Assembly (NCBI RefSeq): GCF_000271665.2
Contig: NZ_CP010978.1
Span: forward strand, 3,502,501 to 3,566,500
Source of the DNA: Pelosinus fermentans JBW45
GTDB taxonomy: Bacteria > Bacillota > Negativicutes > DSM-13327
Length of the DNA stretch: 64,000 bases
Reading direction: 5' to 3'
The position numbers and the translations under genes were made by a program. The notes beneath the pieces are model-generated. The model made no database searches and was not told where the DNA came from. It worked only from the letters and a program-made list of their open reading frames with translations. Below are positions 1 through 64,000 of this stretch, piece after piece. The number at the start of each line of letters is the position of its first letter. Within the stretch, counting starts at the first letter, position 1.

Positions 1-83
1 CTTTCTCTGTTTTGTTTTGCCGCAAAGCAAGGAGTCGCCACACACACTAGTATAATCAATACAAATAAACATATCCTTTTCAC
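1..83 (-). CDS. Secreted protein, N-terminal fragment only
   Basis: Partial gene running off the left edge. Reading leftward from a GTG at 83, the visible 27 or so residues begin MKRICLFVLIILVCV and continue to a signal-peptidase-like ATPCFAA. This is a basic start, a hydrophobic core and an Ala-X-Ala-type cleavage site. An SD-like AAGGGGTG lies about 11 bases upstream of the GTG. The mature protein is outside the window, so only export can be inferred. The real start could differ because the spacing is long. Confidence 0.5.
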   Translation of the reverse strand, partial: MKRICLFVLIILVCVATPCFAAKQNRE

Positions 84-220
84 AATTGCAATTTCACCCC
101 TTTCCCTCGTTCATATGTTAAGATTGCTTCAGTAGGTTCACTTTTTATATACTATATTCTTTTATATAGGCATACCAAAGTCCTGCCATTGACTATTGCA
201 CATCAAAAGTAATAGCCATT

Positions 221-802
221 TCATAACGCATCAATATTTACAGCATATTCGATTTTATTGGCAACCTCCTTGGCGAGAGCACTACCAAAAAGAATTTTAA
301 GAATATAAAAGCCGAGTTCTAAGCCTGAGGTCACTCCTGCAGACGTAATTATGTTACCATCACGTACAACTTTGGCTTTTTCTACAGTAATTGTATTATA
401 AGCTTGTAATTCTGCAAATGCAGAGTGATAAGTAGTCGCTTTTTTACCATCAAGCAATCCCATCTCCGCTAAAATAAATGCACCTGTGCAAACTGATGCA
501 ATATATTGAATCTGTTTTGACTGATGCAGGATAAATTTTTGAATCTCAGGATTATACATAGCTTCCAGACGCCCTTTACCACCAGGTACAACTAGAATAT
601 CTAAATTCGGACAAGTAGCAAATGAATGGTCGGGAAAAATCTTCATTCCATTATAGGCTTGTATTCGTTCCAACTTTTCAGCAATAAGAAATACCTGAGA
701 GCTATCTTCCTTAATTTTATTGATATAACTTAATACCTCAAATGGCGCTACAAAATCCATCTCCTCTACTTGAGGGAAAATAAGAATACCGATTTTAATC
801 AT
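221..802 (-). CDS. DJ-1/PfpI family protein (GATase1-like)
   Basis: A 193-residue single-domain protein of the DJ-1/PfpI superfamily. The nucleophile-elbow cysteine is visible as SVCTGAF (Cys105), followed by a TTYHSA segment with His126. The N-terminal DFVAPFEVL resembles the acidic-residue region of the isonitrile hydratase/GlxA-N subgroup. There is no AraC-type C-terminal domain, so it is an enzyme or stress protein rather than a regulator. It lies 45 bases downstream of the aminotransferase gene on the same strand and probably shares its transcript and MarR control. The substrate cannot be told from sequence; glyoxalase, protease and hydratase activities all occur in the superfamily. Confidence 0.8.
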   Translation of the reverse strand: MIKIGILIFPQVEEMDFVAPFEVLSYINKIKEDSSQVFLIAEKLERIQAYNGMKIFPDHSFATCPNLDILVVPGGKGRLEAMYNPEIQKFILHQSKQIQYIASVCTGAFILAEMGLLDGKKATTYHSAFAELQAYNTITVEKAKVVRDGNIITSAGVTSGLELGFYILKILFGSALAKEVANKIEYAVNIDAL

Positions 803-847
803 ATATAATGCTCCTCCAGTCTTTCTTTGCTTATCCTTGCTCCACCA

Positions 848-2086
848 TTAAAAAACAAAATTAACTTCACCTAAGCGCTCTGTTATCTCACTAATGATCT
901 TTTTCTCTTCCTCTTCATTCTTTGCTTCAAAAGTAACGGAAAGTCGAATATATGCTCCTGCGTCATCCCATGGAACTGTCGAAATTAGTTTTTCCCGAAT
1001 TAAAAAATCCGAAAAATCCGCTGCTGATACAAAACATCTTCCATCTTTAGTACGTTGGGGAATGGCAACATACAGGTAAAATGATGCTTTAGGCTTGCTG
1101 ACTGAAAAACCAATACGTTTTAATGCATTTACTAATAATGTATGTCGGCGGGAATATTTCAAAGCTGTCTTTTCCGTTATTTCAGGATGCTGCAAACAAT
1201 AAACACCTGCCTTTTGGATTGCAGCGAACTGACCGGAGTCATTATCATCTTTAATCGTTGCAAAACCTTTAATTACGAGTGGATTGCCACATACAAAAGC
1301 CAGTCGCCATCCAGTCATATTGAACGCCTTGGATAAGGAATGAATTTCAATTCCCACATCTTTAGCGCCTTCCACAGACAAAAAGCTAAGCGGGCGCTCT
1401 CCTTCAAAAGTAAGTGCTGCATAGGCAGCATCAGATACAACAATAATCTTGTTTGCTTTAGCAAACTGTACGACTTTTTCAAAGAACTCTTTAGTCGCTG
1501 TAGCTCCGGTTGGATTGTTCGGATAGTTAATATAGAGCAATTTCGCTCTATGGCGTTGTTCTAAGGTCAAGGAATCTAAATCAGGCAAATAATTGTTTTC
1601 AGCTAAGAGTGGTAAATTGACCACCTCTCCCCCTAAGCCTTTCGTCATCGTTCCCATAACAGGATATCCAGGCACCGTCATAATCGTAATATCACCAGGA
1701 TTAATAAAAGCTAGCGGCAAAAGTGCCAAAATCGATTTGGAACCAATTCCATGATTTACTTCATTAGCTGAATTAAGACCATGCACTTGATAAACATTCT
1801 CCATATACTGAACAGCAGCATCCTTAAATTCTTGGATGCCATTATCAGTATACCCTCTATTTTCTCTCAACTTCGCTTGATTGTATAGGATTTCTACAAC
1901 GTCATCCTCTGCCATCCAATCTGGTTCACCCACTCCGAGATCAATCAATCTCACATTAGGATTGTTTTTACACGCCTCTCTTTTGGCTCGTTTTATTTTT
2001 TCAAATTTGTATAGGACTGCATCGTTGCCGAAATTATTTCCACCGATTCGCTCCGCGAATAATTGCTGAATAAAATTTTCCATCAT
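848..2086 (-). CDS. dapL: LL-diaminopimelate aminotransferase-type PLP enzyme
   Basis: Fold-type I PLP aminotransferase of about 412 residues. The N-terminus (MMENFIQQLFAERIGG) and the overall layout match DapL-like enzymes, which make LL-diaminopimelate from tetrahydrodipicolinate and glutamate for lysine and peptidoglycan. Visible motifs are NYPNNPTGA (about 187-195), SDAAYAAL and the Schiff-base lysine in HSLSKAFNMTGWR (Lys253). I place the start at the ATG ending at 2086 because GGAAGGG sits just upstream; the frame is open 14 codons further but without an SD. It precedes the DJ-1/PfpI gene and follows a MarR gene, and a MarR-like palindrome lies at 2156-2170 in its promoter. A dedicated MarR is unusual for a housekeeping lysine gene, so a specialised aminotransferase role is possible. 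Confidence 0.78.
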   Translation of the reverse strand: MMENFIQQLFAERIGGNNFGNDAVLYKFEKIKRAKREACKNNPNVRLIDLGVGEPDWMAEDDVVEILYNQAKLRENRGYTDNGIQEFKDAAVQYMENVYQVHGLNSANEVNHGIGSKSILALLPLAFINPGDITIMTVPGYPVMGTMTKGLGGEVVNLPLLAENNYLPDLDSLTLEQRHRAKLLYINYPNNPTGATATKEFFEKVVQFAKANKIIVVSDAAYAALTFEGERPLSFLSVEGAKDVGIEIHSLSKAFNMTGWRLAFVCGNPLVIKGFATIKDDNDSGQFAAIQKAGVYCLQHPEITEKTALKYSRRHTLLVNALKRIGFSVSKPKASFYLYVAIPQRTKDGRCFVSAADFSDFLIREKLISTVPWDDAGAYIRLSVTFEAKNEEEEKKIISEITERLGEVNFVF

Positions 2087-2155
2087 ACTCAATCCCTTCC
2101 TTTTATACAATTGATTGACTCCTGTCATTTACTTATTTCCTACAGATGCCTACTG

Positions 2156-2170
2156 TTTGTATTATACAAA
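2156..2170. promoter_or_regulatory. Probable MarR operator upstream of dapL-like gene
   Basis: TTTGTAT-T-ATACAAA is a perfect 7-bp-arm palindrome in the gap between the marR stop and the aminotransferase start. The same core occurs in the larger palindrome upstream of marR (2687-2713). This suggests that one regulator controls both genes. Confidence 0.65.
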
Positions 2171-2207
2171 TATCCTACCAAACCTCTCTAATGCATTCCT
2201 TTGACTA

Positions 2208-2612
2208 TTAATACTTGGCTTTTTCTAAAGCGGTTACAAGCAATTCTACCGCCCCCATGACTTCGCGAACATGACCACGCGGCAGGTTCGATATGATATC
2301 TTTATAATAATTTTCAATGCTTTTCTGCAGTTGCAGCGCAATCTCTTTACCTTTCTCCGTAAGAACTGCCTCTACAACTCGTTTATCAGATACCCCTCTT
2401 TTACGAAGGATAAGATCATCCCGAACTAAATTGTTCATAATTCTAGTAATTGTACTAATTTCAAGGTGCATTTTTTTACTAATTTCATTAATAGAAAGGC
2501 TCTGGTGTTTATATATTTCTAGTAATATATAACACTGAGAGCTGGTAAAACCAAATATTTTAATCTGTTCTCTCTCCAAAATTTGAAACGTTCGTACTGT
2601 CTTTTGCAGCAA
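2208..2612 (-). CDS. MarR family transcriptional regulator
   Basis: Winged-helix regulator with a recognition helix around residues 40-75 (SINEISKKMHLEISTITRIM) and a wing with KRGVSDKRVVEAVLTEKG. The annotated start is a TTG at 2612 without a good SD. The frame stays open for 17 codons further upstream, to an ATA at 2661-2663, and that stretch (SEEEKYNRCVEDIGELLQ) looks like the normal first helix of the family. A clear GGGAGTG lies about 9 bases before that ATA. The only nearby ATG (2677-2679) is in another frame and stops after 7 codons. So the true N-terminus either uses a rare start or is affected by a one-base frameshift. It probably autoregulates and controls the downstream dapL-like and PfpI genes. 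Confidence 0.8.
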   Translation of the reverse strand: MLQKTVRTFQILEREQIKIFGFTSSQCYILLEIYKHQSLSINEISKKMHLEISTITRIMNNLVRDDLILRKRGVSDKRVVEAVLTEKGKEIALQLQKSIENYYKDIISNLPRGHVREVMGAVELLVTALEKAKY

Positions 2613-2686
2613 CTCACCAATGTCTTCTACACAACGATTGTATTTTTCTTCTTCACTAACTATATCTTTTCACTCCCATCGTCTTA

Positions 2687-2713
2687 TAGTTATTTGTATC
2701 ATACAAATAACTA
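2687..2713. promoter_or_regulatory. MarR autoregulatory operator
   Basis: A perfect inverted repeat with 13-bp arms (TAGTTATTTGTAT and its complement) around a single central C, just upstream of the marR coding region. Its inner core TTTGTATnATACAAA is identical to the palindrome at 2156-2170. Confidence 0.75.
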
Positions 2714-2820
2714 TTTGTCAATTCCAGGATATACTGTTTACAGGCTGGAATTATCGTTATTTTTAAAACTTCATTTTTAAATAGTTCTACTTTTTTACGT
2801 TTTAGAATCGTTAGTTTTAA

Positions 2821-2856
2821 AGAAGTGCCACTCTATTCCGATAGGGTGGCACTTCT
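2821..2856 (-). terminator. Hairpin terminator after the LUD gene
   Basis: Arms AGAAGTGCCAC and GTGGCACTTCT (11 bp, perfect) with a 14-base loop, downstream of the LUD-domain gene. The following bases on the minus strand are T-rich but interrupted. Confidence 0.6.
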
Positions 2857-2917
2857 TGCTTCTACTAGAATTCTTATAGTTAAGATAATTTGCCTCCTGC
2901 TTCCGCCTTAGACATTA

Positions 2918-3556
2918 TCAATATCCAGCACTTTCTCCTACAACGACTACCGTTATATCTGTCACCATCGGTTTTTTTCTCATTACCGAGTATACTCTGC
3001 AAATTCTAGTTTTAGCTTGACAGTTCATACAGGAGCCTGTTCTCGTACAGGGATTTGGCATGTCAAGCCTTTTATTATTCATGGGTGCAGCGATACTTTC
3101 TAATCTTTCAAAAGCAGCTTTTTCATCTCTGCATATTTTATCTGTGCTAACGACTATCACTACTTTTTTAGGACCAAAAGTCATTGCACTTACCCGATTT
3201 CCCATTCCGTCTATATTGACTAGCAAACCATCTAAGGTAATTGCATTGCTACTGCATAAAAATAAGTCACTTACCAATTCTTCTCGTGCAGTAGCGATCC
3301 TCTCTTCCATAGTCAGACCTGCTGCACCATGATCAATCACCTTTCCGCCAGCAGCCTTCACTTGATCTTGAATTGCCATGCTGTCGATTGTCATTGATCC
3401 ACCAAACCCTACTGTAGTTCCCGGTTTTACATGCTCCATAATAAAAGCCGCTGCCTCTTTTGTCGTCGCAAAATATACGGCGTCGAATTCATTTTTGGTT
3501 AAAGCATCCACCGCCTTATTCCCGATTGTTTCGTTATGCCAATTTTTCACTGCCAA
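2918..3556 (-). CDS. LUD-domain protein (LutC/YkgG-like)
   Basis: A 212-residue stand-alone LUD-domain protein (DUF162), the family that includes LutC of L-lactate oxidation. Typical features are TTVGFGGSMTIDSM, the D/N-rich turn NAITLDGLLVNIDGMGNR and VVIVVSTDKI. The C-terminal part carries a cysteine cluster (PCTRTGSCMNCQAKTRIC) that could bind a metal or an Fe-S cluster. No lutA or lutB partners lie next to it, so a role in lactate use is not established. The start is a TTG with AGGGGG 8 bases upstream; a GTG two codons later is an alternative. Confidence 0.8.
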   Translation of the reverse strand: MAVKNWHNETIGNKAVDALTKNEFDAVYFATTKEAAAFIMEHVKPGTTVGFGGSMTIDSMAIQDQVKAAGGKVIDHGAAGLTMEERIATAREELVSDLFLCSSNAITLDGLLVNIDGMGNRVSAMTFGPKKVVIVVSTDKICRDEKAAFERLESIAAPMNNKRLDMPNPCTRTGSCMNCQAKTRICRVYSVMRKKPMVTDITVVVVGESAGY

Positions 3557-3799
3557 TTCCGATTCCCCCTAAAATTAGTTTATTGCTGAGTGATTTTATT
3601 TTCTCTTTAAATATACTCTTACATTTATAATAATAGATACTAAAGTTTAAATCAGCAAGTAGGCACTTAATTGTTTTATAGTATCCAATTTTATACCAAA
3701 GTATCATTCCTAATATATTCCACAATGGTACATATTTCTCCTTAATCGGTTGCAATTTTTACTTCCCACCACGTTGTGTAAAACTGCTATGAAAGCGAA

Positions 3800-3826
3800 A
3801 AAAGCTTTACGAAAACCTCGTAAAGC
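3800..3826 (-). terminator. Rho-independent terminator of the marR-MFS operon
   Basis: GCTTTACG and CGTAAAGC pair across a 7-base loop, followed on the minus strand by a run of six T. It lies about 70 bases past the MFS stop codon. Confidence 0.8.
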
Positions 3827-3895
3827 TAAGAATAGACCGAACGTAAAACAAATATATCGTTTTTTCAAGTGAAACACCATCCTTTCATTCTTGTA

Positions 3896-5341
3896 CTAGG
3901 TACAAATCGTATTTCTTCGCACAAACAATGTCAATATCAAACCAATAACAGACAGAATCAGAAAAACCATGAAATTCTGCTGGGTTCCAAAGGCAATCGA
4001 CTGAGCGATACCATCTGTCGTCATATTGGAAAACTCTTGGGAGTATTTTACACTGTTCATCGTTAAAATACTTGAGGCAAGTGCGGTTCCCACTGCGCCG
4101 GCCACTTGCTGCAATGTACCTATAATGGCAGCTCCATCTGCATAGTATTGCTGGGGAAGCTGATTGAGACTATTGGTTTGCGCCGGCATTGCCAGCATAG
4201 AAGCGCCAAGCATGAAAACGGTATAGATAATGGTTAATTCGACGAAGCTAATCGACACAAGTGAAAAAAGAAGCAGGGTAATACTAAGCAGCAAAAACCC
4301 TGTAGTAAGTAAAAGCCTAGGACCATGTGTATCGTAAAACTTGCCGGTAACCGGAGACATGATTCCATTTACGACCGCACCGGGCAACATTGCCAAAGCT
4401 GCTGCGATGCTGGAATATCCTAATGTTTTTTGTATATACAATGGCAGCACAAAGCCTGCCGCTAAGACACTCATCATACTGATCATGACAATACATGCAC
4501 CTATGGTAAACATGGAATTGGAAAATACACGCACCTGAATCAACGGCTTAGCCAATCGTAGCTGCCTATACGCAAATGCAGCCAGACTAAACCCTCCCAT
4601 CATAATATAGCCAAATACGGCAGGACTGCTCCAGCCTAAGTCAGCGGATATACTCACTCCATAGACAATACCCACAAAAGCAATGGTGGACAAAAGAACA
4701 GATAGAAAATCAACCGCTATTCTTTCTTTCGAATGAATGTCAGGAATATAGTTGCTGCCCATCATAAAGGAGACCACAAGTATTGGCAGCATACTGATAA
4801 AAATCCAATGCCAGTTTATCCATTCAATAACGAACCCGCCAAAAGTAGGACCCAATGCAGGTGCAAAACTAGTGACAAGCCCAACGATTCCCATACATTT
4901 GCCTCGCTTAGCAATCGGAATTTTTTCTAAAATGATGTTCATCATTAATGGGAAAGAAATACTGGTTCCTATTGCCTGAACAATTCTTCCGAGGAACAGC
5001 ATTTCAAAATTCAGTGTAAAGGCGCAAAGAAGTGTTCCAAAGGTAAAAATGGTGACTGCTGCCTGAAATAGTGCTTTTGTCCGAAAATGCTTCACAAATA
5101 GTGGAGAAAGCGGCAGCAGGATGGATAACGTTAGCAGATACCCCGTGGTTAGCCATTGAATGACAACTGCTGATATGCCAAATTCATTCATTAACAAAGC
5201 ATAGGCAATATTTAATGCTGTTTCTGAGAGAATGCCAATAAAAGTAACAATCGCAATGGATACAACAGCGATCATTGTATTACGTTCAGACACATGAGAT
5301 TGTGTTGGCATCTCAATATCTTTACTTTTACAATTCATCAT
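3896..5341 (-). CDS. MFS drug exporter, DHA2 (EmrB/QacA) family
   Basis: A 481-residue polytopic membrane protein with about 14 predicted hydrophobic segments, the size of proton-driven DHA2 multidrug exporters. Motif A-like and motif C-like segments are visible: GRIVQAIGTSISFPLMMN near residues 118-135, and MGIVGLVTSFAPALGPTFGG (about 150-169), which holds the antiporter-specific proline-glycine element. Its start overlaps the end of the preceding marR by 14 bases, so the two are translationally coupled and the exporter is presumably induced when MarR binds a toxic ligand. The drug substrate is not predictable. Confidence 0.88.
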   Translation of the reverse strand: MMNCKSKDIEMPTQSHVSERNTMIAVVSIAIVTFIGILSETALNIAYALLMNEFGISAVVIQWLTTGYLLTLSILLPLSPLFVKHFRTKALFQAAVTIFTFGTLLCAFTLNFEMLFLGRIVQAIGTSISFPLMMNIILEKIPIAKRGKCMGIVGLVTSFAPALGPTFGGFVIEWINWHWIFISMLPILVVSFMMGSNYIPDIHSKERIAVDFLSVLLSTIAFVGIVYGVSISADLGWSSPAVFGYIMMGGFSLAAFAYRQLRLAKPLIQVRVFSNSMFTIGACIVMISMMSVLAAGFVLPLYIQKTLGYSSIAAALAMLPGAVVNGIMSPVTGKFYDTHGPRLLLTTGFLLLSITLLLFSLVSISFVELTIIYTVFMLGASMLAMPAQTNSLNQLPQQYYADGAAIIGTLQQVAGAVGTALASSILTMNSVKYSQEFSNMTTDGIAQSIAFGTQQNFMVFLILSVIGLILTLFVRRNTICT

Positions 5342-5786
5342 TTTTTCTAGATACCTCTTTCATAGACTGATAGATGAATTCTACAGTCTCTATCATTGAC
5401 AGATATTTTCCTTGCTCCATTTCTGAAAAATATTCCGCCAGCTTTGCATGATAATCTAAAACATACTTTTGTACACATTCTTTACCAAAGGAGGTAGGTT
5501 CCACCAGTACAATTCTTTTATCATCATCAGCCACTGTTTTTTTCACCGTTCCTATATCAACCAATTCGTTTATCAGCTTTGTAATGCTAGGCTTGGTAAT
5601 CTGCATAGCTGTACTTACATCGGTGACCCGAACGCTCCCGTTTTGATTGTACTTTCTGTAAATCACATCAAGTACACGAATATGACTAGGTTTCATATCC
5701 TTAGGTAGTTCTGGCATACACTCTAATGCTTTTTTCGCAAGCCACAACGCCTCTAATATTGGAATGACCATATCATCCTTAGCCAT
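5328..5786 (-). CDS. MarR family repressor of the adjacent exporter
   Basis: A 152-residue winged-helix MarR protein: HTH around RVTDVSTAMQITKPSITKLI and a wing with KTVADDDKRIVLVEPT. It is the first gene of a two-gene operon and overlaps the MFS gene start. Symmetric AT-rich sequences just upstream (5806-5828) are likely operators for autorepression. It is a different MarR subfamily from the one at 2208. Confidence 0.85.
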   Translation of the reverse strand: MAKDDMVIPILEALWLAKKALECMPELPKDMKPSHIRVLDVIYRKYNQNGSVRVTDVSTAMQITKPSITKLINELVDIGTVKKTVADDDKRIVLVEPTSFGKECVQKYVLDYHAKLAEYFSEMEQGKYLSMIETVEFIYQSMKEVSRKNDEL

Positions 5787-5805
5787 GCTATCCCTCTTTT
5801 CCTAA

Positions 5806-5828
5806 AACTATAAATAGTTACTTATAGT
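5806..5828. promoter_or_regulatory. Candidate MarR operator
   Basis: AACTAT-AA-ATAGTT is a perfect palindrome at 5806-5819, and ACTATAA at 5807-5813 also pairs with TTATAGT at 5822-5828. The nested symmetry 20-40 bases upstream of the marR start suits a dimeric repressor site. The region is AT-rich, so chance symmetry is possible. Confidence 0.45.
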
Positions 5829-6186
5829 AATTATTATATATAACTAAAGGCAATTTATCAAGTACTTATTGCGATATCGGGCCTTTGTGGTTCATACATC
5901 TTATTATTTTTCTTCAAAAAAATAAGCAACCTCCCATCCAGTACAGGACAGAAAGTTACCTTTTAAAATGCGAGCCTGACCGCTTCGACGCATTAGTCAT
6001 ACTCCAAACTGCCAATGCATCTATTAACTTACGAATTAATAAAGGCTTGAGTCTATTCCGGTGAATTAGAATGGGAAACAACCGTTTTCTTCTGAATGAA
6101 CAGTGCTATGATGCCACCAAGGTTATCTTCACAATAAGACTTTCATTAAGGGTGAAGGCATCTGTATAACATCCACTAGTAATTAT
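5829..6186. other. Intergenic stretch without recognised gene
   Basis: About 360 bases between the marR promoter and the GNAT stop codon. The only item of note is CCTTTGTGGTTCATA near 5883, which resembles the right end of the 16322-16389 repeat. I find no open frame with an SD and no convincing hairpin. Confidence 0.4.
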
Positions 6187-6675
6187 TTAAAGCCCCGTCT
6201 TATAAAATTTTGTATCCACTTTCATAATCGGAAATGCATCTGGCAATACCTCTTTTGCTACTTGAACAAAATTATTTTTTTCATAAAAACGATGTGCAGC
6301 TACGAATTTCTCGGTGGTTCCCAGGTATATTTCACGTATGTTATGCTCACTAGCCCATGACGTTAACTGTAATAGCAGCAGCTTGGCTATGTTATGCCCT
6401 TTTCCTCGATAATCAGCTTTCACAAACATTTTTCTTAATGCACCTTGCTGATTTCCAATATCAATCAGCGCAATCGTTCCTACAATCTGTTGATCATAAA
6501 TAGCAATCCAAAAATTCCCCCGTCCAGATTGGTAGAAGTTAGGTATGTCACTTAAATCCGGCTGATCTTCTTTGCTGATCGGAATGTTAAACTCACTTCG
6601 CTGAATGGTAAGAATTAAATCAATGACTTCGTCTTGATATTCTTTAGAAAATTTCTGTACAATAACTTTTTCCAT
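6187..6675 (-). CDS. GNAT family N-acetyltransferase
   Basis: A 162-residue GNAT domain. The acetyl-CoA-binding motif A is RKMFVKADYRGKGHNIAKLLL (Q/RxxGxG/A-type loop RGKGHN), and the C-terminal AAHRFYEKNNFVQV is motif B. The acyl acceptor is unknown. An SD (GAGAGGTG) lies just ahead of the ATG. Two related palindromes at 6797-6871 lie 120-200 bases upstream and may control it, but no regulator gene is adjacent. Confidence 0.85.
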   Translation of the reverse strand: MEKVIVQKFSKEYQDEVIDLILTIQRSEFNIPISKEDQPDLSDIPNFYQSGRGNFWIAIYDQQIVGTIALIDIGNQQGALRKMFVKADYRGKGHNIAKLLLLQLTSWASEHNIREIYLGTTEKFVAAHRFYEKNNFVQVAKEVLPDAFPIMKVDTKFYKTGL

Positions 6676-6796
6676 ATATTCACCTCTCTATAGAATGACC
6701 TCTTTACAGTTTAAATTCCCGTACTTCTTATCACGAATCGACTGAATACAGTCAGCATGCTCACTTTTCTCAAAGAATTCGATATTTGCAAAGTTC

Positions 6797-6828
6797 ATTT
6801 AAGTGGTTGATATTTCAACTACTTAAAT
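6797..6828. repeat. Imperfect palindrome 1 upstream of GNAT
   Basis: ATTTAAGTGGTTGA and TCAACTACTTAAAT (14-base arms, one mismatch) flank TATT. It shares the core GTTGA-N4-TCAACTA with the neighbouring larger palindrome, which suggests two sites for the same protein. Confidence 0.6.
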
Positions 6829-6871
6829 TTTAATGCCAACTAGTTGAAATGTCAACTAGTTGGCATTAAAA
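6828..6871. repeat. Perfect 20-bp-arm palindrome between MATE and GNAT genes
   Basis: TTTTAATGCCAACTAGTTGA and its exact complement flank AATG. It could terminate the MATE transcript, but its core GTTGA-N4-TCAACTA repeats that of the site at 6797-6828, which points to an operator as well. Confidence 0.7.
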
Positions 6872-6901
6872 TAATTTTTAGGCTTCTTCCCTTTTCTCAT
6901 C

Positions 6902-8239
6902 TTAATCGCGGCACCTGCGATACTTAAAATGCTTATACATCAATGCTATAGACAGTAACAATGTCATCATTTCAGCAATGGGCACTGTAAGCCAAATGCC
7001 CTTAATACCAAGTAAAATCGGTAATATAATAATTCCTACGCCAATCCATAGAATGCCTTTACTCAAAGCAATTAAGGCAGAGCTTTTGGGCTTAGAAATC
7101 GCAGTAAAGTAACCTGATGCAACGATATTGAAACCATTTACGAGAAATGCAAATGCATACAGTCGCGCACCATATACAGCAAAATTAAGAATATGTTCAC
7201 TGTTAACATCTAAGAATATGGCAATAATATCTCTAGCAAAGATGGAAATCACAGCAAAAAATCCTACACCAATCGTTAATGCCGACAAGGCGGCAAGCTT
7301 CACTGTCTTTTTTACCCGCTCCATTTCACCGCTGCCATAATTATAACTAATGATCGCGCCGACACCGTCTGATAATCCGATCAGTACATTATTGCCAATA
7401 AAGGACAGATAACTAATGGCTGTAAAGGCGGCTACACCGACCTCGCCGACATAGCGCATAAGCGTAATATTAAATAGAAAGGTGGTAACACCAGTTCCAA
7501 TCTCCGATAGCCCTTCGGCTGACCCATTATAAATGATCGTAGCGGCTGATGTTTTCTTAAAGCTGCCTTTGCACAGCTTCAATGTAGTTCTTCCCGTTAT
7601 AAAGGGAAATATCGCTAATAAAAATGCGATACTATAGCCTAGTCCTGTCGCAAAAGCGGCGCCTTTAATTCCTAAGGCCAGCTGTACAATGAATAAATAA
7701 TTAAACAGCATATGGCTTGTAACAGAAATAACTAAAATCACCATTGCATATATGGGTTTTCCCATGACTTTTAATACATAATCCAAAACAAACATAACCC
7801 CGAAAAAAGGCAGAAATAAACCGATATAACTAATATAGGTTGTTACCATAGGCATTAATTGCTCATTTGCCCCCAAGAAACCGGCGATCTGTTTTGTAGC
7901 TCCAATAGCCATTATGGATAACAAGAGTGACACCCCCACGATTAAAATAAGCGCTGTTTTGAAGGTATCATTCGCCTCTTTTATGTTGCCCTGTCCTAAC
8001 ATTTGACCAATATGACTCTGCGTCCCAATCCCGATTATCACACCAACGGCAAGCATCAAACTCGAAAATGGCATAGCAATATTTACACTTGCTAACGCAT
8101 TGGCCCCAATATAATTACCGACGAAGAAACCATCCACAATTGTATTGAGCCCTAAAAATAGCATCCCCGAAATCGTAGGAATACTGTATTTTAGAAATAA
8201 TGTAGTAATTTTTTCTTTTCCTAATATGCTTTCACCCAT
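6902..8239 (-). CDS. MATE family efflux transporter
   Basis: A 445-residue 12-helix transporter of the MatE family (NorM/DinF type), exporting organic cations or drugs against Na+ or H+. The N-terminal half shows the family signature PTISGMLFLGLNTIVDGFFVG, and the second MatE repeat begins around residue 235. A strong SD (AAGGGGTG) precedes the ATG. It lies 52 bases downstream of the MocR regulator on the same strand, suggesting co-transcription. Substrate unknown. Confidence 0.9.
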   Translation of the reverse strand: MGESILGKEKITTLFLKYSIPTISGMLFLGLNTIVDGFFVGNYIGANALASVNIAMPFSSLMLAVGVIIGIGTQSHIGQMLGQGNIKEANDTFKTALILIVGVSLLLSIMAIGATKQIAGFLGANEQLMPMVTTYISYIGLFLPFFGVMFVLDYVLKVMGKPIYAMVILVISVTSHMLFNYLFIVQLALGIKGAAFATGLGYSIAFLLAIFPFITGRTTLKLCKGSFKKTSAATIIYNGSAEGLSEIGTGVTTFLFNITLMRYVGEVGVAAFTAISYLSFIGNNVLIGLSDGVGAIISYNYGSGEMERVKKTVKLAALSALTIGVGFFAVISIFARDIIAIFLDVNSEHILNFAVYGARLYAFAFLVNGFNIVASGYFTAISKPKSSALIALSKGILWIGVGIIILPILLGIKGIWLTVPIAEMMTLLLSIALMYKHFKYRRCRD

Positions 8240-8291
8240 ATTATCACCCCTTATAAGAGGATAAACCTTAGAGTTACTCCAATGTCAAGAA

Positions 8292-9638
8292 TTATCGATT
8301 GTTCTGACGCTTCACTTCTTCAACAATCGTCTTAACTCCCTCATCGATTTGCTCCAGCTGCGCCCGTGAAATGCTGATCCGTAAAAACTTCTCCTGCTTC
8401 AAGTAATCAGACAAATAAAATCCGTTTCCAGGAACGACGCGAACATTCCTGGCCGCAAGCCGCTTCATAAGACCAACTATATTCACTTTTTCCGGCAGTT
8501 TAAACTGCATATAGACGCCAGAACTGCCCTTCGACACTTCTAGCAATTCGTCCTTAATATTATACCGTTCTACTGCGTCATTCAATGCATGAATTCGCGC
8601 TGTATACAAGCTGCCTATTTTGTGTTTATGATGCTCGTACATGCCATTTTTGATATATACTTCAAGCGCCGCCTGAGACAAAAGTGAGGTATCCTCGTAT
8701 CTTTTGTAAGCAAGGAAGGTTTTTAGCAGCCCTTCCGGCAAAACGACCACTCCCAGCCTCAATCCTGGAAAAATGATTTTTGAGAAGCTTTTCAGGTAAA
8801 CAACATGAGAGGTCTGGTCGCAGGCGAAAATCGGCTCAAAATCTTGTTTTGCTCCCAAATCCGCCATATAATCGTCTTCCACAACATACACATCATATTG
8901 ATCAGCCAACTTGACAATCGCCTTTCTTTCCTCCCTAGTATAAGAGGTACCCAAGGGATTGTGGTATCGCGGCATGGTGTAAAAAAATTTAATCTTGCCA
9001 TTTTTGAATTTTTCCTCTAATTCTTGCAAATCAATCCCCTGTGCCCTACGAGTAATCCCGCAAACCTGTATTCCTTCCGCTTCCAAAAAACGTAAATAAA
9101 GATCGTAGCTGGGTTGTTCAACTAAAACCACCATTTTCTCGTTGGGAAACGGCATCTTCGCCAAAATTTCCAATGCCTGCTGGACACCAGAAGTAACAAT
9201 GATCTGTTCCTTTTTTGCAAACACTTGGGCATTAGCCAAATGAGATACAATCGTTTGCCGCAATGTCTCCAGCCCTTGAGAATCACCATAGGTAAACAAG
9301 TGATACTTGTATTTGTCGATCGCTTTATTCAAGCAATGCTGGAAATCCAAATACGGGAATACATTTAAATCCGGCGAGGCTGAAGCAAAATCGATGGCTC
9401 CTCCCTTGGTACTATTATGTAAATCTCCAGGCTTAGCAACAACGTAAAAGCCACTTTGTGGAATTGAATAAATAGCATGACGCTTTTCCAGCTCTACATA
9501 TGTCCGCATAATTGTGCTGATACTACACCTATACAACTCTGCAGCGCTGCGAAGAGATGGCAGCCTTTGACCAGAACGATACTGCCCTCCTCTGATTTTA
9601 TCCTCGATATCGGATAGGATTGAAAAATATTTTTTCAC
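8292..9638 (-). CDS. MocR/PdxR-type GntR regulator with aminotransferase domain
   Basis: N-terminal GntR winged helix (about residues 1-70, GQYRSGQRLPSLRSAAELY) fused to a fold-type I aminotransferase-like domain. PLP-site elements are present: YHNPLG, VVEDDYM and the lysine in YLKSFSKIIFPGLR (about Lys287). Such proteins bind PLP or an adduct as effector and rarely act as enzymes. I choose the GTG at 9638 because GGGGGA lies 7 bases upstream; the frame opens 12 codons earlier (TTG/ATG) without an SD. It is divergent from the EamA exporter at 9847 and precedes the MATE gene, and it likely controls one or both. Confidence 0.85.
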   Translation of the reverse strand: MKKYFSILSDIEDKIRGGQYRSGQRLPSLRSAAELYRCSISTIMRTYVELEKRHAIYSIPQSGFYVVAKPGDLHNSTKGGAIDFASASPDLNVFPYLDFQHCLNKAIDKYKYHLFTYGDSQGLETLRQTIVSHLANAQVFAKKEQIIVTSGVQQALEILAKMPFPNEKMVVLVEQPSYDLYLRFLEAEGIQVCGITRRAQGIDLQELEEKFKNGKIKFFYTMPRYHNPLGTSYTREERKAIVKLADQYDVYVVEDDYMADLGAKQDFEPIFACDQTSHVVYLKSFSKIIFPGLRLGVVVLPEGLLKTFLAYKRYEDTSLLSQAALEVYIKNGMYEHHKHKIGSLYTARIHALNDAVERYNIKDELLEVSKGSSGVYMQFKLPEKVNIVGLMKRLAARNVRVVPGNGFYLSDYLKQEKFLRISISRAQLEQIDEGVKTIVEEVKRQNNR

Positions 9639-9727
9639 ACCACTTTCCCCCTGCTTAGAATCCTCGGACATCAATATGGCATTTGCGTTGTAATCAATCT
9701 TTTTGGTATTCTTTATTATACCTCAGG

Positions 9728-9747
9728 AAACTGTTACGATACAGTTT
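9728..9747. promoter_or_regulatory. Candidate MocR operator
   Basis: AAACTGT-N6-ACAGTTT is a perfect inverted repeat in the divergent promoter region between the MocR and EamA genes. A second weaker symmetry, CCGTT-AAGAT-AACGG, lies at 9786-9800, nearer the EamA start. Confidence 0.5.
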
Positions 9748-9846
9748 TACTAAAAAAGCATTGTTAGAATCAGCATTTTATAATACCGTTAAGATAACGG
9801 GTGAGACATTCGCCAACTCCCCGATTGTTTAGGAAGGTGATATACA

Positions 9847-10764
9847 ATGAAGCCAAAAGAACTACGACTTGCTTATTTATTTGCCGTACTTAATGCGGTG
9901 ATTATTGGGTTTTCATTTTTATTTACCAAGATAGCCCTCGAATATGCACATCCCCTCGACACGCTGACCTACCGCTTTGCTGCCTCTTTTTTCGTCATGT
10001 CAGTTCCAGTTGTCTTCGGTTGGGTCAAAATTACGTACCGCGGCAAACCCTTGTATAAAGCACTACTGCTAGCAGCTATTTATCCCCTGGGATTCTTCAT
10101 GTTTCAATCCTTCGGACTGCAGCATGCTACCTCTGCCGAAGGAGGCATTATGTACGCATTCACACCAGTCGTGACAATGGTATTCGCATCTATATTTTTG
10201 AAGGAAGCAACAACTCTCTTGCAGAAGCTATCCATCTTCCTGTCAGTGTTCGGCGTTATATTTATCTTTATTCTGACGGGAAGCAGCATCGATTTGTCGA
10301 ACCTGACGGGGCTCTTCCTATTGTTCTTAACATGCGTAACTTTTGCCGGTTACAGCGTCTTGGCCCGTTCTCTTTCGAAGCATTTTAGCCCAGCAGAACT
10401 TTCCTATTTTATGCTGGCAATTGGCTTTGTCGCTTTTGGAGCGGTTTCTCTCGCCCACCATGGAATGGCCGGGACATTGGATCTCTTTTTTGCTCCTCTT
10501 GCCAGCGGTACTTTTATCACCTCTATCCTCTATCTGGGCATCCTGTCTTCCCTCGTCACAGCATTGACAGCAAACTATATCTTATCCAAAATAGAAGCTT
10601 CAAAAATGAGTGTATTCACCAATCTATCAACAGTTGTCTCCATTGCCGCCGGGTCACTATTTCTCGGTGAAAAAGTGACCATCTATCATCTGATCGGCTC
10701 GCTGATGATTATAACCGGGGTTATTGGAGCGAATCATTTTGGACAGAAAAAGACGGTGGAATAA
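9847..10764 (+). CDS. EamA/DMT family exporter
   Basis: A 305-residue protein with ten hydrophobic segments made of two EamA repeats. The second repeat begins near residue 150 (LFLLFLTCVTFAGYSVLAR). The C-terminal part reads SIAAGSLFLGEKVTIYHLIGSLMIITG, the usual DMT signature. Members export amino acids or metabolites; the substrate here is unknown. An SD (AGGAAGGTGAT) precedes the ATG. It is divergent from the MocR regulator, a common arrangement for a regulator and its target transporter. Confidence 0.88.
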   Translation: MKPKELRLAYLFAVLNAVIIGFSFLFTKIALEYAHPLDTLTYRFAASFFVMSVPVVFGWVKITYRGKPLYKALLLAAIYPLGFFMFQSFGLQHATSAEGGIMYAFTPVVTMVFASIFLKEATTLLQKLSIFLSVFGVIFIFILTGSSIDLSNLTGLFLLFLTCVTFAGYSVLARSLSKHFSPAELSYFMLAIGFVAFGAVSLAHHGMAGTLDLFFAPLASGTFITSILYLGILSSLVTALTANYILSKIEASKMSVFTNLSTVVSIAAGSLFLGEKVTIYHLIGSLMIITGVIGANHFGQKKTVE

Positions 10765-10767
10765 GTC

Positions 10768-10799
10768 AATCCCCATGCTATACAAGCTAGCATGGGGAT
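10768..10799 (+). terminator. Terminator after the EamA gene
   Basis: CCCCATGCTA and TAGCATGGGG pair across a 7-base loop, with flanking AT pairs. The T tract is weak (ATTTCGCC). Confidence 0.65.
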
Positions 10800-10848
10800 T
10801 TCGCCTTACGATCTTAGGCAACAAATTAGTATTACGCTATTACTTCAA

Positions 10849-11580
10849 TCATTCCATCAGTACGTCTAACATTTTTTTACGATTATTTATAAATTCTTTC
10901 ATTACGATATAATGCTCTGTTTCTTCGTATGCAATCGCTTCAATCCTATTATTTGCTATTTGTAAAATTGTTGCACCCGGGTATCCCATTATGATAGGCG
11001 AATGAGTTGCAATAATGAATTGCGATTGTTGATCCGCCAAGTCATGCATTCTTAAAATCATTGCCATTTGCCTCATGGGAGATAAGGCGGCTTCTGGCTC
11101 ATCTAATAGGTATAGTCCTTTACCCTTAAATTTATTCATGAAAGTCGCAAAGAAAGCTTCTCCATGAGACTGCTCATGCAATGACTTTCCTCCATAGAAA
11201 TGACTCACTTGAAGCTCATCAATTTGCGTTGCCAGATTATAAAAGGTTTCTGCACGTAAGAAAAATTCATTCTTAGGTTTTCTTATACCTCGAATTAAAC
11301 GAATGCATTCATGTAACTGAGAATGAGAATTTCTCGTAGAAAAATTAAAGTTGCGAGTTCCGCCCTCAGGATTAAATCCCCAGGCAATCGCAATTGCCTC
11401 TAGCAGTGTAGATTTTCCCGTACCGTTTTCCCCCACAATAAATGTCACCTGTGGGTGAAACTCCAACTCATCTAAATCACGAAAAATTGGCAGAGAAAAG
11501 GGATACTGATCAAAGTTTTCTACTTGATCGCGCAATAATTTTATGGAACGCAAATAATGTTCTGTGCTTAATTCATCCAT
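10849..11580 (-). CDS. Small AAA/ABC-type ATPase (COG3910-like)
   Basis: A 243-residue ATPase with Walker A IVGENGTGKST (about 48-58), a signature-like SHGEAFFATF and Walker B GLYLLDEPEAALSP, then a switch histidine region IIATHSPIIMGYPGA. It resembles the predicted ATPases of the AAA_21/AAA_15 group, often encoded alone. No nuclease, TOPRIM or toxin partner is adjacent, so I do not call it a defence protein. The biological role is unknown. Confidence 0.8.
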   Translation of the reverse strand: MDELSTEHYLRSIKLLRDQVENFDQYPFSLPIFRDLDELEFHPQVTFIVGENGTGKSTLLEAIAIAWGFNPEGGTRNFNFSTRNSHSQLHECIRLIRGIRKPKNEFFLRAETFYNLATQIDELQVSHFYGGKSLHEQSHGEAFFATFMNKFKGKGLYLLDEPEAALSPMRQMAMILRMHDLADQQSQFIIATHSPIIMGYPGATILQIANNRIEAIAYEETEHYIVMKEFINNRKKMLDVLME

Positions 11581-11822
11581 ATGAGTCTCCTACTAATTCA
11601 TTGATTATTTAATTACTATTTTACTGCAGCGAGCTGCCATAATACAACTACATCTAATATCAAATAACATACCCTAGTACCTCATTTTTTAAGAATGATC
11701 ATACTTAATACTTTTGGCACTATTTTCTCGAAAGCGATCTACTATTAATGGGAGTGATAGCGATAAAAATGGCTATAATAATAGTAAATAATATCATCTT
11801 CGGATAATGTTGTTGATGACAA

Positions 11823-11840
11823 AATAATAATAATAATAAT
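11823..11840 (+). repeat. Trinucleotide repeat (AAT)6
   Basis: Six AAT units directly before the SD AGGGGTG of the next gene. It sits in the 5' untranslated region. Slippage here would change leader length but not the reading frame. Confidence 0.7.
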
Positions 11841-11854
11841 AGGGGTGAAGAACT

Positions 11855-12166
11855 ATGCCTGCAATGAACCGTATTATATGTCCAAGCTGTAATGATGACC
11901 ATCTTATATTAAAATATGTAGCTACATATGAATATTCATATGTTCTAGATTCAGATGCTCCCGGGCTTAAAAATACGAATGAGCTTCTTCCCCATATGTA
12001 TGATAAACGCGAACAAAAAGATACGCAGCAATATATAGAATGCAGAACCTGCGGAACCAGCTATCCCTGCTATTTTGATAGATGGAGTGAGAGAATGAAT
12101 AAGAAAGCGCTGCAAGACGCTGTCAACTCAGCCTACTTGGCAAAGCAGCATCTTGATAATGCCTAA
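11855..12166 (+). CDS. Small CxxC zinc-ribbon-like protein
   Basis: A 103-residue protein with two cysteine pairs, CPSC (residues 9-12) and CRTC, likely forming one zinc-binding site. Between them is an acidic, tyrosine-rich segment. The SD AGGGGTGAAG is strong and suitably placed. It is probably cytosolic. I do not recognise the family and infer no function beyond metal binding. Confidence 0.65.
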   Translation: MPAMNRIICPSCNDDHLILKYVATYEYSYVLDSDAPGLKNTNELLPHMYDKREQKDTQQYIECRTCGTSYPCYFDRWSERMNKKALQDAVNSAYLAKQHLDNA

Positions 12167-12214
12167 TGCCCCCATTGATAAGATCAGTGTTGTTTTGGAC
12201 ATACCTTGAAGGTA

Positions 12215-13492
12215 TCAAGGGACAATAGGCTTCTTTAAGAATACTCCGTAACTAATTGCAGAAACAATCAGTAGTGCAGATCCCACAGCAAAAACATATT
12301 CAAACGATCCTGTAGCTTGTACAATAGCTCCCGTAATAATAGGTGCAAGTGCTGCCCCAATAAATCCGCCAAAGTTTTGTATAGACCCTAAGGATGCGAC
12401 CATATTTTTTGGTGCTACATCTGTAGCAAGCGTCCACATCACACCCGTTGGAAGCGATGCGGAAAAATATCCTAGAGACAATAATGCTACACATGTATTG
12501 AGATCTGATACGTAGGGAACAGGGAGTACGGCAATGGCCGCCACTACAGCACCGCAGACAAGAGGGATTTTACGCGCACGAATTGGCGCATAGCCTTTTG
12601 TTCTTATAAAATAATCAGAGATAATGCCTCCTAGGGGTACACCAATGATACCAACCAAAAATGGTATCGCAGCAATCCAGCCAGTTTTTAAGATGCTAAG
12701 CCCTCGACCAGTTACCAAATAGCCAGGCAGCCAGGTTAAATACACCCACATGGTATAAACCAAACCAAAATTGCCAATTATCATATACCAGGTTGATTTA
12801 TATTTGAATAAATCGCCCCACTTAACCTCTTTTTCCTTACTTTCAGTAAGGCTTTCCTGGTTATTTTCCTGCTTCTTTTCAACAATTCCCATACTGGTTT
12901 CCGGATCACGATAGAATAATAACCATAAGGCCAAAACAACAAATCCAGCAACCCCTACAATAATAAACATGATTTTCCAAGAATATGTCAGCATTAAAAG
13001 AGTCAATAACGGTGGTGCAATTCCATTGGCAATTTGCGACCCTGTATTAATAACAGCAATAGGCGTGCCGCGATCTTCTTTAGTAAACCACCTGTCTATC
13101 GCCTTAACCCCAGCAGGGAAAAAAGGCGATTCAGAAACACCAAGAAGCATTCTCAACATGTAGAACGAAGAAAAGTTAGTAGTAAAAGCAGATGCTATGG
13201 TTACTGCTGACCACAGACCACATGCCCATCCAAACATTTTTTTTGGTCCAAAGCGGTCAACCAGCCAGCCAGCTGGAAGATTCGCCAATGCATATGGCCA
13301 AAGAAAGGCTGACATTAATACACCCATTTGCAAGGGAGATAAGTTATATTCTTTGGCTATTAACGGATTTGCTATGGCTAAATTAGAACGATCTAGGTAA
13401 TTTACAATAGCACCGATTAGAATCAGAACAACAAACCACCATCTTGCATTCTTTTTATTATTAGTTGATTTTACGGTCGGACTAGTCTCCAT
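12215..13492 (-). CDS. MFS anion:cation symporter (ACS family, sugar-acid type)
   Basis: A 12-helix MFS carrier of about 425 residues resembling glucarate, galactarate and hexuronate symporters. Family features are NYLDRSNLAIANPLI in helix 1, PAGWLVDRFGPKKMF in the first cytoplasmic loop and SESPFFPAGVKAIDRWF. It is the last gene of the cluster LacI-aldolase-kinase-transporter and should supply its sugar acid. I prefer the ATG at 13492 (AAAGGAG 11 bases before) to a GTG three codons earlier that is too close to the SD. A weak hairpin precedes it, so it may be expressed partly on its own. Confidence 0.85.
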   Translation of the reverse strand: METSPTVKSTNNKKNARWWFVVLILIGAIVNYLDRSNLAIANPLIAKEYNLSPLQMGVLMSAFLWPYALANLPAGWLVDRFGPKKMFGWACGLWSAVTIASAFTTNFSSFYMLRMLLGVSESPFFPAGVKAIDRWFTKEDRGTPIAVINTGSQIANGIAPPLLTLLMLTYSWKIMFIIVGVAGFVVLALWLLFYRDPETSMGIVEKKQENNQESLTESKEKEVKWGDLFKYKSTWYMIIGNFGLVYTMWVYLTWLPGYLVTGRGLSILKTGWIAAIPFLVGIIGVPLGGIISDYFIRTKGYAPIRARKIPLVCGAVVAAIAVLPVPYVSDLNTCVALLSLGYFSASLPTGVMWTLATDVAPKNMVASLGSIQNFGGFIGAALAPIITGAIVQATGSFEYVFAVGSALLIVSAISYGVFLKKPIVP

Positions 13493-13567
13493 AAATTCCA
13501 CAACTCCTTTAAATCTTTTTCATTTCCAATGGTTTTTCAATTAAGGCATTTCATCGAAAAAAGGGTC

Positions 13568-13591
13568 AAAAAATAAGGGATACCTTTATTT
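13568..13591 (-). terminator. Weak hairpin between kinase and transporter genes
   Basis: AAATAAGG and CCTTTATTT pair with one bulge across a 4-base loop, followed on the minus strand by six T. It may attenuate transcription within the operon rather than end it. Confidence 0.4.
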
Positions 13592-13628
13592 GGCAACCCC
13601 TAGTATGAAATTTCAGTAAATCTTGGGA

Positions 13629-14195
13629 TTAGACTGTAAATAGATATTGAATATCTTGGGTGCTGATCGATGCGTTATTATTGTTAAATTGGACTATTTC
13701 TATGTTTTCCCACAAACATTGTTTTTCTTGCACTGATTTTATGTAAGTATCCCAATTATCTAGTTTCCATTGGTCTCTGTCGACAGCTCTTTCTATCATT
13801 CTAGACTTCAATATAGGAAAGTCCACATGAACTTGAAGCACAACGGTCGTCACATTCTTCCAATCGTAGGTTTCTTTTAGCTGCTCAACATAGCGAACAT
13901 TTGAAAAATAGCTAATAAACGGTGCATCAATAACGACTGATCTTCCAATTTGAATGTTATCATTTGCAATATCTAATAGTGTTTTATATTCTAGATCCAT
14001 TATAACATCGCTGTAGAACGCACACTCCCGATCATTAGGGGAATGTCCTTTTAGTTCTAGCAACTGTTTTGTAAATGTATTGCAAACAACATCTTTATCT
14101 AAGTAACAGAAATTGAATTGCGATGCTATAATCTTTCCAATAGTAGATTTCCCTGATGCAGGCAAACCTATAAGAAATAATATAGTTGGTTTCAA
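13629..14195 (-). CDS. P-loop kinase (AAA_33-type)
   Basis: A 188-residue nucleotide kinase-like protein with Walker A GLPASGKST (residues 9-17), the Walker-B-like VVIDAPFISYF, and a lid with RMIERAVDRDQWKLDNWD. Size and context suit a sugar or sugar-acid kinase of the gluconate-kinase superfamily, which would make the phosphorylated substrate for the adjacent aldolase. I cannot name the substrate, and the sequence is not a clear GntK. The start is a TTG with GAGGAG about 9 bases upstream. Confidence 0.7.
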   Translation of the reverse strand: MKPTILFLIGLPASGKSTIGKIIASQFNFCYLDKDVVCNTFTKQLLELKGHSPNDRECAFYSDVIMDLEYKTLLDIANDNIQIGRSVVIDAPFISYFSNVRYVEQLKETYDWKNVTTVVLQVHVDFPILKSRMIERAVDRDQWKLDNWDTYIKSVQEKQCLWENIEIVQFNNNNASISTQDIQYLFTV

Positions 14196-14275
14196 AAGAA
14201 GCTTCTCCTCAGATTTAATATTTATAGGACCAGGTTTTATTTCTTACTCCAATACGCCAATCTGTTCAAACTTGA

Positions 14276-14929
14276 TTAATACTCCATTACTACTTTTGAA
14301 AATCCTTTTGCCCGTTCTGTAAATGTTTCAAACTCTCCTGTGGTGATAAGTTTTCGATCTGTAAGTCTTCCACCTATCCCGGCACCTGCAAAACCAAGTT
14401 TTAAGTACTCTGGAAGTATTTCTTCCGTAACTCCTCCTGTAGCAATAAGCTTCACATGGCTGATAGGAGCCATAATGTTTTTTATGTAGTCAAATCCAAG
14501 GTTTCCTGCTGGGAACAGTTTTACAAAATCCGCTCCTGTGTTATGAGCTGTTAAAATTTCTGATGGTGTCATTGCTCCAGGAATTGAAACAAGTCCTAAT
14601 TCCTTTGTGTACTTTATAATCTCAACATCAACATTTGGAGAAATAATGTAACTTCCTCCTGCATCTTTTGTCGCTCCTACCTGTTCTTTTGTAAGAACTG
14701 TTCCTGCACCGATTTTCATAGAGCTTCCGAAATTTTCAACTAACATACGGATCGCCTCAGCTGTCTTATTAATGCAGTCCGGATCACTTTGGTCAAAGGT
14801 CACTTCGACCATATTAATTCCACCTTGATGCAAAGCCCTAACTAAATCAAGCAAATCCTGTCCGTAAAGTCTACGACATATCGTAATTACCTTATGTTTT
14901 TGAATAAAATCTACAATTTCTATACTCAT
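14276..14929 (-). CDS. KDPG/KHG-type aldolase
   Basis: A 217-residue class I TIM-barrel aldolase of the Eda family, which cleaves 2-keto-3-deoxy-6-phospho-sugar acids to pyruvate and an aldehyde phosphate. The catalytic glutamate is in MVEVTFDQ, and the Schiff-base lysine is in DFVKLFPAGNLG. GAGTVLT and the phosphate-binding IATGGV are also present. It lies between the LacI gene and the kinase on the same strand, giving a transport-phosphorylation-cleavage route. A second member of the family is at 37486. Confidence 0.88.
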   Translation of the reverse strand: MSIEIVDFIQKHKVITICRRLYGQDLLDLVRALHQGGINMVEVTFDQSDPDCINKTAEAIRMLVENFGSSMKIGAGTVLTKEQVGATKDAGGSYIISPNVDVEIIKYTKELGLVSIPGAMTPSEILTAHNTGADFVKLFPAGNLGFDYIKNIMAPISHVKLIATGGVTEEILPEYLKLGFAGAGIGGRLTDRKLITTGEFETFTERAKGFSKVVMEY

Positions 14930-14948
14930 TTCCTATTCCCCCTCATAT

Positions 14949-15959
14949 TTATATTAACTTTTTTGTTGTACCCCTATGAATCATTTCTAATTCAAATTTT
15001 TTATGCTTTACAAGATTGTTTGGATCAAGATTTTCTTGAACTAATAGCTCCATCGCACTATATGCCATTTCCTCTACCGGCAAATTTACTGTTGATAATT
15101 TAGGAATCGTAAAATTTGAAAAGCTTTGATTGTCAAAACCAAAAACCTCACATTCATCCGGTACACGAATGCCGCGATCATGTAAAGCTGAAAGAGCTCC
15201 CATAGCAGTCTGATCACATACACAAATCAATCCTGTTGGTACATCACCAGCCTCGATAAGCTTAGCAACTGCATCATATCCACTCTCTTCTGTAAAGGAG
15301 CAGTGTCTTATGAGATATTCCTTTCCATCCAGCGCTTCAACAAAACCCGCAAGTTTTTGATCCAATGCTTGCGATGAAAGATTTGATGCCAAAATAACGA
15401 TTCGTCGATGCTTATTTTCAATAAAATGCTCTGCTACTTTTTTGGCTGTCTCAAAATAACTCGCCCAAACGTATGGATAGGTTGGAGAGGTTCTACTAAA
15501 AAGCACAATCGGAACACTTGGCGGAACTTTATGAATATACGCCTCGTCTTCTACTGACGCATTCGCCAAAATTGCACCATTAAATAGGTTTGGGTCATAT
15601 AATTCTTTTACACCTTGAATACCATTTTCGTTCATCGTCTTTACTAGAAGGTTGATTGTAATCGTTTCAAGGGAAGAAGTAAAATGATGAATCCCTGTTA
15701 AAATTCTTCCAATCAACCCAACACGCGCATCGATAGGCCACAAAACAGCTAATGTCAAACTTGTATTTCCACTCTCACTTTGGCGCAAATTGCGCGCAGA
15801 CATATTGGGCACATACCCTAACGAAAGAGAAGTTTCACGTACCCTTCGAATGGTGTCTTCAGAAAACCGAATTGCTCCTTCTTTTTGGTTAAGAATCAGC
15901 GAAGCCGTGGTAATCGACACATTTGCCGCTTTAGCGATACTTTTAAGGGTGATTGCCAT
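14949..15959 (-). CDS. LacI family repressor of the sugar-acid operon
   Basis: N-terminal LacI helix-turn-helix (ITLKSIAKAANVSITTASLILN, residues 3-24) and hinge region, followed by a periplasmic-binding-protein-like sensor domain to about residue 336. I start at the ATG ending at 15959, which has a perfect AAGGAG; the frame extends 22 codons upstream without typical regulator sequence. As first gene of the cluster it should repress itself and the aldolase, kinase and transporter. A palindrome-like site lies at 16172-16182. Confidence 0.88.
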   Translation of the reverse strand: MAITLKSIAKAANVSITTASLILNQKEGAIRFSEDTIRRVRETSLSLGYVPNMSARNLRQSESGNTSLTLAVLWPIDARVGLIGRILTGIHHFTSSLETITINLLVKTMNENGIQGVKELYDPNLFNGAILANASVEDEAYIHKVPPSVPIVLFSRTSPTYPYVWASYFETAKKVAEHFIENKHRRIVILASNLSSQALDQKLAGFVEALDGKEYLIRHCSFTEESGYDAVAKLIEAGDVPTGLICVCDQTAMGALSALHDRGIRVPDECEVFGFDNQSFSNFTIPKLSTVNLPVEEMAYSAMELLVQENLDPNNLVKHKKFELEMIHRGTTKKLI

Positions 15960-16171
15960 AAAAATCTCCTTTTCTGTTTCCTTTTTAAATAGCTTAATTA
16001 AATATACTAACGCAATACTGCTCATGAAATGCTCAAACCCACACGTTAAAGATAATCATTAACATTTTAGCATAATACGTCAGCATAGGCTATATCATCA
16101 CGATTCGTGCATATATCCCTTTTGGTAAGCTATTTAAATAGTATGCACCTCCTTATTTATTAAAAGGTTTC

Positions 16172-16182
16172 ACGTTAAACGT
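16172..16182. promoter_or_regulatory. Candidate LacI operator
   Basis: ACGTTAAACGT is symmetric except for its centre base and has the central-CG style of LacI sites. A related CACGTTAAAG occurs nearer the gene at 16042-16051. The gap 15960-16433 holds no gene that I can support. Confidence 0.45.
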
Positions 16183-16321
16183 TTTACTAATACAATATAT
16201 CATTACCATTCCATAAATTCAATCTTTTTTTGTAAATTCATTCTATTTTGATAAATCCATTCTTTTCTTTACAGTATCACAGCAGTATGCGTGTCCTTTA
16301 AAATAAATAAAGCGAATAAAG

Positions 16322-16389
16322 GAACCACAGAGGCACAAAGAACACTGAGAAAAGATAATTAGGGTTAAAAAACTGTGCTTTTGTGGTTC
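16322..16389. repeat. Small element with 8-bp inverted ends
   Basis: GAACCACA at the left and TGTGGTTC at the right bound a 68-base segment with purine-rich CACAAAGAACACTGAG motifs. Related fragments occur at 5883-5897, 20531-20556 and 60758-60789, so it looks like a decayed dispersed intergenic repeat. Confidence 0.5.
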
Positions 16390-16400
16390 ATAAATTCTAT

Positions 16401-16423
16401 AAAAAAAGAGCCCTCAGGCTCTT
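16401..16423 (-). terminator. Terminator of the small Cys protein gene
   Basis: AAGAGCC and GGCTCTT pair over CTCA, followed on the minus strand by a run of seven T, 11 bases past the stop codon. Confidence 0.85.
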
Positions 16424-16433
16424 ATTGATCAAT

Positions 16434-16637
16434 TTAGTATTTTTCGAGTGCCCCACGAACAAAATTTAAGACAGAGCATTTCGAAGTATTTTTATTTTCA
16501 GTAGGATGCTCAGAACCGCTTATTACAAGGCCACATTGAGGACAGCGGGTAAAAAATTTTTTATCCATCATTCCAACGGGCGTAATATCCACCTTCTCAA
16601 ACATAGTACTACCACAATAGCACTTGTTCTTGCCCAA
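16434..16637 (-). CDS. Small zinc-ribbon-like protein, 67 aa
   Basis: A 67-residue protein with CYC near the N-terminus (residues 6-8) and CPQC in the middle (about 32-35), plausibly one zinc site, and a third cysteine near the C-terminus. The start is a TTG with AAGGTGG just upstream. A strong terminator follows directly, so it is a discrete gene. No family recognised. Confidence 0.65.
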   Translation of the reverse strand: MGKNKCYCGSTMFEKVDITPVGMMDKKFFTRCPQCGLVISGSEHPTENKNTSKCSVLNFVRGALEKY

Positions 16638-16821
16638 TTTACCACCTTCTTTATCTTTTTTTTCATGGTATCATGACCACAGCCTTCATTGCAAAATCCC
16701 TATTGCTCCAAATATACCGTGACAATCAACTATAGCTTATCCTATCTGCTTTTCCCTCGTTTTATGTCTAATATTAGCAGTATATGCATTCTGTTCCTTC
16801 CATACTCCTCTTCCTTCTCTT

Positions 16822-18315
16822 TTATTTTTCTTTATTAAAAAAAAGCAGACTCTGGTATAGAACCTGAATTCTCTTAAGCAGCGGCTCTATTTTTTTTTCC
16901 TCTTGCAGTAAATCTCCCACCAATCTATGCATACGATGTAAATCATCACAATTTATCACAGAAAGCCGCCCTTCACTTTGAAAGATTACTTGTATCTTAG
17001 GCCATATGCTTTTTATGACAACGAAGGTTAACGTTAAACTCCCTATGGCGTATAAAAAACCGCCAAATGCCCTAATAAAAAGATATGGTCTAATGAATTC
17101 GTTGGTTTCTCCAATACCGAGCCCAATCACGCGCCAGAAATAAACTTGTAGTCCGCCAGCGATTAATAACCCAATCCCCATCGTTAATAATCCGGCATTT
17201 AAAGAAATGATCGCACCCCAGCACCAGCGATACATTTTCTTGACAAGTATGATTTCTGTAAATAGGATATGAAAACAGAGCGCTAAAACTAAAAAACCAA
17301 ATACACCAAATAATGCAAGGTGGGAATGAGCCGATGTAATATAGGTCCCATGTACATATCGGTTTAATGGTGGATAAGCCATGAGAAACCCTAAAAATCC
17401 AGCACCAAATATATGGTAAAACATACTGGAACCGATGAGAGACAACGTTATTTTATCCCGATTGGACAAATCAAAAATCTCCTTGAATGTCATCGATTTC
17501 ACCGTCGTATACAATAATACAATCGCGGGCAGTACTTGCATTGCGCTAAAAGTGCCACCAATCCAAAGCCAATATGATGGTACCCCGATCCAATAATAAT
17601 GATGCCCTGTTGCCAAAATCCCAGCTAAGATTGCGAATGTAATGTCTAAATATATGGCTGTTTCTACAGCCTGCCGCTTAACCTTTGTCACCTGAATCAG
17701 CAAGGCAGCTAATACTCCCGTACCGATAAGCTCCAAAGACATTTCTTCCCATATATGTACCACCATAAATTTAGCGATTTCATCGACTGTCGGGTGAGCA
17801 TATGATACGATATTCGGCACATAAAAAATGATTAATGTGACACTTCCTGTTACCATGCTAATTAATGTTGCCCTACTCCTAGGCATATCGGAAGCCAGAT
17901 AGGTCGTAAGCAGATTAAAGCACAGTAGAATCGTACAAGCTGCCGTTGCTAGTTTCAAGGGCCAGATTGCTTCTAGATATTCTCTCCCTTCATTGAAACC
18001 GAGCAATAACGATCCTAAGATTAGGCCTAGTGTGCTAGCCAGAATCCAAAAGTTAATCGTTATTAGTTTCAAACTGTAAAATTCCCGCTCCGCCTCTTGG
18101 CAAAAAAAGAAATACATGGCGCCAATCATTCCAATCAACGGCCAATAGATACTAACATTCAAATGAAAAGCTCTTCCGGATACAAACGGAATCGGGTTAC
18201 CAAGGTCGGGAAAGAGAAGATCAATTGCTCCACCCGATGCTACCAACCCTTGTAAGCCAAAAAGGAAGTAGGCAAATAAAGCATATTTATAACTCAGATG
18301 CTGAGATCGAAACAA
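16822..18315 (-). CDS. norB: Nitric oxide reductase large subunit NorB
   Basis: A 497-residue haem-copper-oxidase-superfamily membrane protein with about 12 helices, the cytochrome-c-dependent type that reduces 2 NO to N2O. Expected ligands are visible: His51 (haem b), His187 with Glu191 in VVHIWEE, His238 and His239 in GHHYYW (non-haem iron site), and His330/His332 in TSAHSHLA (binuclear and low-spin haems). The glutamates next to the FeB site set it apart from oxidases. The start is TTG with AAGGGG 8 bases upstream. It directly follows norC. No norQ/norD maturation genes are near. Confidence 0.9.
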   Translation of the reverse strand: MFRSQHLSYKYALFAYFLFGLQGLVASGGAIDLLFPDLGNPIPFVSGRAFHLNVSIYWPLIGMIGAMYFFFCQEAEREFYSLKLITINFWILASTLGLILGSLLLGFNEGREYLEAIWPLKLATAACTILLCFNLLTTYLASDMPRSRATLISMVTGSVTLIIFYVPNIVSYAHPTVDEIAKFMVVHIWEEMSLELIGTGVLAALLIQVTKVKRQAVETAIYLDITFAILAGILATGHHYYWIGVPSYWLWIGGTFSAMQVLPAIVLLYTTVKSMTFKEIFDLSNRDKITLSLIGSSMFYHIFGAGFLGFLMAYPPLNRYVHGTYITSAHSHLALFGVFGFLVLALCFHILFTEIILVKKMYRWCWGAIISLNAGLLTMGIGLLIAGGLQVYFWRVIGLGIGETNEFIRPYLFIRAFGGFLYAIGSLTLTFVVIKSIWPKIQVIFQSEGRLSVINCDDLHRMHRLVGDLLQEEKKIEPLLKRIQVLYQSLLFFNKEK

Positions 18316-18333
18316 CTTTCTAACCCCTTTTCA

Positions 18334-18753
18334 TTACTTTACTCCAGCTTCCTCTTTTTTATCATATACAGGTCTTGGCGGCCAATCCATATTAGGAATT
18401 GATTGTAGGAAACGAAAATATGCAGTAATTTCCTCTGCTTCTTCATTACTTAAGTAAATATGTCGTTTTTTCTTTGCTCCACTAAGCAATGGAGGCTGGG
18501 TTAAATATGCTCTTAATCCATTGCTTCCAAACTTTTCATATACCTTAGTAAGATCGCCTCCGTAATATCCCCCGTTACCAAATACGGTATGACATTCAAT
18601 ACAAGCTCTTTTCTGAAATACCATTTTACCTTTGACTGCCTCAGAAGGTACATTTTGCAAATTATTACCTGCCATCGAGTCATATATAACAAAAAAGAAT
18701 AAAGCGATGGAAAGAAATACGGTTGCTAAAAAGATTTTCAAGGGCAACTGCAT
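18334..18753 (-). CDS. norC: Nitric oxide reductase cytochrome c subunit NorC
   Basis: A 139-residue membrane-anchored c-type cytochrome: one N-terminal transmembrane helix (about 5-25), then a single haem motif CIECH (Cys51, Cys54, His55) with the NorC-like continuation TVFGNGGYYGGDLTKVYEKFG. A methionine in IPNMDWPP near the C-terminus is a likely sixth ligand. It precedes norB by 18 bases; SD AAGGAG is clear. The pair probably detoxifies or respires NO; electrons would come from quinol via other carriers not seen here. Confidence 0.9.
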   Translation of the reverse strand: MQLPLKIFLATVFLSIALFFFVIYDSMAGNNLQNVPSEAVKGKMVFQKRACIECHTVFGNGGYYGGDLTKVYEKFGSNGLRAYLTQPPLLSGAKKKRHIYLSNEEAEEITAYFRFLQSIPNMDWPPRPVYDKKEEAGVK

Positions 18754-18859
18754 CGCCGAACTCCTTACTAAACATTTCTTCTTATTATCAATTATGTTGA
18801 ATGTTTCTATACATGTTTTACTAATAAAATCCAGAAAACAACTTAATGAGTTTTCTACG

Positions 18860-19321
18860 TTAGCTTCGCCTCTTACCTGTAATATGTTCTACATCAATAC
18901 GTATCACTGAACATTTATCTTTAAAAGCATCAATTACTTTCAGCCCTTTATCATAATATTCAGGACTAAATTTTCTCACTAATCCCTTTAACATATTAAT
19001 TTTTTCAGATCCTTCTACCAAAGTCCCTTTTCCAAAAACAATAACACTTTCATAGTTTGCAGTAAAGGAACTAGGCAGCACCTGTGTATATCCAACAACA
19101 GTAAAGCACACTTTATCATTGTAAGAAAGATTATCCAGTATATGCCCTTCCAAGTCACAATGCAGATAAATAGCATCATCTAAAATGATATAATGTAATG
19201 GCAATCCATAAGGATATCCATCTTTATTCATTGTAGAAAGCACTCCATACTCGCCTTGTCCCAACATCTCCATCGCTTCATCATGAGTTACCTGTTTGTG
19301 AATATCACGAATACTTCTCAT
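18860..19321 (-). CDS. Pyridoxamine 5'-phosphate oxidase-like (NimA-type) FMN protein
   Basis: A 153-residue split-barrel flavin-binding protein. The N-terminal EYGVLSTMNKDGYPYGLPLHY and IYLHCDLEGHILDNL are typical of the NimA/HugZ-like branch, in which FMN or haem binds. It is not a clear PdxH, because the PLP-binding pattern is absent. It is last in a minus-strand group with a cupin and a DUF2798 protein, facing an HxlR regulator. The SD AGGAGG is strong. Substrate unknown; nitroreductase-like detoxification is one option. Confidence 0.8.
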   Translation of the reverse strand: MRSIRDIHKQVTHDEAMEMLGQGEYGVLSTMNKDGYPYGLPLHYIILDDAIYLHCDLEGHILDNLSYNDKVCFTVVGYTQVLPSSFTANYESVIVFGKGTLVEGSEKINMLKGLVRKFSPEYYDKGLKVIDAFKDKCSVIRIDVEHITGKRRS

Positions 19322-19371
19322 CGTTTTACCTCCTATATGATCGAAACCTTACATCCTTTGCTATCTTACAT

Positions 19372-19686
19372 TTAAAAAATTTTAACCTGCAGAACCACTA
19401 GATTACCTGTACTTTTATTAAAAAAGCCATGTCCTTCTCCCCGCGGAGATAATATGATATCCTTTTCTTTGAGAGTAAATTCTTTACCATTAATCGTGAG
19501 TACGCCTTCACCTTCAACAATATAAAAGACTTCGTCCATATCTTTATGGATATGCTCAGGCGTACTCTGCCCAGGGGCATACAATAAAAGTCCTGTATCG
19601 AGCTTACTGCCTTCATGGGTAAGAGCTTTACGCACCGATTTTTCATTTGAAAAGTCTAATAACGAATTAACATTTATTTTTTCCAT
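19372..19686 (-). CDS. Small cupin-domain protein
   Basis: A 104-residue single cupin. Motif 1 is STPEHIHKDMDEVFYIVEGEG with the metal-ligand pattern HxH...E. Motif 2 is SPRGEGHGFFNKS with the last histidine. It likely binds a divalent metal; enzymatic or sensor role unknown. SD AGGAGG precedes the ATG. It lies between the FMN protein and the DUF2798 gene. Confidence 0.82.
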   Translation of the reverse strand: MEKINVNSLLDFSNEKSVRKALTHEGSKLDTGLLLYAPGQSTPEHIHKDMDEVFYIVEGEGVLTINGKEFTLKEKDIILSPRGEGHGFFNKSTGNLVVLQVKIF

Positions 19687-19735
19687 TACAAATCCTCCTA
19701 ATTTTTTTCATCATCGTTTTACTGCGATTATACTT

Positions 19736-19963
19736 TTAGAAATCTTCCGTAATTCGTGCGATCCCTCGCTTAATAATCGGGGGAATAAATGTTGCAATGG
19801 GAACAGCTAAACTAAGAGCAATCATCCACTCTTTTATCCAATGCACGAGAAAATCTTCAGTTCCACGATTCGCAAGTGTTAAAACAGCGGAAATAATACA
19901 TGATGTGAAACCTCCCATTAGAAATCCAAATACTATCGTTGTATATTTTTTATTGATCTTCAT
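19736..19963 (-). CDS. DUF2798 small membrane protein
   Basis: A 75-residue protein with two transmembrane helices (about 9-30 and 44-63), matching DUF2798 in size and in segments such as FGFLMGGFTSCIIS and FIPPIIKRGI. Function unknown. It is first of the group reading away from the HxlR gene, a common neighbour for this family. Confidence 0.75.
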   Translation of the reverse strand: MKINKKYTTIVFGFLMGGFTSCIISAVLTLANRGTEDFLVHWIKEWMIALSLAVPIATFIPPIIKRGIARITEDF

Positions 19964-20129
19964 AATGCCATCCTTTCTTTTTCAACCATAATGTAATTGG
20001 CACTACGTATTGCCTACAAGTACATTTGTTACTATAATAAGAGCGAAAGTTACTTTTTGCAATAAGGCACTATTTCGTTCAATACAAACGGGATGGTAAG
20101 TATTATTGAATTTACTGGAGGCTGACACT

Positions 20130-20474
20130 TTGGATATGAAACTCTGTCCTATCGAAGAAGCAATCAACTTAATAGGACATAAATGGAAAGTCCTTATTAT
20201 AAGAAACTTACTAACTACAGATCATCAACGCTTTGGCTGCCTGCAGAAAGGAATAAACGGAATCAGTCAAAAAATGCTTACACAACAACTTCGGCAACTG
20301 GAAAACGATGGACTGATTTCCCGCAAGGTCTTTGCTGAAGTTCCCCCAAAGGTTGAATATTCTTTGACTGATCTTGGAAGAAGTCTTCAGCCAATCTTAG
20401 AATCCATAAGTACTTGGGGAAAAGGATATTTAGAAACCAAAGGAACGGATTCGAAAGATTTTATTAATGACTAA
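20130..20474 (+). CDS. HxlR family transcriptional regulator
   Basis: Winged-helix regulator of about 114 residues: the HxlR signature CPIEEAINLIGHKWKVLIIRNL near the N-terminus, and GISQKMLTQQLRQLENDGLISR as recognition helix. The single N-terminal cysteine is the redox or aldehyde-sensing residue in some relatives. I choose the TTG at 20130, 8 bases after GGAGG; an ATG two codons later is the alternative. It is divergent from the DUF2798-cupin-FMN group, the likely target. GGCACTA occurs twice in the intervening promoter. Confidence 0.85.
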   Translation: MDMKLCPIEEAINLIGHKWKVLIIRNLLTTDHQRFGCLQKGINGISQKMLTQQLRQLENDGLISRKVFAEVPPKVEYSLTDLGRSLQPILESISTWGKGYLETKGTDSKDFIND

Positions 20475-20530
20475 ATTAGTATCTCTCGTCCTCCGCTATT
20501 TAATCACCCTGAAAGACAAATAGCCCCCTT

Positions 20531-20556
20531 CGTGTCTTTGCATTTCTTCGTGATCT
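20531..20556. repeat. Fragment of dispersed repeat
   Basis: The complement reads AGATCACGAAGAAATGCAAA and on, resembling the purine-rich interior of the element at 16322-16389. Too short and diverged to be sure. Confidence 0.3.
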
Positions 20557-20623
20557 AAAATATTTACAGCAACTGCCTAAATACGATACAATAACTATGT
20601 GTACTAAGAATGGAGGTGGATTC

Positions 20624-21367
20624 ATGTTTAATATTGAAGAGATTCAAAGTTTGAATGAGCTTGAATTGTCTTTATATGACTATGTCAGCAAAAGTAAAGA
20701 TAAGGTTATATACATGAGAATTCGAGATCTTGCTAATGAAGCACATGTTTCCACCACCACGATTTTAAGGTTTTGCCGTAAGATGCACTGTGTTGGGTTC
20801 TCTGAGTTCAAAGTTAAACTGAAGATTTATCTTCAAGATCAAAGACCGAAAAAAATATCTGATGATAAGACTATCTTTTTGGAGTTTATGGATAGGGTTT
20901 CAACCCCGATCTTCCAAGTGAGTATAAATAAAGCATGCCAAATGATATATAATGCTAGTAATGTGATCTTTGTTGGGATCGGTAGTTCAGGTATATTAGC
21001 GTCATATGGCGCGCGTCACTTTTCTGCTTTAGATAAATTCTCTGTATATATAGACGATCCATTCTACCCGATTGTCGGGAGAGACCTTGAGAATAGTGTA
21101 TCGGTTATTTTTTCCGTTTCAGGTGAGACTACTGAGCCCATTCGACAGGCAAATATGCTTAAGAATAAAAAGAGTCAAATTATCAGTATCACCAATAGTA
21201 AAAATTGTACTTTGGCTAAAATAGCTGACTTATCTATATCCTATTATATCCAAACAGCAAGAACCATTAGCAGTGACGTAACGACTCAATTGCCAGTATT
21301 ATTTATTATTGAAACAATTGCCAAAAAAGTGCACAATATGGCACTTACTCCCTCCTCTAACTACTGA
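20624..21367 (+). CDS. RpiR/MurR family regulator
   Basis: A 247-residue regulator: N-terminal HTH_6 (IRDLANEAHVSTTTILRFCRKM, about 30-55) and a C-terminal SIS sugar-phosphate-binding domain (about 100-235) with FVGIGSSGILASYGARHF and FSVSGETTEPIRQA. The start is the ATG at 20624 behind GGAGGTGG; nine upstream in-frame codons lack support. Monocistronic with its own terminator. The target is not evident; the downstream GH9 gene is one possibility. Confidence 0.87.
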   Translation: MFNIEEIQSLNELELSLYDYVSKSKDKVIYMRIRDLANEAHVSTTTILRFCRKMHCVGFSEFKVKLKIYLQDQRPKKISDDKTIFLEFMDRVSTPIFQVSINKACQMIYNASNVIFVGIGSSGILASYGARHFSALDKFSVYIDDPFYPIVGRDLENSVSVIFSVSGETTEPIRQANMLKNKKSQIISITNSKNCTLAKIADLSISYYIQTARTISSDVTTQLPVLFIIETIAKKVHNMALTPSSNY

Positions 21368-21407
21368 AGATAGTAGCTTTTCTCAAAGAGAGCTACTATC
21401 TTTTTTT
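21368..21407 (+). terminator. Terminator of the RpiR gene
   Basis: AGATAGTAGCT and AGCTACTATCT pair perfectly across 12 bases and run into seven T. Confidence 0.9.
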
Positions 21408-21578
21408 GCTTTCCAATATAACAGAGTGTTTTTTTCATGTAACAAATTTCCTTTATAATGACATGTTCCCTTTCTTAGAGAATGCATTTACTAATATTCA
21501 GAATAATTTTATAATTATATATATCCCAAATAAAGCAAATTTTAACTAAATAACCGCCGTCAGGAAGGAGCTGGAAAG

Positions 21579-21641
21579 ATGATGAGAATAGTAGTAACTA
21601 GAAAACAGTATGGAGGAAAAAGGAATGAAAAGAATAATTAG
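21579..21641 (+). CDS. Possible 20-aa leader peptide overlapping the GH9 start
   Basis: An ATG behind AGGAAGGAG opens a 20-codon frame (MMRIVVTRKQYGGKRNEKNN) that ends in TAG 17 bases inside the GH9 gene. Its SD is better than the one of GH9. The overlap would allow translational coupling. The peptide itself looks basic and uninteresting, so it may act only through its translation. Confidence 0.35.
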   Translation: MMRIVVTRKQYGGKRNEKNN

Positions 21642-23496
21642 CACAATCATTAAAGTTTGCATGCTTTCAATCCTAGCATTGAGTATGGTGCTACCTGTAC
21701 TTGCAGCTCCTATAAATATAGCAGGCGCCAGAATCCATGTAGACCAGGTGGGATATTTGCCCCAATATCCTAAAGTTGCGGTTATTGTAGCAGGCAAGGG
21801 TGCAAAGGAATTTAAAGTAGTCAATACTGCTACTAATGAGATTGTCTATAAAGGAAATTTGTCAGCGCCGCGTATCGATGTCTCTTCCAACGATACCGTA
21901 AGACAAGCGGATTTCTCGGCAGTAACTACCCCCGGTACCTATATGGTGACAGTAGATGGGATTGGTTGTTCTTACAACTTTAAAATTGCAGATAATGTCT
22001 ATAATATCCCCTTCATACATACATTGCGGTCTTTTACGCTAGCACGAAGTAATACCGCAATCAATGATCCGATAACCGGTCTAAATAATGCAGCAGGACA
22101 TGAAAAATATAAGACTGCAAAAGTATTTTTTACTGACGAAGTCAGCACTGCTGGACAGATTTTGGATGTAAGCGGCGGCTGGTATGATGCAGGTGATTAC
22201 GGCAAGTATACCCCGACAGCCGGAGTTACAGTAGCCAATATTTTACTGGCATATGAAGCTCAGCCAGAAAAATTTAATAAAGGGCAAATGTTTTTCCCTG
22301 AAAGTCTATCAACTGTAGATACAGCCTCGAATATGCCTGATGTACTGGTAGAAATGAAGGTTGAGCTTGATTGGATGCTAAAAATGCAGCGCCCAGATGG
22401 TGGTGTCTATCTTAAAACATCAGGAAGATATTGGCCTGAATTAAAAACTAAACCTGTAGAAGATGTGCAGAATCGGTATATCTATGGTCTTTCCACATAT
22501 GGTACGGCTATCTTTGGCGCTACTAATGCTATGGCTGCCCGCATCTACGAACAGTATGACCCCCAATATGCAGCGACACTATTGACTTCCGCTCAAAAAG
22601 CCTTTGCCTTTCTAGAAAGCCATCCTGAGCCCATCTTTCGCGTTGATGCAAATCAGAACACAGGTTCAGGTCCTTATGACAAAACAAATGAGAACGGACA
22701 ACGTAGCTGGCTTCAAGCTATAGGAAAAGAGTACTCTAATGTTAAAATGACAGCTGATGCTGATGATCGTATATGGATTGCTGCAGAATTATTTAAGACA
22801 ACAGGCAATGCAACATATGAACAATTCTTACAGCAAAAATATTCCGATATACTTACAGTCAAACCTGACGCCTTTTCTTGGATGAATACACTAGCCTTCG
22901 GACAATGGGCTTATCTTACCAATAAGCATGCAGATGAAACGTTAAAAATCAAGGTAAAGGAAGCCTTTCTTAGTTACGCGGATGCTACAGTAAAACAAAT
23001 TGCTGCCGATGGTTATGCTTGTTCCTTACGAAGTGATGAATACACCTGGGCATCTAGCCGAATTGCGATAGCAAAGGGCAATATGCTGGTGCTGGCTTAT
23101 CAGATCGAACCTAAAATAGAGTATTTATATGGCGCAATGGATCAGGTACATTATATATTGGGCAGAAATACTAATGGGACCAGTTACTTAACGGGTGCTG
23201 GCACCAAGACACCACAGAACGTGCATAATAGAATCCATGAAAGTACGGGTATTAAAGTTCCAGGGCAACTTGTCGGTGGACCGAATAACTGGCCAGGCGG
23301 AGATCCAATCCAGGTAAAAGCAATCTCAACCAGTAAGATGCCTCCTGCTAAAGTGTATTTTGATGTAAGCGGCTCTTATTCCACGAACGAATATGCAATT
23401 GATTATACTGCACCAGTAACGTATATATTATCTTATTTCTCCAGAATTGATGACAAATTAACGCAGGAAGATCTCAAACTCAAGTCTGAGAATTAA
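21625..23496 (+). CDS. Secreted glycoside hydrolase family 9 (cellulase-like)
   Basis: A 623-residue exported glycosidase. After a signal peptide (cleavage near VLA-AP) comes an N-terminal Ig-like CelD_N domain (HVDQVGYLPQYPKVAVI to about residue 125). The GH9 alpha-barrel then shows the aspartates of SGGWYDAGDYGKY (Asp188 and Asp191, base and nucleophile region), the conserved histidine in NVHNRIHES, and the acid glutamate in YSTNEYAIDY (about Glu589). It has no dockerin or S-layer repeats. It is an inverting beta-glucanase or an exo-glucosaminidase-type member; the substrate is open. Start at 21625 with GGAGG 8 bases upstream. It is followed by a secreted, possibly carbohydrate-binding protein. 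Confidence 0.88.
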   Translation: MKRIISTIIKVCMLSILALSMVLPVLAAPINIAGARIHVDQVGYLPQYPKVAVIVAGKGAKEFKVVNTATNEIVYKGNLSAPRIDVSSNDTVRQADFSAVTTPGTYMVTVDGIGCSYNFKIADNVYNIPFIHTLRSFTLARSNTAINDPITGLNNAAGHEKYKTAKVFFTDEVSTAGQILDVSGGWYDAGDYGKYTPTAGVTVANILLAYEAQPEKFNKGQMFFPESLSTVDTASNMPDVLVEMKVELDWMLKMQRPDGGVYLKTSGRYWPELKTKPVEDVQNRYIYGLSTYGTAIFGATNAMAARIYEQYDPQYAATLLTSAQKAFAFLESHPEPIFRVDANQNTGSGPYDKTNENGQRSWLQAIGKEYSNVKMTADADDRIWIAAELFKTTGNATYEQFLQQKYSDILTVKPDAFSWMNTLAFGQWAYLTNKHADETLKIKVKEAFLSYADATVKQIAADGYACSLRSDEYTWASSRIAIAKGNMLVLAYQIEPKIEYLYGAMDQVHYILGRNTNGTSYLTGAGTKTPQNVHNRIHESTGIKVPGQLVGGPNNWPGGDPIQVKAISTSKMPPAKVYFDVSGSYSTNEYAIDYTAPVTYILSYFSRIDDKLTQEDLKLKSEN

Positions 23497-23568
23497 GGTG
23501 ATAGTAAAGAAGGATCATCTATTGATTCGTTCTTTCGTGTTCTCTATAAAAAGCAAGGAGGAAAAACG

Positions 23569-24126
23569 ATGAGAAAAAAATTAGTATTTACTTTCGTGAT
23601 GGCATTTATGGTTAGCATCTTCAGTACTGCTTTTGCAGCGGAGGCTATTACCGTAAAAGGTTCAGGCAGTGTAGACAAAAACTATATTAGCTGCTTCGCA
23701 GGTCAGAAACCATTTTCAGACGGAGCATCTGTAATCAAGCCAGTGGTCGACTCCAAAGGTGTATTGACTATAAAGTATGAATTACAAAAAGGCGGCTGGT
23801 TAGGAGCGACTTGTGAACAATTCCAGGAAGATTGGTCCAATTTTACTGGCTTACAATTTAGTATTGCAGGTGGGACTGGCAACAAAATCAGACTCGAATT
23901 ATCCGACGGAAATGGTGTTTCATACGAATTCATCTTCGTAGATGATTCCGCGAAGGGCAAGCTAGTTACCGTTCCGTTCAAAGACTTCAAAGTTAGAACT
24001 GATTATCAACCGGCTGAAGCAGATACGGATAACCCCTTTTCATTGACTCCTGTACGAACTCTAAATATTTCACCTCTTAGCGGTAAAGGCACACTGATCT
24101 TCTCTAACATGAAACTCTATAAATAG
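23569..24126 (+). CDS. Secreted beta-sandwich protein, possibly carbohydrate-binding
   Basis: A 185-residue protein with a signal peptide ending STAFAAEA. The mature part is a single beta-rich domain. Segments such as WSNFTGLQFSIAGGTGNKIRLELSDGNG and KLVTVPFKDF resemble CBM11-like or CIA30-like galactose-binding folds. It follows the GH9 gene by 72 bases and ends in a strong terminator, so the two probably form an operon. It may present substrate to the enzyme as a non-catalytic partner. The family assignment is by pattern only. Confidence 0.6.
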   Translation: MRKKLVFTFVMAFMVSIFSTAFAAEAITVKGSGSVDKNYISCFAGQKPFSDGASVIKPVVDSKGVLTIKYELQKGGWLGATCEQFQEDWSNFTGLQFSIAGGTGNKIRLELSDGNGVSYEFIFVDDSAKGKLVTVPFKDFKVRTDYQPAEADTDNPFSLTPVRTLNISPLSGKGTLIFSNMKLYK

Positions 24127-24133
24127 CACTACT

Positions 24134-24167
24134 ATAAGAGGCTGTTCTTTGCAGAACAGCCTCTTAT
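24134..24167. terminator. Bidirectional terminator between GH9 operon and nadC
   Basis: Perfect 15-bp arms ATAAGAGGCTGTTCT and its complement around TTGC. It lies between convergent transcription units. Confidence 0.85.
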
Positions 24168-24236
24168 ATTGTCAGATTTACTTGCCCTCTATAAGGAATT
24201 GATTAAAATCACTTCAATATTCTACAATCCCTATAT

Positions 24237-25067
24237 TTATGATAATCTCATGCTAATGTCAGCTGCCTTTACCGAATGAGTCAGCTCGCCGCTTGAAATA
24301 ATATCTACTCCAGCAGCAGCCAGCTCCGATACTCTTTCTAGAACCACATTTCCTGAAACCTCAACTAAAGCTTTCCCATCAATCATCTTTACAGCCTGCT
24401 CAATCATCTGAATGTGCATATTATCCAGCATTATAATATCTACACCCACTGACAAAGCTTCTTGTACCTGCTGCAAATTTTCAACTTCTACTTCTATTTT
24501 CCTAAAAAACGCACCTTGGCTGCGCACACGTTGTACTGCTGTAGAAATACCTCCTGCAGCCTGAATATGATTATCCTTTATTAATACCATAGAGTCCAAC
24601 CCATAACGGTGATTTTTCCCACCACCAACCGTTACAGCATATTTCTCCAACATACGTAAGCCAGGTGTAGTTTTACGTGTGTCCACGATAACTGCAGGAA
24701 AGTCATTTACAGCCTCGACATAACGCCTCGTATGAGTTGCTATCCCTGACATTCGCTGCAGCAAATTAAGAGCAACTCGTTCTCCCGCTAATAAGGAGCG
24801 AGTATTTCCTGCCATACTTGCTATTTTTTCTCCTGCCGGAACTGCTGTACCGTCTGCATAATAGGGATTAATCTGAATCTGAGAATCCAGCAAGGCAAAA
24901 ACTTGGGTAAAGACTTGCATTCCTGCTAAAACGAGATTTTGCTTCGCCAGAAGAAATCCTTGGGATATATGATCCTCAGGGAAAATAGCTTCGCTGGTAA
25001 TATCGCCAAAGCCGATATCTTCCAATAAAGATCTGCGCAGCAGATCATCTAATGCTAACTTGTTCAT
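24237..25067 (-). CDS. nadC: Nicotinate-nucleotide pyrophosphorylase (carboxylating)
   Basis: Quinolinate phosphoribosyltransferase of 276 residues, converting quinolinate and PRPP to nicotinate mononucleotide. Visible landmarks are EDIGFGDITSEAI, the PRPP/quinolinate-binding VDTRKTTPGLRMLEKYAV, GGGKNHRYGLDS and the barrel strands IMLDNM and VEVSGNV. I start at the ATG at 25067 (GGGAG before it); the frame reads 34 codons further but inside nadB. It overlaps the nadB end by 23 bases, as last gene of nadABC. Confidence 0.95.
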   Translation of the reverse strand: MNKLALDDLLRRSLLEDIGFGDITSEAIFPEDHISQGFLLAKQNLVLAGMQVFTQVFALLDSQIQINPYYADGTAVPAGEKIASMAGNTRSLLAGERVALNLLQRMSGIATHTRRYVEAVNDFPAVIVDTRKTTPGLRMLEKYAVTVGGGKNHRYGLDSMVLIKDNHIQAAGGISTAVQRVRSQGAFFRKIEVEVENLQQVQEALSVGVDIIMLDNMHIQMIEQAVKMIDGKALVEVSGNVVLERVSELAAAGVDIISSGELTHSVKAADISMRLS

Positions 25068-26661
25068 GTAAGACACTCCCTTTTCCCCATTGCTGAACCA
25101 CATGCTTAGAAAAATCCGCATCTTTTTTTTCAGGGTAATCCTCGCGATAATGTGTCCCTCTACTCTCACACCTCAGCAACGCTGCTTTTAGTACTAATTC
25201 CGCCAACTGACAAGCATTATACCCCTGATACCCCTGAATACTACTAACATAAGAACTATCGCTATTCTCTTCTTGCTGCAACTCTATCAGCACCGAACGC
25301 ATAGAATCACCGTTGCGTACCACCCCTGCTACTCTATCCAAAGTGATTCCTAACTTCTTAGTATCACACCGATGACGCAATATTGTGCCGTCAATCATGG
25401 CTTTCCTGCTAATTAGAGAATGATTTACAGGAAATCCTTGATTAATAGCCTGAGCCACTCTCCGTCCAAAGACAACACCCTCCAGCAATGAATTGCTGGC
25501 AAGCCGGTTTGCACCATGCAAACCTGTAGCTGCCACTTCCCCACAGGCAAATAAACATGGCAATGTCGTCTGCCCCCAAAGATTCGTAGCGATACCGCCA
25601 ATAGTATAATGAGCTGCTGGTGCTATGGGTATTAAATCTTTTTCCATATAATAACCATTTCCTAGCAATTCCCCATAGACCTGCCGAAAGCGATCCATTA
25701 AAAATTCTTTTCCAAGATGCCGAGCATCTAGGAATACAACCTCTTGCTTAGCAGACTGCAGCTCCGTAACAATGGCGCGAGAAACTTCATCCCGGGGAGC
25801 CAGTTCACCGTCCCCATGATACGAAAACATAAATCGCTCCCCTGCTGCATTACGCAGTATGGCTCCTTCCCCTCGGAGCGCTTCTGTTAATAAAAATATA
25901 TCCCCTGATAATGTTGCAAAGGACGTCGGATGAAACTGAACAAATTCCATATCCGCAATGGCAGCTCCAGCTCGATATGCCGCAGCAATTCCATCACCAT
26001 TTGCCGCAATGCTATTGGTAGAACGGGCAAATAAACCGCTATAGCCACCTGTAGCCATTACAACAGCGTGGGCACGAAGCGTTACTAACTTTCCAGAATG
26101 TAGAACAATACAACCATAACACTGATCATTCTGCGTCAAAAGATCGACGACAAAACAATGATCAAGCATATCTATATGTTCCTGCATTTGAATTTGTTTT
26201 GCCATCGTCTCTGCAATATGCCGCCCTGTTGAATCATAGTAATGTACAATTCGGTGGTGCGAATGACCTGCTTCTTTACCCAAATACAGCCCGTCTTCCC
26301 CCCGGTTGAAATCAGTACCTAAAGACTGTAAGAAATCTAGTGCATTCGGCGATTCTCTAATCGTGGTCTCCACTGCTGGCTCATGGCATAGGCCTCTGCC
26401 TACTCGCATTGTATCAGCAATGTGTTCTTCTAAGCTATCATCAGCCCCTAAAGAAATCGCCATCCCTCCTTGGGCTTTATAAGTACTGCTTTCCTCAAGA
26501 TGCTCCTTACTAACAAGGGCTACCTTAAACTTAGGATCTAAAGACAGGGCAACTGTCATGCCTGCAATTCCTGCACCAATGATGATAACATCATAATGCC
26601 TGTCATCTAACTCAGCAATATTTATCTTGGGTGATACAATATAGCTTCGTTCTGCCATCAC
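25045..26661 (-). CDS. nadB: L-aspartate oxidase
   Basis: A 538-residue flavoprotein oxidising L-aspartate to iminoaspartate. The FAD-binding Rossmann motif is VIIIGAGIAGMTVAL (about 24-38). The covalent-family signatures HHRIVHYYDSTGRHI and AMVMATGGYSGLF-like strands are present, as are the substrate loop VQFHPTSF and the active-site arginine region EALRGEGAIL. The C-terminal part is shorter in the helical domain than in some homologues but is complete. Its start overlaps the nadA stop by 4 bases. Confidence 0.95.
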   Translation of the reverse strand: MMAERSYIVSPKINIAELDDRHYDVIIIGAGIAGMTVALSLDPKFKVALVSKEHLEESSTYKAQGGMAISLGADDSLEEHIADTMRVGRGLCHEPAVETTIRESPNALDFLQSLGTDFNRGEDGLYLGKEAGHSHHRIVHYYDSTGRHIAETMAKQIQMQEHIDMLDHCFVVDLLTQNDQCYGCIVLHSGKLVTLRAHAVVMATGGYSGLFARSTNSIAANGDGIAAAYRAGAAIADMEFVQFHPTSFATLSGDIFLLTEALRGEGAILRNAAGERFMFSYHGDGELAPRDEVSRAIVTELQSAKQEVVFLDARHLGKEFLMDRFRQVYGELLGNGYYMEKDLIPIAPAAHYTIGGIATNLWGQTTLPCLFACGEVAATGLHGANRLASNSLLEGVVFGRRVAQAINQGFPVNHSLISRKAMIDGTILRHRCDTKKLGITLDRVAGVVRNGDSMRSVLIELQQEENSDSSYVSSIQGYQGYNACQLAELVLKAALLRCESRGTHYREDYPEKKDADFSKHVVQQWGKGSVLHEQVSIR

Positions 26662-27572
26662 ACTACCTCCAACATTCTTTGCAAGGTGAGCTGTGCGCGT
26701 AAAGCATATTCTGACTCCACATGAATTTCATATTGCTGATCTTGCAATGCTCGATAGACACTTTCTAGTCTAGTCTTTTTCATATTGGGACATACCAACC
26801 CTGGATGCAGTAAGAAAAATTGTTTATTAGGCATAGTCTCTTTCAGCGTACATACAACTCCCATTTCGGTGCCAATCACAAATGTGCTTTCCTCAGAGAG
26901 TTGTGCATAACGAATAATCTCGGATGTACTGCCAACAAAGTCAGCTAAAGCAGCTACTGCCGGATTGCACTCCGGATGAATTAAAATTTTTGCTGTAGGA
27001 TATAACTCTCGAACCTGATTCACATCTTTGGGTTGTACTTTGGCATGGGTAACACAGTGACCTTTCCAAAGAATTAACTCCTTGTCCGACACTTGCTTGG
27101 CAACATAATCACCCAAATTCTCATCGGGAACGAAAATGACCTTTCGATCAGGCAAAGAGGCAACAATTTTAACTGCATTAGCCGAAGTACAGCATATATC
27201 ACTCTCAGCCTTTACCTCTGCTGATGAATTAATATAGCAGACGACTGGTACACCAGGATGCTGAGATTTTAAAATGCGCAATCCTTCCGCTGTAATCATT
27301 TCTGCTAATGGACAGCCAGCATCCTTTTCTGGTAATAATACGGTTTTTGTTGGCGATACGATTTTGGCTGTTTCCGCCATAAAGCGAACACCACAAAATA
27401 CAATTACATCCTGTTGGCTATTGGCTGCCAATTTACTTAAATAAAAAGAATCTCCGACATAGTCTGCAACCTTTTGCACCTCTTCTAATTGATAATTATG
27501 TGCTAAAATCACCGCATTACGTTCCTGTTTCAAACGCTGAATCTCCCTTGTTAACTCCAGCAATATTTTCAC
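26658..27572 (-). CDS. nadA: Quinolinate synthase A
   Basis: A 304-residue 4Fe-4S enzyme condensing iminoaspartate with dihydroxyacetone phosphate to quinolinate. Three cluster cysteines are in FCGVRFMAETAK, the ICCTSAN/NSSAEVKA region and LVCPNMKKT. Three repeated folds with AHNYQ at the N-terminus are typical. It is first of the nadABC operon, with a consensus-like promoter at 27694-27723. The long leader (about 110 bases) may hold regulation, but I recognise no known riboswitch. Confidence 0.95.
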   Translation of the reverse strand: MKILLELTREIQRLKQERNAVILAHNYQLEEVQKVADYVGDSFYLSKLAANSQQDVIVFCGVRFMAETAKIVSPTKTVLLPEKDAGCPLAEMITAEGLRILKSQHPGVPVVCYINSSAEVKAESDICCTSANAVKIVASLPDRKVIFVPDENLGDYVAKQVSDKELILWKGHCVTHAKVQPKDVNQVRELYPTAKILIHPECNPAVAALADFVGSTSEIIRYAQLSEESTFVIGTEMGVVCTLKETMPNKQFFLLHPGLVCPNMKKTRLESVYRALQDQQYEIHVESEYALRAQLTLQRMLEVV

Positions 27573-27693
27573 TCCTTATTCCCTAATTTATAATCTACCT
27601 TCTGTACTTCTTTTCATATTAAATCTAGATACCTACTAATTACTCAATTCAGGTAAAATCAGTCAGTCGTCCAGTTTAAGTCTTCTTCACCTC

Positions 27694-27723
27694 ATTGTAA
27701 TCTATCGTCTTTATTTATGTCAA
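27694..27723 (-). promoter_or_regulatory. Sigma-70-type promoter of nadABC
   Basis: On the minus strand TTGACA is followed after 18 bases by TACAAT. Immediately upstream is GGTGTCTTTGCAGCTGT, a partial symmetry that could be a repressor site; I do not assign it. Confidence 0.55.
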
Positions 27724-27774
27724 TACAGCTGCAAAGACACCAATGCAAAAAAAATATCTAGATACTCTAAAAAA

Positions 27775-27825
27775 AGCCCCATACATCTAGAATCGTTTCT
27801 AATCGATTTTAAATGCATGGGGACT
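27775..27825 (-). terminator. Terminator of the RyR-AAA gene
   Basis: On the minus strand AGTCCCCAT pairs with ATGGGGCT across a long AT-rich loop that itself can pair (AATCGATTAGAAACGATT), and seven T follow. Confidence 0.75.
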
Positions 27826-27920
27826 TTTGAATTGTATCTTCTTAAATAAAAAGTATGTGATATTGGAAATCTATAAGCAAATTTCTCTATACAGTGAAAT
27901 ATACTATTTATCTTAACAGA

Positions 27921-30503
27921 TTACATTTCCGTCTCACAATCACATAAAAATTTAAGTCGTTCCATCTTAAAATTTGCATTTGCCAGGATTTCCGGCCAAA
28001 TCGTTACCATTTGGTAAATTTTATATTGATTCTCCTTGGGCAGACTATTCCAATTGACAATGGTTGGATCTGTTTTTTTCGTCTTGTCTTTCACATTTCC
28101 CTTTTTCCAACCAGCCCCTTTACGATAGCGACACCAATGAGTATGTTCATATGCAACAAGCATATCCAATTCTCTTTGTGTAAATTCTACAATAGGTGGA
28201 GTTTCCTTAACAGAAATAACATCATAGTTAATCGTCAGCAAAGCATTGGGAATATTTCTTGCCTGATTGCGAGCAGATTCTTTAAGATCTTCGTCAAGAT
28301 CTTCCCATTTTTTTAGTAATTCAGAATCTATATTTGTATTATGATTATTGATTTCTCTATATTTTTCATGAATGGCAATTGCTAGACTTTCAATTTTCTC
28401 ACTAAAAAAAGTATCATGCATCAAGTGGCGTAGAAATTCCTCTTCATCAACATGTAATTTCAGTTGCTCTTGGGAAGGCAAGTATGATTGTTCCCACTTT
28501 TTTGCATTGGTGAGCAGACTCATTTCCAGTATGGCTTCCATAGATCTTGATTCATGTTTATATCTTGGAATTTTAAGCATTGCCCGCAATACTCCATTAT
28601 CAATTTGGGCTTCACCTTTATCTTTGATAAGGTGAGGTACTTTTCTCTCTAACAGGGCACGCAGCAACATCGCCCGGCGAATAATGAACAATTGATCGGT
28701 GTGCTGATTGGTCTGATTGGGCCCCAATATATTGACATAACCTCTTAAGCGGCTTAAGAAATCCGGCCCCTTTGCCCCTTTGAATTCTAGCAAAAAGCGT
28801 TTACGTTCCTGTTCATCTTCAATATCTTCGCCACAAAAGTCTTGCAGGGTACTGCTTGTGCCGCCAGCAAATACAAAGATCGCTTTACCAATCGAATGAA
28901 GAGAGTCCCCTTCCCTAAACACACCATCCTGCATAGGTGCTAAAAAGTATTTTAGCCAGCCCAGTTTTTCTCCAAAAGGAGAATCAAATTCATCAAAAAA
29001 TACGAGGGGAAGCTTACCTTCCAAACACACATCTCTTACCTTGTGAAAGGCATTAATTAACTCTAGGGAAGTGCTTAGTTGGGATAGATTAAAATTCAGT
29101 TTCTTAATGAGCCTAGGTGCAATACTGGAGGCGATTTCTGTTACGCCAAAGGACTTTCCTGACCCGGGAGTTCCAAAGACTGCCATACACAACGGACGAG
29201 GTGCATTGGCTGTAGAAATATACTCCGTCATTAGGTTCTTAATACTTCTGTAACTTTCGATTTCTCCCCTATCCACAGTTTGTAAATTTCCAAACTGGGC
29301 AATTGGTATAAATTTAAGCGCATGTTGTACACCATTTTTAACAATGTTATATGCAATTTCCGCCAAGTTGGTTGAGCTGTTATCTTTGAGTATATACCAG
29401 CAAGATTGGCAGCTGACATTGTCTGCAAGCCGTATGACTACATCTTGTACATGTTCTTTATAAATAAAGTCATCTTCGCCTTCTAAGAAGATGTCAGGAT
29501 TAGGAAAGGGAGCAACTCCGATATTTTTACCAAACCCTTCGATAAAGTATTTCTGCGCAGCAACAATTCCTTCCCGTATCCCTTCACCTATTGATGCCGC
29601 TAGATCTTCGTTATTCTCATGTCCCATAACAATACTGCGTGCAATTCCAGACACAAAGCATGAAGTAAAACCAGACATTTTTCCTTGACTATCCGTAATA
29701 AATTCTCCCTCAAACTCGTAAGGCAAAAAATATAAACACGATTCAGGTACACCCTCATTTTTATAATAAATGGCGCCTTCGAGCCCAAAAAGAACGACAA
29801 GGTGACGACATTGCGTCAGAAAAGCAAGGTTCGGACTATTGTTAATCTGCCACACGAAATCCTGTGCAGTCCTTTCCCAGGAAAGGCTTCTGCTAATGTT
29901 AACCCCTTTTGAGCGTAAATCATCACTATTGATAATAACGATCGTTTTATCCATATGATTCTTCTCGAGATTTTTCCAAAGAAGAGTTGTATTGATAGGA
30001 TTACTCATTTTATATAAAATAATTGGTGTCTTATCAGGCATTTTTAAGGCTAGGGGCCAAAATTCTTCATTCGAATGATATCCGTTATTTTCATCATCAA
30101 TGATAACCATCTCAGCATTTGCGTCATCATTTGCAATTGGCAGCAATTTAGGTTCGCCAGAAACCGGTCCTGCAAAACCAAGGAGACGTTTTACTCTGTA
30201 CACTTTATCATTATTCTTTTTATTACCAAACATAGGAAACAGTTCTACTTCTGCCATTGCTCTAAGATATTCCTTTGATGCAATCGATTCAAGATCTTGT
30301 ATGTGAGGAGATAATACACAAGATCCTGTTGCTAATGTTACTAACTTTGCTAATAACAGTGCTTCGCCTGGCATTAAAACACTATGTATGTTTAAACTAT
30401 TTTGCCAATTCAGCCCTTTATTATTTTGAGGATCTGTGGTCCAATAAAGAGAGTTTATGCATATATCTCCAGATATAACAATTTTAAAATTATTACATTG
30501 CAT
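27921..30503 (-). CDS. Fusion protein: PfkB-like region, AAA+ ATPase, tandem RyR-type modules
   Basis: An 860-residue multidomain protein. Residues about 5-330 read like a PfkB/ribokinase fold (VISGDICINSL; IVIINSDDLRSKG; LVVLFGLEGAIYY), but the catalytic GAGD motif appears replaced (KMSGFTSCF), suggesting a ligand-binding rather than active kinase. Residues about 435-660 hold an AAA+ domain with Walker A FGTPGSGKS (443-451), Walker B LVFFDEFDSP and arginine-rich sensor segments. The C-terminus has two RyR-like modules: IESLAIAIHEKYREINN...WEDLDEDLKESARNQA (about 700-770) and LVAYEHTHWCRYRKGAGWKKG...DPTIVNWNSLP (about 780-845). Start at 30503 (AAGGAG 8 bases upstream). It is monocistronic, bounded by hairpins, between the PTS regulator and nadA. 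Function unknown; a nucleotide-sensing remodeler is my inference. Confidence 0.75.
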   Translation of the reverse strand: MQCNNFKIVISGDICINSLYWTTDPQNNKGLNWQNSLNIHSVLMPGEALLLAKLVTLATGSCVLSPHIQDLESIASKEYLRAMAEVELFPMFGNKKNNDKVYRVKRLLGFAGPVSGEPKLLPIANDDANAEMVIIDDENNGYHSNEEFWPLALKMPDKTPIILYKMSNPINTTLLWKNLEKNHMDKTIVIINSDDLRSKGVNISRSLSWERTAQDFVWQINNSPNLAFLTQCRHLVVLFGLEGAIYYKNEGVPESCLYFLPYEFEGEFITDSQGKMSGFTSCFVSGIARSIVMGHENNEDLAASIGEGIREGIVAAQKYFIEGFGKNIGVAPFPNPDIFLEGEDDFIYKEHVQDVVIRLADNVSCQSCWYILKDNSSTNLAEIAYNIVKNGVQHALKFIPIAQFGNLQTVDRGEIESYRSIKNLMTEYISTANAPRPLCMAVFGTPGSGKSFGVTEIASSIAPRLIKKLNFNLSQLSTSLELINAFHKVRDVCLEGKLPLVFFDEFDSPFGEKLGWLKYFLAPMQDGVFREGDSLHSIGKAIFVFAGGTSSTLQDFCGEDIEDEQERKRFLLEFKGAKGPDFLSRLRGYVNILGPNQTNQHTDQLFIIRRAMLLRALLERKVPHLIKDKGEAQIDNGVLRAMLKIPRYKHESRSMEAILEMSLLTNAKKWEQSYLPSQEQLKLHVDEEEFLRHLMHDTFFSEKIESLAIAIHEKYREINNHNTNIDSELLKKWEDLDEDLKESARNQARNIPNALLTINYDVISVKETPPIVEFTQRELDMLVAYEHTHWCRYRKGAGWKKGNVKDKTKKTDPTIVNWNSLPKENQYKIYQMVTIWPEILANANFKMERLKFLCDCETEM

Positions 30504-30622
30504 AGTCATTACTCCTTGCAAGTTATTTTTCTACCCTTAGCTGGGCGTATAGAAGGACTTAAACATCCGATAAACACATTATATGTTAATTATTATAGAG
30601 TATCCACTTATTTCGCTTACAT

Positions 30623-30662
30623 AAAAGACACTATTTGCTCAAATCAGCAAATAGTGTCTTTT
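30623..30662 (-). terminator. Strong hairpin terminator after the LevR-type gene
   Basis: Perfect 17-bp arms beginning AAAAGACACTATTTGCT around six bases, ending in TTTT on either strand. It separates the PTS regulator from the RyR-AAA gene. Confidence 0.85.
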
Positions 30663-30772
30663 ATCTTTTACGATATAATTCATGTCCAAATCACATATGC
30701 AGCATTCAACATCCATATCTTTTCCTTCAAACATGCTTCAGGTTTTACTTATTCTTCTTGCCGCTTATAATG

Positions 30773-33592
30773 CTATTTATTTCTAACAGGAAGTGTACTT
30801 AGAAAATAGCAGGTTTCAGAATCAGGCACCTCTACCCTCAGACTGATTGCAGCATAATCTACGATACTTTTTAATTGCTGAAAATCTGTCTGTCTCTCGC
30901 TTTTAATCTGTTCACTCCAATCCGGAGGCTGCAATGCTTCACCAGCATGAATACGGTCAAACATGCAGGCAGCATGCAAATAAATACGGACAATGGCATC
31001 TTGTGATATTTTTCCATTGAAAAAGTAATGTTCAATTTTTTCAACTAACTCTTCACAACAAGCTTTGACTTGATCTACCGATAATGTCTTTACAAATTTA
31101 TTAAGTTGTCCAGCAACTAATGAATATGCCTCACCCTTTGCATATTCATCTAGACTTATCTGATTTTCTTCTTCTATTAAGTCCAACTTTAGCAAGGCAC
31201 AGATACGATTAATGCCATCTTGTGAAAATAATTCACTGACATGAATAAAAGGTATCGCTTCTAACCTTGGATCAATACTGCCAATAGCAATTCGCAGATT
31301 CTCTCCAACCTCTGCAGCCATCCCTTGTATGTCACTCATGGCCCCCGCCGTAATAAAGTTCATATTGTGAGTTTCCGGAATATTGTCAAGCAATATTTCT
31401 TTAATTTTTTTGGCTACTCCTTCACCGCTAGAGCAAGTAACTAAAATAATTCCTTTACCGTCTTTGCCATCAACTTGAGACTGTCTTTTCTGCCTTAAGG
31501 TCAAAGTATATTCATCATATGAGGTATAAATATTAGATACTGCCTGCTCTAGATTATCATCGGTTGTTAATACTCTCCTTCCCGCTTCCAAGACCAATGC
31601 AGTAGTAACATTGGGAATAATTCTTAGGGGAACACGAGTCGCTTTGGCAAGCATATTCTCCATTGTAACTAAGAAACCCATATCCACCAGTATAATAACT
31701 CCACGACCTTCATTGGCCTTTAATACAACCTCTTGTAATTCTTCCACCGTTTTTGCATTACTTTTATTTAAGGGAATATCATAGGATTTCACGTGATCTG
31801 TACCTAATAAATTATTGGCTACTTCCGCCATATTTTGCGCAGTTCCCCGCCCATGAGCCACAATAATCAAACCGATTCTGGATGTGGCGATATCATCAGA
31901 GCCATGAATTAAAAACATGGCAATAAAACCAATCTCATCAGGAGACATCGTGATACCGAGCTTTCTTGTTAAAACAGCAGCATTATCCTGTACTATGCTA
32001 TATGCCTGCCCATGCTCTGCTTTGATGGCTTTAAGATTGGGATTATAAACGACGCGCCCTGATACAACCCGTTCCTTAAATTGCTGCAAGTGCAGTGCTA
32101 AGGCGACTAATGTCTTTCTTCCATATTTCCGATTCATCTTACCTGCCGCATCATTTAAAAGCAAATTTGCAGCTTCCCAAAAATTTTGTTGAATAATACT
32201 GATTGGCATATCGGAATGTTCAGGCTTGAAAAATGCCTGGACAACTGATTCAAAATATTTTTCTAAATCTTTTCCAACCTGATGTTCAACATCTTCATCC
32301 GACATTTGCATCTGCCGATGACTGGCAATTTTCTTATCAATAAAACTGTAAAGGTCAATGGGCAAATCATAATTATTGGATAAGTTTTGAGTTAAAGGCT
32401 GCCCTCCAGGTTCAACAGCAAGACCATCCTTAAAGAGTTTATTAATGGAAGCATCAATCACCTCTTGATGCCTGACCATGGAAAATATCCTTTGTGGTAT
32501 CACATTCGTATCAATGGTTAGCTTATCCACTGCTGACGCCAAATAAGATAAATAGCTTCTTGCACAACATAACTGCAAATCATTGCGCAATTCACCAATA
32601 TTAGCTGGACAATTATAATAAGTAAAGGTACGTAAGGCTTCCCCTGAAATCCAGATTGGCAAATCTAAACGTATGGCCTCTTGTTTTACAAAAAGAACAA
32701 TTAAAGCAATTCTTTCTTTTACGGGTCTTTCGCTAATTCTAGGCAAGGTAATTTGTACTGGTATACGACGCCGAAATGTCATCAACAATGAACTGGAAAT
32801 GTCCTCAGAAGTTGCACAGATCAGCATTACTTGCGCTTTTCGCTCTTCTCGACTCTCACCAAGCCTCCGATAGATTCCTTTGTCCACTAATGTAAAGAGT
32901 AGTTCCTGCCCGGCTGGAGGAAGCCTATGTATCTCATCCAAAAATAGGATGCCTCCACTTGCTCGATCCACCAGCCCCTCGTGTTCTTCATTAGCACCTG
33001 TAAAAGCACCTTTGACATACCCAAAGAGTTGGGAAAGCAGCAGTTGTGAATTATCGGCATAATCAGCACAACTAAAGGTAACAAAAGGAACCTTTTCATT
33101 CTCCTGCCCTCTTTGAGCCCATATTTGAGCTGCATACCGCCACATTGCTTCTGCCATTAAGCTTTTGCCGACACCACTTTCACCGCAAATCAAAGTATGC
33201 AGACCATTAGGCGGATATACTACAGCAGCTTTCGCCAGCTCAATTTGAGCCTTGATACTGCCTTTACTCCCAATGATATTTGAAAAAGGAATATCATGGT
33301 CAGCATCATTATTCTTATTTTCTGAATTTTTTAGAGGTGAGGCTTGCGCTTTAGCCTGATTTTTTCCATTCCTAATGGAAACGTACATGACTGGTCGTGT
33401 ACCATTTTTTTCAACATAGCCTAATTTACATAATTTATTAAGATCTGCTGAGGCATCGCTGCGATGAATTTCTAGCTCCGCAGCGACGGCAGCAGCACTT
33501 ACACCTGCTGATTTGTCCTTTTCGCTACCTTCTTTTGTGATACGTTCCACATATTCCAGCACCCTATCCATTCTAGCAGCCATTACTTTCAC
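30773..33592 (-). CDS. LevR-type sigma-54 activator with PTS regulation domains
   Basis: A 939-residue transcription activator. Order: N-terminal winged helix (about 10-75); sigma-54-interacting AAA+ domain (about 103-340) with Walker A GESGVGKS (137-144), the GAFTGA loop (195-200) and Walker B GGILFLDE (213-220); a PRD around 450-560; an EIIA-Man-like domain with the phospho-histidine in IIVAHGRGTAQ; an EIIB-like segment starting GIILVTCSSGEG; and a C-terminal PRD. PTS components phosphorylate such histidines to set activity. It lies at the 3' end of the PTS operon, whose sigma-54 promoter is at 39206-39222. Confidence 0.92.
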   Translation of the reverse strand: MKVMAARMDRVLEYVERITKEGSEKDKSAGVSAAAVAAELEIHRSDASADLNKLCKLGYVEKNGTRPVMYVSIRNGKNQAKAQASPLKNSENKNNDADHDIPFSNIIGSKGSIKAQIELAKAAVVYPPNGLHTLICGESGVGKSLMAEAMWRYAAQIWAQRGQENEKVPFVTFSCADYADNSQLLLSQLFGYVKGAFTGANEEHEGLVDRASGGILFLDEIHRLPPAGQELLFTLVDKGIYRRLGESREERKAQVMLICATSEDISSSLLMTFRRRIPVQITLPRISERPVKERIALIVLFVKQEAIRLDLPIWISGEALRTFTYYNCPANIGELRNDLQLCCARSYLSYLASAVDKLTIDTNVIPQRIFSMVRHQEVIDASINKLFKDGLAVEPGGQPLTQNLSNNYDLPIDLYSFIDKKIASHRQMQMSDEDVEHQVGKDLEKYFESVVQAFFKPEHSDMPISIIQQNFWEAANLLLNDAAGKMNRKYGRKTLVALALHLQQFKERVVSGRVVYNPNLKAIKAEHGQAYSIVQDNAAVLTRKLGITMSPDEIGFIAMFLIHGSDDIATSRIGLIIVAHGRGTAQNMAEVANNLLGTDHVKSYDIPLNKSNAKTVEELQEVVLKANEGRGVIILVDMGFLVTMENMLAKATRVPLRIIPNVTTALVLEAGRRVLTTDDNLEQAVSNIYTSYDEYTLTLRQKRQSQVDGKDGKGIILVTCSSGEGVAKKIKEILLDNIPETHNMNFITAGAMSDIQGMAAEVGENLRIAIGSIDPRLEAIPFIHVSELFSQDGINRICALLKLDLIEEENQISLDEYAKGEAYSLVAGQLNKFVKTLSVDQVKACCEELVEKIEHYFFNGKISQDAIVRIYLHAACMFDRIHAGEALQPPDWSEQIKSERQTDFQQLKSIVDYAAISLRVEVPDSETCYFLSTLPVRNK

Positions 33593-33684
33593 TCCTTACC
33601 TAAAAGACGCAAATTACGACACTGCTCTTTTTCCTTTGGCCCAGATGATCGATCTCTTTGCAATTTCTCTTCTAATACTATAAT

Positions 33685-33730
33685 AATGGTTGCCAACAAT
33701 CAATGCTAACATCAACCATTGGCAACCATT
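33685..33730. terminator. Hairpin between PTS operon and its regulator
   Basis: AATGGTTGCCAA and TTGGCAACCATT (12-bp perfect arms) flank 22 bases, 13 bases after the last PTS-operon gene. T tract poor (ATTATTATAG), so it may attenuate rather than fully stop transcription. Confidence 0.55.
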
Positions 33731-33742
33731 CATACGTGCAGC

Positions 33743-34798
33743 CTATGCCCCAACCAAAGGCACTCCATACTCATGAGCAATGTCCTTTAATTCCGCAAGT
33801 AATTTGTTAGGAATTTCAATTCCTTTTACTAAGAGACTTTGTTCTAAAATCTGCTCTCGTTCTCCCGGCAAATATATTTCACCAACACCAGCAGCTTTTT
33901 CGACAGCCTTGATTTCCTCACAAAATTTTTCAGTACGTTCATAATAGTCGGTCATGCTGATAAACCCATCGATTTTTATCACAATAATAAGATGTCCAAC
34001 GTCAGCCTGATTATGTGTACCGCTATAGGATGCAACTTCTTGGCCAAAAGCAGCTCCTGTCAGTACGCCGCTTAAATGATCAACAGCAAGTGCTAATGCG
34101 TAGCCTTTAGGTCCAGCCATTGGCAAAATCATCCCTAGCAGTGCTTCTTCGGCATTCGTGGTCGGACGCCCTTCTTTATCCAATGCCCAGCCTTCAGGAA
34201 TCGATAGCCCCTGTTTTGCAGCCGTAATAATTTTTCCTCTTGCAACAATACTGGTGGCTAAATCAATTATGACTGGATTTTTCTCTAACCGGGGAAACCC
34301 TATAGCAATAGGATTTGTACCCAGATAAGCTTCCTTGCCGCCCCAAGGGGGAATTGCCGATAACGCATTTGTGAAAACAATGGCAAGGTAATTCCGCTTA
34401 GCTGCCAAATCGCAATAAAATCCTGCCGTTCCAAAATGATTGCTTCCTCTGACGCCTACAGCACACAAGCCAAAGCTGTCTGCTGCTTTTATTGCCGCTT
34501 CCATCGCCTTGACCGCAACCACCGAGCCCAGCCCATTATCACCGTCCACGGCAAGTAGTGCAGGCCAAAGTTTGTTGATGGTAATGTCGGGTTGAGAATT
34601 TATCGATCCATCCTTTATTCTCATAAGATATCGAGGGAAGCGGCTGATCCCGTGTGTTCCAACACCCCACAAATCAGCCTTTAAAAGATTGTCAGCAACA
34701 ATTTCACTGTCTGCAATAGGCACACCAGCTTTCACCAGTACCTGTACAACAAATTGATGCAGTGAACTAACAGAAAATATGTTTTGCTCGCTGCTCAT
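33743..34798 (-). CDS. Malate/L-lactate dehydrogenase family oxidoreductase (Ldh2/YlbC type)
   Basis: A 351-residue NAD(P)-dependent oxidoreductase of the Ldh2/MDH2 family, unlike Rossmann-type lactate dehydrogenases. Signatures: ADLWGVGTHGISRFPRYL near residues 42-59 with the catalytic histidine, GSNHFGTAGFYC, the nucleotide-site SAIPPWGGKEAYLGTNPI and MAGPKGYALALAVD. Relatives reduce 2-keto acids including diketogulonate, ureidoglycolate and piperideine carboxylate. As the last structural gene of the PTS operon, it probably interconverts a 2-keto and a 2-hydroxy intermediate of the imported sugar derivative. Confidence 0.85.
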   Translation of the reverse strand: MSSEQNIFSVSSLHQFVVQVLVKAGVPIADSEIVADNLLKADLWGVGTHGISRFPRYLMRIKDGSINSQPDITINKLWPALLAVDGDNGLGSVVAVKAMEAAIKAADSFGLCAVGVRGSNHFGTAGFYCDLAAKRNYLAIVFTNALSAIPPWGGKEAYLGTNPIAIGFPRLEKNPVIIDLATSIVARGKIITAAKQGLSIPEGWALDKEGRPTTNAEEALLGMILPMAGPKGYALALAVDHLSGVLTGAAFGQEVASYSGTHNQADVGHLIIVIKIDGFISMTDYYERTEKFCEEIKAVEKAAGVGEIYLPGEREQILEQSLLVKGIEIPNKLLAELKDIAHEYGVPLVGA

Positions 34799-34849
34799 AC
34801 AATAATCTCCCCTTAACTCTACTCAATTATGAATCCGCAAGGTAGTAGT

Positions 34850-35680
34850 TTATTTAATAATGCCTAATGCCCCGCCAATCAATGCAAAAGCAAAAAGGCA
34901 TAAGAGTACGTTAATAACACGATACCCCTTCATAATTGCTCGCCAGCTGACAATAGTTAGGGCTAAAGGCAATGCTTTGGGCACAATCTGATCAAATAAT
35001 TCTTTAAAGACAATTTTCTTACCCGCTACCACCGTTTGCAAAGCAACATCAACGGTTATAAACTTACAAACCATGATTCCCAATACAAATAGACCCATGA
35101 TGGAGAAGAAAGTTGTTAATTTTTTAAATAATCCGCCTTCCAGTATGGTTGTTACTGCAGTTGTACCCAGTTGATAACCTTTACGGATGCTTAAGCGAGT
35201 AATCGTGTAATCATACCCCAGCATACCGATTGCAAAAACCAATGGTCCCAAAAAGCTGCCAGTAGATGCCCACCCAAGGCAGATACCTAGTAATACGGGC
35301 TTATAGAGTGCCCCTGATATTGTATCGCCAATTCCCGCCAGAGGTCCCATCAAAGAACTTTTTAAATCAATAATCGTTTCTTCTGAGATATCCTCCCCTT
35401 TGGCTTTTTGCTCTTCCAGTGCGATAGTTATGCCATGAATAACGGCTCCCCAGCGAGGTTCCGTATTGAAAAACATCATATGCCTTTTTAAGCCAGCAAT
35501 TACTTCCTCTGGTTTATCAGGATATAATTTTTTCATGATTGGACCGATCATAGATGCAAAGCCTCCAGCCTGCATTCTTTGATAGTTATAGGATAAATGA
35601 CTCATTAACCACCAGCGCAATGTAGCCATTTCAATATCTTTTTGGGTTAAACTGACTCCTGTCTCTACTTTCTCTGCCAT
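34850..35680 (-). CDS. PTS mannose-family EIID
   Basis: A 276-residue membrane subunit of a mannose-class permease. The family begins with RWWLMSHLSYNYQRMQAGGF and contains MMFFNTEPRWGAVIHGITIALEEQ and LMGPLAGIGDTISGALYKPVLLG, all visible. The C-terminal half holds membrane segments. It shares one base with the EIIC stop and forms the translocation unit with EIIC. Confidence 0.93.
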   Translation of the reverse strand: MAEKVETGVSLTQKDIEMATLRWWLMSHLSYNYQRMQAGGFASMIGPIMKKLYPDKPEEVIAGLKRHMMFFNTEPRWGAVIHGITIALEEQKAKGEDISEETIIDLKSSLMGPLAGIGDTISGALYKPVLLGICLGWASTGSFLGPLVFAIGMLGYDYTITRLSIRKGYQLGTTAVTTILEGGLFKKLTTFFSIMGLFVLGIMVCKFITVDVALQTVVAGKKIVFKELFDQIVPKALPLALTIVSWRAIMKGYRVINVLLCLFAFALIGGALGIIK

Positions 35681-36441
35681 TATATTTCATCCTCCTCTCT
35701 CGCATTAACGACTACTTCTTTTGGTTGCAATGAAATGTAAATATACCCCATAGCAGCACCAATAAATGCCCCAAATAATAAATTATTCATACCCATATAA
35801 GCACTTACTGCAAAGCCCAGGCCGAAAAACACCAGTAAATCTTTACGAGCCATATATTTCAACAACATGGCAACCCCTACAGCCGGCAGTACTTTACCAA
35901 CGGTGTTGAATCCAGCGATCCCCCAGGCTGGCACTGCAGCCAATAATCCGTCAATAACAGTTGGTCCATAAAAAGCCGCCAAAAAGGCAGGAACTCCTCT
36001 TACCAGTATTACGACAGCCTGAGAAGGTATCGCCTGTATAAGCATAATACCTCGAACATCGCCTTTTTCTGCATACTTATCCTGTATAGAAGGCAGCATA
36101 GAATTGATGGACATAAATAAAATCCAAGCATAATTACCAATAACTCCAATAGAAACTGCCACTACAACTGCCTGCTCCGTACTCATATTACTTTGTATGG
36201 CTACTGCCGTACCCAATAATCCTGCTGAATAAAGATCCGAGGGGTTGGCCCCCCCAGTACTGTTCCAACCTAAAAAGGCTACATTGATTGCGGCTCCGAT
36301 AATCAATCCTTCAACTGGTTTCCCATAGATCAGTCCTACCCAGAACCCTGCCATCAGCGGTTCTCTAATTAACCACCACCCCAAAGGGTTTGATGAAGAT
36401 TGCGCCCAAGCCAGCAATCCTACAAAAACAGCTTGAATCAT
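35680..36441 (-). CDS. PTS mannose-family EIIC
   Basis: A 253-residue polytopic permease subunit. Features include QSSSNPLGWWLIREPLMAGFWVGLIYGKPVEGLIIGAAINVAFLGW at the N-terminus and repeated alanine/glycine-rich helices. It transports the sugar in concert with EIID while EIIB phosphorylates it. It sits between EIIB and EIID in the operon order A-B-C-D. Confidence 0.92.
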   Translation of the reverse strand: MIQAVFVGLLAWAQSSSNPLGWWLIREPLMAGFWVGLIYGKPVEGLIIGAAINVAFLGWNSTGGANPSDLYSAGLLGTAVAIQSNMSTEQAVVVAVSIGVIGNYAWILFMSINSMLPSIQDKYAEKGDVRGIMLIQAIPSQAVVILVRGVPAFLAAFYGPTVIDGLLAAVPAWGIAGFNTVGKVLPAVGVAMLLKYMARKDLLVFFGLGFAVSAYMGMNNLLFGAFIGAAMGYIYISLQPKEVVVNAREEDEI

Positions 36442-36465
36442 AATTTTTCCTCCTTATTTACGACT

Positions 36466-36957
36466 TTAAAAACTTACGCTTTCCATTACTTTTTCGTATT
36501 CCATCGGCTTGTCTTCAGGAGTCGCCTGGAAAAATACATTTACGCCTCCGCTGCTCATCTCCGTTAGCATAGCAGCATCCTCTGGATTTAATGTCATATT
36601 CAAATAAACTGCTTTTCTCCCCGGTCCTGCACCCAGTCCGCCGATTTGCAGTTGTTCAATAGGAAAGCCTTTTTTCCAAACTTCAAGTGTGGTGTGAACA
36701 TCTTTAAATAAAACCAATGCATTCCCTTCGCCCAGCTGATTTTTGTTCCATGCTGCTATAAACGTGTCAATACCCACTACACTGCATTTCACGTCAGCCG
36801 GTGTAGCCATTTTATAAATATTACTCATCACAGGGTCCTTCGCCAACGTATTATTGACAACAATGATCTTAGTGGCTTGAATTGATTTTAGCCACTTCGC
36901 CACTACTTGTCCATGAATCAGGCGAAAGTCGATTCTAATTAAAGAAAGTTTAGCCAT
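36466..36957 (-). CDS. PTS mannose-family EIIB
   Basis: A 163-residue cytoplasmic phosphocarrier. The active-site histidine is in RIDFRLIHGQVVAKW (about His15 from this start). I choose the ATG at 36957, which has GGAAGG 9 bases upstream; an earlier ATG three codons before abuts the SD. It passes phosphate from EIIA to the incoming sugar. The fold and length are typical of the sorbose/fructose/mannose class. Confidence 0.92.
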   Translation of the reverse strand: MAKLSLIRIDFRLIHGQVVAKWLKSIQATKIIVVNNTLAKDPVMSNIYKMATPADVKCSVVGIDTFIAAWNKNQLGEGNALVLFKDVHTTLEVWKKGFPIEQLQIGGLGAGPGRKAVYLNMTLNPEDAAMLTEMSSGGVNVFFQATPEDKPMEYEKVMESVSF

Positions 36958-37018
36958 ATATTTCATCCTTCCTAACGGGTTTTATTTTTTTACAAATGGA
37001 ATGCTTCGATTATTGATC

Positions 37019-37456
37019 TCACAAACTATCCAATTCCTGCACTTCAACCAGGATGTTTTGGCATCCATCGCGTCCTGCCTGAATCACGACCTTTGCTAAC
37101 TCTTCCCCTCGCAGCCCCGTCCGGGCAGTTACGGCTTCAATAACCATACCAAGACTTAAGCCAGCAACCGCACTCACATTTCTAGTGGTTGAAATAGCTG
37201 CTGAAACATTAGCCGGAGTACCACCAAATAAATCGCTAATCAGCAAAGATCCCTCTGCCATGGACTCTAATACCCGATTAATCTCAGCCATAAAATCAGC
37301 CGGTTCCATGCCTGGCATCAGAGACAATGCTCTTACACTTTCCATTGGTCCCATGATCATTTCAGCACTTTTAACTAATTCTTCGCCAAATTTTCCATGA
37401 GTCACAATAACGATACCCGGGATACGTTCTTCCAATTCGTTATTGGAATCTGACAC
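37019..37456 (-). CDS. PTS mannose-family EIIA
   Basis: A 145-residue free-standing EIIA of the mannose class. The phosphorylated histidine is in IVIVTHGKFGEELVKS (His20), and LISDLFGGTPANVSAA is the family signature. It is separate from EIIB, unlike E. coli ManX. EIIA status probably also feeds back on the LevR-type activator through its PRD/EIIA domains. Confidence 0.92.
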   Translation of the reverse strand: MSDSNNELEERIPGIVIVTHGKFGEELVKSAEMIMGPMESVRALSLMPGMEPADFMAEINRVLESMAEGSLLISDLFGGTPANVSAAISTTRNVSAVAGLSLGMVIEAVTARTGLRGEELAKVVIQAGRDGCQNILVEVQELDSL

Positions 37457-37485
37457 TATAATCGCCTCCTTATCTTACAATTTGC

Positions 37486-38142
37486 TTACTTACCTTGTTG
37501 ACGTGCCTTTTGAATTGCCTCAACAAACTCTCTGGCAGCTAGTGTAACTTTGTTATAGTCACCATCTTTTTTATGAGCTTTCGTAACGTAACTGCCTACG
37601 CCGATCGCATCGCAGCCTGCATGAATCCACTCATGTACATTTTGCGGCGTTGCTCCACCAGTAGGGACAATTGATGCTTGGGGAATCGGTGCTTTGATGG
37701 TTTTTACATACTGAACTCCTAGGAAATCTGCAGGGAATAGCTTCACCATATCAGCGCCAGCTTCCAGAGTTTCCATCACGTCTTTAGGAGTCATCGCACC
37801 AACGATGGAAATAGCCTGATAGCGATTGCTTACTTTAACCATATCAACATTCAAATGAGGGCTAACCAAAAGCTCAGCTCCAGCTAGTATAGCCGCTCTT
37901 GCTGTTTCCGCATCTAAAATAGTTCCCGCGCCGATAACGACTTCACCATTTTTATACGTTTGGGATAAAGATTCAATAATTTTTAATGCTCCAGGCACAC
38001 TCATCGTAACTTCCACTGCTCCAACCCCGCCTTTAATGCAGGCTTCAGCAATTTTATGAGCTTCCTCTGTATTATCACTGCGAATAATAACTACAATACC
38101 ACCATCAATTATTTTACGTAAATTTTCAAACTTCTTACTCAT
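37486..38142 (-). CDS. KDPG/KHG-type aldolase of the PTS operon
   Basis: A 218-residue Eda-family class I aldolase. Conserved elements: GVGAVEVTMSVPGAL with the catalytic glutamate, VVIGAGTILDAETA, the Schiff-base lysine in DMVKLFPADFLG, and VPTGGATPQN for phosphate. It should split a 2-keto-3-deoxy-6-phospho acid derived from the PTS substrate to pyruvate plus a triose phosphate. The operon lacks an obvious dehydratase or ammonia lyase that would make such an intermediate. Confidence 0.9.
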   Translation of the reverse strand: MSKKFENLRKIIDGGIVVIIRSDNTEEAHKIAEACIKGGVGAVEVTMSVPGALKIIESLSQTYKNGEVVIGAGTILDAETARAAILAGAELLVSPHLNVDMVKVSNRYQAISIVGAMTPKDVMETLEAGADMVKLFPADFLGVQYVKTIKAPIPQASIVPTGGATPQNVHEWIHAGCDAIGVGSYVTKAHKKDGDYNKVTLAAREFVEAIQKARQQGK

Positions 38143-38167
38143 CGTTAATTCCTCCTAATTTTTTATA

Positions 38168-39127
38168 TTATGGTTTGACAACTGAATATTTAGGTTCAGA
38201 GCCGGATAAAACTCGTACTACTTCTTCTGCTGCCATGACGCCAGCACCCACAATTGCTTCATTCGTATACGCACCCGCATGAGATGTAAAAACTACGTTT
38301 TTTAGTTCCATCAAAGGAGATTCTTTTGGCGGTTCCTGAGCAAACACATCCAAAGCAGCTCCGGCAATTAATCCCTGAGTTAGTGCCTTATACAAATCAT
38401 CTTCGACAATTAGTTCTCCTCTAGCCGTATTAATAATATAGGAGGTTTTTTTCATCTTGCGAAGCCGCTCTATATTAACCATACCAGCAGTCTGTGCCAT
38501 TGCAGGTGCATGCAGGGAGACAAAATCCGCCTTTGCAAATACTTCATCTAGCGGCAAATAGGTTACACCATAATTGTCAATAAATTCTTGTCTAGGGTAC
38601 ACATCATAGGCAAGAATTTTCATACCAAAACCATAAGCACGTTTGGCTACTTCCCCACCGATATTACCCATTCCAATGATGCCCAGAACTTTTCCTCCCA
38701 GCTCAACACCAGTATGACGATACCAGCCTCCATTTCGTATGGAAAGATCCATCTGGGGAATTTGGCGAGCTACTGCCATGATCAACCCTATTGCCAAATC
38801 AGCTACTGACTTACTGTTGGCACCTGGGGTAATAGTAACCGCCACGCCATGTTCTTTAGCAGCATCCACATTGATCGTGTTGTATCCCACGCCTTGTTTC
38901 GCAATGACCTTAAGTGTCGGAGCCCCTGCAGCAATTACCGCTGCTGTGACTTTTTCACTTCCCGCAATCATGCCCTCGACTCCCTTAATCATCTCCAGGA
39001 GCTCGTTCTCTGTTAATGCACGATCATGAGGGTTTAATATCAGTTCATAGCCTTGTGCATTCAAAATTCTCATAGCCTCTAGTGAGCGAGAACGCTCTCT
39101 TGATCCTATCAGGACTTTTTTCTTCAT
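38168..39127 (-). CDS. D-2-hydroxyacid dehydrogenase (SerA-like)
   Basis: A 319-residue NAD-dependent D-isomer 2-hydroxyacid dehydrogenase. The Rossmann motif is LGIIGMGNIGGEVAKRA (about 150-166). Catalytic residues are the Arg of NTARGELI, Glu of FAQEPP and His of TSHAGAYTNEA. There is no ACT domain, so it is not a feedback-regulated serine-pathway enzyme. It is first gene of the PTS operon. Together with the Ldh2-type enzyme at the far end, it makes two redox steps in one pathway. Confidence 0.88.
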   Translation of the reverse strand: MKKKVLIGSRERSRSLEAMRILNAQGYELILNPHDRALTENELLEMIKGVEGMIAGSEKVTAAVIAAGAPTLKVIAKQGVGYNTINVDAAKEHGVAVTITPGANSKSVADLAIGLIMAVARQIPQMDLSIRNGGWYRHTGVELGGKVLGIIGMGNIGGEVAKRAYGFGMKILAYDVYPRQEFIDNYGVTYLPLDEVFAKADFVSLHAPAMAQTAGMVNIERLRKMKKTSYIINTARGELIVEDDLYKALTQGLIAGAALDVFAQEPPKESPLMELKNVVFTSHAGAYTNEAIVGAGVMAAEEVVRVLSGSEPKYSVVKP

Positions 39128-39205
39128 GCAAGCAACTCCTTTTTTAGAAATATCTAATCTCTTGAGAAGTATATTTCCCTACAATTAGAATTCAGCTATA
39201 TTATC

Positions 39206-39222
39206 ATGCAATATTCATGCCA
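39206..39222 (-). promoter_or_regulatory. Sigma-54 (RpoN) promoter of the PTS operon
   Basis: The minus strand reads TGGCATGAATATTGCAT, with GG and GC separated by exactly 10 bases, matching TGGCAC-N5-TTGC with one change. It is about 80 bases upstream of the first PTS-operon start and fits the LevR-type activator encoded at the operon's end. Confidence 0.82.
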
Positions 39223-39266
39223 CTACACATCATCCCGGATTCCTCTCCCAACTTTACATCGTTCAC

Positions 39267-39324
39267 TACAGAAAATTAGAAAGTAGTGTAGCACTGCCAC
39301 TACACTACTTTCTAATTTTCTGTA
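39267..39324. promoter_or_regulatory. 58-bp perfect palindrome, candidate activator site
   Basis: Arms of 25 bases (inner ends GTAGTGTAG / CTACACTAC) flank CACTGCCA. It lies 45-100 bases upstream of the sigma-54 promoter, where an upstream activating sequence is expected, between divergent genes where a terminator is not needed. Its length exceeds that of usual activator sites. Confidence 0.6.
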
Positions 39325-39458
39325 TTCGGTTCATTACATATCACCATTAACAACCATTGCCAGTATATTTTTCACTTTAACGGAGGATACTCCCCTATAG
39401 TAGTACTCTTCAAATTTTTAAATATAAAGAAATATTTTACATTCTAGGAGTTGACAAA

Positions 39459-40301
39459 ATGAACAAGGCAATATTGATGCTTTTTTCCATGGTATTACTA
39501 TTTTCGGTCAGTGCCTGTGGTACTTTAAACGCTCCTCAGGAAAAACCAGAGGTAGGAACACCGCCGCCGATTGCCAGCCAGCCATTACCTGAACAAGAAT
39601 CTTTGCAGCTTATTAACGAATTGAAACAGTTTAATGGCCAAATCGGTCTATATGCACGAAACCTTAAAACAAATCAAACGCTTCAATTTAATCAAAATAT
39701 GATCTTTCCCACAGCATCCACCCATAAATTAGTCGTTGCAATTGCCATCTATAAATATCTATATCCAAATGCTTCAGTTAGCGAAAAGCAACACTATGAT
39801 GAGAATATAAAACAAATGATGATCGTTAGCGATAATCCTGCCTTTTATGAACTTTTGGATATTATCGAAGCAAAGCAACCGGATGCACTTACTCGTGTGC
39901 TAACCGACCTAAATCTTGTCAATACTAGAATCCATAGCCGTGAGGCTTTCAAGGAATATGGATATCACAGTGTTACAACCCCTTATGAAATGTCGCTAGT
40001 TTTTGAAACAATCTATAATGAGACCTATCTTGGAAAAGAATTCTCATCCATTTTAAAAGAAGAGTTGAGCAATACCATCTTTCAAGAAGAAATTCCCAGA
40101 TTCCTGCAAGGCAAAAAAGTGCTGCACAAGGTTGGGGAGCTGCCGGGAGTCCAATGTGATGTAGGTATTATTGACGACGGACAGAATGTGATTTTAATCA
40201 GTCTTTATACTACAACCAAACAGCAGCCGCCTTATGCCAGTAATTTTATTGCTGATATTTCGGCTAAAATTTATAATGCACTACAGTCCTCAAATCCTTA
40301 A
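39459..40301 (+). CDS. Class A beta-lactamase-like serine hydrolase lipoprotein
   Basis: A 280-residue protein with a lipobox (LFSVSAC, Cys20), a proline-rich linker and a beta-lactamase2 domain. Active-site motifs: STHK (Ser87, Lys90) and SDN (124-126). The third motif reads KVG where KTG is usual, and a clear omega-loop ExxLN is not obvious. It may therefore be a weak beta-lactamase or a peptidoglycan-related hydrolase. SD CTAGGAG precedes the ATG. It is divergent from the PTS operon, with no evident functional link. Confidence 0.8.
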   Translation: MNKAILMLFSMVLLFSVSACGTLNAPQEKPEVGTPPPIASQPLPEQESLQLINELKQFNGQIGLYARNLKTNQTLQFNQNMIFPTASTHKLVVAIAIYKYLYPNASVSEKQHYDENIKQMMIVSDNPAFYELLDIIEAKQPDALTRVLTDLNLVNTRIHSREAFKEYGYHSVTTPYEMSLVFETIYNETYLGKEFSSILKEELSNTIFQEEIPRFLQGKKVLHKVGELPGVQCDVGIIDDGQNVILISLYTTTKQQPPYASNFIADISAKIYNALQSSNP

Positions 40302-40353
40302 GATTCACTTTTGGCAACCTAGCAGTATACCTATGGCTAATCTTAAGATTTTT
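40298..40353 (+). terminator. Probable terminator of the beta-lactamase-like gene
   Basis: CTTAAGATT, overlapping the stop codon, pairs with AATCTTAAG across 32 bases, followed by ATTTTT. Confidence 0.45.
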
Positions 40354-40459
40354 AAATTTATTGTAACAGGGATATTGTGGATACATGAAATTTCTCCTTA
40401 CCATAATTTTTTATAATATTTTATTCGTCTATTAACTTTATGTAACCATCGCAATCGCA

Positions 40460-40486
40460 GAAAAAAACACAACCAGCTAGTGGTTG
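40460..40486 (-). terminator. Terminator of the small Lys-rich gene
   Basis: On the minus strand CAACCA and TGGTTG pair over five bases, then TG and seven T. It lies 17 bases after the stop of the 30-residue protein. Confidence 0.75.
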
Positions 40487-40502
40487 CGCTTCATATAGAA
40501 AA

Positions 40503-40595
40503 TTATTCAGATTTATTTGCTAGAATTGGTGGAGCAGCCTTTTTTTCTGCCTTTTTCTTCTTTTTTTCCTTGTTCTTTGGGCTTTTGTCTCCCAT
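40503..40595 (-). CDS. Lys-rich 30-residue protein
   Basis: A short gene with a strong SD (AAGGAG, 8 bases before ATG) encoding a 30-residue peptide starting MGDKSPKNKEKKKKKAEKKA and ending in a neutral PPILANKSE tail. A strong terminator follows, so it is a real transcription unit. Small proteins with the same MGDKSPKNKEKK start recur in bacteria as uncharacterised ORFs; I recall this but cannot check. The charge suggests nucleic-acid or ribosome binding. Confidence 0.7.
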   Translation of the reverse strand: MGDKSPKNKEKKKKKAEKKAAPPILANKSE

Positions 40596-40794
40596 ATCGA
40601 ACATCTCCTTTTCTATCGTAAACCTAGGTTCATTATACCATAGTCTACCATTTTACAACGTTGCTTATACAATCACATTCAGGCATACTTCATTCCATCG
40701 ACAGTTGAAACATGTAAATATTATGTTTTTCATCAAATATCTTACTATCTCATGAGATACCTGTCTATTCTGCATTAATCTAGGGATCATTCTG

Positions 40795-41439
40795 CTATTT
40801 CGGCTTTTTATGACTCGTTTCAACGGTTACATATACAAACCCGCCTCCAAGTCTAGTGGTTTCCAGCCAAAGACCCAAATCAAAAGTAAGTAAACGACCT
40901 CCGTCATAACAAGTAGCCAGATAACGATTCTCACTTTCTTTATAAGACAAAGACACAAGCACAATCCAATGCCAGCTCTCTAAGGATGTCACTCGTCCTT
41001 TTTGCAAATTCAAAAATGCAATAGGACAATCAGAAGCGAGGCCTTCGTTTAAGAATTTTATTACTTGAGAAAGTGATGCCCGCTTAAACTTAAATGCAGA
41101 AAGGCTAAGTTCATGGCACCGCCAACTTAGTTCATAATGCTCTGCAAGATCCTCTACTCCCCTGCAGAATTTCCTAGTGCTATTGAGCCCTAACAGCCAC
41201 CCAGGTGTTACAAAATTCCACACATCCTCCAATATTTGAGTTATAGAGGAAATACTGTTGCTTTGGTATGGCAACGATCCAGCTTCACGTCTATTCAGAT
41301 ACAAAAGCAGCATGGCAGCAGCTGTAGGTCCGCAGCCTCTCGTCTTCTTAAAAGAAGTCTTATACCACTCTTGATTGTAACCATATAAAATAAGGTTACC
41401 CGTTTTTATCTGTAACCATTCAGGGTGCTTGATTTCCAT
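40795..41439 (-). CDS. C39-like cysteine peptidase-fold protein
   Basis: A 214-residue protein with a papain-like catalytic pattern: cysteine in TRGCGPTAAAMLLLY (about Cys36), histidine in SWHWIVLV, and an aspartate in CYDGG. It lacks a signal peptide, ABC transporter or bacteriocin partner. It is likely a cytosolic peptidase or transglutaminase-fold hydrolase of the C39_2 type. Substrate unknown. It is monocistronic with SD AAGGGGG. Confidence 0.65.
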   Translation of the reverse strand: MEIKHPEWLQIKTGNLILYGYNQEWYKTSFKKTRGCGPTAAAMLLLYLNRREAGSLPYQSNSISSITQILEDVWNFVTPGWLLGLNSTRKFCRGVEDLAEHYELSWRCHELSLSAFKFKRASLSQVIKFLNEGLASDCPIAFLNLQKGRVTSLESWHWIVLVSLSYKESENRYLATCYDGGRLLTFDLGLWLETTRLGGGFVYVTVETSHKKPK

Positions 41440-41569
41440 CTTTCATTCCCCCTTCACTAGGCTTAGCAAAACCCAAATGATGCTAGTATTCATATTATAT
41501 ACTAAAAGCTATCAGAAACACTTACTTATTCATAGTATATTTAGCAAGTCACTATATTTATCTTGCAAA

Positions 41570-41597
41570 TAAAAAAATAGCAGCAAAGAATGCTGCT
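41570..41597 (-). terminator. Terminator of the aminoethylphosphonate operon
   Basis: AGCAGCA and TGCTGCT pair over five bases and run into seven T on the minus strand; the stem overlaps the last stop codon. Confidence 0.85.
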
Positions 41598-42948
41598 AAC
41601 AATGCTTAATTGCCTCCTCAAATATATGAAAAGCAAAACTTAACTGCTCTGTTGTTACAATGAGCGGTGGATGCCACGTAATACAGTTTCCAGACGATAC
41701 CTTAAAGGATAGTCCATGTTCTAGGCAATAATAGAGTACCTTTTCAGCAAGCTCATCATGCTTTTCTTTTGAATATCGATCTTTCACGAGTTCAAAAGAT
41801 ATTAAAAGACCAGCTATACGATAATCTCCAATACAGTCATATTGATCATAGAGTTTTTTTGAATATTGCAGGACAAATTCCGATTGTTTTTTACAATGAT
41901 CTAGCAGCTTATGCTCATCAATATATTGAATGACAGCACAGATTGCCGCACATCCCACTGCGGGTTTTTCATGAGTGTAATGACCAAGTGAGATATCCTG
42001 AGCATTATCATATTTGGATTTAATGAGGATTGCAGCTTGTGGTATGACTGCCCCACCAAGTCCTTTTCCCAGTACAAGCATGTCTGGCTCAACAGCAAAA
42101 TTTGGGTGCACATAAAACATCCCACTTCTACCAAGGGCTGTTGGAATTTCATCGAAAATTAGCAGTATGCCGTTTTGGTCACAAATTTCTCGCAGCCTTT
42201 GAAAATATATAGTAGGAGGAATATGGGTATCGGTTGCTCGAATCGGCTCTAGTATGACTGCACCGATATCGCCTTCATTTTTGATAATATATTCAATATA
42301 ATCCAAAGAAAACTTCGCAACCGTTTGTGGACAAGAACTATTCATAAGATTTCGATACGCATTATATGGTATTGCTCGTATGCATCCAGGCATAAGAGGT
42401 CCCATATCCTGCCTGAAAATCGCCTCTCCCCCCACAGAAATAGAATCCAGCCCAGCCCCATGAAAGGATTCCCACATGGATATCACTTTATGTCTACCTG
42501 TAATTTTACGGGCCATTTTAAGAGCAATTCCTACAGCAGCACTGCCTGACGGGGTAAATAAAACCTTATAATCTTTTGATATCGTTTTATCAATCAATGC
42601 TTTAGCTGCTGTTATGACTATGTCAGATGTATATCTTCTAGGTATGAAGGGCAGTTTATCTAACTGTTTCTTAACCGCTTCCATTACATACGGATTCTTA
42701 TAGCCAACCTGATGGATACTGTTTCCATGAAAATCAAGATACTTTTTCCCATTCATATCGGTTATATAACATCCTTCTGCATCTACAATCACATTCATGC
42801 AAGGTGTGGACATGGATTGTTTTATAAATACATCTTCATCAGCTTTTAATACCCCTATGCTTTTTTCATCAAGAGCCTTAATCCAGTTTTTTCTTTGCTG
42901 GCTAGAATTAACATCGCCTTCTCTGTTTATTTCAGTTTTATTTGGCAT
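41596..42948 (-). CDS. pbfA: Class III aminotransferase-fold enzyme, PbfA-like
   Basis: A 450-residue fold-type I PLP enzyme with the cofactor lysine in VLGKGLGGAVIP (about Lys295) and the pocket ILLIFDEIPTALGRSG. In phnWX-containing clusters such proteins are (R)-1-hydroxy-2-aminoethylphosphonate ammonia-lyases (PbfA), which make phosphonoacetaldehyde from the hydroxylated compound. The assignment rests on context plus family, not on a distinguishing residue. The start is the ATG at 42948 with AAGGA upstream; an earlier TTG lacks an SD. It overlaps the phnX end by 11 bases. Confidence 0.75.
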   Translation of the reverse strand: MPNKTEINREGDVNSSQQRKNWIKALDEKSIGVLKADEDVFIKQSMSTPCMNVIVDAEGCYITDMNGKKYLDFHGNSIHQVGYKNPYVMEAVKKQLDKLPFIPRRYTSDIVITAAKALIDKTISKDYKVLFTPSGSAAVGIALKMARKITGRHKVISMWESFHGAGLDSISVGGEAIFRQDMGPLMPGCIRAIPYNAYRNLMNSSCPQTVAKFSLDYIEYIIKNEGDIGAVILEPIRATDTHIPPTIYFQRLREICDQNGILLIFDEIPTALGRSGMFYVHPNFAVEPDMLVLGKGLGGAVIPQAAILIKSKYDNAQDISLGHYTHEKPAVGCAAICAVIQYIDEHKLLDHCKKQSEFVLQYSKKLYDQYDCIGDYRIAGLLISFELVKDRYSKEKHDELAEKVLYYCLEHGLSFKVSSGNCITWHPPLIVTTEQLSFAFHIFEEAIKHC

Positions 42949-43756
42949 TTGGTCTTTTTCCTTGTCCGAGGAGTGTATTAATTCTTGCAATTAATTGAGG
43001 AAGTTCGTTCATGGTCTCTATGGTAAAATCTGCACCATAGGTTAAAAATGTTTGCTCTGTATTTATAATGACTTGTCTTTTTTCTGCCTCCGTTAACCTT
43101 TCAAATTCATCATAGCTGAGCCCCATCTGAGAACTCCCGACAACTACTCCTACAGACCACACTCCAGCATTCAATCCTTCTTCAATATCCGCCGCCGTAT
43201 CGCCAACTTTAACCACTTTCCATGGTACAGACAGTTGCAAAGCCTCCATATTTCTAAATATCATATATGGATAGGGCCTTCCATAGGAATTTGTAGAATC
43301 AGGTGTAATCCAAAAATCAGGTTCATAACCTTTTTCTTTTGCACCTGCAGCTACTATCTTCATCATAGAGTCCGTATAACCTGTTGTTGAGCCAATTTTC
43401 AGCCCCTTTTCCCTGAGTTTCTGTACTGTTTCTACTACCTTAGGCAGAGGTCTTGTATATTCTGCAAGAGACGCAAGAAGCAACGATTCAAAGCTTACAT
43501 ATAGCTCATCAATATCCTGTTCAGTAAAACATCTACCATATTTCTCTTCCCATATTCCGCTAATTCTTGGCATTTCCAGCATAGCCTTAATATGGTCTCT
43601 TTTAAGCATGCCCATTGGAACTCTCGCTTCATCAATAGTTACTTCTACATCTGCAGCTTTAAAAACCTTAATAAATACATTAACAGGTGCAAAGCAGCCA
43701 AAATCAACTGTAGTTCCAGCCCAGTCCAATATAATGCCCTCTATTTTACTCATCAA
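42938..43756 (-). CDS. phnX: Phosphonoacetaldehyde hydrolase
   Basis: A 272-residue HAD-superfamily phosphonatase cleaving phosphonoacetaldehyde to acetaldehyde and phosphate. The nucleophile is Asp11 in ILDWAGTTVD, and the Schiff-base lysine is Lys52 in MGMLKRDHI. The Mg-binding KVGDTAADIEEG follows. It sits between phnW (2 bases away) and the pbfA-like gene. Confidence 0.95.
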   Translation of the reverse strand: MMSKIEGIILDWAGTTVDFGCFAPVNVFIKVFKAADVEVTIDEARVPMGMLKRDHIKAMLEMPRISGIWEEKYGRCFTEQDIDELYVSFESLLLASLAEYTRPLPKVVETVQKLREKGLKIGSTTGYTDSMMKIVAAGAKEKGYEPDFWITPDSTNSYGRPYPYMIFRNMEALQLSVPWKVVKVGDTAADIEEGLNAGVWSVGVVVGSSQMGLSYDEFERLTEAEKRQVIINTEQTFLTYGADFTIETMNELPQLIARINTLLGQGKRPNAK

Positions 43757-43757
43757 T

Positions 43758-44843
43758 CTATGCCCTCACATATCCTTTGATTATATCGCATAGCTGCAGA
43801 ATATCCTGCTCGTATATTTCACCAATATTACCAATGCGGAAAGTATCTACATCTGTCAGCTTACCAGGGTATAAAACAAAGCCTCTTTCTTTAACATGAT
43901 GATAAAACGTGTTAAATTTAAAATCCGCTGTTGGAAATCGAAATGTAGTGATGATAGGAGATTGAAACGCTTCTCCTATATATGGAACAATACCAATACT
44001 TTTAAGTTTTGCTCGCAAAAGTCTATTGTTTCTTTCATAACGCTTATTCCGTGCGAAGACGCCTCCTTCTTCTGCTAATTCATCAAGAGCCTTTGAAAAA
44101 GCGGCAACTACTTGGGTTGGCGAGGTATAGCGCCACTTGCCATCCTTATCCATATGTTTCCATTGATCATATAAATCTAAGGATAAACTTCTTGCGTTAC
44201 CTTGGCACTTTAAAAGTTCTTCGAGTTTAGCCACTACGAAACAAAAGCCTGGCACCCCCTGAATGCATTTGTTTGCACTGCTTATTAGATAATCAATACC
44301 TAAATCCTGAACATTCATTTCAATTCCGCCAAAACTACTCATAGCATCAACAATTAAAGTTTTACCATACGCTTTAGAAATATCAGCTATATCTTGAATC
44401 GGATTTAGGATGCCCGTTGTTGTTTCGCAGTGAACCATTGCGATATGGGTAATACCCATATCATTTTCAAGAATATTTTTTATGTCATTAGCATCAGGAA
44501 TCATATCATATTGAACACGATGAACAACATGATTCGTACCAATGCATTTTGCCATAGCTACCATTCTTTCTCCATAAGCACCGTTAGTAATTATAAGGCA
44601 TTTCTCTTCCTTACTGATGCATGTCATTAATACAGCTTCTACGCCGAAACTTCCACTCCCCTGCATCAGCACTGTAGTATATACATTCGGCGATACTGAT
44701 GCTATCTCAAGAAGTTGACCTCGAATCTTTTGTGTTATGTTTTTATATTCCTCATCCCAGGTACAGCGGTCAAAGAGCATTTCTTTTTTAACGCCACTTG
44801 TCGTTGTCAAAGGCCCCGGGGTTAAAAGTTTATAACCTATCAT
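43758..44843 (-). CDS. phnW: 2-aminoethylphosphonate--pyruvate transaminase
   Basis: A 361-residue class V aminotransferase. N-terminal LLTPGPLTTT and CTWDEEY match PhnW. The PLP lysine is Lys192 in ISSANKCIQGVPGF. The reaction converts 2-aminoethylphosphonate and pyruvate to phosphonoacetaldehyde and alanine, feeding phnX. It follows the transporter genes. Confidence 0.95.
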   Translation of the reverse strand: MIGYKLLTPGPLTTTSGVKKEMLFDRCTWDEEYKNITQKIRGQLLEIASVSPNVYTTVLMQGSGSFGVEAVLMTCISKEEKCLIITNGAYGERMVAMAKCIGTNHVVHRVQYDMIPDANDIKNILENDMGITHIAMVHCETTTGILNPIQDIADISKAYGKTLIVDAMSSFGGIEMNVQDLGIDYLISSANKCIQGVPGFCFVVAKLEELLKCQGNARSLSLDLYDQWKHMDKDGKWRYTSPTQVVAAFSKALDELAEEGGVFARNKRYERNNRLLRAKLKSIGIVPYIGEAFQSPIITTFRFPTADFKFNTFYHHVKERGFVLYPGKLTDVDTFRIGNIGEIYEQDILQLCDIIKGYVRA

Positions 44844-44874
44844 CTAACTTTCCCCCTCCATTTCTTTCTATTAT

Positions 44875-45864
44875 CTATTTTGCAGCTTTGAAAAACTCCT
44901 GATGAGCTTCAAGAAGTTCTACTGTCAATGGTTTCGCGAAGATCTTTGGATTGCCAGCCTTATTTACATCCGTTACGATTTCACCCTGATATAGGGCTAC
45001 AGGATAATCCTTAATTAATTCAGGTCTGGCTTTTTGAATAATCACCTTTGCCATGTCCATAGCAAGCTTCGTAGTAGCTGTATCTGCCTTTTTAACGACT
45101 GCAATGGATTCTGTAAGTGTGTAATTCCCCTCTATTGGATCAATATAATCGATCGGCTTTCCAGCAGCCTTATCAGCAACGGCTTGATGACGCAGTCCAA
45201 ATCCTACTGCAACTTCTCCCACTCTTACCTTTTTAATTGGACCTGAACCGGAAGTCTCAATATGAGGACCACAATTTTGAATCAATTTATTAAGTACTAC
45301 TTTACCTTCCACTTCTCCATATTCGCTGATAATCGCCTGGATCAAAAGCCATGCCGTGGAAGAATTCATTATGTTAGGAATGGAAACTAGCCCTTTATAT
45401 TCATCCTTAGTTAAATCTTTTATTGATTTTGGCATAGCTAACCCTTTATCCTTTATAACCTGGGTATTAATAAATATGGCGCCTGTATTTGCTAGCATCG
45501 GAGTATAATATGCTGGATACTTTTCAAGTGCTTTCGTTTCAAAATTCAAATCAGCAAACATTTTATGCTTTTGTTGAGCACTTTCTACAAAGTAAGAACT
45601 CATTGTTACTAAATTGGCTTCAATTTTGTCACCTTCAGCCATAAGCTTGCCACCAAGTTCAGATGTACCCATGCTTTGCAGCACATATTTTCCTTCATAT
45701 CCTGCAGTATTAAGGCTATTTTGCATGGCTTGTACCGCTTCTTTATCTGCATTAGTATAGATAACTACTTTTTGTGGGCTATTGTTACTTGCGCACCCTA
45801 CCAAGCCAATTAACATCGAAGCTAAGATGAAGCATAGAGTAAGATTCTTAACTTTTTTTTTCAT
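44875..45864 (-). CDS. 2-Aminoethylphosphonate ABC transporter, substrate-binding lipoprotein
   Basis: A 329-residue binding protein with lipobox GLVGCAS (Cys24) and a type-II periplasmic-binding fold (VVIYTNADKEAV, STAWLLIQAI, GEVAVGFGLRHQAV). Adjacent phnWX makes 2-aminoethylphosphonate the most likely ligand. It resembles PhnS/AepX-like proteins of the iron/AEP-binding superfamily. Confidence 0.85.
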   Translation of the reverse strand: MKKKVKNLTLCFILASMLIGLVGCASNNSPQKVVIYTNADKEAVQAMQNSLNTAGYEGKYVLQSMGTSELGGKLMAEGDKIEANLVTMSSYFVESAQQKHKMFADLNFETKALEKYPAYYTPMLANTGAIFINTQVIKDKGLAMPKSIKDLTKDEYKGLVSIPNIMNSSTAWLLIQAIISEYGEVEGKVVLNKLIQNCGPHIETSGSGPIKKVRVGEVAVGFGLRHQAVADKAAGKPIDYIDPIEGNYTLTESIAVVKKADTATTKLAMDMAKVIIQKARPELIKDYPVALYQGEIVTDVNKAGNPKIFAKPLTVELLEAHQEFFKAAK

Positions 45865-45910
45865 AATACGATCTCTCCCTTTTTATTACAGTTCTTTTTT
45901 ATTTATTATT

Positions 45911-47545
45911 TCATCCACGTTGGTTAGTGAATGATAGCTTTTTATGCAAAAATACACTAAAAATTTTCATACCTATATTGGTTAGAAAAATAAGGATTGA
46001 TAAGACAAATATTTCATTAAAATTTGCAAAATGCTGAAGCTCTTTTATTTTGCTAGTGACAACCGAAGTTCGTGCAGTTACTAGAAAAATAATCGCACTA
46101 ATGGTAACCATAGCATTTATAAAATAGTAGCCAAACATCTCCACCAGTGTCGATATGGAATTCGGAATAATAACCCTAATGATCGTCTTGATCCAAGTGT
46201 CACCCATTAACTCTCCTGTAATCTCCCAAGATGGGTTCATTTTGGCAAGGGAATTCTTCGCCATAAGATAAGGGGTCGTAAAGAAGTGTACTATATTGCA
46301 AATGATGATTATAGCAAAGGTACCTTTTAGATCACTGCTATTAAACAGCAGCAAATACGCTAGTCCTAAAACCATCCCTGGTACAGTATTCGTTATCATG
46401 GAGAACACATCAATGCTCAATTTCACTTGTTTACTAATCGGAGTACGAACATTTATGATGGCCGCACTATAAGAAATAATGGTTCCAAGCAAGGCAGAAG
46501 CGATAGCAACGAATAATGAGTTGTGGTATACATCCATTATTGATGTAGAAAAAAGAGTATCTTTAAAAAAGCTAGTGGTAAAACTCATATCATAGGGGAA
46601 ATTTTTTACAAATGGGGTTATGAACATAACTAGAAAGATTAGTATAATACTAAGGATTGTTGTCATGGAAATACTGGCTAAATAAATATCACGCATCCTA
46701 TTCTTAACAATCCCTATATTCGTAAACTTATCATAATGAAAATTGAATCTTTCAAGATAATTTAAAAACAGCACTCCAAATATTGCTGGCATAAGCATGA
46801 TCATGGCTATTGCTGAGCCACTATTAAAGTTTGGAATGGCACCTAACATCACCTGATATAACTGAGTTGCAACAACACTATAGGTCCCTCCCACCGAGGC
46901 AGGTATTCCAAAATCAGTGAAGCTTAAAATGAAAGCGATCACAAATGCGCCTCCTAAAGTACCGACCAATGGGCGGAGGATTGTATTTGTAAAACTTCTA
47001 AAAAATCCATCCCCCATTAGAGTAGAAACAATAATGAATTTTTTATCAATATAGCCGAAAGAATTATTAATCAGCAAAAATGCTGAGGGTAAGGTATAAA
47101 TAACATATCCCATTAAAAGTCCATTAAAGCCATAAATCGAGAATAGTTCTCTACCAAAAAGCTGTGTTAATAAGCCTTGTTTCCCAAAAGAGTATATAAT
47201 GGCAAAGCCATAAGTAATCGTTGGCAGCAGCATCGGCAATACTATTCCAACTTTTATAATTTCTTTTAGCGCTTTATATATCTTTGTACAGTTTACGGCG
47301 TAGGCAAGAATAAAGGCCAAAATGGTTGATATTAATGCCGTAAGCGCTGAAACATATATACTATTTTTGATTGCAATTAAAATATCTTTATCACAAATTA
47401 CAGAAATATAATTGGAAATACCTATGCCATGCCCCGTTCTAACAGAGTTCATCAGCAGTATAAATAAAGGAGCGAAGAGAAAGACAGCAAAGAATATTGC
47501 AACTGTTATATAAATAAGTTGTGTTTCTAGTCTTTCTTTACGCAT
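45911..47545 (-). CDS. 2-Aminoethylphosphonate ABC transporter, fused double permease
   Basis: About 544 residues with two successive permease units, roughly 12 helices. Each carries an EAA-like loop (STLMGDGFFRSFTNTILRPLVG and GELMGDTWIKTIIRVIIPNS). This arrangement is usual in FbpB/PhnU-V-like importers. The ATG at 47545 has AAGG upstream, 8 bases inside the ATPase end; a TTG four codons earlier is also open. Confidence 0.87.
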   Translation of the reverse strand: MRKERLETQLIYITVAIFFAVFLFAPLFILLMNSVRTGHGIGISNYISVICDKDILIAIKNSIYVSALTALISTILAFILAYAVNCTKIYKALKEIIKVGIVLPMLLPTITYGFAIIYSFGKQGLLTQLFGRELFSIYGFNGLLMGYVIYTLPSAFLLINNSFGYIDKKFIIVSTLMGDGFFRSFTNTILRPLVGTLGGAFVIAFILSFTDFGIPASVGGTYSVVATQLYQVMLGAIPNFNSGSAIAMIMLMPAIFGVLFLNYLERFNFHYDKFTNIGIVKNRMRDIYLASISMTTILSIILIFLVMFITPFVKNFPYDMSFTTSFFKDTLFSTSIMDVYHNSLFVAIASALLGTIISYSAAIINVRTPISKQVKLSIDVFSMITNTVPGMVLGLAYLLLFNSSDLKGTFAIIIICNIVHFFTTPYLMAKNSLAKMNPSWEITGELMGDTWIKTIIRVIIPNSISTLVEMFGYYFINAMVTISAIIFLVTARTSVVTSKIKELQHFANFNEIFVLSILIFLTNIGMKIFSVFLHKKLSFTNQRG

Positions 47546-48299
47546 GGCAGCCTTCAAATAAATTATAAATGTTATCCCTTTTTATTCTTAGTTGACGCAA
47601 GATAAACTCCTCCACAAAGTTATTTTGAGGCTGATGAATTACCTGTTTAGGTGTGCCAAATTGCGAAACTTTTCCTTGATCAATAATTAATACTTTATCC
47701 GACATGGTCAGAGCTTCTTCTGGGTCGTGGGTTACAATGATAGTGGTCAAATGATACTCTCTTGTAATGGCTTTAATTCTGTCCTTAATGGTTTCCTTTA
47801 TGACGCCATCAAGAGCACTTAAAGGCTCATCCAAGAGAAGTATTTTAGGCTTCGTAGCTAAAGTACGAGCAAGTGCTACCCTCTGCTTTTGCCCACCGGA
47901 TAGCTGACTAATCTGTTTGGACAAATGAGGCTCTAACTCTAAAAAATCAATTAGTCCATCAAGTTCCTCCTTGCTTATTAAATCAGGCCTATTTTTTACT
48001 CCATAAATAATATTTTTATAAGCATTAAGATTGGGAAAAAGCGCATAATCTTGAAAAACAATATTAAAGCCGCGCTCTTTCATTGATACTTTGCTTATGT
48101 CTTTGTCATTAAAAATGATTGTGCCGCTGTCCATTGGTGTCAAACCCAATATTATATTAAGCAATGTAGTTTTACCACTTCCGCTAGGTCCTAACATAGA
48201 AACAATCTCACCATTGGCAATTTCGACATCAATTCCATTTAGCACTACTTTGCCATCAAATTGTTTCCGTACGTTTTTTAATACTAACAAAAAATTCAC
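47538..48299 (-). CDS. 2-Aminoethylphosphonate ABC transporter, ATPase
   Basis: A 253-residue ABC ATPase: Walker A GPSGSGKTT (37-45), Q-loop QDYALFPN, signature LSGGQKQRVALA, Walker B ILLLDEPLSALD and switch VTHDPEE. It lacks a long C-terminal TOBE domain. It is first gene of the operon, divergent from the DeoR regulator. Confidence 0.9.
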   Translation of the reverse strand: MNFLLVLKNVRKQFDGKVVLNGIDVEIANGEIVSMLGPSGSGKTTLLNIILGLTPMDSGTIIFNDKDISKVSMKERGFNIVFQDYALFPNLNAYKNIIYGVKNRPDLISKEELDGLIDFLELEPHLSKQISQLSGGQKQRVALARTLATKPKILLLDEPLSALDGVIKETIKDRIKAITREYHLTTIIVTHDPEEALTMSDKVLIIDQGKVSQFGTPKQVIHQPQNNFVEEFILRQLRIKRDNIYNLFEGCHA

Positions 48300-48359
48300 C
48301 CCCTATATGTTTAAACCAAATGCTGCTTGCCTCTTTACTATACATGTCTTTAACCATAC

Positions 48360-48376
48360 ATATGTTATGAACATAT
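48360..48376. promoter_or_regulatory. Inverted repeat, candidate DeoR operator 1
   Basis: ATATGTT-ATG-AACATAT is a perfect inverted repeat upstream of the ATPase gene. Confidence 0.5.
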
Positions 48377-48515
48377 TAAGATCTAGTTAAAACATCGTCA
48401 TTTTTGATAACTTTATTACTATATTTTCACTATATAAACATAATATTATGACTAACTTATTATATTTAAATCAATTCATCCTTGAACATTGTCATGTCTT
48501 GCGTTATACTTTGTC

Positions 48516-48527
48516 TATGTTAACATA
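48516..48527. promoter_or_regulatory. Palindrome, candidate DeoR operator 2
   Basis: TATGTTAACATA, just before the DeoR gene, shares the TATGTT half-site with 48360-48376. CATAATATTATG at 48439-48450 is a further palindrome in the same region. Confidence 0.5.
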
Positions 48528-48551
48528 TTAACTTTGATAAGGATGATATTC

Positions 48552-49316
48552 ATGTTACCAAGTGAAAGACAAAAAAAAATTTTAGATCTGTTAGCAACAA
48601 AAGATGTTGTTACCATTCCCGAATTTATTACCGAATTTAACATCTCCATCGAAACTGTACGAAGAGACTTAGGTATTTTAGAAAAGCAAGGTAGCATTCA
48701 AAAAGTATATGGTGGGGCGAAACTCAAAAATTCTATCTTTTCTGAGCCGACTATGGAAAGCAGAATGATTCATAATTTATTGCAAAAGGAATCGATTGGA
48801 AAGAAATGCTGTGAATTTATTAATGATGGAGACTGTATCTTTATCGATAGCGGTTCCACGACATATCATATTGCCAAATACCTTATGGATAAAAAAAATC
48901 TCACCATCATTACCAACTCCATTCCTGTGGTGAATGAGTTAATGGATACTGATTTTGAGATTATTATAATCGGAGGAAAAATAAGACATAATGAACGTTC
49001 TGTTGTTACCTATGATTACATCTTCAACTTTTCACAACTAAACATTCAAAAAAGTTTTATTTGTGCCGGAGGTATCACCGCAGAAAATGGAGTTTCCGAT
49101 TTCAATATGCAAGAAGCAGTTACCAGAAAAATAATTATCGAACGATCAAAAGAATTATTTGTGGCAGCAGACAGCAGCAAATTTGATAGAGATGTCACCA
49201 TAAGCATAGCGCCACTGCATAAAATCAACTATATTATTACCGACTCATACTTAAGTAAAAATGTGGCAAGCACTTTTAAGAAAACAGCAACTATACTGGT
49301 CTTGGCAGAAAATTAA
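48552..49316 (+). CDS. DeoR family regulator of phosphonate genes
   Basis: A 254-residue DeoR/GlpR-type repressor: HTH at residues 4-55 (PSERQKKILDLLATKDVVTIPEF, SIETVRRDLGIL) and a C-terminal sugar-phosphate-isomerase-like sensor domain with IFIDSGSTTYHIAKYL and FICAGGITAENGVSDF. The start at 48552 has AAGGAT upstream; 21 earlier codons in frame are unlikely. It is divergent from the aminoethylphosphonate operon, which it probably controls. A DeoR-type sensor is less common for phosphonates than LysR or GntR. Confidence 0.85.
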   Translation: MLPSERQKKILDLLATKDVVTIPEFITEFNISIETVRRDLGILEKQGSIQKVYGGAKLKNSIFSEPTMESRMIHNLLQKESIGKKCCEFINDGDCIFIDSGSTTYHIAKYLMDKKNLTIITNSIPVVNELMDTDFEIIIIGGKIRHNERSVVTYDYIFNFSQLNIQKSFICAGGITAENGVSDFNMQEAVTRKIIIERSKELFVAADSSKFDRDVTISIAPLHKINYIITDSYLSKNVASTFKKTATILVLAEN

Positions 49317-49329
49317 CTCTTTGCACCAA

Positions 49330-49359
49330 AAAGGCTCAACAAGCGGATGTTGAGCCTTT
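49330..49359. terminator. Bidirectional terminator
   Basis: AAAGGCTCAACA and TGTTGAGCCTTT (12-bp perfect arms) between the convergent DeoR and HD-domain genes; T runs on both sides. Confidence 0.9.
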
Positions 49360-49398
49360 AAATATATACAAGCCACTTGTGCATATTTTTTTCATTTC

Positions 49399-50412
49399 TT
49401 AATCTAAAGCCTGCACACAGCGCTGAAACTCCTCATATCCTTTTCCAGATAGTATTTCGTACAGTTTCAGTACCGTAACTTGTGAAAAAACATAATTACG
49501 CAGTGCATTAAATTTCCAGGTATTTAGCTCACTTTCTTCCATCCCGTACACCTCACGGGCATATCGCTGCATGGCGGCAATCACCTCGGTAGCAGCCTGC
49601 ATACTTACTACCCAATTTTGATCCCCTTGGTATACAATAAACCATTCAACGGGAGGCAATAATCTGAGCAGTCCTTTTTTACCGACTCCGTAAGCTGCCG
49701 GCTCCTTGCCCGCGATGTGACAGGCTATCGCCAACCAGAGCGCTATTTGTTTAACAGAAGGAGCCGTACCAGGAGGAAGATGGGCGCAAGCTTGAGCAAT
49801 CACGATCTCCGGCTCAAAGCCGCGAAACATCGCTTCCGCCAAGCCAAAAATATGATGCATTGCGGTTCCCGCCAATACTGGCTGCGGTGTGCAGCTTCCG
49901 TCAGGGCACCATTGCAGAATCCATGGCTTTTGAAAATCATGCAGAATTTGTCCCGCAACCACAAGGTCTCGGTCAGGCAGGCAGTGATATATCTTTTTAT
50001 AACCATCGCAGAAGCTCAATGATATGCTAAGATTCAAAGCGGTGTGTACAGCCAATCCTCCAGGATAAGCATGGTGCCTGAAATAGCTGCTGCCGGGCGC
50101 ACACCAAAAGGGCTGAGGTGCTATTTGAGGATTTTCGCATGGCGGAAATAGCAACGCTGTGCTTACCTCTTCTTCTATCAGTTTTTTATTTATCAACATC
50201 ATACGTATGCTAGCTTTGTCCCTCTCATCCAGTGCACTGAGAAAGCTGGGCGCTGGGTTATGCAAAACCGCTAAAACACGTTGACGCAAATACTCCTTTT
50301 CAATCTTCTCAGCTGTCTCCAGCAGATAATGATAACTGTCCTGGACAATCGCTGATGCTTTTGCCATATCCAGTGGCAGCATAGCTTGGCACTTTGCCAG
50401 TGACAAAGTCAT
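49399..50412 (-). CDS. HD-domain phosphohydrolase-like protein
   Basis: A 337-residue protein with an HD-superfamily metal site: HHAYPGGLAVHTALNLS (about 110-130), QILHDFQKPW with the HD dyad, TAMHHIFGLAEA and a distal aspartate. It is last in an operon behind an ABC importer. The start at 50412 (GAGGAG 7 bases upstream) is chosen over an open frame five codons longer. It may hydrolyse or oxidise a phosphorylated or phosphonate compound brought in by the transporter; PhnZ, an HD-fold oxygenase of phosphonate catabolism, is only a distant analogy. Confidence 0.7.
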   Translation of the reverse strand: MTLSLAKCQAMLPLDMAKASAIVQDSYHYLLETAEKIEKEYLRQRVLAVLHNPAPSFLSALDERDKASIRMMLINKKLIEEEVSTALLFPPCENPQIAPQPFWCAPGSSYFRHHAYPGGLAVHTALNLSISLSFCDGYKKIYHCLPDRDLVVAGQILHDFQKPWILQWCPDGSCTPQPVLAGTAMHHIFGLAEAMFRGFEPEIVIAQACAHLPPGTAPSVKQIALWLAIACHIAGKEPAAYGVGKKGLLRLLPPVEWFIVYQGDQNWVVSMQAATEVIAAMQRYAREVYGMEESELNTWKFNALRNYVFSQVTVLKLYEILSGKGYEEFQRCVQALD

Positions 50413-50429
50413 AAGCACTCTCCTCACAT

Positions 50430-51530
50430 TTATATTTCATCTTCTTTTATACTCCAGGCATCTTTCACCTGTACAAATATGCTGTCACCCACTCTTTTGG
50501 AGATGGAGATCTGAGTGGATACCTGCAAAGGTATGCCCTGCCATTCTAATAAATAATCCGTATAGGCTCCCATAAACCGACTGCCTGTAATGCGCGCATT
50601 GGACACATCTTCTCGTTCTTGTAGTTCCACCCATGAGGGACGAATGAATACCCTAACCCTTTCCCCGCAGTCTAAAGAGGATTGTATGCGTGTCAAAATG
50701 AATGTATGATCACCAATTCTTATACGGCTGTACCCATTTCCTTGATTTTCAACTACACTGCCACTTAATTCATTGACTTCGCCAAAAAAATTCGCTACAA
50801 AGGGATTATTGGGAGAATGGAAGATGTCATATGGTGTTCCTGCCTGCTGGATTTTTCCCTCATGCAGCACAATAAGACGGTCAGCCAGTTTTACTGCCTC
50901 ATCTTGGTCATGGGTAACATAAAGAACTGTCGGCTGCCATTCCCTGTGCATAATCAACAATTCATCCTGAATCTTTTTACGCAAAGCTACATCCAGGCTG
51001 GATAACGGTTCGTCCATTAGCAATAAAGCAGGCTGTCCGACCAGAGCCCGGGCCAGCGCCACCCGCTGCCGTTGTCCTCCCGACAGTTCTGCTGGATGTC
51101 GATGCTGATATTCCCTCAACCCGAATTTCATAATTACTTCATCCACTCGCTGCTCTCTTTGTACGGCAGTAAACCGCCTTTGCTCCAGCGGGAAGGCAAT
51201 ATTGGCTTTGACCGTCATATGGGGCCATAAGGCATAGGATTGAAAAACGAAACCCACATCTCTTTTTTCGGGAGGTATACACACTCCGCCAGCAGTTGCC
51301 GCCACTCTTTTTCCAATGATGATTTCTCCTTGCTGCAATTGGGTAAAACCGGCAATCAGTCTTAGCAATGTACTTTTTCCGCAACCGCTTGGTCCAATTA
51401 TCACAACAAACTCACCTGGTCTGACAGTAAGGTCAAAGTCCTGCAAAACCCAATGTGACGAGTTGCCGTAATGTACTGCCAGATTTCGTATCTCTAATGC
51501 TTGTTGCCGCTCTCGCAAATCTGCATTCAC
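50430..51530 (-). CDS. ABC transporter ATPase, FbpC/PotA-like
   Basis: A 366-residue ABC ATPase with a TOBE-type C-terminal extension (about 250-366). Walker A GPSGCGKST, Q-loop QSYALWPH, signature LSGGQRQRVALA, Walker B LLLMDEPLSSLD and switch VTHDQDE are intact. The GTG start overlaps the permease stop by 4 bases. Substrate class is shared with ferric, thiamine and aminoethylphosphonate importers. Confidence 0.88.
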   Translation of the reverse strand: MNADLRERQQALEIRNLAVHYGNSSHWVLQDFDLTVRPGEFVVIIGPSGCGKSTLLRLIAGFTQLQQGEIIIGKRVAATAGGVCIPPEKRDVGFVFQSYALWPHMTVKANIAFPLEQRRFTAVQREQRVDEVIMKFGLREYQHRHPAELSGGQRQRVALARALVGQPALLLMDEPLSSLDVALRKKIQDELLIMHREWQPTVLYVTHDQDEAVKLADRLIVLHEGKIQQAGTPYDIFHSPNNPFVANFFGEVNELSGSVVENQGNGYSRIRIGDHTFILTRIQSSLDCGERVRVFIRPSWVELQEREDVSNARITGSRFMGAYTDYLLEWQGIPLQVSTQISISKRVGDSIFVQVKDAWSIKEDEI

Positions 51531-53215
51531 GCCTTTTTCTCCTTTTCTTCCGAATTTTTTTCGTCAAGCAAATATTTGCAGACGCCTGCCGATAACCCCA
51601 GTGTCAGCAACGTCAACAACGTACCTAATGCCGCACTTTCCAGAGCACGTCCTGCTGCTTCCATGCTGAAAACAATAACCCCCAATGTAGGAAACTGAGA
51701 GCCAGCTAATAACGAAGAAAGGGTCAACTCGGTAAAAGCTAACAAAAAAATAAGAGCTCCACCGCCAAATGCCTCTTCACGAAAAATTGGCAACGTAATC
51801 CGACGGGTTACCGTCATGGGCCCAGCCCCTGCAACATGCCCCGCCTCTTCCAATGCCAAAGAAAACCGTGCCCATGCCGTGGTCCAGGTCCGGATGCCGA
51901 AAGTATAAAATCGGGGTATATAGGCCAAGAGCAAAATTACCATACCGCCATACAGGCTAAAGGAGGTGCCGGGAATAGGATGAATCCAAGTCAGCAGTAC
52001 GGCTAACCCTACTACCATTCCCGGCAGACAGTAAGGTATAGCGGCAATACCATCCAAAAAAGTCACCAGGCGTGATGGGGCAAGTACGATCCTTCGTGCC
52101 AAGGACCAGGCAAGCAATAAAACTGCAGCCGTAGATATTAGGGCTAACAACAGACTGTTTTTCAGACCTGCAGCCACCACTGGTGTATCCGTCCACAAGG
52201 AAATGTAATGAGCAAAGGTAAGATTGCTTAAGGTCAAGGAAACGCCATAGGCAGGTGCCAGAGACAATAACAGCATTGCCAGACAAGGTCCTACAACGGT
52301 TATCCCCTGCCATATGCTTACGAACAAAACCAATAACCATTTCCAAATGCCCATAGGGTATATTCTTTTTTCTCGGCTCCCTTCTTCCCGGGAATATTTG
52401 GGTCCATGAAAAATCTTGCCCTGAAAATATACAGGTATCATGGATAGCAGCCCTGTTACTACTGCCAGAGCCGCCGCCTGTTCAAACTGACCGCCTCCCA
52501 GACCAACGACTTTTTGATAAATCAGCGTACTAAGAACTGTAATACCAGAAGGTATACCGATAAAAGCAGGAATACCGAAATTATCCAGGGCACTTGCAAA
52601 ACATAATAAGGCAGCATTGGCCAAAGCCGGCACCGTTAATGGTAAGACTACAGAGGTGAACACTTTAACGGGTCGGGCACCTGCAATGCGAGCAGCATCT
52701 TCCAATTGTGCCGGAATTGCAGTAAGAGCAGATCGTACCAGCAAATAAGCAATCGGCATATGAGAAATAGCCATTACAATGACAATTTCATTAATGCCCG
52801 CTAAATCCCACATTGTCAGATCAAACAAATTCTGTAACCAGTCGTTTACCAAACCGACAGGACCCGCCCAGTGCTGCCAGGCAATGGAAATTACATAAGA
52901 GGGCAAAAGCACTGGAAGGATAAAAACAAGACGCCAGCCCTGGCGTCCCGGTATATCTGTTTTTTCCGTAAGTATGGCAGCCACGACGCCCATAAATAAG
53001 GAAGCGAGTGTGGAAACAACTGCGATATACAAGGTATTTTTGATTACAGTCGGCAATTGTGGATCTTGGAGCAACTGACCATACGCAGCTAATGAGATTT
53101 CTTGCTGCACAGTAGATACTCCCAAGGAAACAGCCACCAAATTCCACAGGGGATAGATGATTAAAAGGATCGGTAATATGGGCAGCCACCATGATTTGAT
53201 GCGTTTCATAATCAC
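51527..53215 (-). CDS. ABC transporter permease, fused FbpB-like
   Basis: A 562-residue double permease with about 12 helices and two EAA loops (EDAARIAGARPVKVFTSVVLP and EEAGHVAGAGPMTVTRRITLP). The same architecture as the aminoethylphosphonate permease at 45911, but clearly a separate protein. GTG start overlapping the SBP stop by 4 bases; an ATG two codons downstream is the alternative. Confidence 0.88.
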   Translation of the reverse strand: MIMKRIKSWWLPILPILLIIYPLWNLVAVSLGVSTVQQEISLAAYGQLLQDPQLPTVIKNTLYIAVVSTLASLFMGVVAAILTEKTDIPGRQGWRLVFILPVLLPSYVISIAWQHWAGPVGLVNDWLQNLFDLTMWDLAGINEIVIVMAISHMPIAYLLVRSALTAIPAQLEDAARIAGARPVKVFTSVVLPLTVPALANAALLCFASALDNFGIPAFIGIPSGITVLSTLIYQKVVGLGGGQFEQAAALAVVTGLLSMIPVYFQGKIFHGPKYSREEGSREKRIYPMGIWKWLLVLFVSIWQGITVVGPCLAMLLLSLAPAYGVSLTLSNLTFAHYISLWTDTPVVAAGLKNSLLLALISTAAVLLLAWSLARRIVLAPSRLVTFLDGIAAIPYCLPGMVVGLAVLLTWIHPIPGTSFSLYGGMVILLLAYIPRFYTFGIRTWTTAWARFSLALEEAGHVAGAGPMTVTRRITLPIFREEAFGGGALIFLLAFTELTLSSLLAGSQFPTLGVIVFSMEAAGRALESAALGTLLTLLTLGLSAGVCKYLLDEKNSEEKEKKA

Positions 53216-54252
53216 CCACCGGATAATACAGTAAAGTCTTTTTTGTCAGCATCCCGTTGTTCAATCAGTTTCTTAATTGGTGCAGTCAAGATCTTTAAGG
53301 CAGCGGCCTGTCTGCCTTCTGGCCCATTCACATCCTTGTTAACTGGCAGATAGCCTTGCTGCACCGCTAATTGCTGCCCTTCGGCAGAAAGCACAAAATC
53401 AACAAAAGCTTTAGCGGCAGCTGCATTTTGCGTGGTTTTCGCAATACCGACAGGCTCCGTAATAACGGCAGAACCAGTCTTAGGATAAACAAAGGCAACT
53501 GGTGAGCCCTGTTTGGCAGCATTAAAGGCCATAAAATCTACCACCATGCCAAAACTTTTTTCCCCGCTGGCTACACGTTTAATGACATCGCCATTACCTT
53601 TTACCACCATCACCTGATTATCTTTTAGCTTTTCATAATAACTCCATCCCAGTGCAGATTGATTTCTAAATATACCCAGATTATAAGCTGCTGCTCCCGA
53701 ATACAAAGGACTGGGCATGACTGTTTGCCCTTTGCTTCCAGATTCAGACAGGGTATTCCAGTCAACCTTGTCTAAGTCCTTCACTTTATTGGTATTTACC
53801 ACAATTCCAATGGGAATCATTTTGGTTGGAGAATACATCTTATCACTATCCAGCAGATCTCGATTCACGCCCTTAAGCTCGCTTGATTGATAAGACAGCA
53901 GCAAATTTTGCGCTTTGAGTGCCTCAAACGTAGGAGCATCAGCCAAAAACAATACATCCGCTCCTAACTTTCCAGCCTTCATTTCCGTGTTAATTCGTGC
54001 AATTACCTCTTCCGTGCCAGATCGAAACACTTCTACCTGAACTTGAGGATATTTTTTCGTAAACCCAGTCACTAATTTACTAATATCACTATCCGGTTGT
54101 GATGTATAAACTTGTAACTTGCCGCTTATTTCTCCGCTTTTTCCGGTAGTAGCCTCAGGCTGCTGCACTCCCGTTCCACACCCAGCCAACAGAATTGTCA
54201 TCATAAAAAATAACCATAGCAGTAGGGACTGTATCTTTCCATGTTTAATCAT
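53212..54252 (-). CDS. ABC transporter substrate-binding lipoprotein
   Basis: A 346-residue binding protein: lipobox ILLAGCG (Cys25), then a type-II periplasmic-binding fold (LQVYTSQPDSDISKLV, FRSGTEEVIARI, ADVLFLADAPTFEAL). I start at ATG 54252 behind AAGGAGG; 15 upstream codons are unlikely. The family covers ferric, thiamine and phosphonate binding proteins, and residues for iron (paired tyrosines) are not clearly seen. It opens the operon SBP-permease-ATPase-HD protein. Confidence 0.85.
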   Translation of the reverse strand: MIKHGKIQSLLLWLFFMMTILLAGCGTGVQQPEATTGKSGEISGKLQVYTSQPDSDISKLVTGFTKKYPQVQVEVFRSGTEEVIARINTEMKAGKLGADVLFLADAPTFEALKAQNLLLSYQSSELKGVNRDLLDSDKMYSPTKMIPIGIVVNTNKVKDLDKVDWNTLSESGSKGQTVMPSPLYSGAAAYNLGIFRNQSALGWSYYEKLKDNQVMVVKGNGDVIKRVASGEKSFGMVVDFMAFNAAKQGSPVAFVYPKTGSAVITEPVGIAKTTQNAAAAKAFVDFVLSAEGQQLAVQQGYLPVNKDVNGPEGRQAAALKILTAPIKKLIEQRDADKKDFTVLSGG

Positions 54253-54417
54253 AAAAAATGCCTCCTTGGGGTTGTTATTTAGTTCAGTATAAAACAACCT
54301 GTCTGGCAGCTTGTTAAGGGAATGTTAATATCTGTTTAATTCTATTTGAATGTTATCTCGTATCCTAAAAACGCTTGCCTTGTTAGAGAAACTTTCCACA
54401 CTCCTTGCTGGATAAAT

Positions 54418-54457
54418 GTAAAACCCCGTTCAGTTTATTGACTGAGCGGGGTTTTAC
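54418..54457. terminator. Terminator of the 33-residue membrane-protein gene
   Basis: GTAAAACCCCGTTCAGT pairs with ACTGAGCGGGGTTTTAC (17 bp, one mismatch) across six bases, 22 bases past the stop of the minus-strand small gene. Confidence 0.85.
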
Positions 54458-54478
54458 ATGAAGAGAATCTCTGCAGTT

Positions 54479-54580
54479 TTAGTCATTCAGTTTCTCACTT
54501 AGACGATATAAATATAATAAAAATCCGACAGTCAAAACAAGATGTAATAAATTCGATAACCAGGACTCCATAACAAACAT
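54479..54580 (-). CDS. Small membrane protein, 33 aa
   Basis: A short gene with SD AAGGAG 8 bases before ATG, encoding 33 residues. A central hydrophobic stretch (LLHLVLTVGFLLYLY) forms one transmembrane helix, with acidic N-terminus and charged C-terminus (RLSEKLND). Terminators flank it on both sides, indicating an independent transcript. No family recognised. Confidence 0.65.
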   Translation of the reverse strand: MFVMESWLSNLLHLVLTVGFLLYLYRLSEKLND

Positions 54581-54705
54581 AACATCGTCTCCTTTATGGA
54601 AAATTCAACTATTTCCTATTATTACTATTATCGTAATAAATAGACGATCTTCACACATGCAAAATGTCATAGTTTCCTAGGTATTTTGTCCTTTTTTTAT
54701 AAAGC

Positions 54706-54739
54706 AAGATCGTCTTACCCCGCAAGGTCAGACGACCTT
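54706..54739 (-). terminator. Hairpin after the 67-residue gene
   Basis: AAGATCGTCT and AGACGACCTT (10 bp, one mismatch) just past the stop of the 67-residue protein gene. On the plus strand it is followed by seven T, on the minus strand less so. Confidence 0.5.
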
Positions 54740-54752
54740 ATTTTTTTATGGC

Positions 54753-54956
54753 CTAATCCAGATCATCACCAACGATCTCTAGTATTTTAGTATTATTATC
54801 TGAATCCATACCACAAATAACATACTTATCTTTATATTTGTTACTATCTTCATTTGCTAAAACGACAGTTTTCTCAGTGTCATCCATAAAAACAATATTG
54901 ATTATTATTGTATTACCTTCCTCTGCAACATTCGTGACTTTCCCTGTACTGACCAT
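54753..54956 (-). CDS. Hypothetical acidic 67-residue protein
   Basis: A 67-residue protein rich in beta-branched and acidic residues (TIIINIVFMDDTEKTVVLANED), with one cysteine. It likely forms a small beta barrel or sheet. The SD AAAGGAGGTG is near perfect, so expression is likely. Divergent from menA. I do not recognise the family. Confidence 0.7.
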   Translation of the reverse strand: MVSTGKVTNVAEEGNTIIINIVFMDDTEKTVVLANEDSNKYKDKYVICGMDSDNNTKILEIVGDDLD

Positions 54957-55100
54957 TCCTACACCTCCTTTGGGTTATAATATTTCCATAAAATACTCTC
55001 AATTCGATCTGTAAATGCCTTATAACGAATATAAAGGATTTTCCTCAATTAGGATGAATTATATACAAAAATGATACTAAATAGAAGAAGGTGTCAGAAT

Positions 55101-56078
55101 ATGCATACACCACAACAAGTCAGACAACCACTACAGGCGCTCACTCCAGCCATTGAACCCAAATGGAGTATCTGGTGGAAACTACTTCGTCCGCACACCT
55201 TAACAGCTTCCTTTGTTCCAGTAGCTATTGGCACCATTTTAGCCCTGCCTTCCCATCAAATTCGTCTGGACTTACTCTTTATTATGCTCTTAGCAAGCAT
55301 TCTCATTCAAGTTGCAACGAATATATTTAATGAATATTACGATTACAAACGTGGTTTGGATCACGAACATTCTTTGGGAATCGGTGGTGCTATTGTTAGA
55401 TATGGCGCTGATCCTCGTCAAATTTTCGCCGCTGCACAATGCACTGTGGCTACTGCAATCTTATTGGGACTCTATCTTTGCAACGAAAGTAGTTGGTGGC
55501 TGCTGCCCATTGGTCTTTGTTGTGCTGCTGTAGGCTATCTCTATTCTGGCGGTCCCTTTCCCCTTTCAGCAACACCTTTTGGCGAGTTGGTTTCAGGTAC
55601 TTGTATGGGACTCGTCATTATTGTAATTTCCTTTTATCTTCAAACTGGTACTATCACCACCATAGCCGTCATGGGCTCTATATCTACTTCAACATTAATC
55701 GGAGCTATTTTAATGTCTAATAATCTGCGTGATTTAGAAGACGACAAAAGACATGGTCGACAAACTCTGGCGATTCTTTTAAAGCGAACCAAAGCAACCT
55801 ACTGTTTAATCGGAATGTTTATCTTTTCTTATTTATGGATCTTTTTTTTAGTGACAATTGACATACTGCCCCTTTGGTCGCTTTTATGTTTCATCAGTAT
55901 ACCCAGGGCCATCAAAGCTGCACGAATTTTTCTTAAGAATACAACTCCAGAATCTCTAGCACCAGCCATGGTAGCCACAGCACAAACCAATACTCTTTTT
56001 GGCTTTGCCTTGGTTCTAGGGCTGCTCATTCAATATTGGTCTGCCCACTATAATATGAACTTACATCTACTGCCCTAA
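55101..56078 (+). CDS. menA: 1,4-Dihydroxy-2-naphthoate polyprenyltransferase
   Basis: A UbiA-superfamily prenyltransferase of 325 residues making demethylmenaquinone. Aspartate-rich prenyl-diphosphate motifs are NIFNEYYDYKRGLD and NNLRDLEDDKRHGRQTLA. About eight or nine helices. The N-terminus WWKLLRPHTLTASFVPVAIG is MenA-like. I choose the ATG at 55101 (AAGGTG before it); ten earlier codons lack an SD. Menaquinone would feed the quinol-linked electron chain upstream of NorBC. Confidence 0.9.
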   Translation: MHTPQQVRQPLQALTPAIEPKWSIWWKLLRPHTLTASFVPVAIGTILALPSHQIRLDLLFIMLLASILIQVATNIFNEYYDYKRGLDHEHSLGIGGAIVRYGADPRQIFAAAQCTVATAILLGLYLCNESSWWLLPIGLCCAAVGYLYSGGPFPLSATPFGELVSGTCMGLVIIVISFYLQTGTITTIAVMGSISTSTLIGAILMSNNLRDLEDDKRHGRQTLAILLKRTKATYCLIGMFIFSYLWIFFLVTIDILPLWSLLCFISIPRAIKAARIFLKNTTPESLAPAMVATAQTNTLFGFALVLGLLIQYWSAHYNMNLHLLP

Positions 56079-56106
56079 AGGGATAAAAACTTTGCGTCCA
56101 TGAATT

Positions 56107-56166
56107 GATAAACGAGAAACTCCTGCAAACTCAAGTTAAAGTTTTTGCAGGAGTTTCTCGTTTATC
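56107..56166. terminator. Bidirectional terminator after menA
   Basis: Perfect 23-bp arms beginning GATAAACGAGAAACTCCTGC flank 14 bases, between the convergent menA and Cys/His-rich gene. Confidence 0.9.
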
Positions 56167-56171
56167 ATTAT

Positions 56172-56642
56172 TTAATTTTTACAAAGTACTGTCAAAGCAA
56201 TGATTTGATCGATGCTGATCCAAACGATCTGTCCTGGAGTAAATGGAAAAGACGAGCATGTCAAAGACAAAATCACAAATTCTTGCATTGTTTTTGCTTC
56301 ATGCTCATAATCATTTTTATGTTCTCCACAGCCCTTTTGATAGTGGGATTTATGTTCCTCCCAATCATTCTGTTTATCATCATGTTTATTTTCATGACAA
56401 CAGCAGTCTCCCACCTCTTTTTTACTATCATCTTGCAACTCACTTAAGCCATCCACGGAAATCAGTACATGTTTGGAACTCCTTTTTAACCTGAGCTCAG
56501 ATTCTTCAAGAACAACCCCAGTAAATATTCCTTGCCCGCTTACTCGCCTGCAATGTTTGGTGTCCGCAACGGCAGTTGTAAGGATTGTCACTGTCGAACC
56601 AAAATCAAGCTTTAATCCACTAGGATGCTGCTTTATAGACAA
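56172..56642 (-). CDS. Cys/His/charged-rich hypothetical protein A
   Basis: A 156-residue protein in three parts: a beta-rich N-terminal region, a central hydrophilic stretch with a CCCHENKH cluster and repeated His, Glu and Lys, and a hydrophobic C-terminal part containing EFVILSLT and FTPGQIVWISID. The last part matches in order the C-terminal region of the divergent gene at 56884. It may bind metal. I take a TTG at 56642 as start (GGAG 9 bases upstream); the first TTG at 56651 touches the SD. Family unknown. Confidence 0.6.
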   Translation of the reverse strand: MSIKQHPSGLKLDFGSTVTILTTAVADTKHCRRVSGQGIFTGVVLEESELRLKRSSKHVLISVDGLSELQDDSKKEVGDCCCHENKHDDKQNDWEEHKSHYQKGCGEHKNDYEHEAKTMQEFVILSLTCSSFPFTPGQIVWISIDQIIALTVLCKN

Positions 56643-56883
56643 AACGTTCAACTCCTACTCATAAAATTTTTGTTTACTTTATTCTATTCAAAGAAAACAT
56701 GAACGTGATTACCAAGAATCTTTTCGTGAAAAAATCAGCACCACTGCCGATCCCGCAGCATAGGTCCTTCTTAAAAGTAAAAAATAATGCCGCCATTGCC
56801 TAGATATTAAGTAACTATTACATAACCACTTTCATATTATGAAGTAGGCAGTAAGTCAAACTGTAAAAAGGAGAGATATTAAT

Positions 56884-57381
56884 ATGGGATTTCCAAAAGA
56901 CTTCGATTTCGCCAGTTGCCTTCATGTAACTTTGGTTCTCAAGGATTTTCAGGTACTGACTGGACGGTTTAAAGGCCTGATAGGTGATCGGGCAGAACAC
57001 GATTGCTGCGACAAAGACCACGAAAATGAACACGAACACAAACACGAAGATGAAAAATGTAAAAAAGACGATAAATGCTGTAAATCACCAAAATTGGACA
57101 TTGATGTTAAAGTAGATGACGATTGTGAATTTATTCTGTTGGAGTTGACAAGACCGGCCGCAGCTATAAATCTCAGTTCATTTACCTGCACCATGGACGA
57201 CAACTACATTAGAGAAATCGATTTTGTTGTATCGGGCACAACATTCCCTGTAGGCACGTGCGTTGCTATCAATGTCTGTAATATTCTTTATGCCGGTCCG
57301 TGTGCCGTTTTCTGTGATATACCTTTCCACATTGGTAGAGCCCCTAATGGCAGCGGTCTAACTATATCACTGAAAGAGTAG
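56884..57381 (+). CDS. Cys/His/charged-rich hypothetical protein B
   Basis: A 165-residue protein with a similar plan to the gene at 56172: beta-rich start, a charged middle with DCCDKDHENEHEHKHED and KCKKDDKCC, and a beta-rich end with EFILLELT and TFPVGTCVAINV. The C-terminal resemblance (EF-hydrophobic-LT then FPxG) suggests a duplicated pair. The middle is a plausible metal-binding linker. SD AAAGGAGAG. A spore-coat or exosporium role is only a guess. Confidence 0.6.
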   Translation: MGFPKDFDFASCLHVTLVLKDFQVLTGRFKGLIGDRAEHDCCDKDHENEHEHKHEDEKCKKDDKCCKSPKLDIDVKVDDDCEFILLELTRPAAAINLSSFTCTMDDNYIREIDFVVSGTTFPVGTCVAINVCNILYAGPCAVFCDIPFHIGRAPNGSGLTISLKE

Positions 57382-57450
57382 CTCTATGCTTAAAAACTAA
57401 AATTTTTACGTTTGACAAAGTCTCTAATAGATATAACTCGGATAAGACAT

Positions 57451-57483
57451 GAAGAAAGGCACTAGCATGTAGTGCCTTTCTTC
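57451..57483. terminator. Bidirectional terminator
   Basis: GAAGAAAGGCACTA and TAGTGCCTTTCTTC pair perfectly around GCATG between convergent genes. Confidence 0.9.
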
Positions 57484-57534
57484 CATTTGCAATGCGAAAT
57501 CAAAAATATCAAAATTCCTGAAAGGTTATATCAT

Positions 57535-58374
57535 TCAAAAGCGATTATCTAAAATAAACTTATTGATTGCATTCGCTACACCCTCATTGTCATTGGAATC
57601 GGTTATGTAATCCGCCTTTTCTTTTACGATCTCCAAAGCATTTCCCATAGCAATACCCATGCCGGCAAATTCAATCATCGATATATCGTTTGCACTATCA
57701 CCTATGGTAATGATCTCTTCTCGCTTTAAATTATAAAATTCCGCAAGCATTGCTACCGCTTTGCCTTTAGAAACTCCTTTGCGGGTAATTTCGATATTAT
57801 ATCTTGAAGAATCGACGATTTCTAATTGTGGCACATTCATTAATTCATTCCTTAAGGCAGAAACTAACGCCGGATTTCTATAAATAACCTCACTTTTTAC
57901 AATATTATCTTGCTCTTTATGTAACACCTTTTGCCACTGGTTCCAGGAAAATACATATTGCATATCCAGTTTGTTGCTTCGCGTACCCCATATTTGAGTT
58001 CCTAAATAGAAAAGCCTAAACATAATATTACCGTAATAAAACTTATGGGGTGTGCAAAAGTAAGGCTTTATTTGGTGTTTACGAAAAATCTTCAGTAGTT
58101 CTAATGATACCTCTGAACCAAGGACATCCTTGTAAATTACTGTATCGTTATTTTTTTCTTTTATAAATGCTCCATTTGCCGCTATTACTGGAGACTGAAC
58201 ACCAAGAAGATTGGAGTAATATTCTGCATCCGTAAACATTCTTCCAGTACTGATGACGATATGAACACCCATCTCATGTGCCTTCACTAGGATGTCTTTT
58301 GTTCTTTTCGTGATGATATGTTTTTTGTTAAGAAGTGTTCCATCAATATCAATACAGACTAATTTATATGCCAT
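57535..58374 (-). CDS. Cof-type HAD-IIB phosphatase
   Basis: A 279-residue HAD phosphatase: motif I CIDIDGTLLNKKH (residues 6-18), motif II VISTGRMF, motif III around KGVSKGKAVAML and motif IV ITIGDSANDISMIEFAG. The large C2b cap between motifs II and III is typical of sugar-phosphate and flavin-phosphate phosphatases. The start at ATG 58374 has AGGGGTG upstream; 24 earlier codons in frame are unlikely. Substrate unknown. Confidence 0.9.
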   Translation of the reverse strand: MAYKLVCIDIDGTLLNKKHIITKRTKDILVKAHEMGVHIVISTGRMFTDAEYYSNLLGVQSPVIAANGAFIKEKNNDTVIYKDVLGSEVSLELLKIFRKHQIKPYFCTPHKFYYGNIMFRLFYLGTQIWGTRSNKLDMQYVFSWNQWQKVLHKEQDNIVKSEVIYRNPALVSALRNELMNVPQLEIVDSSRYNIEITRKGVSKGKAVAMLAEFYNLKREEIITIGDSANDISMIEFAGMGIAMGNALEIVKEKADYITDSNDNEGVANAINKFILDNRF

Positions 58375-58532
58375 ATCAACACCCCTGCTCCTCTTATGTC
58401 TTTCAATATTACATGTATCTATAGTATATACAAAAAGCATCCGCATTACGATTTCATTCTCTCTTTGTCCTAATAATCTATGATATAATGGGTTCTAATC
58501 ATCTATAATACTTGAGCTTGGGAGGACATCTT

Positions 58533-59033
58533 ATGATAGAAATAACAATTCGAAACGTTCGACCGGAGGATTTGGAGCGTGTAGCTGAAATAGAAACGAT
58601 TTGCTTTTCTGCAGCGGAAGCAGCAACGCGTGAGTCATTAAAGGCAAGGATTGCGGCTTTTCCTGAATGCTTTTTTATAGCTGAAAAAGAGGGGGTTTTA
58701 ATCGGCTTTGTGAACGGATGCATCACCAATAGTCCTGTAATCTATGATGAACTATTTTATAGTACACAGCACCATATACCAAATGGTCAAAACCTAGCTG
58801 TTTTTGGCTTGGATGTAATTCCAGAGTACCGTTGCAAGGGAATTGCGGCTCAATTAATGAATCATTTGATCCAGATCGCTAAGAATACGGGGCGAAAAAG
58901 CATTATTCTGACTTGTAAAGATCCATTAGTCCACTATTATGAATCATTGGGCTACGTGAACAACGGACTTTCTAAATCAACTCACGGTGGCTCCCAATGG
59001 TTTGATATGACGCTTACACTGGTGAGGATTTGA
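58533..59033 (+). CDS. GNAT family N-acetyltransferase
   Basis: A 166-residue GNAT. Motif A is VIPEYRCKGIAAQLMNHLIQIA (RCKGIA loop), and motif B is HYYESLGYVNNGLS. The N-terminus IRNVRPEDLERVAEIE is the common beta1-alpha1. The C-terminal GGSQWFDMTL suits a polyamine or arylalkylamine acetyltransferase-like member. Start at 58533, GGAGG 8 bases upstream. Confidence 0.87.
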   Translation: MIEITIRNVRPEDLERVAEIETICFSAAEAATRESLKARIAAFPECFFIAEKEGVLIGFVNGCITNSPVIYDELFYSTQHHIPNGQNLAVFGLDVIPEYRCKGIAAQLMNHLIQIAKNTGRKSIILTCKDPLVHYYESLGYVNNGLSKSTHGGSQWFDMTLTLVRI

Positions 59034-59049
59034 CTGATATATGAATTTA

Positions 59050-59090
59050 ACAATAAGAAGCAATGAGGAATCCCCATTGCTTCTTATTGT
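59050..59090. terminator. Bidirectional terminator
   Basis: Perfect 16-bp arms ACAATAAGAAGCAATG and its complement around nine bases. Confidence 0.9.
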
Positions 59091-59122
59091 CTTTCTATGA
59101 TAGATAATATGTAACTCTTCTG

Positions 59123-59518
59123 TTAAAATTGAACGGTTTTAGAATCACCCTTCATAGTGTTAAATGTCGCTTCAGCCTCTTCAATATAAAATAATTCAAA
59201 GATCGTATCATCAACACTATACATTTGACTAAGAAAGGGTGCAGAATCGAAAGCTGCTTGCTTGGATTGCTTGTTCGTATTAAAGACAGCTTTCCCCTTC
59301 AGACGCAGCCATTCACCGGTTTTAGACGTTGTAGATACTTCAAAATGCGGATTCGCTTTAAGCTGCTTGTACACATCTTTTTTGTTGTTGGTACCGAAAT
59401 GCAGCTTACCTTCATAATTCATAACAAACCCGAAGGGCCGTACTTTGGGTATATTCCCATCAACAGTAGCAAGATAAAACGTTGGGTTATCTTTCAGAAA
59501 TTTTAGAACTTCATCCAT
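59123..59518 (-). CDS. Pyridoxamine 5'-phosphate oxidase-like FMN protein
   Basis: A 131-residue split-barrel protein: NPTFYLATVDGNIPKVRPFGFVMNYEGKLHFGTNNKKDVYKQL is the usual flavin-binding N-terminal half. Short members of this type bind FMN or F420 and reduce unknown substrates. ATG at 59518 behind AAGGAG; a GTG one codon earlier is open. Monocistronic between terminators. Confidence 0.83.
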   Translation of the reverse strand: MDEVLKFLKDNPTFYLATVDGNIPKVRPFGFVMNYEGKLHFGTNNKKDVYKQLKANPHFEVSTTSKTGEWLRLKGKAVFNTNKQSKQAAFDSAPFLSQMYSVDDTIFELFYIEEAEATFNTMKGDSKTVQF

Positions 59519-59658
59519 CACAATTACTCCTTTTCATTTTGATATATTACTACTAATTATTATACTACTAAAAATTGGTATATAGCTATTTTAAAAAAAA
59601 TACTAACATATTCTTAATTAGTCTCTCCATCGTATGTGTCCATATGCATTATGTTAAT

Positions 59659-60597
59659 TTAGAACAATGAAACCTGTCCGTTTTTCAAAGAGGTTACTAC
59701 GCGATCCCTTATTTTATAATCTGTATAGGGTTGATCAAGCAGCAGAGGCGAATGACGGTCATGCTGCCGCATATTCTGGTAGATCTTATTTTCATTCGAT
59801 GCAGCATAACAATAAACACAGCCATGAGAGCAACAATCGTAGGCACCGATATCGATACTTTCGATACAGCCGCAATGCGGTCTTTGATTCAAATCTCTTT
59901 TCCCATTGATGGAATACCCGATGATATTTTCAATTGTTGTTTGATTGATACAGGAAGAATGTATAATACCATAATTACTAAAATCTATTTTTTCCGAACA
60001 GGTTTCTAAAGAAAGTTTATGGCCTTTTGCAATTTCAGAGAAGGCATAAGCGATCTTATTCCGATTCTCAAAATCGACTTCCTGATCAATGATACCTTTT
60101 GTGCGCTTCCTTATTTTAGCATATAATTCTACAAAGCTGAAAATACACTTTGTTGTGTAGTCCTTAAGGGAACTGCACATGTTGTAAAATTGTTCAAGAT
60201 GATATTCCACTGAAAAGCTGTTACTTATAATAACAGGATCATAACGCCAGATTACCCTTTGCCTGCCAATTTTTTCACTCAATGCCTTAAATCCTTCCAT
60301 AATTTTAGTTTTATCCGCCAAGTTCTGCTCTATCCTATGATCATAAGGAGTGATCGTAAATTGAAAATAATAGGAATAACCCATCCCATTGATGACATCC
60401 AGCTTATTTAACATCGGCTGGGCATTTTTTGTCCAAAAAACAATGCAATCCACAACATCGGCAGTTAGAGGGACTTTACTAACCTGCTTAGGATTCATTG
60501 GGTTCACCGTATATACAAAGCCTTCTTTTAAGCGATTCACAATCCAATCGGAATAGAATGCTGGAATATCGGTGCGTCTGCTGGCACTTATAATCAT
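59659..60597 (-). CDS. DUF1848 protein with C-terminal Fe-S-like cysteines
   Basis: A 312-residue DUF1848 member. The N-terminus MIISASRRTDIPAFYSDW and VFWTKNAQPML are family signatures. A C-terminal cysteine cluster (HCGCIESIDIG, then CCSHGCVYCYAA) resembles a radical-SAM or Fe-S site, often seen in this family. The enzyme reaction is unknown. Monocistronic. Confidence 0.85.
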   Translation of the reverse strand: MIISASRRTDIPAFYSDWIVNRLKEGFVYTVNPMNPKQVSKVPLTADVVDCIVFWTKNAQPMLNKLDVINGMGYSYYFQFTITPYDHRIEQNLADKTKIMEGFKALSEKIGRQRVIWRYDPVIISNSFSVEYHLEQFYNMCSSLKDYTTKCIFSFVELYAKIRKRTKGIIDQEVDFENRNKIAYAFSEIAKGHKLSLETCSEKIDFSNYGIIHSSCINQTTIENIIGYSINGKRDLNQRPHCGCIESIDIGAYDCCSHGCVYCYAASNENKIYQNMRQHDRHSPLLLDQPYTDYKIRDRVVTSLKNGQVSLF

Positions 60598-60757
60598 TTT
60601 CTCTCACCACCACCAATAGCAAAATTTCGTGTACAATCTTTCTATAATTATAGTTTAGCAACTTTCTCAAATATGTCTTGCGGTATTTCATCAATCAATT
60701 TTTCTTTACCTATAGTATTTACCAAAAATTAAGATTAACCTGCAGTATAAAACAATC

Positions 60758-60789
60758 GAACCACAAATTCGCAAAGGAAACAAAGGTTC
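60758..60789. repeat. Short inverted-end repeat
   Basis: GAACC and GGTTC bound a 32-base segment with CACAAATTCGCAAAGG, resembling a shortened copy of the element at 16322-16389. The rest of the gap 60598-60902 holds only the terminator at 60841. Confidence 0.4.
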
Positions 60790-60840
60790 ATAATCACTTA
60801 TTTTTTTCACTTACAAAATTTATAAATTAGCATATTAAAA

Positions 60841-60867
60841 ACCATCTAAACCTTTAATTCAGATGGT
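60841..60867 (-). terminator. Terminator of the PEP-hydrolase-like gene
   Basis: ACCATCT and AGATGGT pair across 13 bases and run into five T on the minus strand. Confidence 0.7.
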
Positions 60868-60902
60868 CTTTAAAAGTAACTGAGCATGATCAATCACTTA
60901 TT

Positions 60903-61730
60903 TTAAATGTTTATGTTTTTAAATGCTTCTGCTTGTTGTTTTATACCCACTTCTGTGGCAAATCGTTCAATGCTGGATGCGCCAAAGAATCCTGCTACCC
61001 CTTTCGTTCTGGAAATTACATATTGAGCATCTTCTGGTTCAGCAATTGGACCACCATGACAAATGACTAAAATATCAGGATTTACAGATTTTCCTGCATC
61101 ACATATGGCTTGCACTTTCTTTACACAATCATCCAAGGTTAAGGCTGTTTTTGCTCCAATCGTTCCCTTGGTTGTTAGTCCCATATGAGCAACTAGAATA
61201 TCGGCTCCAGCCTTTGCCATTTTGACGGCTTGCTCTTCATCAAAAACATAAGGTGTTGTAAGCATGTCAAGCTCGTGAGCCTTCCTAATCATATCTACTT
61301 CTAAGTCATATCCCATACCAGTTTCCTCAAGATTTGCTCTGAAAACGCCATCAATTAATCCCACTGTCGGGAAATTCTGAACTCCGACAAATCCTGAATT
61401 CTTTAGTTGTTTTAAGAACACATCCATTAAACGAAAAGGATCGGTTCCACATACTCCTGCAAGCACAGGAGTATGCTTAACTACAGGCAATACTTCTGCT
61501 CCCATATCCACAACAATTTGATTGGCATCCCCATAAGAAAGCAATCCGGCCAAAGAACCACGACCAGCCATTCTGTATCGTCCGGAATTATAAATGATAA
61601 TTAGATCAACTCCGCCTGCTTCACCGCTTTTTGCAGATATGCCAGTTCCTGCTCCTGCTCCTAAAATAATTTTCCCCTTTGCTACCTCAGCTTTAAGTTT
61701 TGCTAATACTTCACTACGAGTTAATGCCAT
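60903..61730 (-). CDS. Phosphoenolpyruvate-hydrolase-like TIM-barrel protein
   Basis: A 275-residue TIM barrel of the PEP_hydrolase family (PEP mutase/isocitrate lyase-like clan). Characteristic segments are [39 protein letters not shown] near the N-terminus and [41 protein letters not shown]. Reaction not established. It lies downstream of the UPF0261 gene on the same strand, separated by a structured tandem repeat. A domain like its C-terminal half reappears in the regulator at 63325. Confidence 0.82.
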
Positions 61731-61762
61731 TTTCTTTTCCCCCTTGTTATTTTCGGTTATTG

Positions 61763-61889
61763 TTTATCCGATGACCAAGTCGCTCTAAGACTCCCCTCTC
61801 TCCAAGGGGGAGTTAAGAGCGACTAGGTCCCTGGATAAGTGCGACTAAAGATTCAGGTGGAGTTAAAACTCCATCTGAATCAAGTCTTC
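61763..61889. repeat. 127-bp tandem repeat, unit 1
   Basis: First of two adjacent copies. Contains GACCAAGTCGCTCT paired with AGAGCGACTAGGTC around an ACTCCCC/GGGGAGT inner stem, and a second hairpin with GATTCAGGTGGAGTT and AACTCCATCTGAATC. It starts TTTATCCGATGACC. Confidence 0.85.
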
Positions 61890-62016
61890 TTTATCCGATG
61901 ACCAAGTCGCTCTAAGACTCCCATCTTCTCCAAGCGGGAATAAGAGCGACTAGGTCCCTGAATAAGTGCGACTAAAGATTCAGGTGGAGTTAGAACTCCA
62001 TCTGAATCAAGTCTTC
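61890..62016. repeat. 127-bp tandem repeat, unit 2
   Basis: Second copy, about 90% like unit 1, in exact head-to-tail register; its right end covers the last codons of the UPF0261 gene (stop at 62007). The inner stem is weaker here (ACTCCC...GGGAAT). Confidence 0.85.
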
Positions 62017-63218
62017 TTTATAAGCTCAACTAACTTCTTTGCTGCTGCAATGGCAAATTTCTGATCATTAATATCAGAGTCTATTTCGATTAGCTCCACC
62101 ACATCTCTATCGATCTTTTCTCGTAATGTGGAAAAGAGCATTTGATCTTCTTCGGGACCGTAAAAAGGCTGATCCTTGACATCAATCATGGAAACACCTT
62201 TAAGGGGCAGCATGAGTACGGTAGGCGATTTTGCCTGATTGAGCTTCTCCGCTAAGATTAGTCCTAATTGCCGATTTTCCTCTATCGTCGTTCGCATTAA
62301 TGTTACTGTCGGATTATGTTTGTAAAAGTTTCTTCCCTGAAATTCTTTAGGAACGGATTCGAAAGGACCGAAATTAACCATATCTAATGCCCCTGTTGAA
62401 ACAACTTGAGGAATTTGACAGCGCCCTGCAGCCTCAAGTCGATGTGGACCTGCATTTAAAACGCCTCCAACTAATTCATCACACCACTCCGTCGTTGTAA
62501 GATCCAGCACTCCATCAAAAAAACCAGATTCTATAAGATTTTCCATAGTTTTTCCGCCAATACCTGTTGCATGGAAGATAATGACCTCAAAGCCCTCTTT
62601 TTCTAAGTATTCCCTAGCATAATTTATACATGGTGTCGTCACGCCAAACATAGTGGCAGCGATTAGTGGCTTTTTTTCAATCTCTTTACTTCCCTCAAAG
62701 GTAAGCATACCTGCTATAGCAAATGCTGCATTCGTAAAAATCTTCACTGAAATGGAGTTAATTCCGGCTATATCTACGATAGAAGGATACATGATTACAT
62801 CACTTGTTCCAACATATTGTGAAGTATTGCCGGAAGCTACAGTAGATACCATGATTTTGGGTATGCCGATAGGTAATGCACGCATTGCCGGAGTGACAAT
62901 TGCCGTACCGCTGGTTCCTCCAAAAGAAAGAATACCATCAAATTTGCCCTCAGCGTATAATTGAGGGACTAGTTTTTCCATACCTTTAGCAAGTATTTCT
63001 GTTGCTAAAGCCCGATCCTTCTTTGCTGCAATTTCGTGAATTTCTGCCCCAGCAGCTTTCGCTACTTCTTCATTGGAAACATCCGGAGTAAACAAGGGTT
63101 CAAAAACCCCGCTATGAATGGTAAAAGTCTTTAAGCCTAATCCTTGGATAATGTCTCTCACATAAGCAAACTCTGTTCCTTTAGAATCAAAAGTACCTAC
63201 GATGGCAACTGTTTTCAT
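62007..63218 (-). CDS. UPF0261 (Tm-1-like ATP-binding) protein
   Basis: A 403-residue protein of the UPF0261/Tm-1 N-terminal family: VAIVGTFDSKGTEFAYVRDII at the start, LSFGGTSGTAIVTPAMRALPIGIPK with an ATP-binding-like loop, VSTVASGNTSQYVG and FHATGIGGKTMENLI. Relatives include the tomato virus-resistance protein Tm-1, where an extra domain resembles PEP hydrolase; here the two lie in separate genes. Function in bacteria unknown. SD GGAGGT. Its last codons are inside the tandem repeat. Confidence 0.88.
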   Translation of the reverse strand: MKTVAIVGTFDSKGTEFAYVRDIIQGLGLKTFTIHSGVFEPLFTPDVSNEEVAKAAGAEIHEIAAKKDRALATEILAKGMEKLVPQLYAEGKFDGILSFGGTSGTAIVTPAMRALPIGIPKIMVSTVASGNTSQYVGTSDVIMYPSIVDIAGINSISVKIFTNAAFAIAGMLTFEGSKEIEKKPLIAATMFGVTTPCINYAREYLEKEGFEVIIFHATGIGGKTMENLIESGFFDGVLDLTTTEWCDELVGGVLNAGPHRLEAAGRCQIPQVVSTGALDMVNFGPFESVPKEFQGRNFYKHNPTVTLMRTTIEENRQLGLILAEKLNQAKSPTVLMLPLKGVSMIDVKDQPFYGPEEDQMLFSTLREKIDRDVVELIEIDSDINDQKFAIAAAKKLVELIKKT

Positions 63219-63252
63219 GTGATAACCTCCATTCCAGCATTAAAAAAAGAAA

Positions 63253-63314
63253 AATATTCAATATAAACAGTATTTCTTTTTCTCAATAAGAGAATACTGT
63301 TTATTTCGAATATT
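63253..63314 (-). terminator. Hairpin between the regulator and UPF0261 genes
   Basis: Nested arms AATATTC/GAATATT and ATAAACAGTATT/AATACTGTTTAT. The minus strand continues with several T runs, so the regulator transcript likely ends here. Confidence 0.65.
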
Positions 63315-63324
63315 GTAAATGTAT

Positions 63325-64000
63325 CTAAATATGGTGTTTATGTCCTTTTGTATCATTTTTATATTCACTCGGAGAATAGCTTGTTTCTTTTTTAAAGGCT
63401 TTGCTAAAATGAGCATAGTCGCTATAACCGCAAGCGAAGGCAACTTCCGATAGGGGGATTCTTTTGTTTGTAATAATTTCTATCGCCTTGTTAATTCTGT
63501 ATCGGGTTACATATTCAGAAAAGGTACACCCTACTTCTTTTTTAAATAAAGCACTTAAATAGGTTCGAGATAAATGAGCTTCGATTGCCAAATCACTAAA
63601 GGATATTTTGTTCATATAATTTTGAGAAATATATTCTTTAACAAAGGTAATATAATCATGATACTCTGTCATTTCCGCCAGTATCTTAGCAAGGACATCA
63701 TCTTGGAGACCAGCTATTTTGAATTCACGAGTTATTTTTGTTATGGCGACTTCAGAAGGAATACGCTCAAAAGCAGATCCTCCCAGATACCCCATTACAT
63801 TCGTATTGTCATACATATATTTCAGATCCAAAGGAGAATTTATCGGTCCGCCATAGATCATTTTGATAACTCCAGGTCGGATTTCATCGCATACGCCAAA
63901 GATACTCTTTGCCACTTTGGCAGCTGCGTCAAGAGAAAGGACTTTTTTAGCACCAAGGATTCCTCCTTTGGTGATCCCCAGATGAGCACAAATAACATCC
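63325..64000 (-). CDS. PEP-hydrolase-like domain fused to AraC HTH regulator, 5' end missing
   Basis: Partial gene entering from the right edge. The visible N-terminal part (DVICAHLGITKGGILGAKKV... through YGGPINSPLDLKYM) aligns in order with residues about 180-270 of the PEP-hydrolase-like protein at 60903. It is followed by a C-terminal AraC/XylS HTH pair (FSDLAIEAHLSRTYLSALFKKE and VAFACGYSDYAHFSKAFKKETSYSPSEY). This suggests a regulator that senses the ligand of the enzyme-like barrel. It probably controls the downstream UPF0261/PEP-hydrolase genes. Confidence 0.85.
   Translation of the reverse strand, partial: DVICAHLGITKGGILGAKKVLSLDAAAKVAKSIFGVCDEIRPGVIKMIYGGPINSPLDLKYMYDNTNVMGYLGGSAFERIPSEVAITKITREFKIAGLQDDVLAKILAEMTEYHDYITFVKEYISQNYMNKISFSDLAIEAHLSRTYLSALFKKEVGCTFSEYVTRYRINKAIEIITNKRIPLSEVAFACGYSDYAHFSKAFKKETSYSPSEYKNDTKGHKHHI

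Follow-up and report, generated by a model that had tools for sequence, protein, structure and literature searches.

A conserved GTGTNG/CNACAC core in a long inverted repeat upstream of a sigma-54 promoter of Pelosinus fermentans is a candidate LevR-type activator site

The DNA analysed here is a stretch of 64,000 nucleotides from the genome of Pelosinus fermentans JBW45, referred to below as the window. Its minus strand carries a PTS gene cluster (30773-39127) that begins with a dehydrogenase gene and ends with the gene for a LevR-type sigma-54 activator, while a beta-lactamase-like gene lies divergently on the plus strand (Table 1). The genes from 39127 to 30773 are presumably transcribed as one unit, and the substrate of the PTS is perhaps a sugar acid. 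The activator matched PF00158 (sigma-54 interaction AAA+; E 4.2e-39), with GAFTGA present in the translation, as well as PF00874 (PRD), with two stretches, and PF03610 (EIIA-man); neither an EIIB-gat-like domain nor an N-terminal helix-turn-helix gave a Pfam match at E 0.001. Its best NCBIfam match was DagR (NF047795), but the score of 522.5 bits was far under the cut-off of 1400, and identity as the DagR equivalog was rejected. The dehydrogenase was 97% identical to that of a P. fermentans MAG, 92% to that of P. propionicus DSM 13327 and 79% to that of Propionispora sp. 2/2-37. Upstream of the beta-lactamase-like gene, a block at 39343-39404 was nearly invariant in five Pelosinus genomes and more conserved than its flanks, and is possibly a promoter or operator of that gene.

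Table 1. Features of the promoter region and the neighbouring genes, with positions in the window
Feature	Position	Strand	Basis
Inverted repeat, 25-nt perfect arms, 8-nt spacer	39267..39324	.	Repeat search, fold, shuffles
Sigma-54 -24/-12 element TGGCAT-GAATA-TTGCAT	39206..39222	-	Sequence, genome pattern search
Distal core half-site GTGTAG	39300..39305	-	At -83 from -24 box
Proximal core half-site CTACAC	39286..39291	-	At -69 from -24 box
Third GTGTAG, touching -24 box	39223..39228	-	GTGTNG here in 12/13 orthologous promoters
D-isomer 2-hydroxyacid dehydrogenase family, first gene of operon	38168..39127	-	Domain match
KDPG/KHG aldolase family	37486..38142	-	Domain match
PTS EIIA, mannose family	37019..37456	-	Domain match
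PTS EIIB, sorbose/mannose family	36466..36966	-	Domain match
PTS EIIC, mannose family	35680..36441	-	Domain match
PTS EIID, mannose family	34850..35680	-	Domain match
Malate/L-lactate dehydrogenase family (Ldh_2)	33743..34798	-	Domain match
LevR-type sigma-54 activator, 939 aa, proposed binder of the 39267-39324 site	30773..33592	-	Sigma54_activat, PRD, EIIA-man
Beta-lactamase-like gene, divergent neighbour	39459..40301	+	Domain match

Between the two divergent genes (38168-39127, minus; 39459-40301, plus) lies an inverted repeat, the two arms of which (39267-39291 and 39300-39324; 25 nt each) are 100% complementary and enclose the 8-nt spacer CACTGCCA. The first-pass annotation had described a 58-bp perfect palindrome with mismatch-free arms of 25 bases between divergent genes, 45-100 bases upstream of TGGCAT-N5-TTGCAT. 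Both the arms and the setting agreed with this description, and the place measured from the first base of the element was -102 to -44; owing to the spacer, however, the structure is an inverted repeat and not a continuous palindrome. Folded as DNA, the repeat gave -24.1 kcal/mol (z -10.1), which was equalled by 0 of 200 shuffles, and the longest arms in three Markov-shuffled windows were 13, 12 and 9 nt, placing the repeat far beyond chance. Its arms were the longest perfect arms within the window; other perfect arms of 24, 21 and 19 nt were found in the same window. In a 464-kb sample of the genome (20 stretches of 20 kb plus the window, with genes called mechanically), we found 47 inverted repeats with arms of at least 13 nt, distributed between co-directional genes (25), between convergent genes (17), inside an ORF (1) and between divergent genes (4). 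Within this sample, the 39267-39324 repeat was the only one between divergent genes with arms of at least 16 nt, and its placement is more unusual than its arm length; its rank as the longest is partly circular, because the window was included for containing the repeat. The earlier remark that such a length is unusual for a protein site applies to the outer arms. Across the 464 kb, however, 13 repeats with arms of 18-25 nt were counted, so that such lengths are not rare here.

The pattern TGGCAYN5TTGCW matched the genome at 51 sites and its reversed control at 1, so that most of these matches are likely to be real promoters. Relatives of the promoter at 39206-39222 were collected at two levels. 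The region matched in five of eight Pelosinus genomes, the own genome included, and gave no match in the other three (G003, G005 and G006; genome labels of this kind are ours). Within the class, the dehydrogenase was matched in 93 of 300 genomes (E 1e-60), and we examined 26 of the 30 best dehydrogenase loci, leaving out the four weakest. A sigma-54 match at most 600 bases upstream was present at 12 of the 26 loci and absent at 14, 12 of which had less than 60% identity to the query. Another paralog stretch of G048 (L138) likewise lacked a sigma-54 match. Two promoters were added to the 12, namely, that of G034b (C32) from the dehydrogenase search and that of G307 from a pattern search. In the scaffold of G004, the P. 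fermentans MAG, the palindrome is interrupted by a run of N (L011:1480-1500), probably an assembly break that it caused itself; an apparent insertion at this place proved to be the run of N. G004 was dropped from the pair, arm and motif counts, leaving 13 readable orthologous promoters, of which the four from Pelosinus are close relatives and not independent.

The inner part of the repeat was conserved in these promoters. In P. fermentans JBW45, the distal GTGTAG and the proximal CTACAC form an inverted pair centred at -73 from the -24 box, and an inverted GTGTNG/CNACAC pair with its centre 53-73 bases upstream of the -24 box was present in 12 of the 13 readable promoters; for any one of them, at most 19 of 2000 shuffles yielded such a pair. 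The exception, G013, has no inverted pair and carries overlapping direct GTGTAG copies only. The pair centres fell into three groups spaced roughly one helical turn apart: -73, -73, -71.5 and -72 in Pelosinus with -71.5 in G048, -62.5 in Propionispora, and -53 to -56 in six promoters. This spacing agrees with a protein that acts on the promoter and would not be expected of a terminator. The half-sites did not keep one order: GTGTNG leads in Pelosinus, Propionispora and G048, and CNACAC in the six others, with 7-12 bp between the hexamers in either order. In addition, GTGTNG touched the -24 box in 12 of the 13 promoters, including that of G307, for which the search pattern already held this motif. 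Elsewhere the combination was scarce: among the 51 sigma-54 sites of the own genome, the pair occurred at one, the 39206-39222 element itself, and GTGTNG touched the -24 box at two, one of them inside an ORF. Another GTGTAG-bearing sigma-54 promoter in G034 had no inverted pair.

An ortholog of the LevR-type activator was found in all 13 genomes searched (the own genome and 12 chosen relatives, whose proteins were 53-97% identical to it). The element was kept with the operon where the upstream gene differs, this gene being beta-lactamase-like in Pelosinus and another ORF of 434 aa in Propionispora. The 39267-39324 site thus lies upstream of a -24/-12 promoter, and its dyad is conserved in promoters with the cognate activator, as in an upstream activating sequence (UAS). 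The proposal that the repeat is an activator site gained support from this conserved core, its fixed place relative to the -24 box, its co-occurrence with a LevR-type regulator and its independence from the neighbouring gene, and we consider GTGTNG/CNACAC a candidate UAS of the LevR-type activator.

A UAS motif for CelR/LevR was reportedly published by Nie et al. 2016. According to an excerpt of PMC10864463, LevR of Bacillus subtilis binds a UAS at -125, and in B. thuringiensis three UAS were predicted, mutation of two of which lowered cel promoter activity. By this family precedent, we infer that the activator at 30773-33592 binds the core and activates the promoter. The likeness to the LevR/CelR-type UAS, as far as the excerpt describes it, consists in the position upstream of a -24/-12 promoter, which in both cases serves a PTS operon that has a PRD-type activator gene of its own; the difference is that the arms around the candidate GTGTAG/CTACAC core extend here far beyond the length of a dyad site. 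The reconstructed UAS motifs of Clostridiales sigma-54 regulons are also inverted repeats, mostly near the activator gene, but most lie 100-250 bp upstream of the promoter, as against 44-102 here, and the set covers Clostridiales and not Negativicutes. Among the literature matches listed, judged by title and the start of the abstract in a collection leaving most subscription journals outside its coverage, none concerned this element or motif.

The arms may serve termination instead. The repeat could be an insulating (bidirectional) terminator, an RNA hairpin that stops stray transcripts from reaching a silent sigma-54 promoter, with the core overlapping it for economy of space. Four relatives (G017, G034b, G187 and G307) have, at the same place and behind a co-directional ORF, a hairpin followed by a T-run, and the hairpins of the own genome, Propionispora, G017, G307 and G187 form stable RNA folds. 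Of the 47 long repeats sampled from the genome, 42 are found where terminators would be placed, between genes that are co-directional or convergent. G048 has a separate hairpin upstream together with a short core dyad (9 nt), but this division was not constant, since in G017 arms of 16 nt occur together with a second hairpin, seen by eye, at a greater distance upstream. In Pelosinus, the neighbouring genes are divergent, the full stem is followed by TTCGGTTC and GTGAACGA, which are not U-tracts, and a terminator scan at 39267-39324 detected an inner match of 5 pairs only. A GC-rich stem with a U-run, as in intrinsic terminators, was thus lacking in Pelosinus but present, by sequence, in the four relatives, and the earlier judgement that a terminator role is unlikely stands for the former and not for the latter. 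A terminator would also leave unexplained the conserved core and its place relative to the -24 box. We regard termination as an unlikely explanation of the element.

Outside the core, the arms varied greatly among the promoters. Perfect arm lengths were 25, 19, 19 and 21 nt in Pelosinus, 26 nt in Propionispora, and 17, 16, 16, 16, 11, 9 and 7 nt (the last read from the sequence) in others, with one promoter having none. Propionispora retains the core TAGTGTAGT, and its outer arms differ in sequence but are still perfect (26 nt). Within the four Pelosinus, both sides were changed at 2 of 25 pairs (3 cells) and the inner 19 pairs were paired in all four, while the outer six pairs decay through changes in the distal arm. 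In the core it is therefore the sequence that is conserved, in the arms mainly the complementarity.

A comparison of paired substitutions across strains had been proposed as a check of the hairpin. Such substitutions were present, but they did not discriminate, as ordinary repeats of the window show them too. Over 25 pairs and three relatives, the 39267-39324 repeat gave 4 paired, 1 G-T and 7 unpaired cells; when counting was confined to the inner 75% of pairs, 4 paired cells and no unpaired one remained. The inner 75% of seven other window repeats, pooled, gave 9 paired, 1 G-T and 15 unpaired cells. Among these, repeat 59050 (three relatives) had a pairing pattern just like that of 39267-39324, as did repeat 24133 with G001, the sole relative counted, the copies in G002 and G004 being irregular. 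Of 500 shuffles, 51 reached the number of double-changed pairs observed at 39267-39324 and 125 the number of pair types, while 10 each reached the number of paired cells, the number of double-changed cells and the covariation score; for the paired changes, this shuffle control was weak. The value of paired changes as proof of a hairpin function is therefore weakened, and a hairpin function does not have to follow from the match between the arms.

Long arms were uncommon at other sigma-54 promoters, with arms of at least 14 nt at -110 to -40 found at 3 of the 51 own-genome sites. The second case (123918-123976; L203:1620-1678) has perfect 20-nt arms and lies between divergent genes, upstream of an alanine dehydrogenase gene and opposite an ACT-PAS-AAA+ activator gene. 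In five Pelosinus, its TGTTCC/GGAACA core was invariant and 4 of the 20 pairs were changed on both sides; 1 of 500 shuffles gave as many double-changed pairs. The third case (456603-456634; L213:1585-1616), with 14-nt arms at -99 to -67, lies downstream of a histidine-kinase-like gene and is separate from an upstream terminator-like hairpin; its outer arm symmetry was gone in both matching relatives. Near seven of the genome's eight other PRD-type activator genes, ten sigma-54 sites at distances of up to about 11 kb had no arm above 10 nt, indicating that the family does not require long arms. Two near-identical imperfect hairpins were observed in the window at 61778-61824 and 61905-61951 (AGTCGCTCTAAGACTCCC...), and similar letters (AGAGCGACT) were seen upstream of another sigma-54 site (L069); these hairpins are possibly a small dispersed repeat.

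The hairpin might alternatively function as DNA, either as a cruciform or as a hinge that moves the activator towards the promoter; in both cases, the activator would bind the core. The replacement of the outer arm sequence between Pelosinus and Propionispora with complementarity kept would be in line with this, as would the double-changed pairs at the unrelated alanine dehydrogenase promoter. Nevertheless, some orthologs have short arms (7, 9 or 11 nt) or lack a dyad altogether, and long arms are confined to three own-genome sigma-54 sites, one of which lost its outer symmetry in relatives. The excerpt of PMC8899819 describes a comparable case, the PBMO hairpin of the BmoR promoter, as an inverted repeat upstream of a sigma-54 promoter and a proposed activator site; its stem is imperfect and lies 193 bp upstream, and its deletion left induction similar to wild type, which calls for caution about hairpin function. 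A functional DNA hairpin thus appears distinctly improbable. A broader idea, which we hold to be quite unlikely, is that Negativicutes possess a class of sigma-54 enhancers built as hairpins, in which the core would be activator-specific and the arms sequence-free but selected for complementarity, the extruded cruciform or hairpin would take part in activation or promoter silencing, and the arrangement would have arisen independently for PRD-type and ACT-PAS-type activators.

The repeat lies 134 bases upstream of the beta-lactamase-like start codon and its minus strand folds well as RNA, so a 5' leader hairpin or attenuator of this plus-strand gene was considered. We rejected it as very improbable: orthologous operons retain the core without the beta-lactamase-like gene, and GTGTAG/CTACAC was absent from the 450 bases upstream of the seven paralogs examined among the nine other beta-lactamase-like genes listed for the genus; two of these seven have an unrelated repeat with 16-nt arms 256-301 bases upstream. 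No Rfam family reached its gathering score in 38500-40500, where three sub-threshold matches (microRNA, plastid) were obtained. Of the earlier suggestion of a regulatory RNA hairpin or a cruciform, the leader RNA is thereby set aside, and the cruciform is kept as a rival. A mobile palindromic element (MITE/REP-like), for which the TA at both ends could, by sequence, be a target duplication, is hardly credible, as the repeat is single-copy (one extra match, at 797318, with 3 mismatches and on one strand only, against one for the reversed control, hence no second genome match beyond chance), is found at orthologous places in five Pelosinus genomes, in one of which an assembly gap falls within it, and has no match in the plasmid collection, which also speaks against a plasmid origin.

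The explanation that we favour, with moderate confidence, is an activator-binding core under selection, the arms of which were extended by template switching and came into use as a terminator in some relatives. When PTS signals allow, the activator would bind the GTGTAG...CTACAC pair centred near -73 from the -24 box, perhaps helped by the GTGTAG touching that box, and, once bound, would open the sigma-54 promoter from which the dehydrogenase, aldolase, PTS and LevR-type genes are presumably transcribed. The dyad core, being under selection, may seed a hairpin, and template switching during replication may lengthen the arms and restore their perfect match, so that the long arms are probably an extension of the activator site. 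In G017, G034b, G187 and G307, the longer hairpin would double as the terminator of the co-directional upstream gene.

Excerpts of PMC8794818 and PMC8604942 describe template switching during replication as leaving footprints in the form of inverted loops and multiple compensatory changes. Two loops of this kind were found: that of the alanine dehydrogenase repeat is ATGC in two species and the reverse complement, GCAT, in G004, and that of a terminator-like repeat in the window (57451-57483) has the letters GCATG in P. fermentans JBW45 and CATGC in G002, the latter read by eye. As both loops are short and partly self-complementary, this hint at template switching is suggestive only; no loop inversion was seen at the 39267-39324 repeat itself. 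The template-switch hairpins in the excerpt of PMC8794818 share the multiple compensatory changes and inverted loops, but are described for RNA genes, with a role in the maintenance of short stems called 'less clear', whereas here the mechanism is tentatively extended to regulatory DNA.

These observations provide a test case for paired substitutions in regulatory palindromes, which are usually taken as proof of a selected hairpin. The ordinary repeats and inverted loops of these genomes point to replication as a process that may by itself maintain the match between arms. For the Negativicutes, GTGTNG/CNACAC, together with the copy at the -24 box, represents a candidate binding motif for the LevR-type regulator of an uncharacterised PTS operon.
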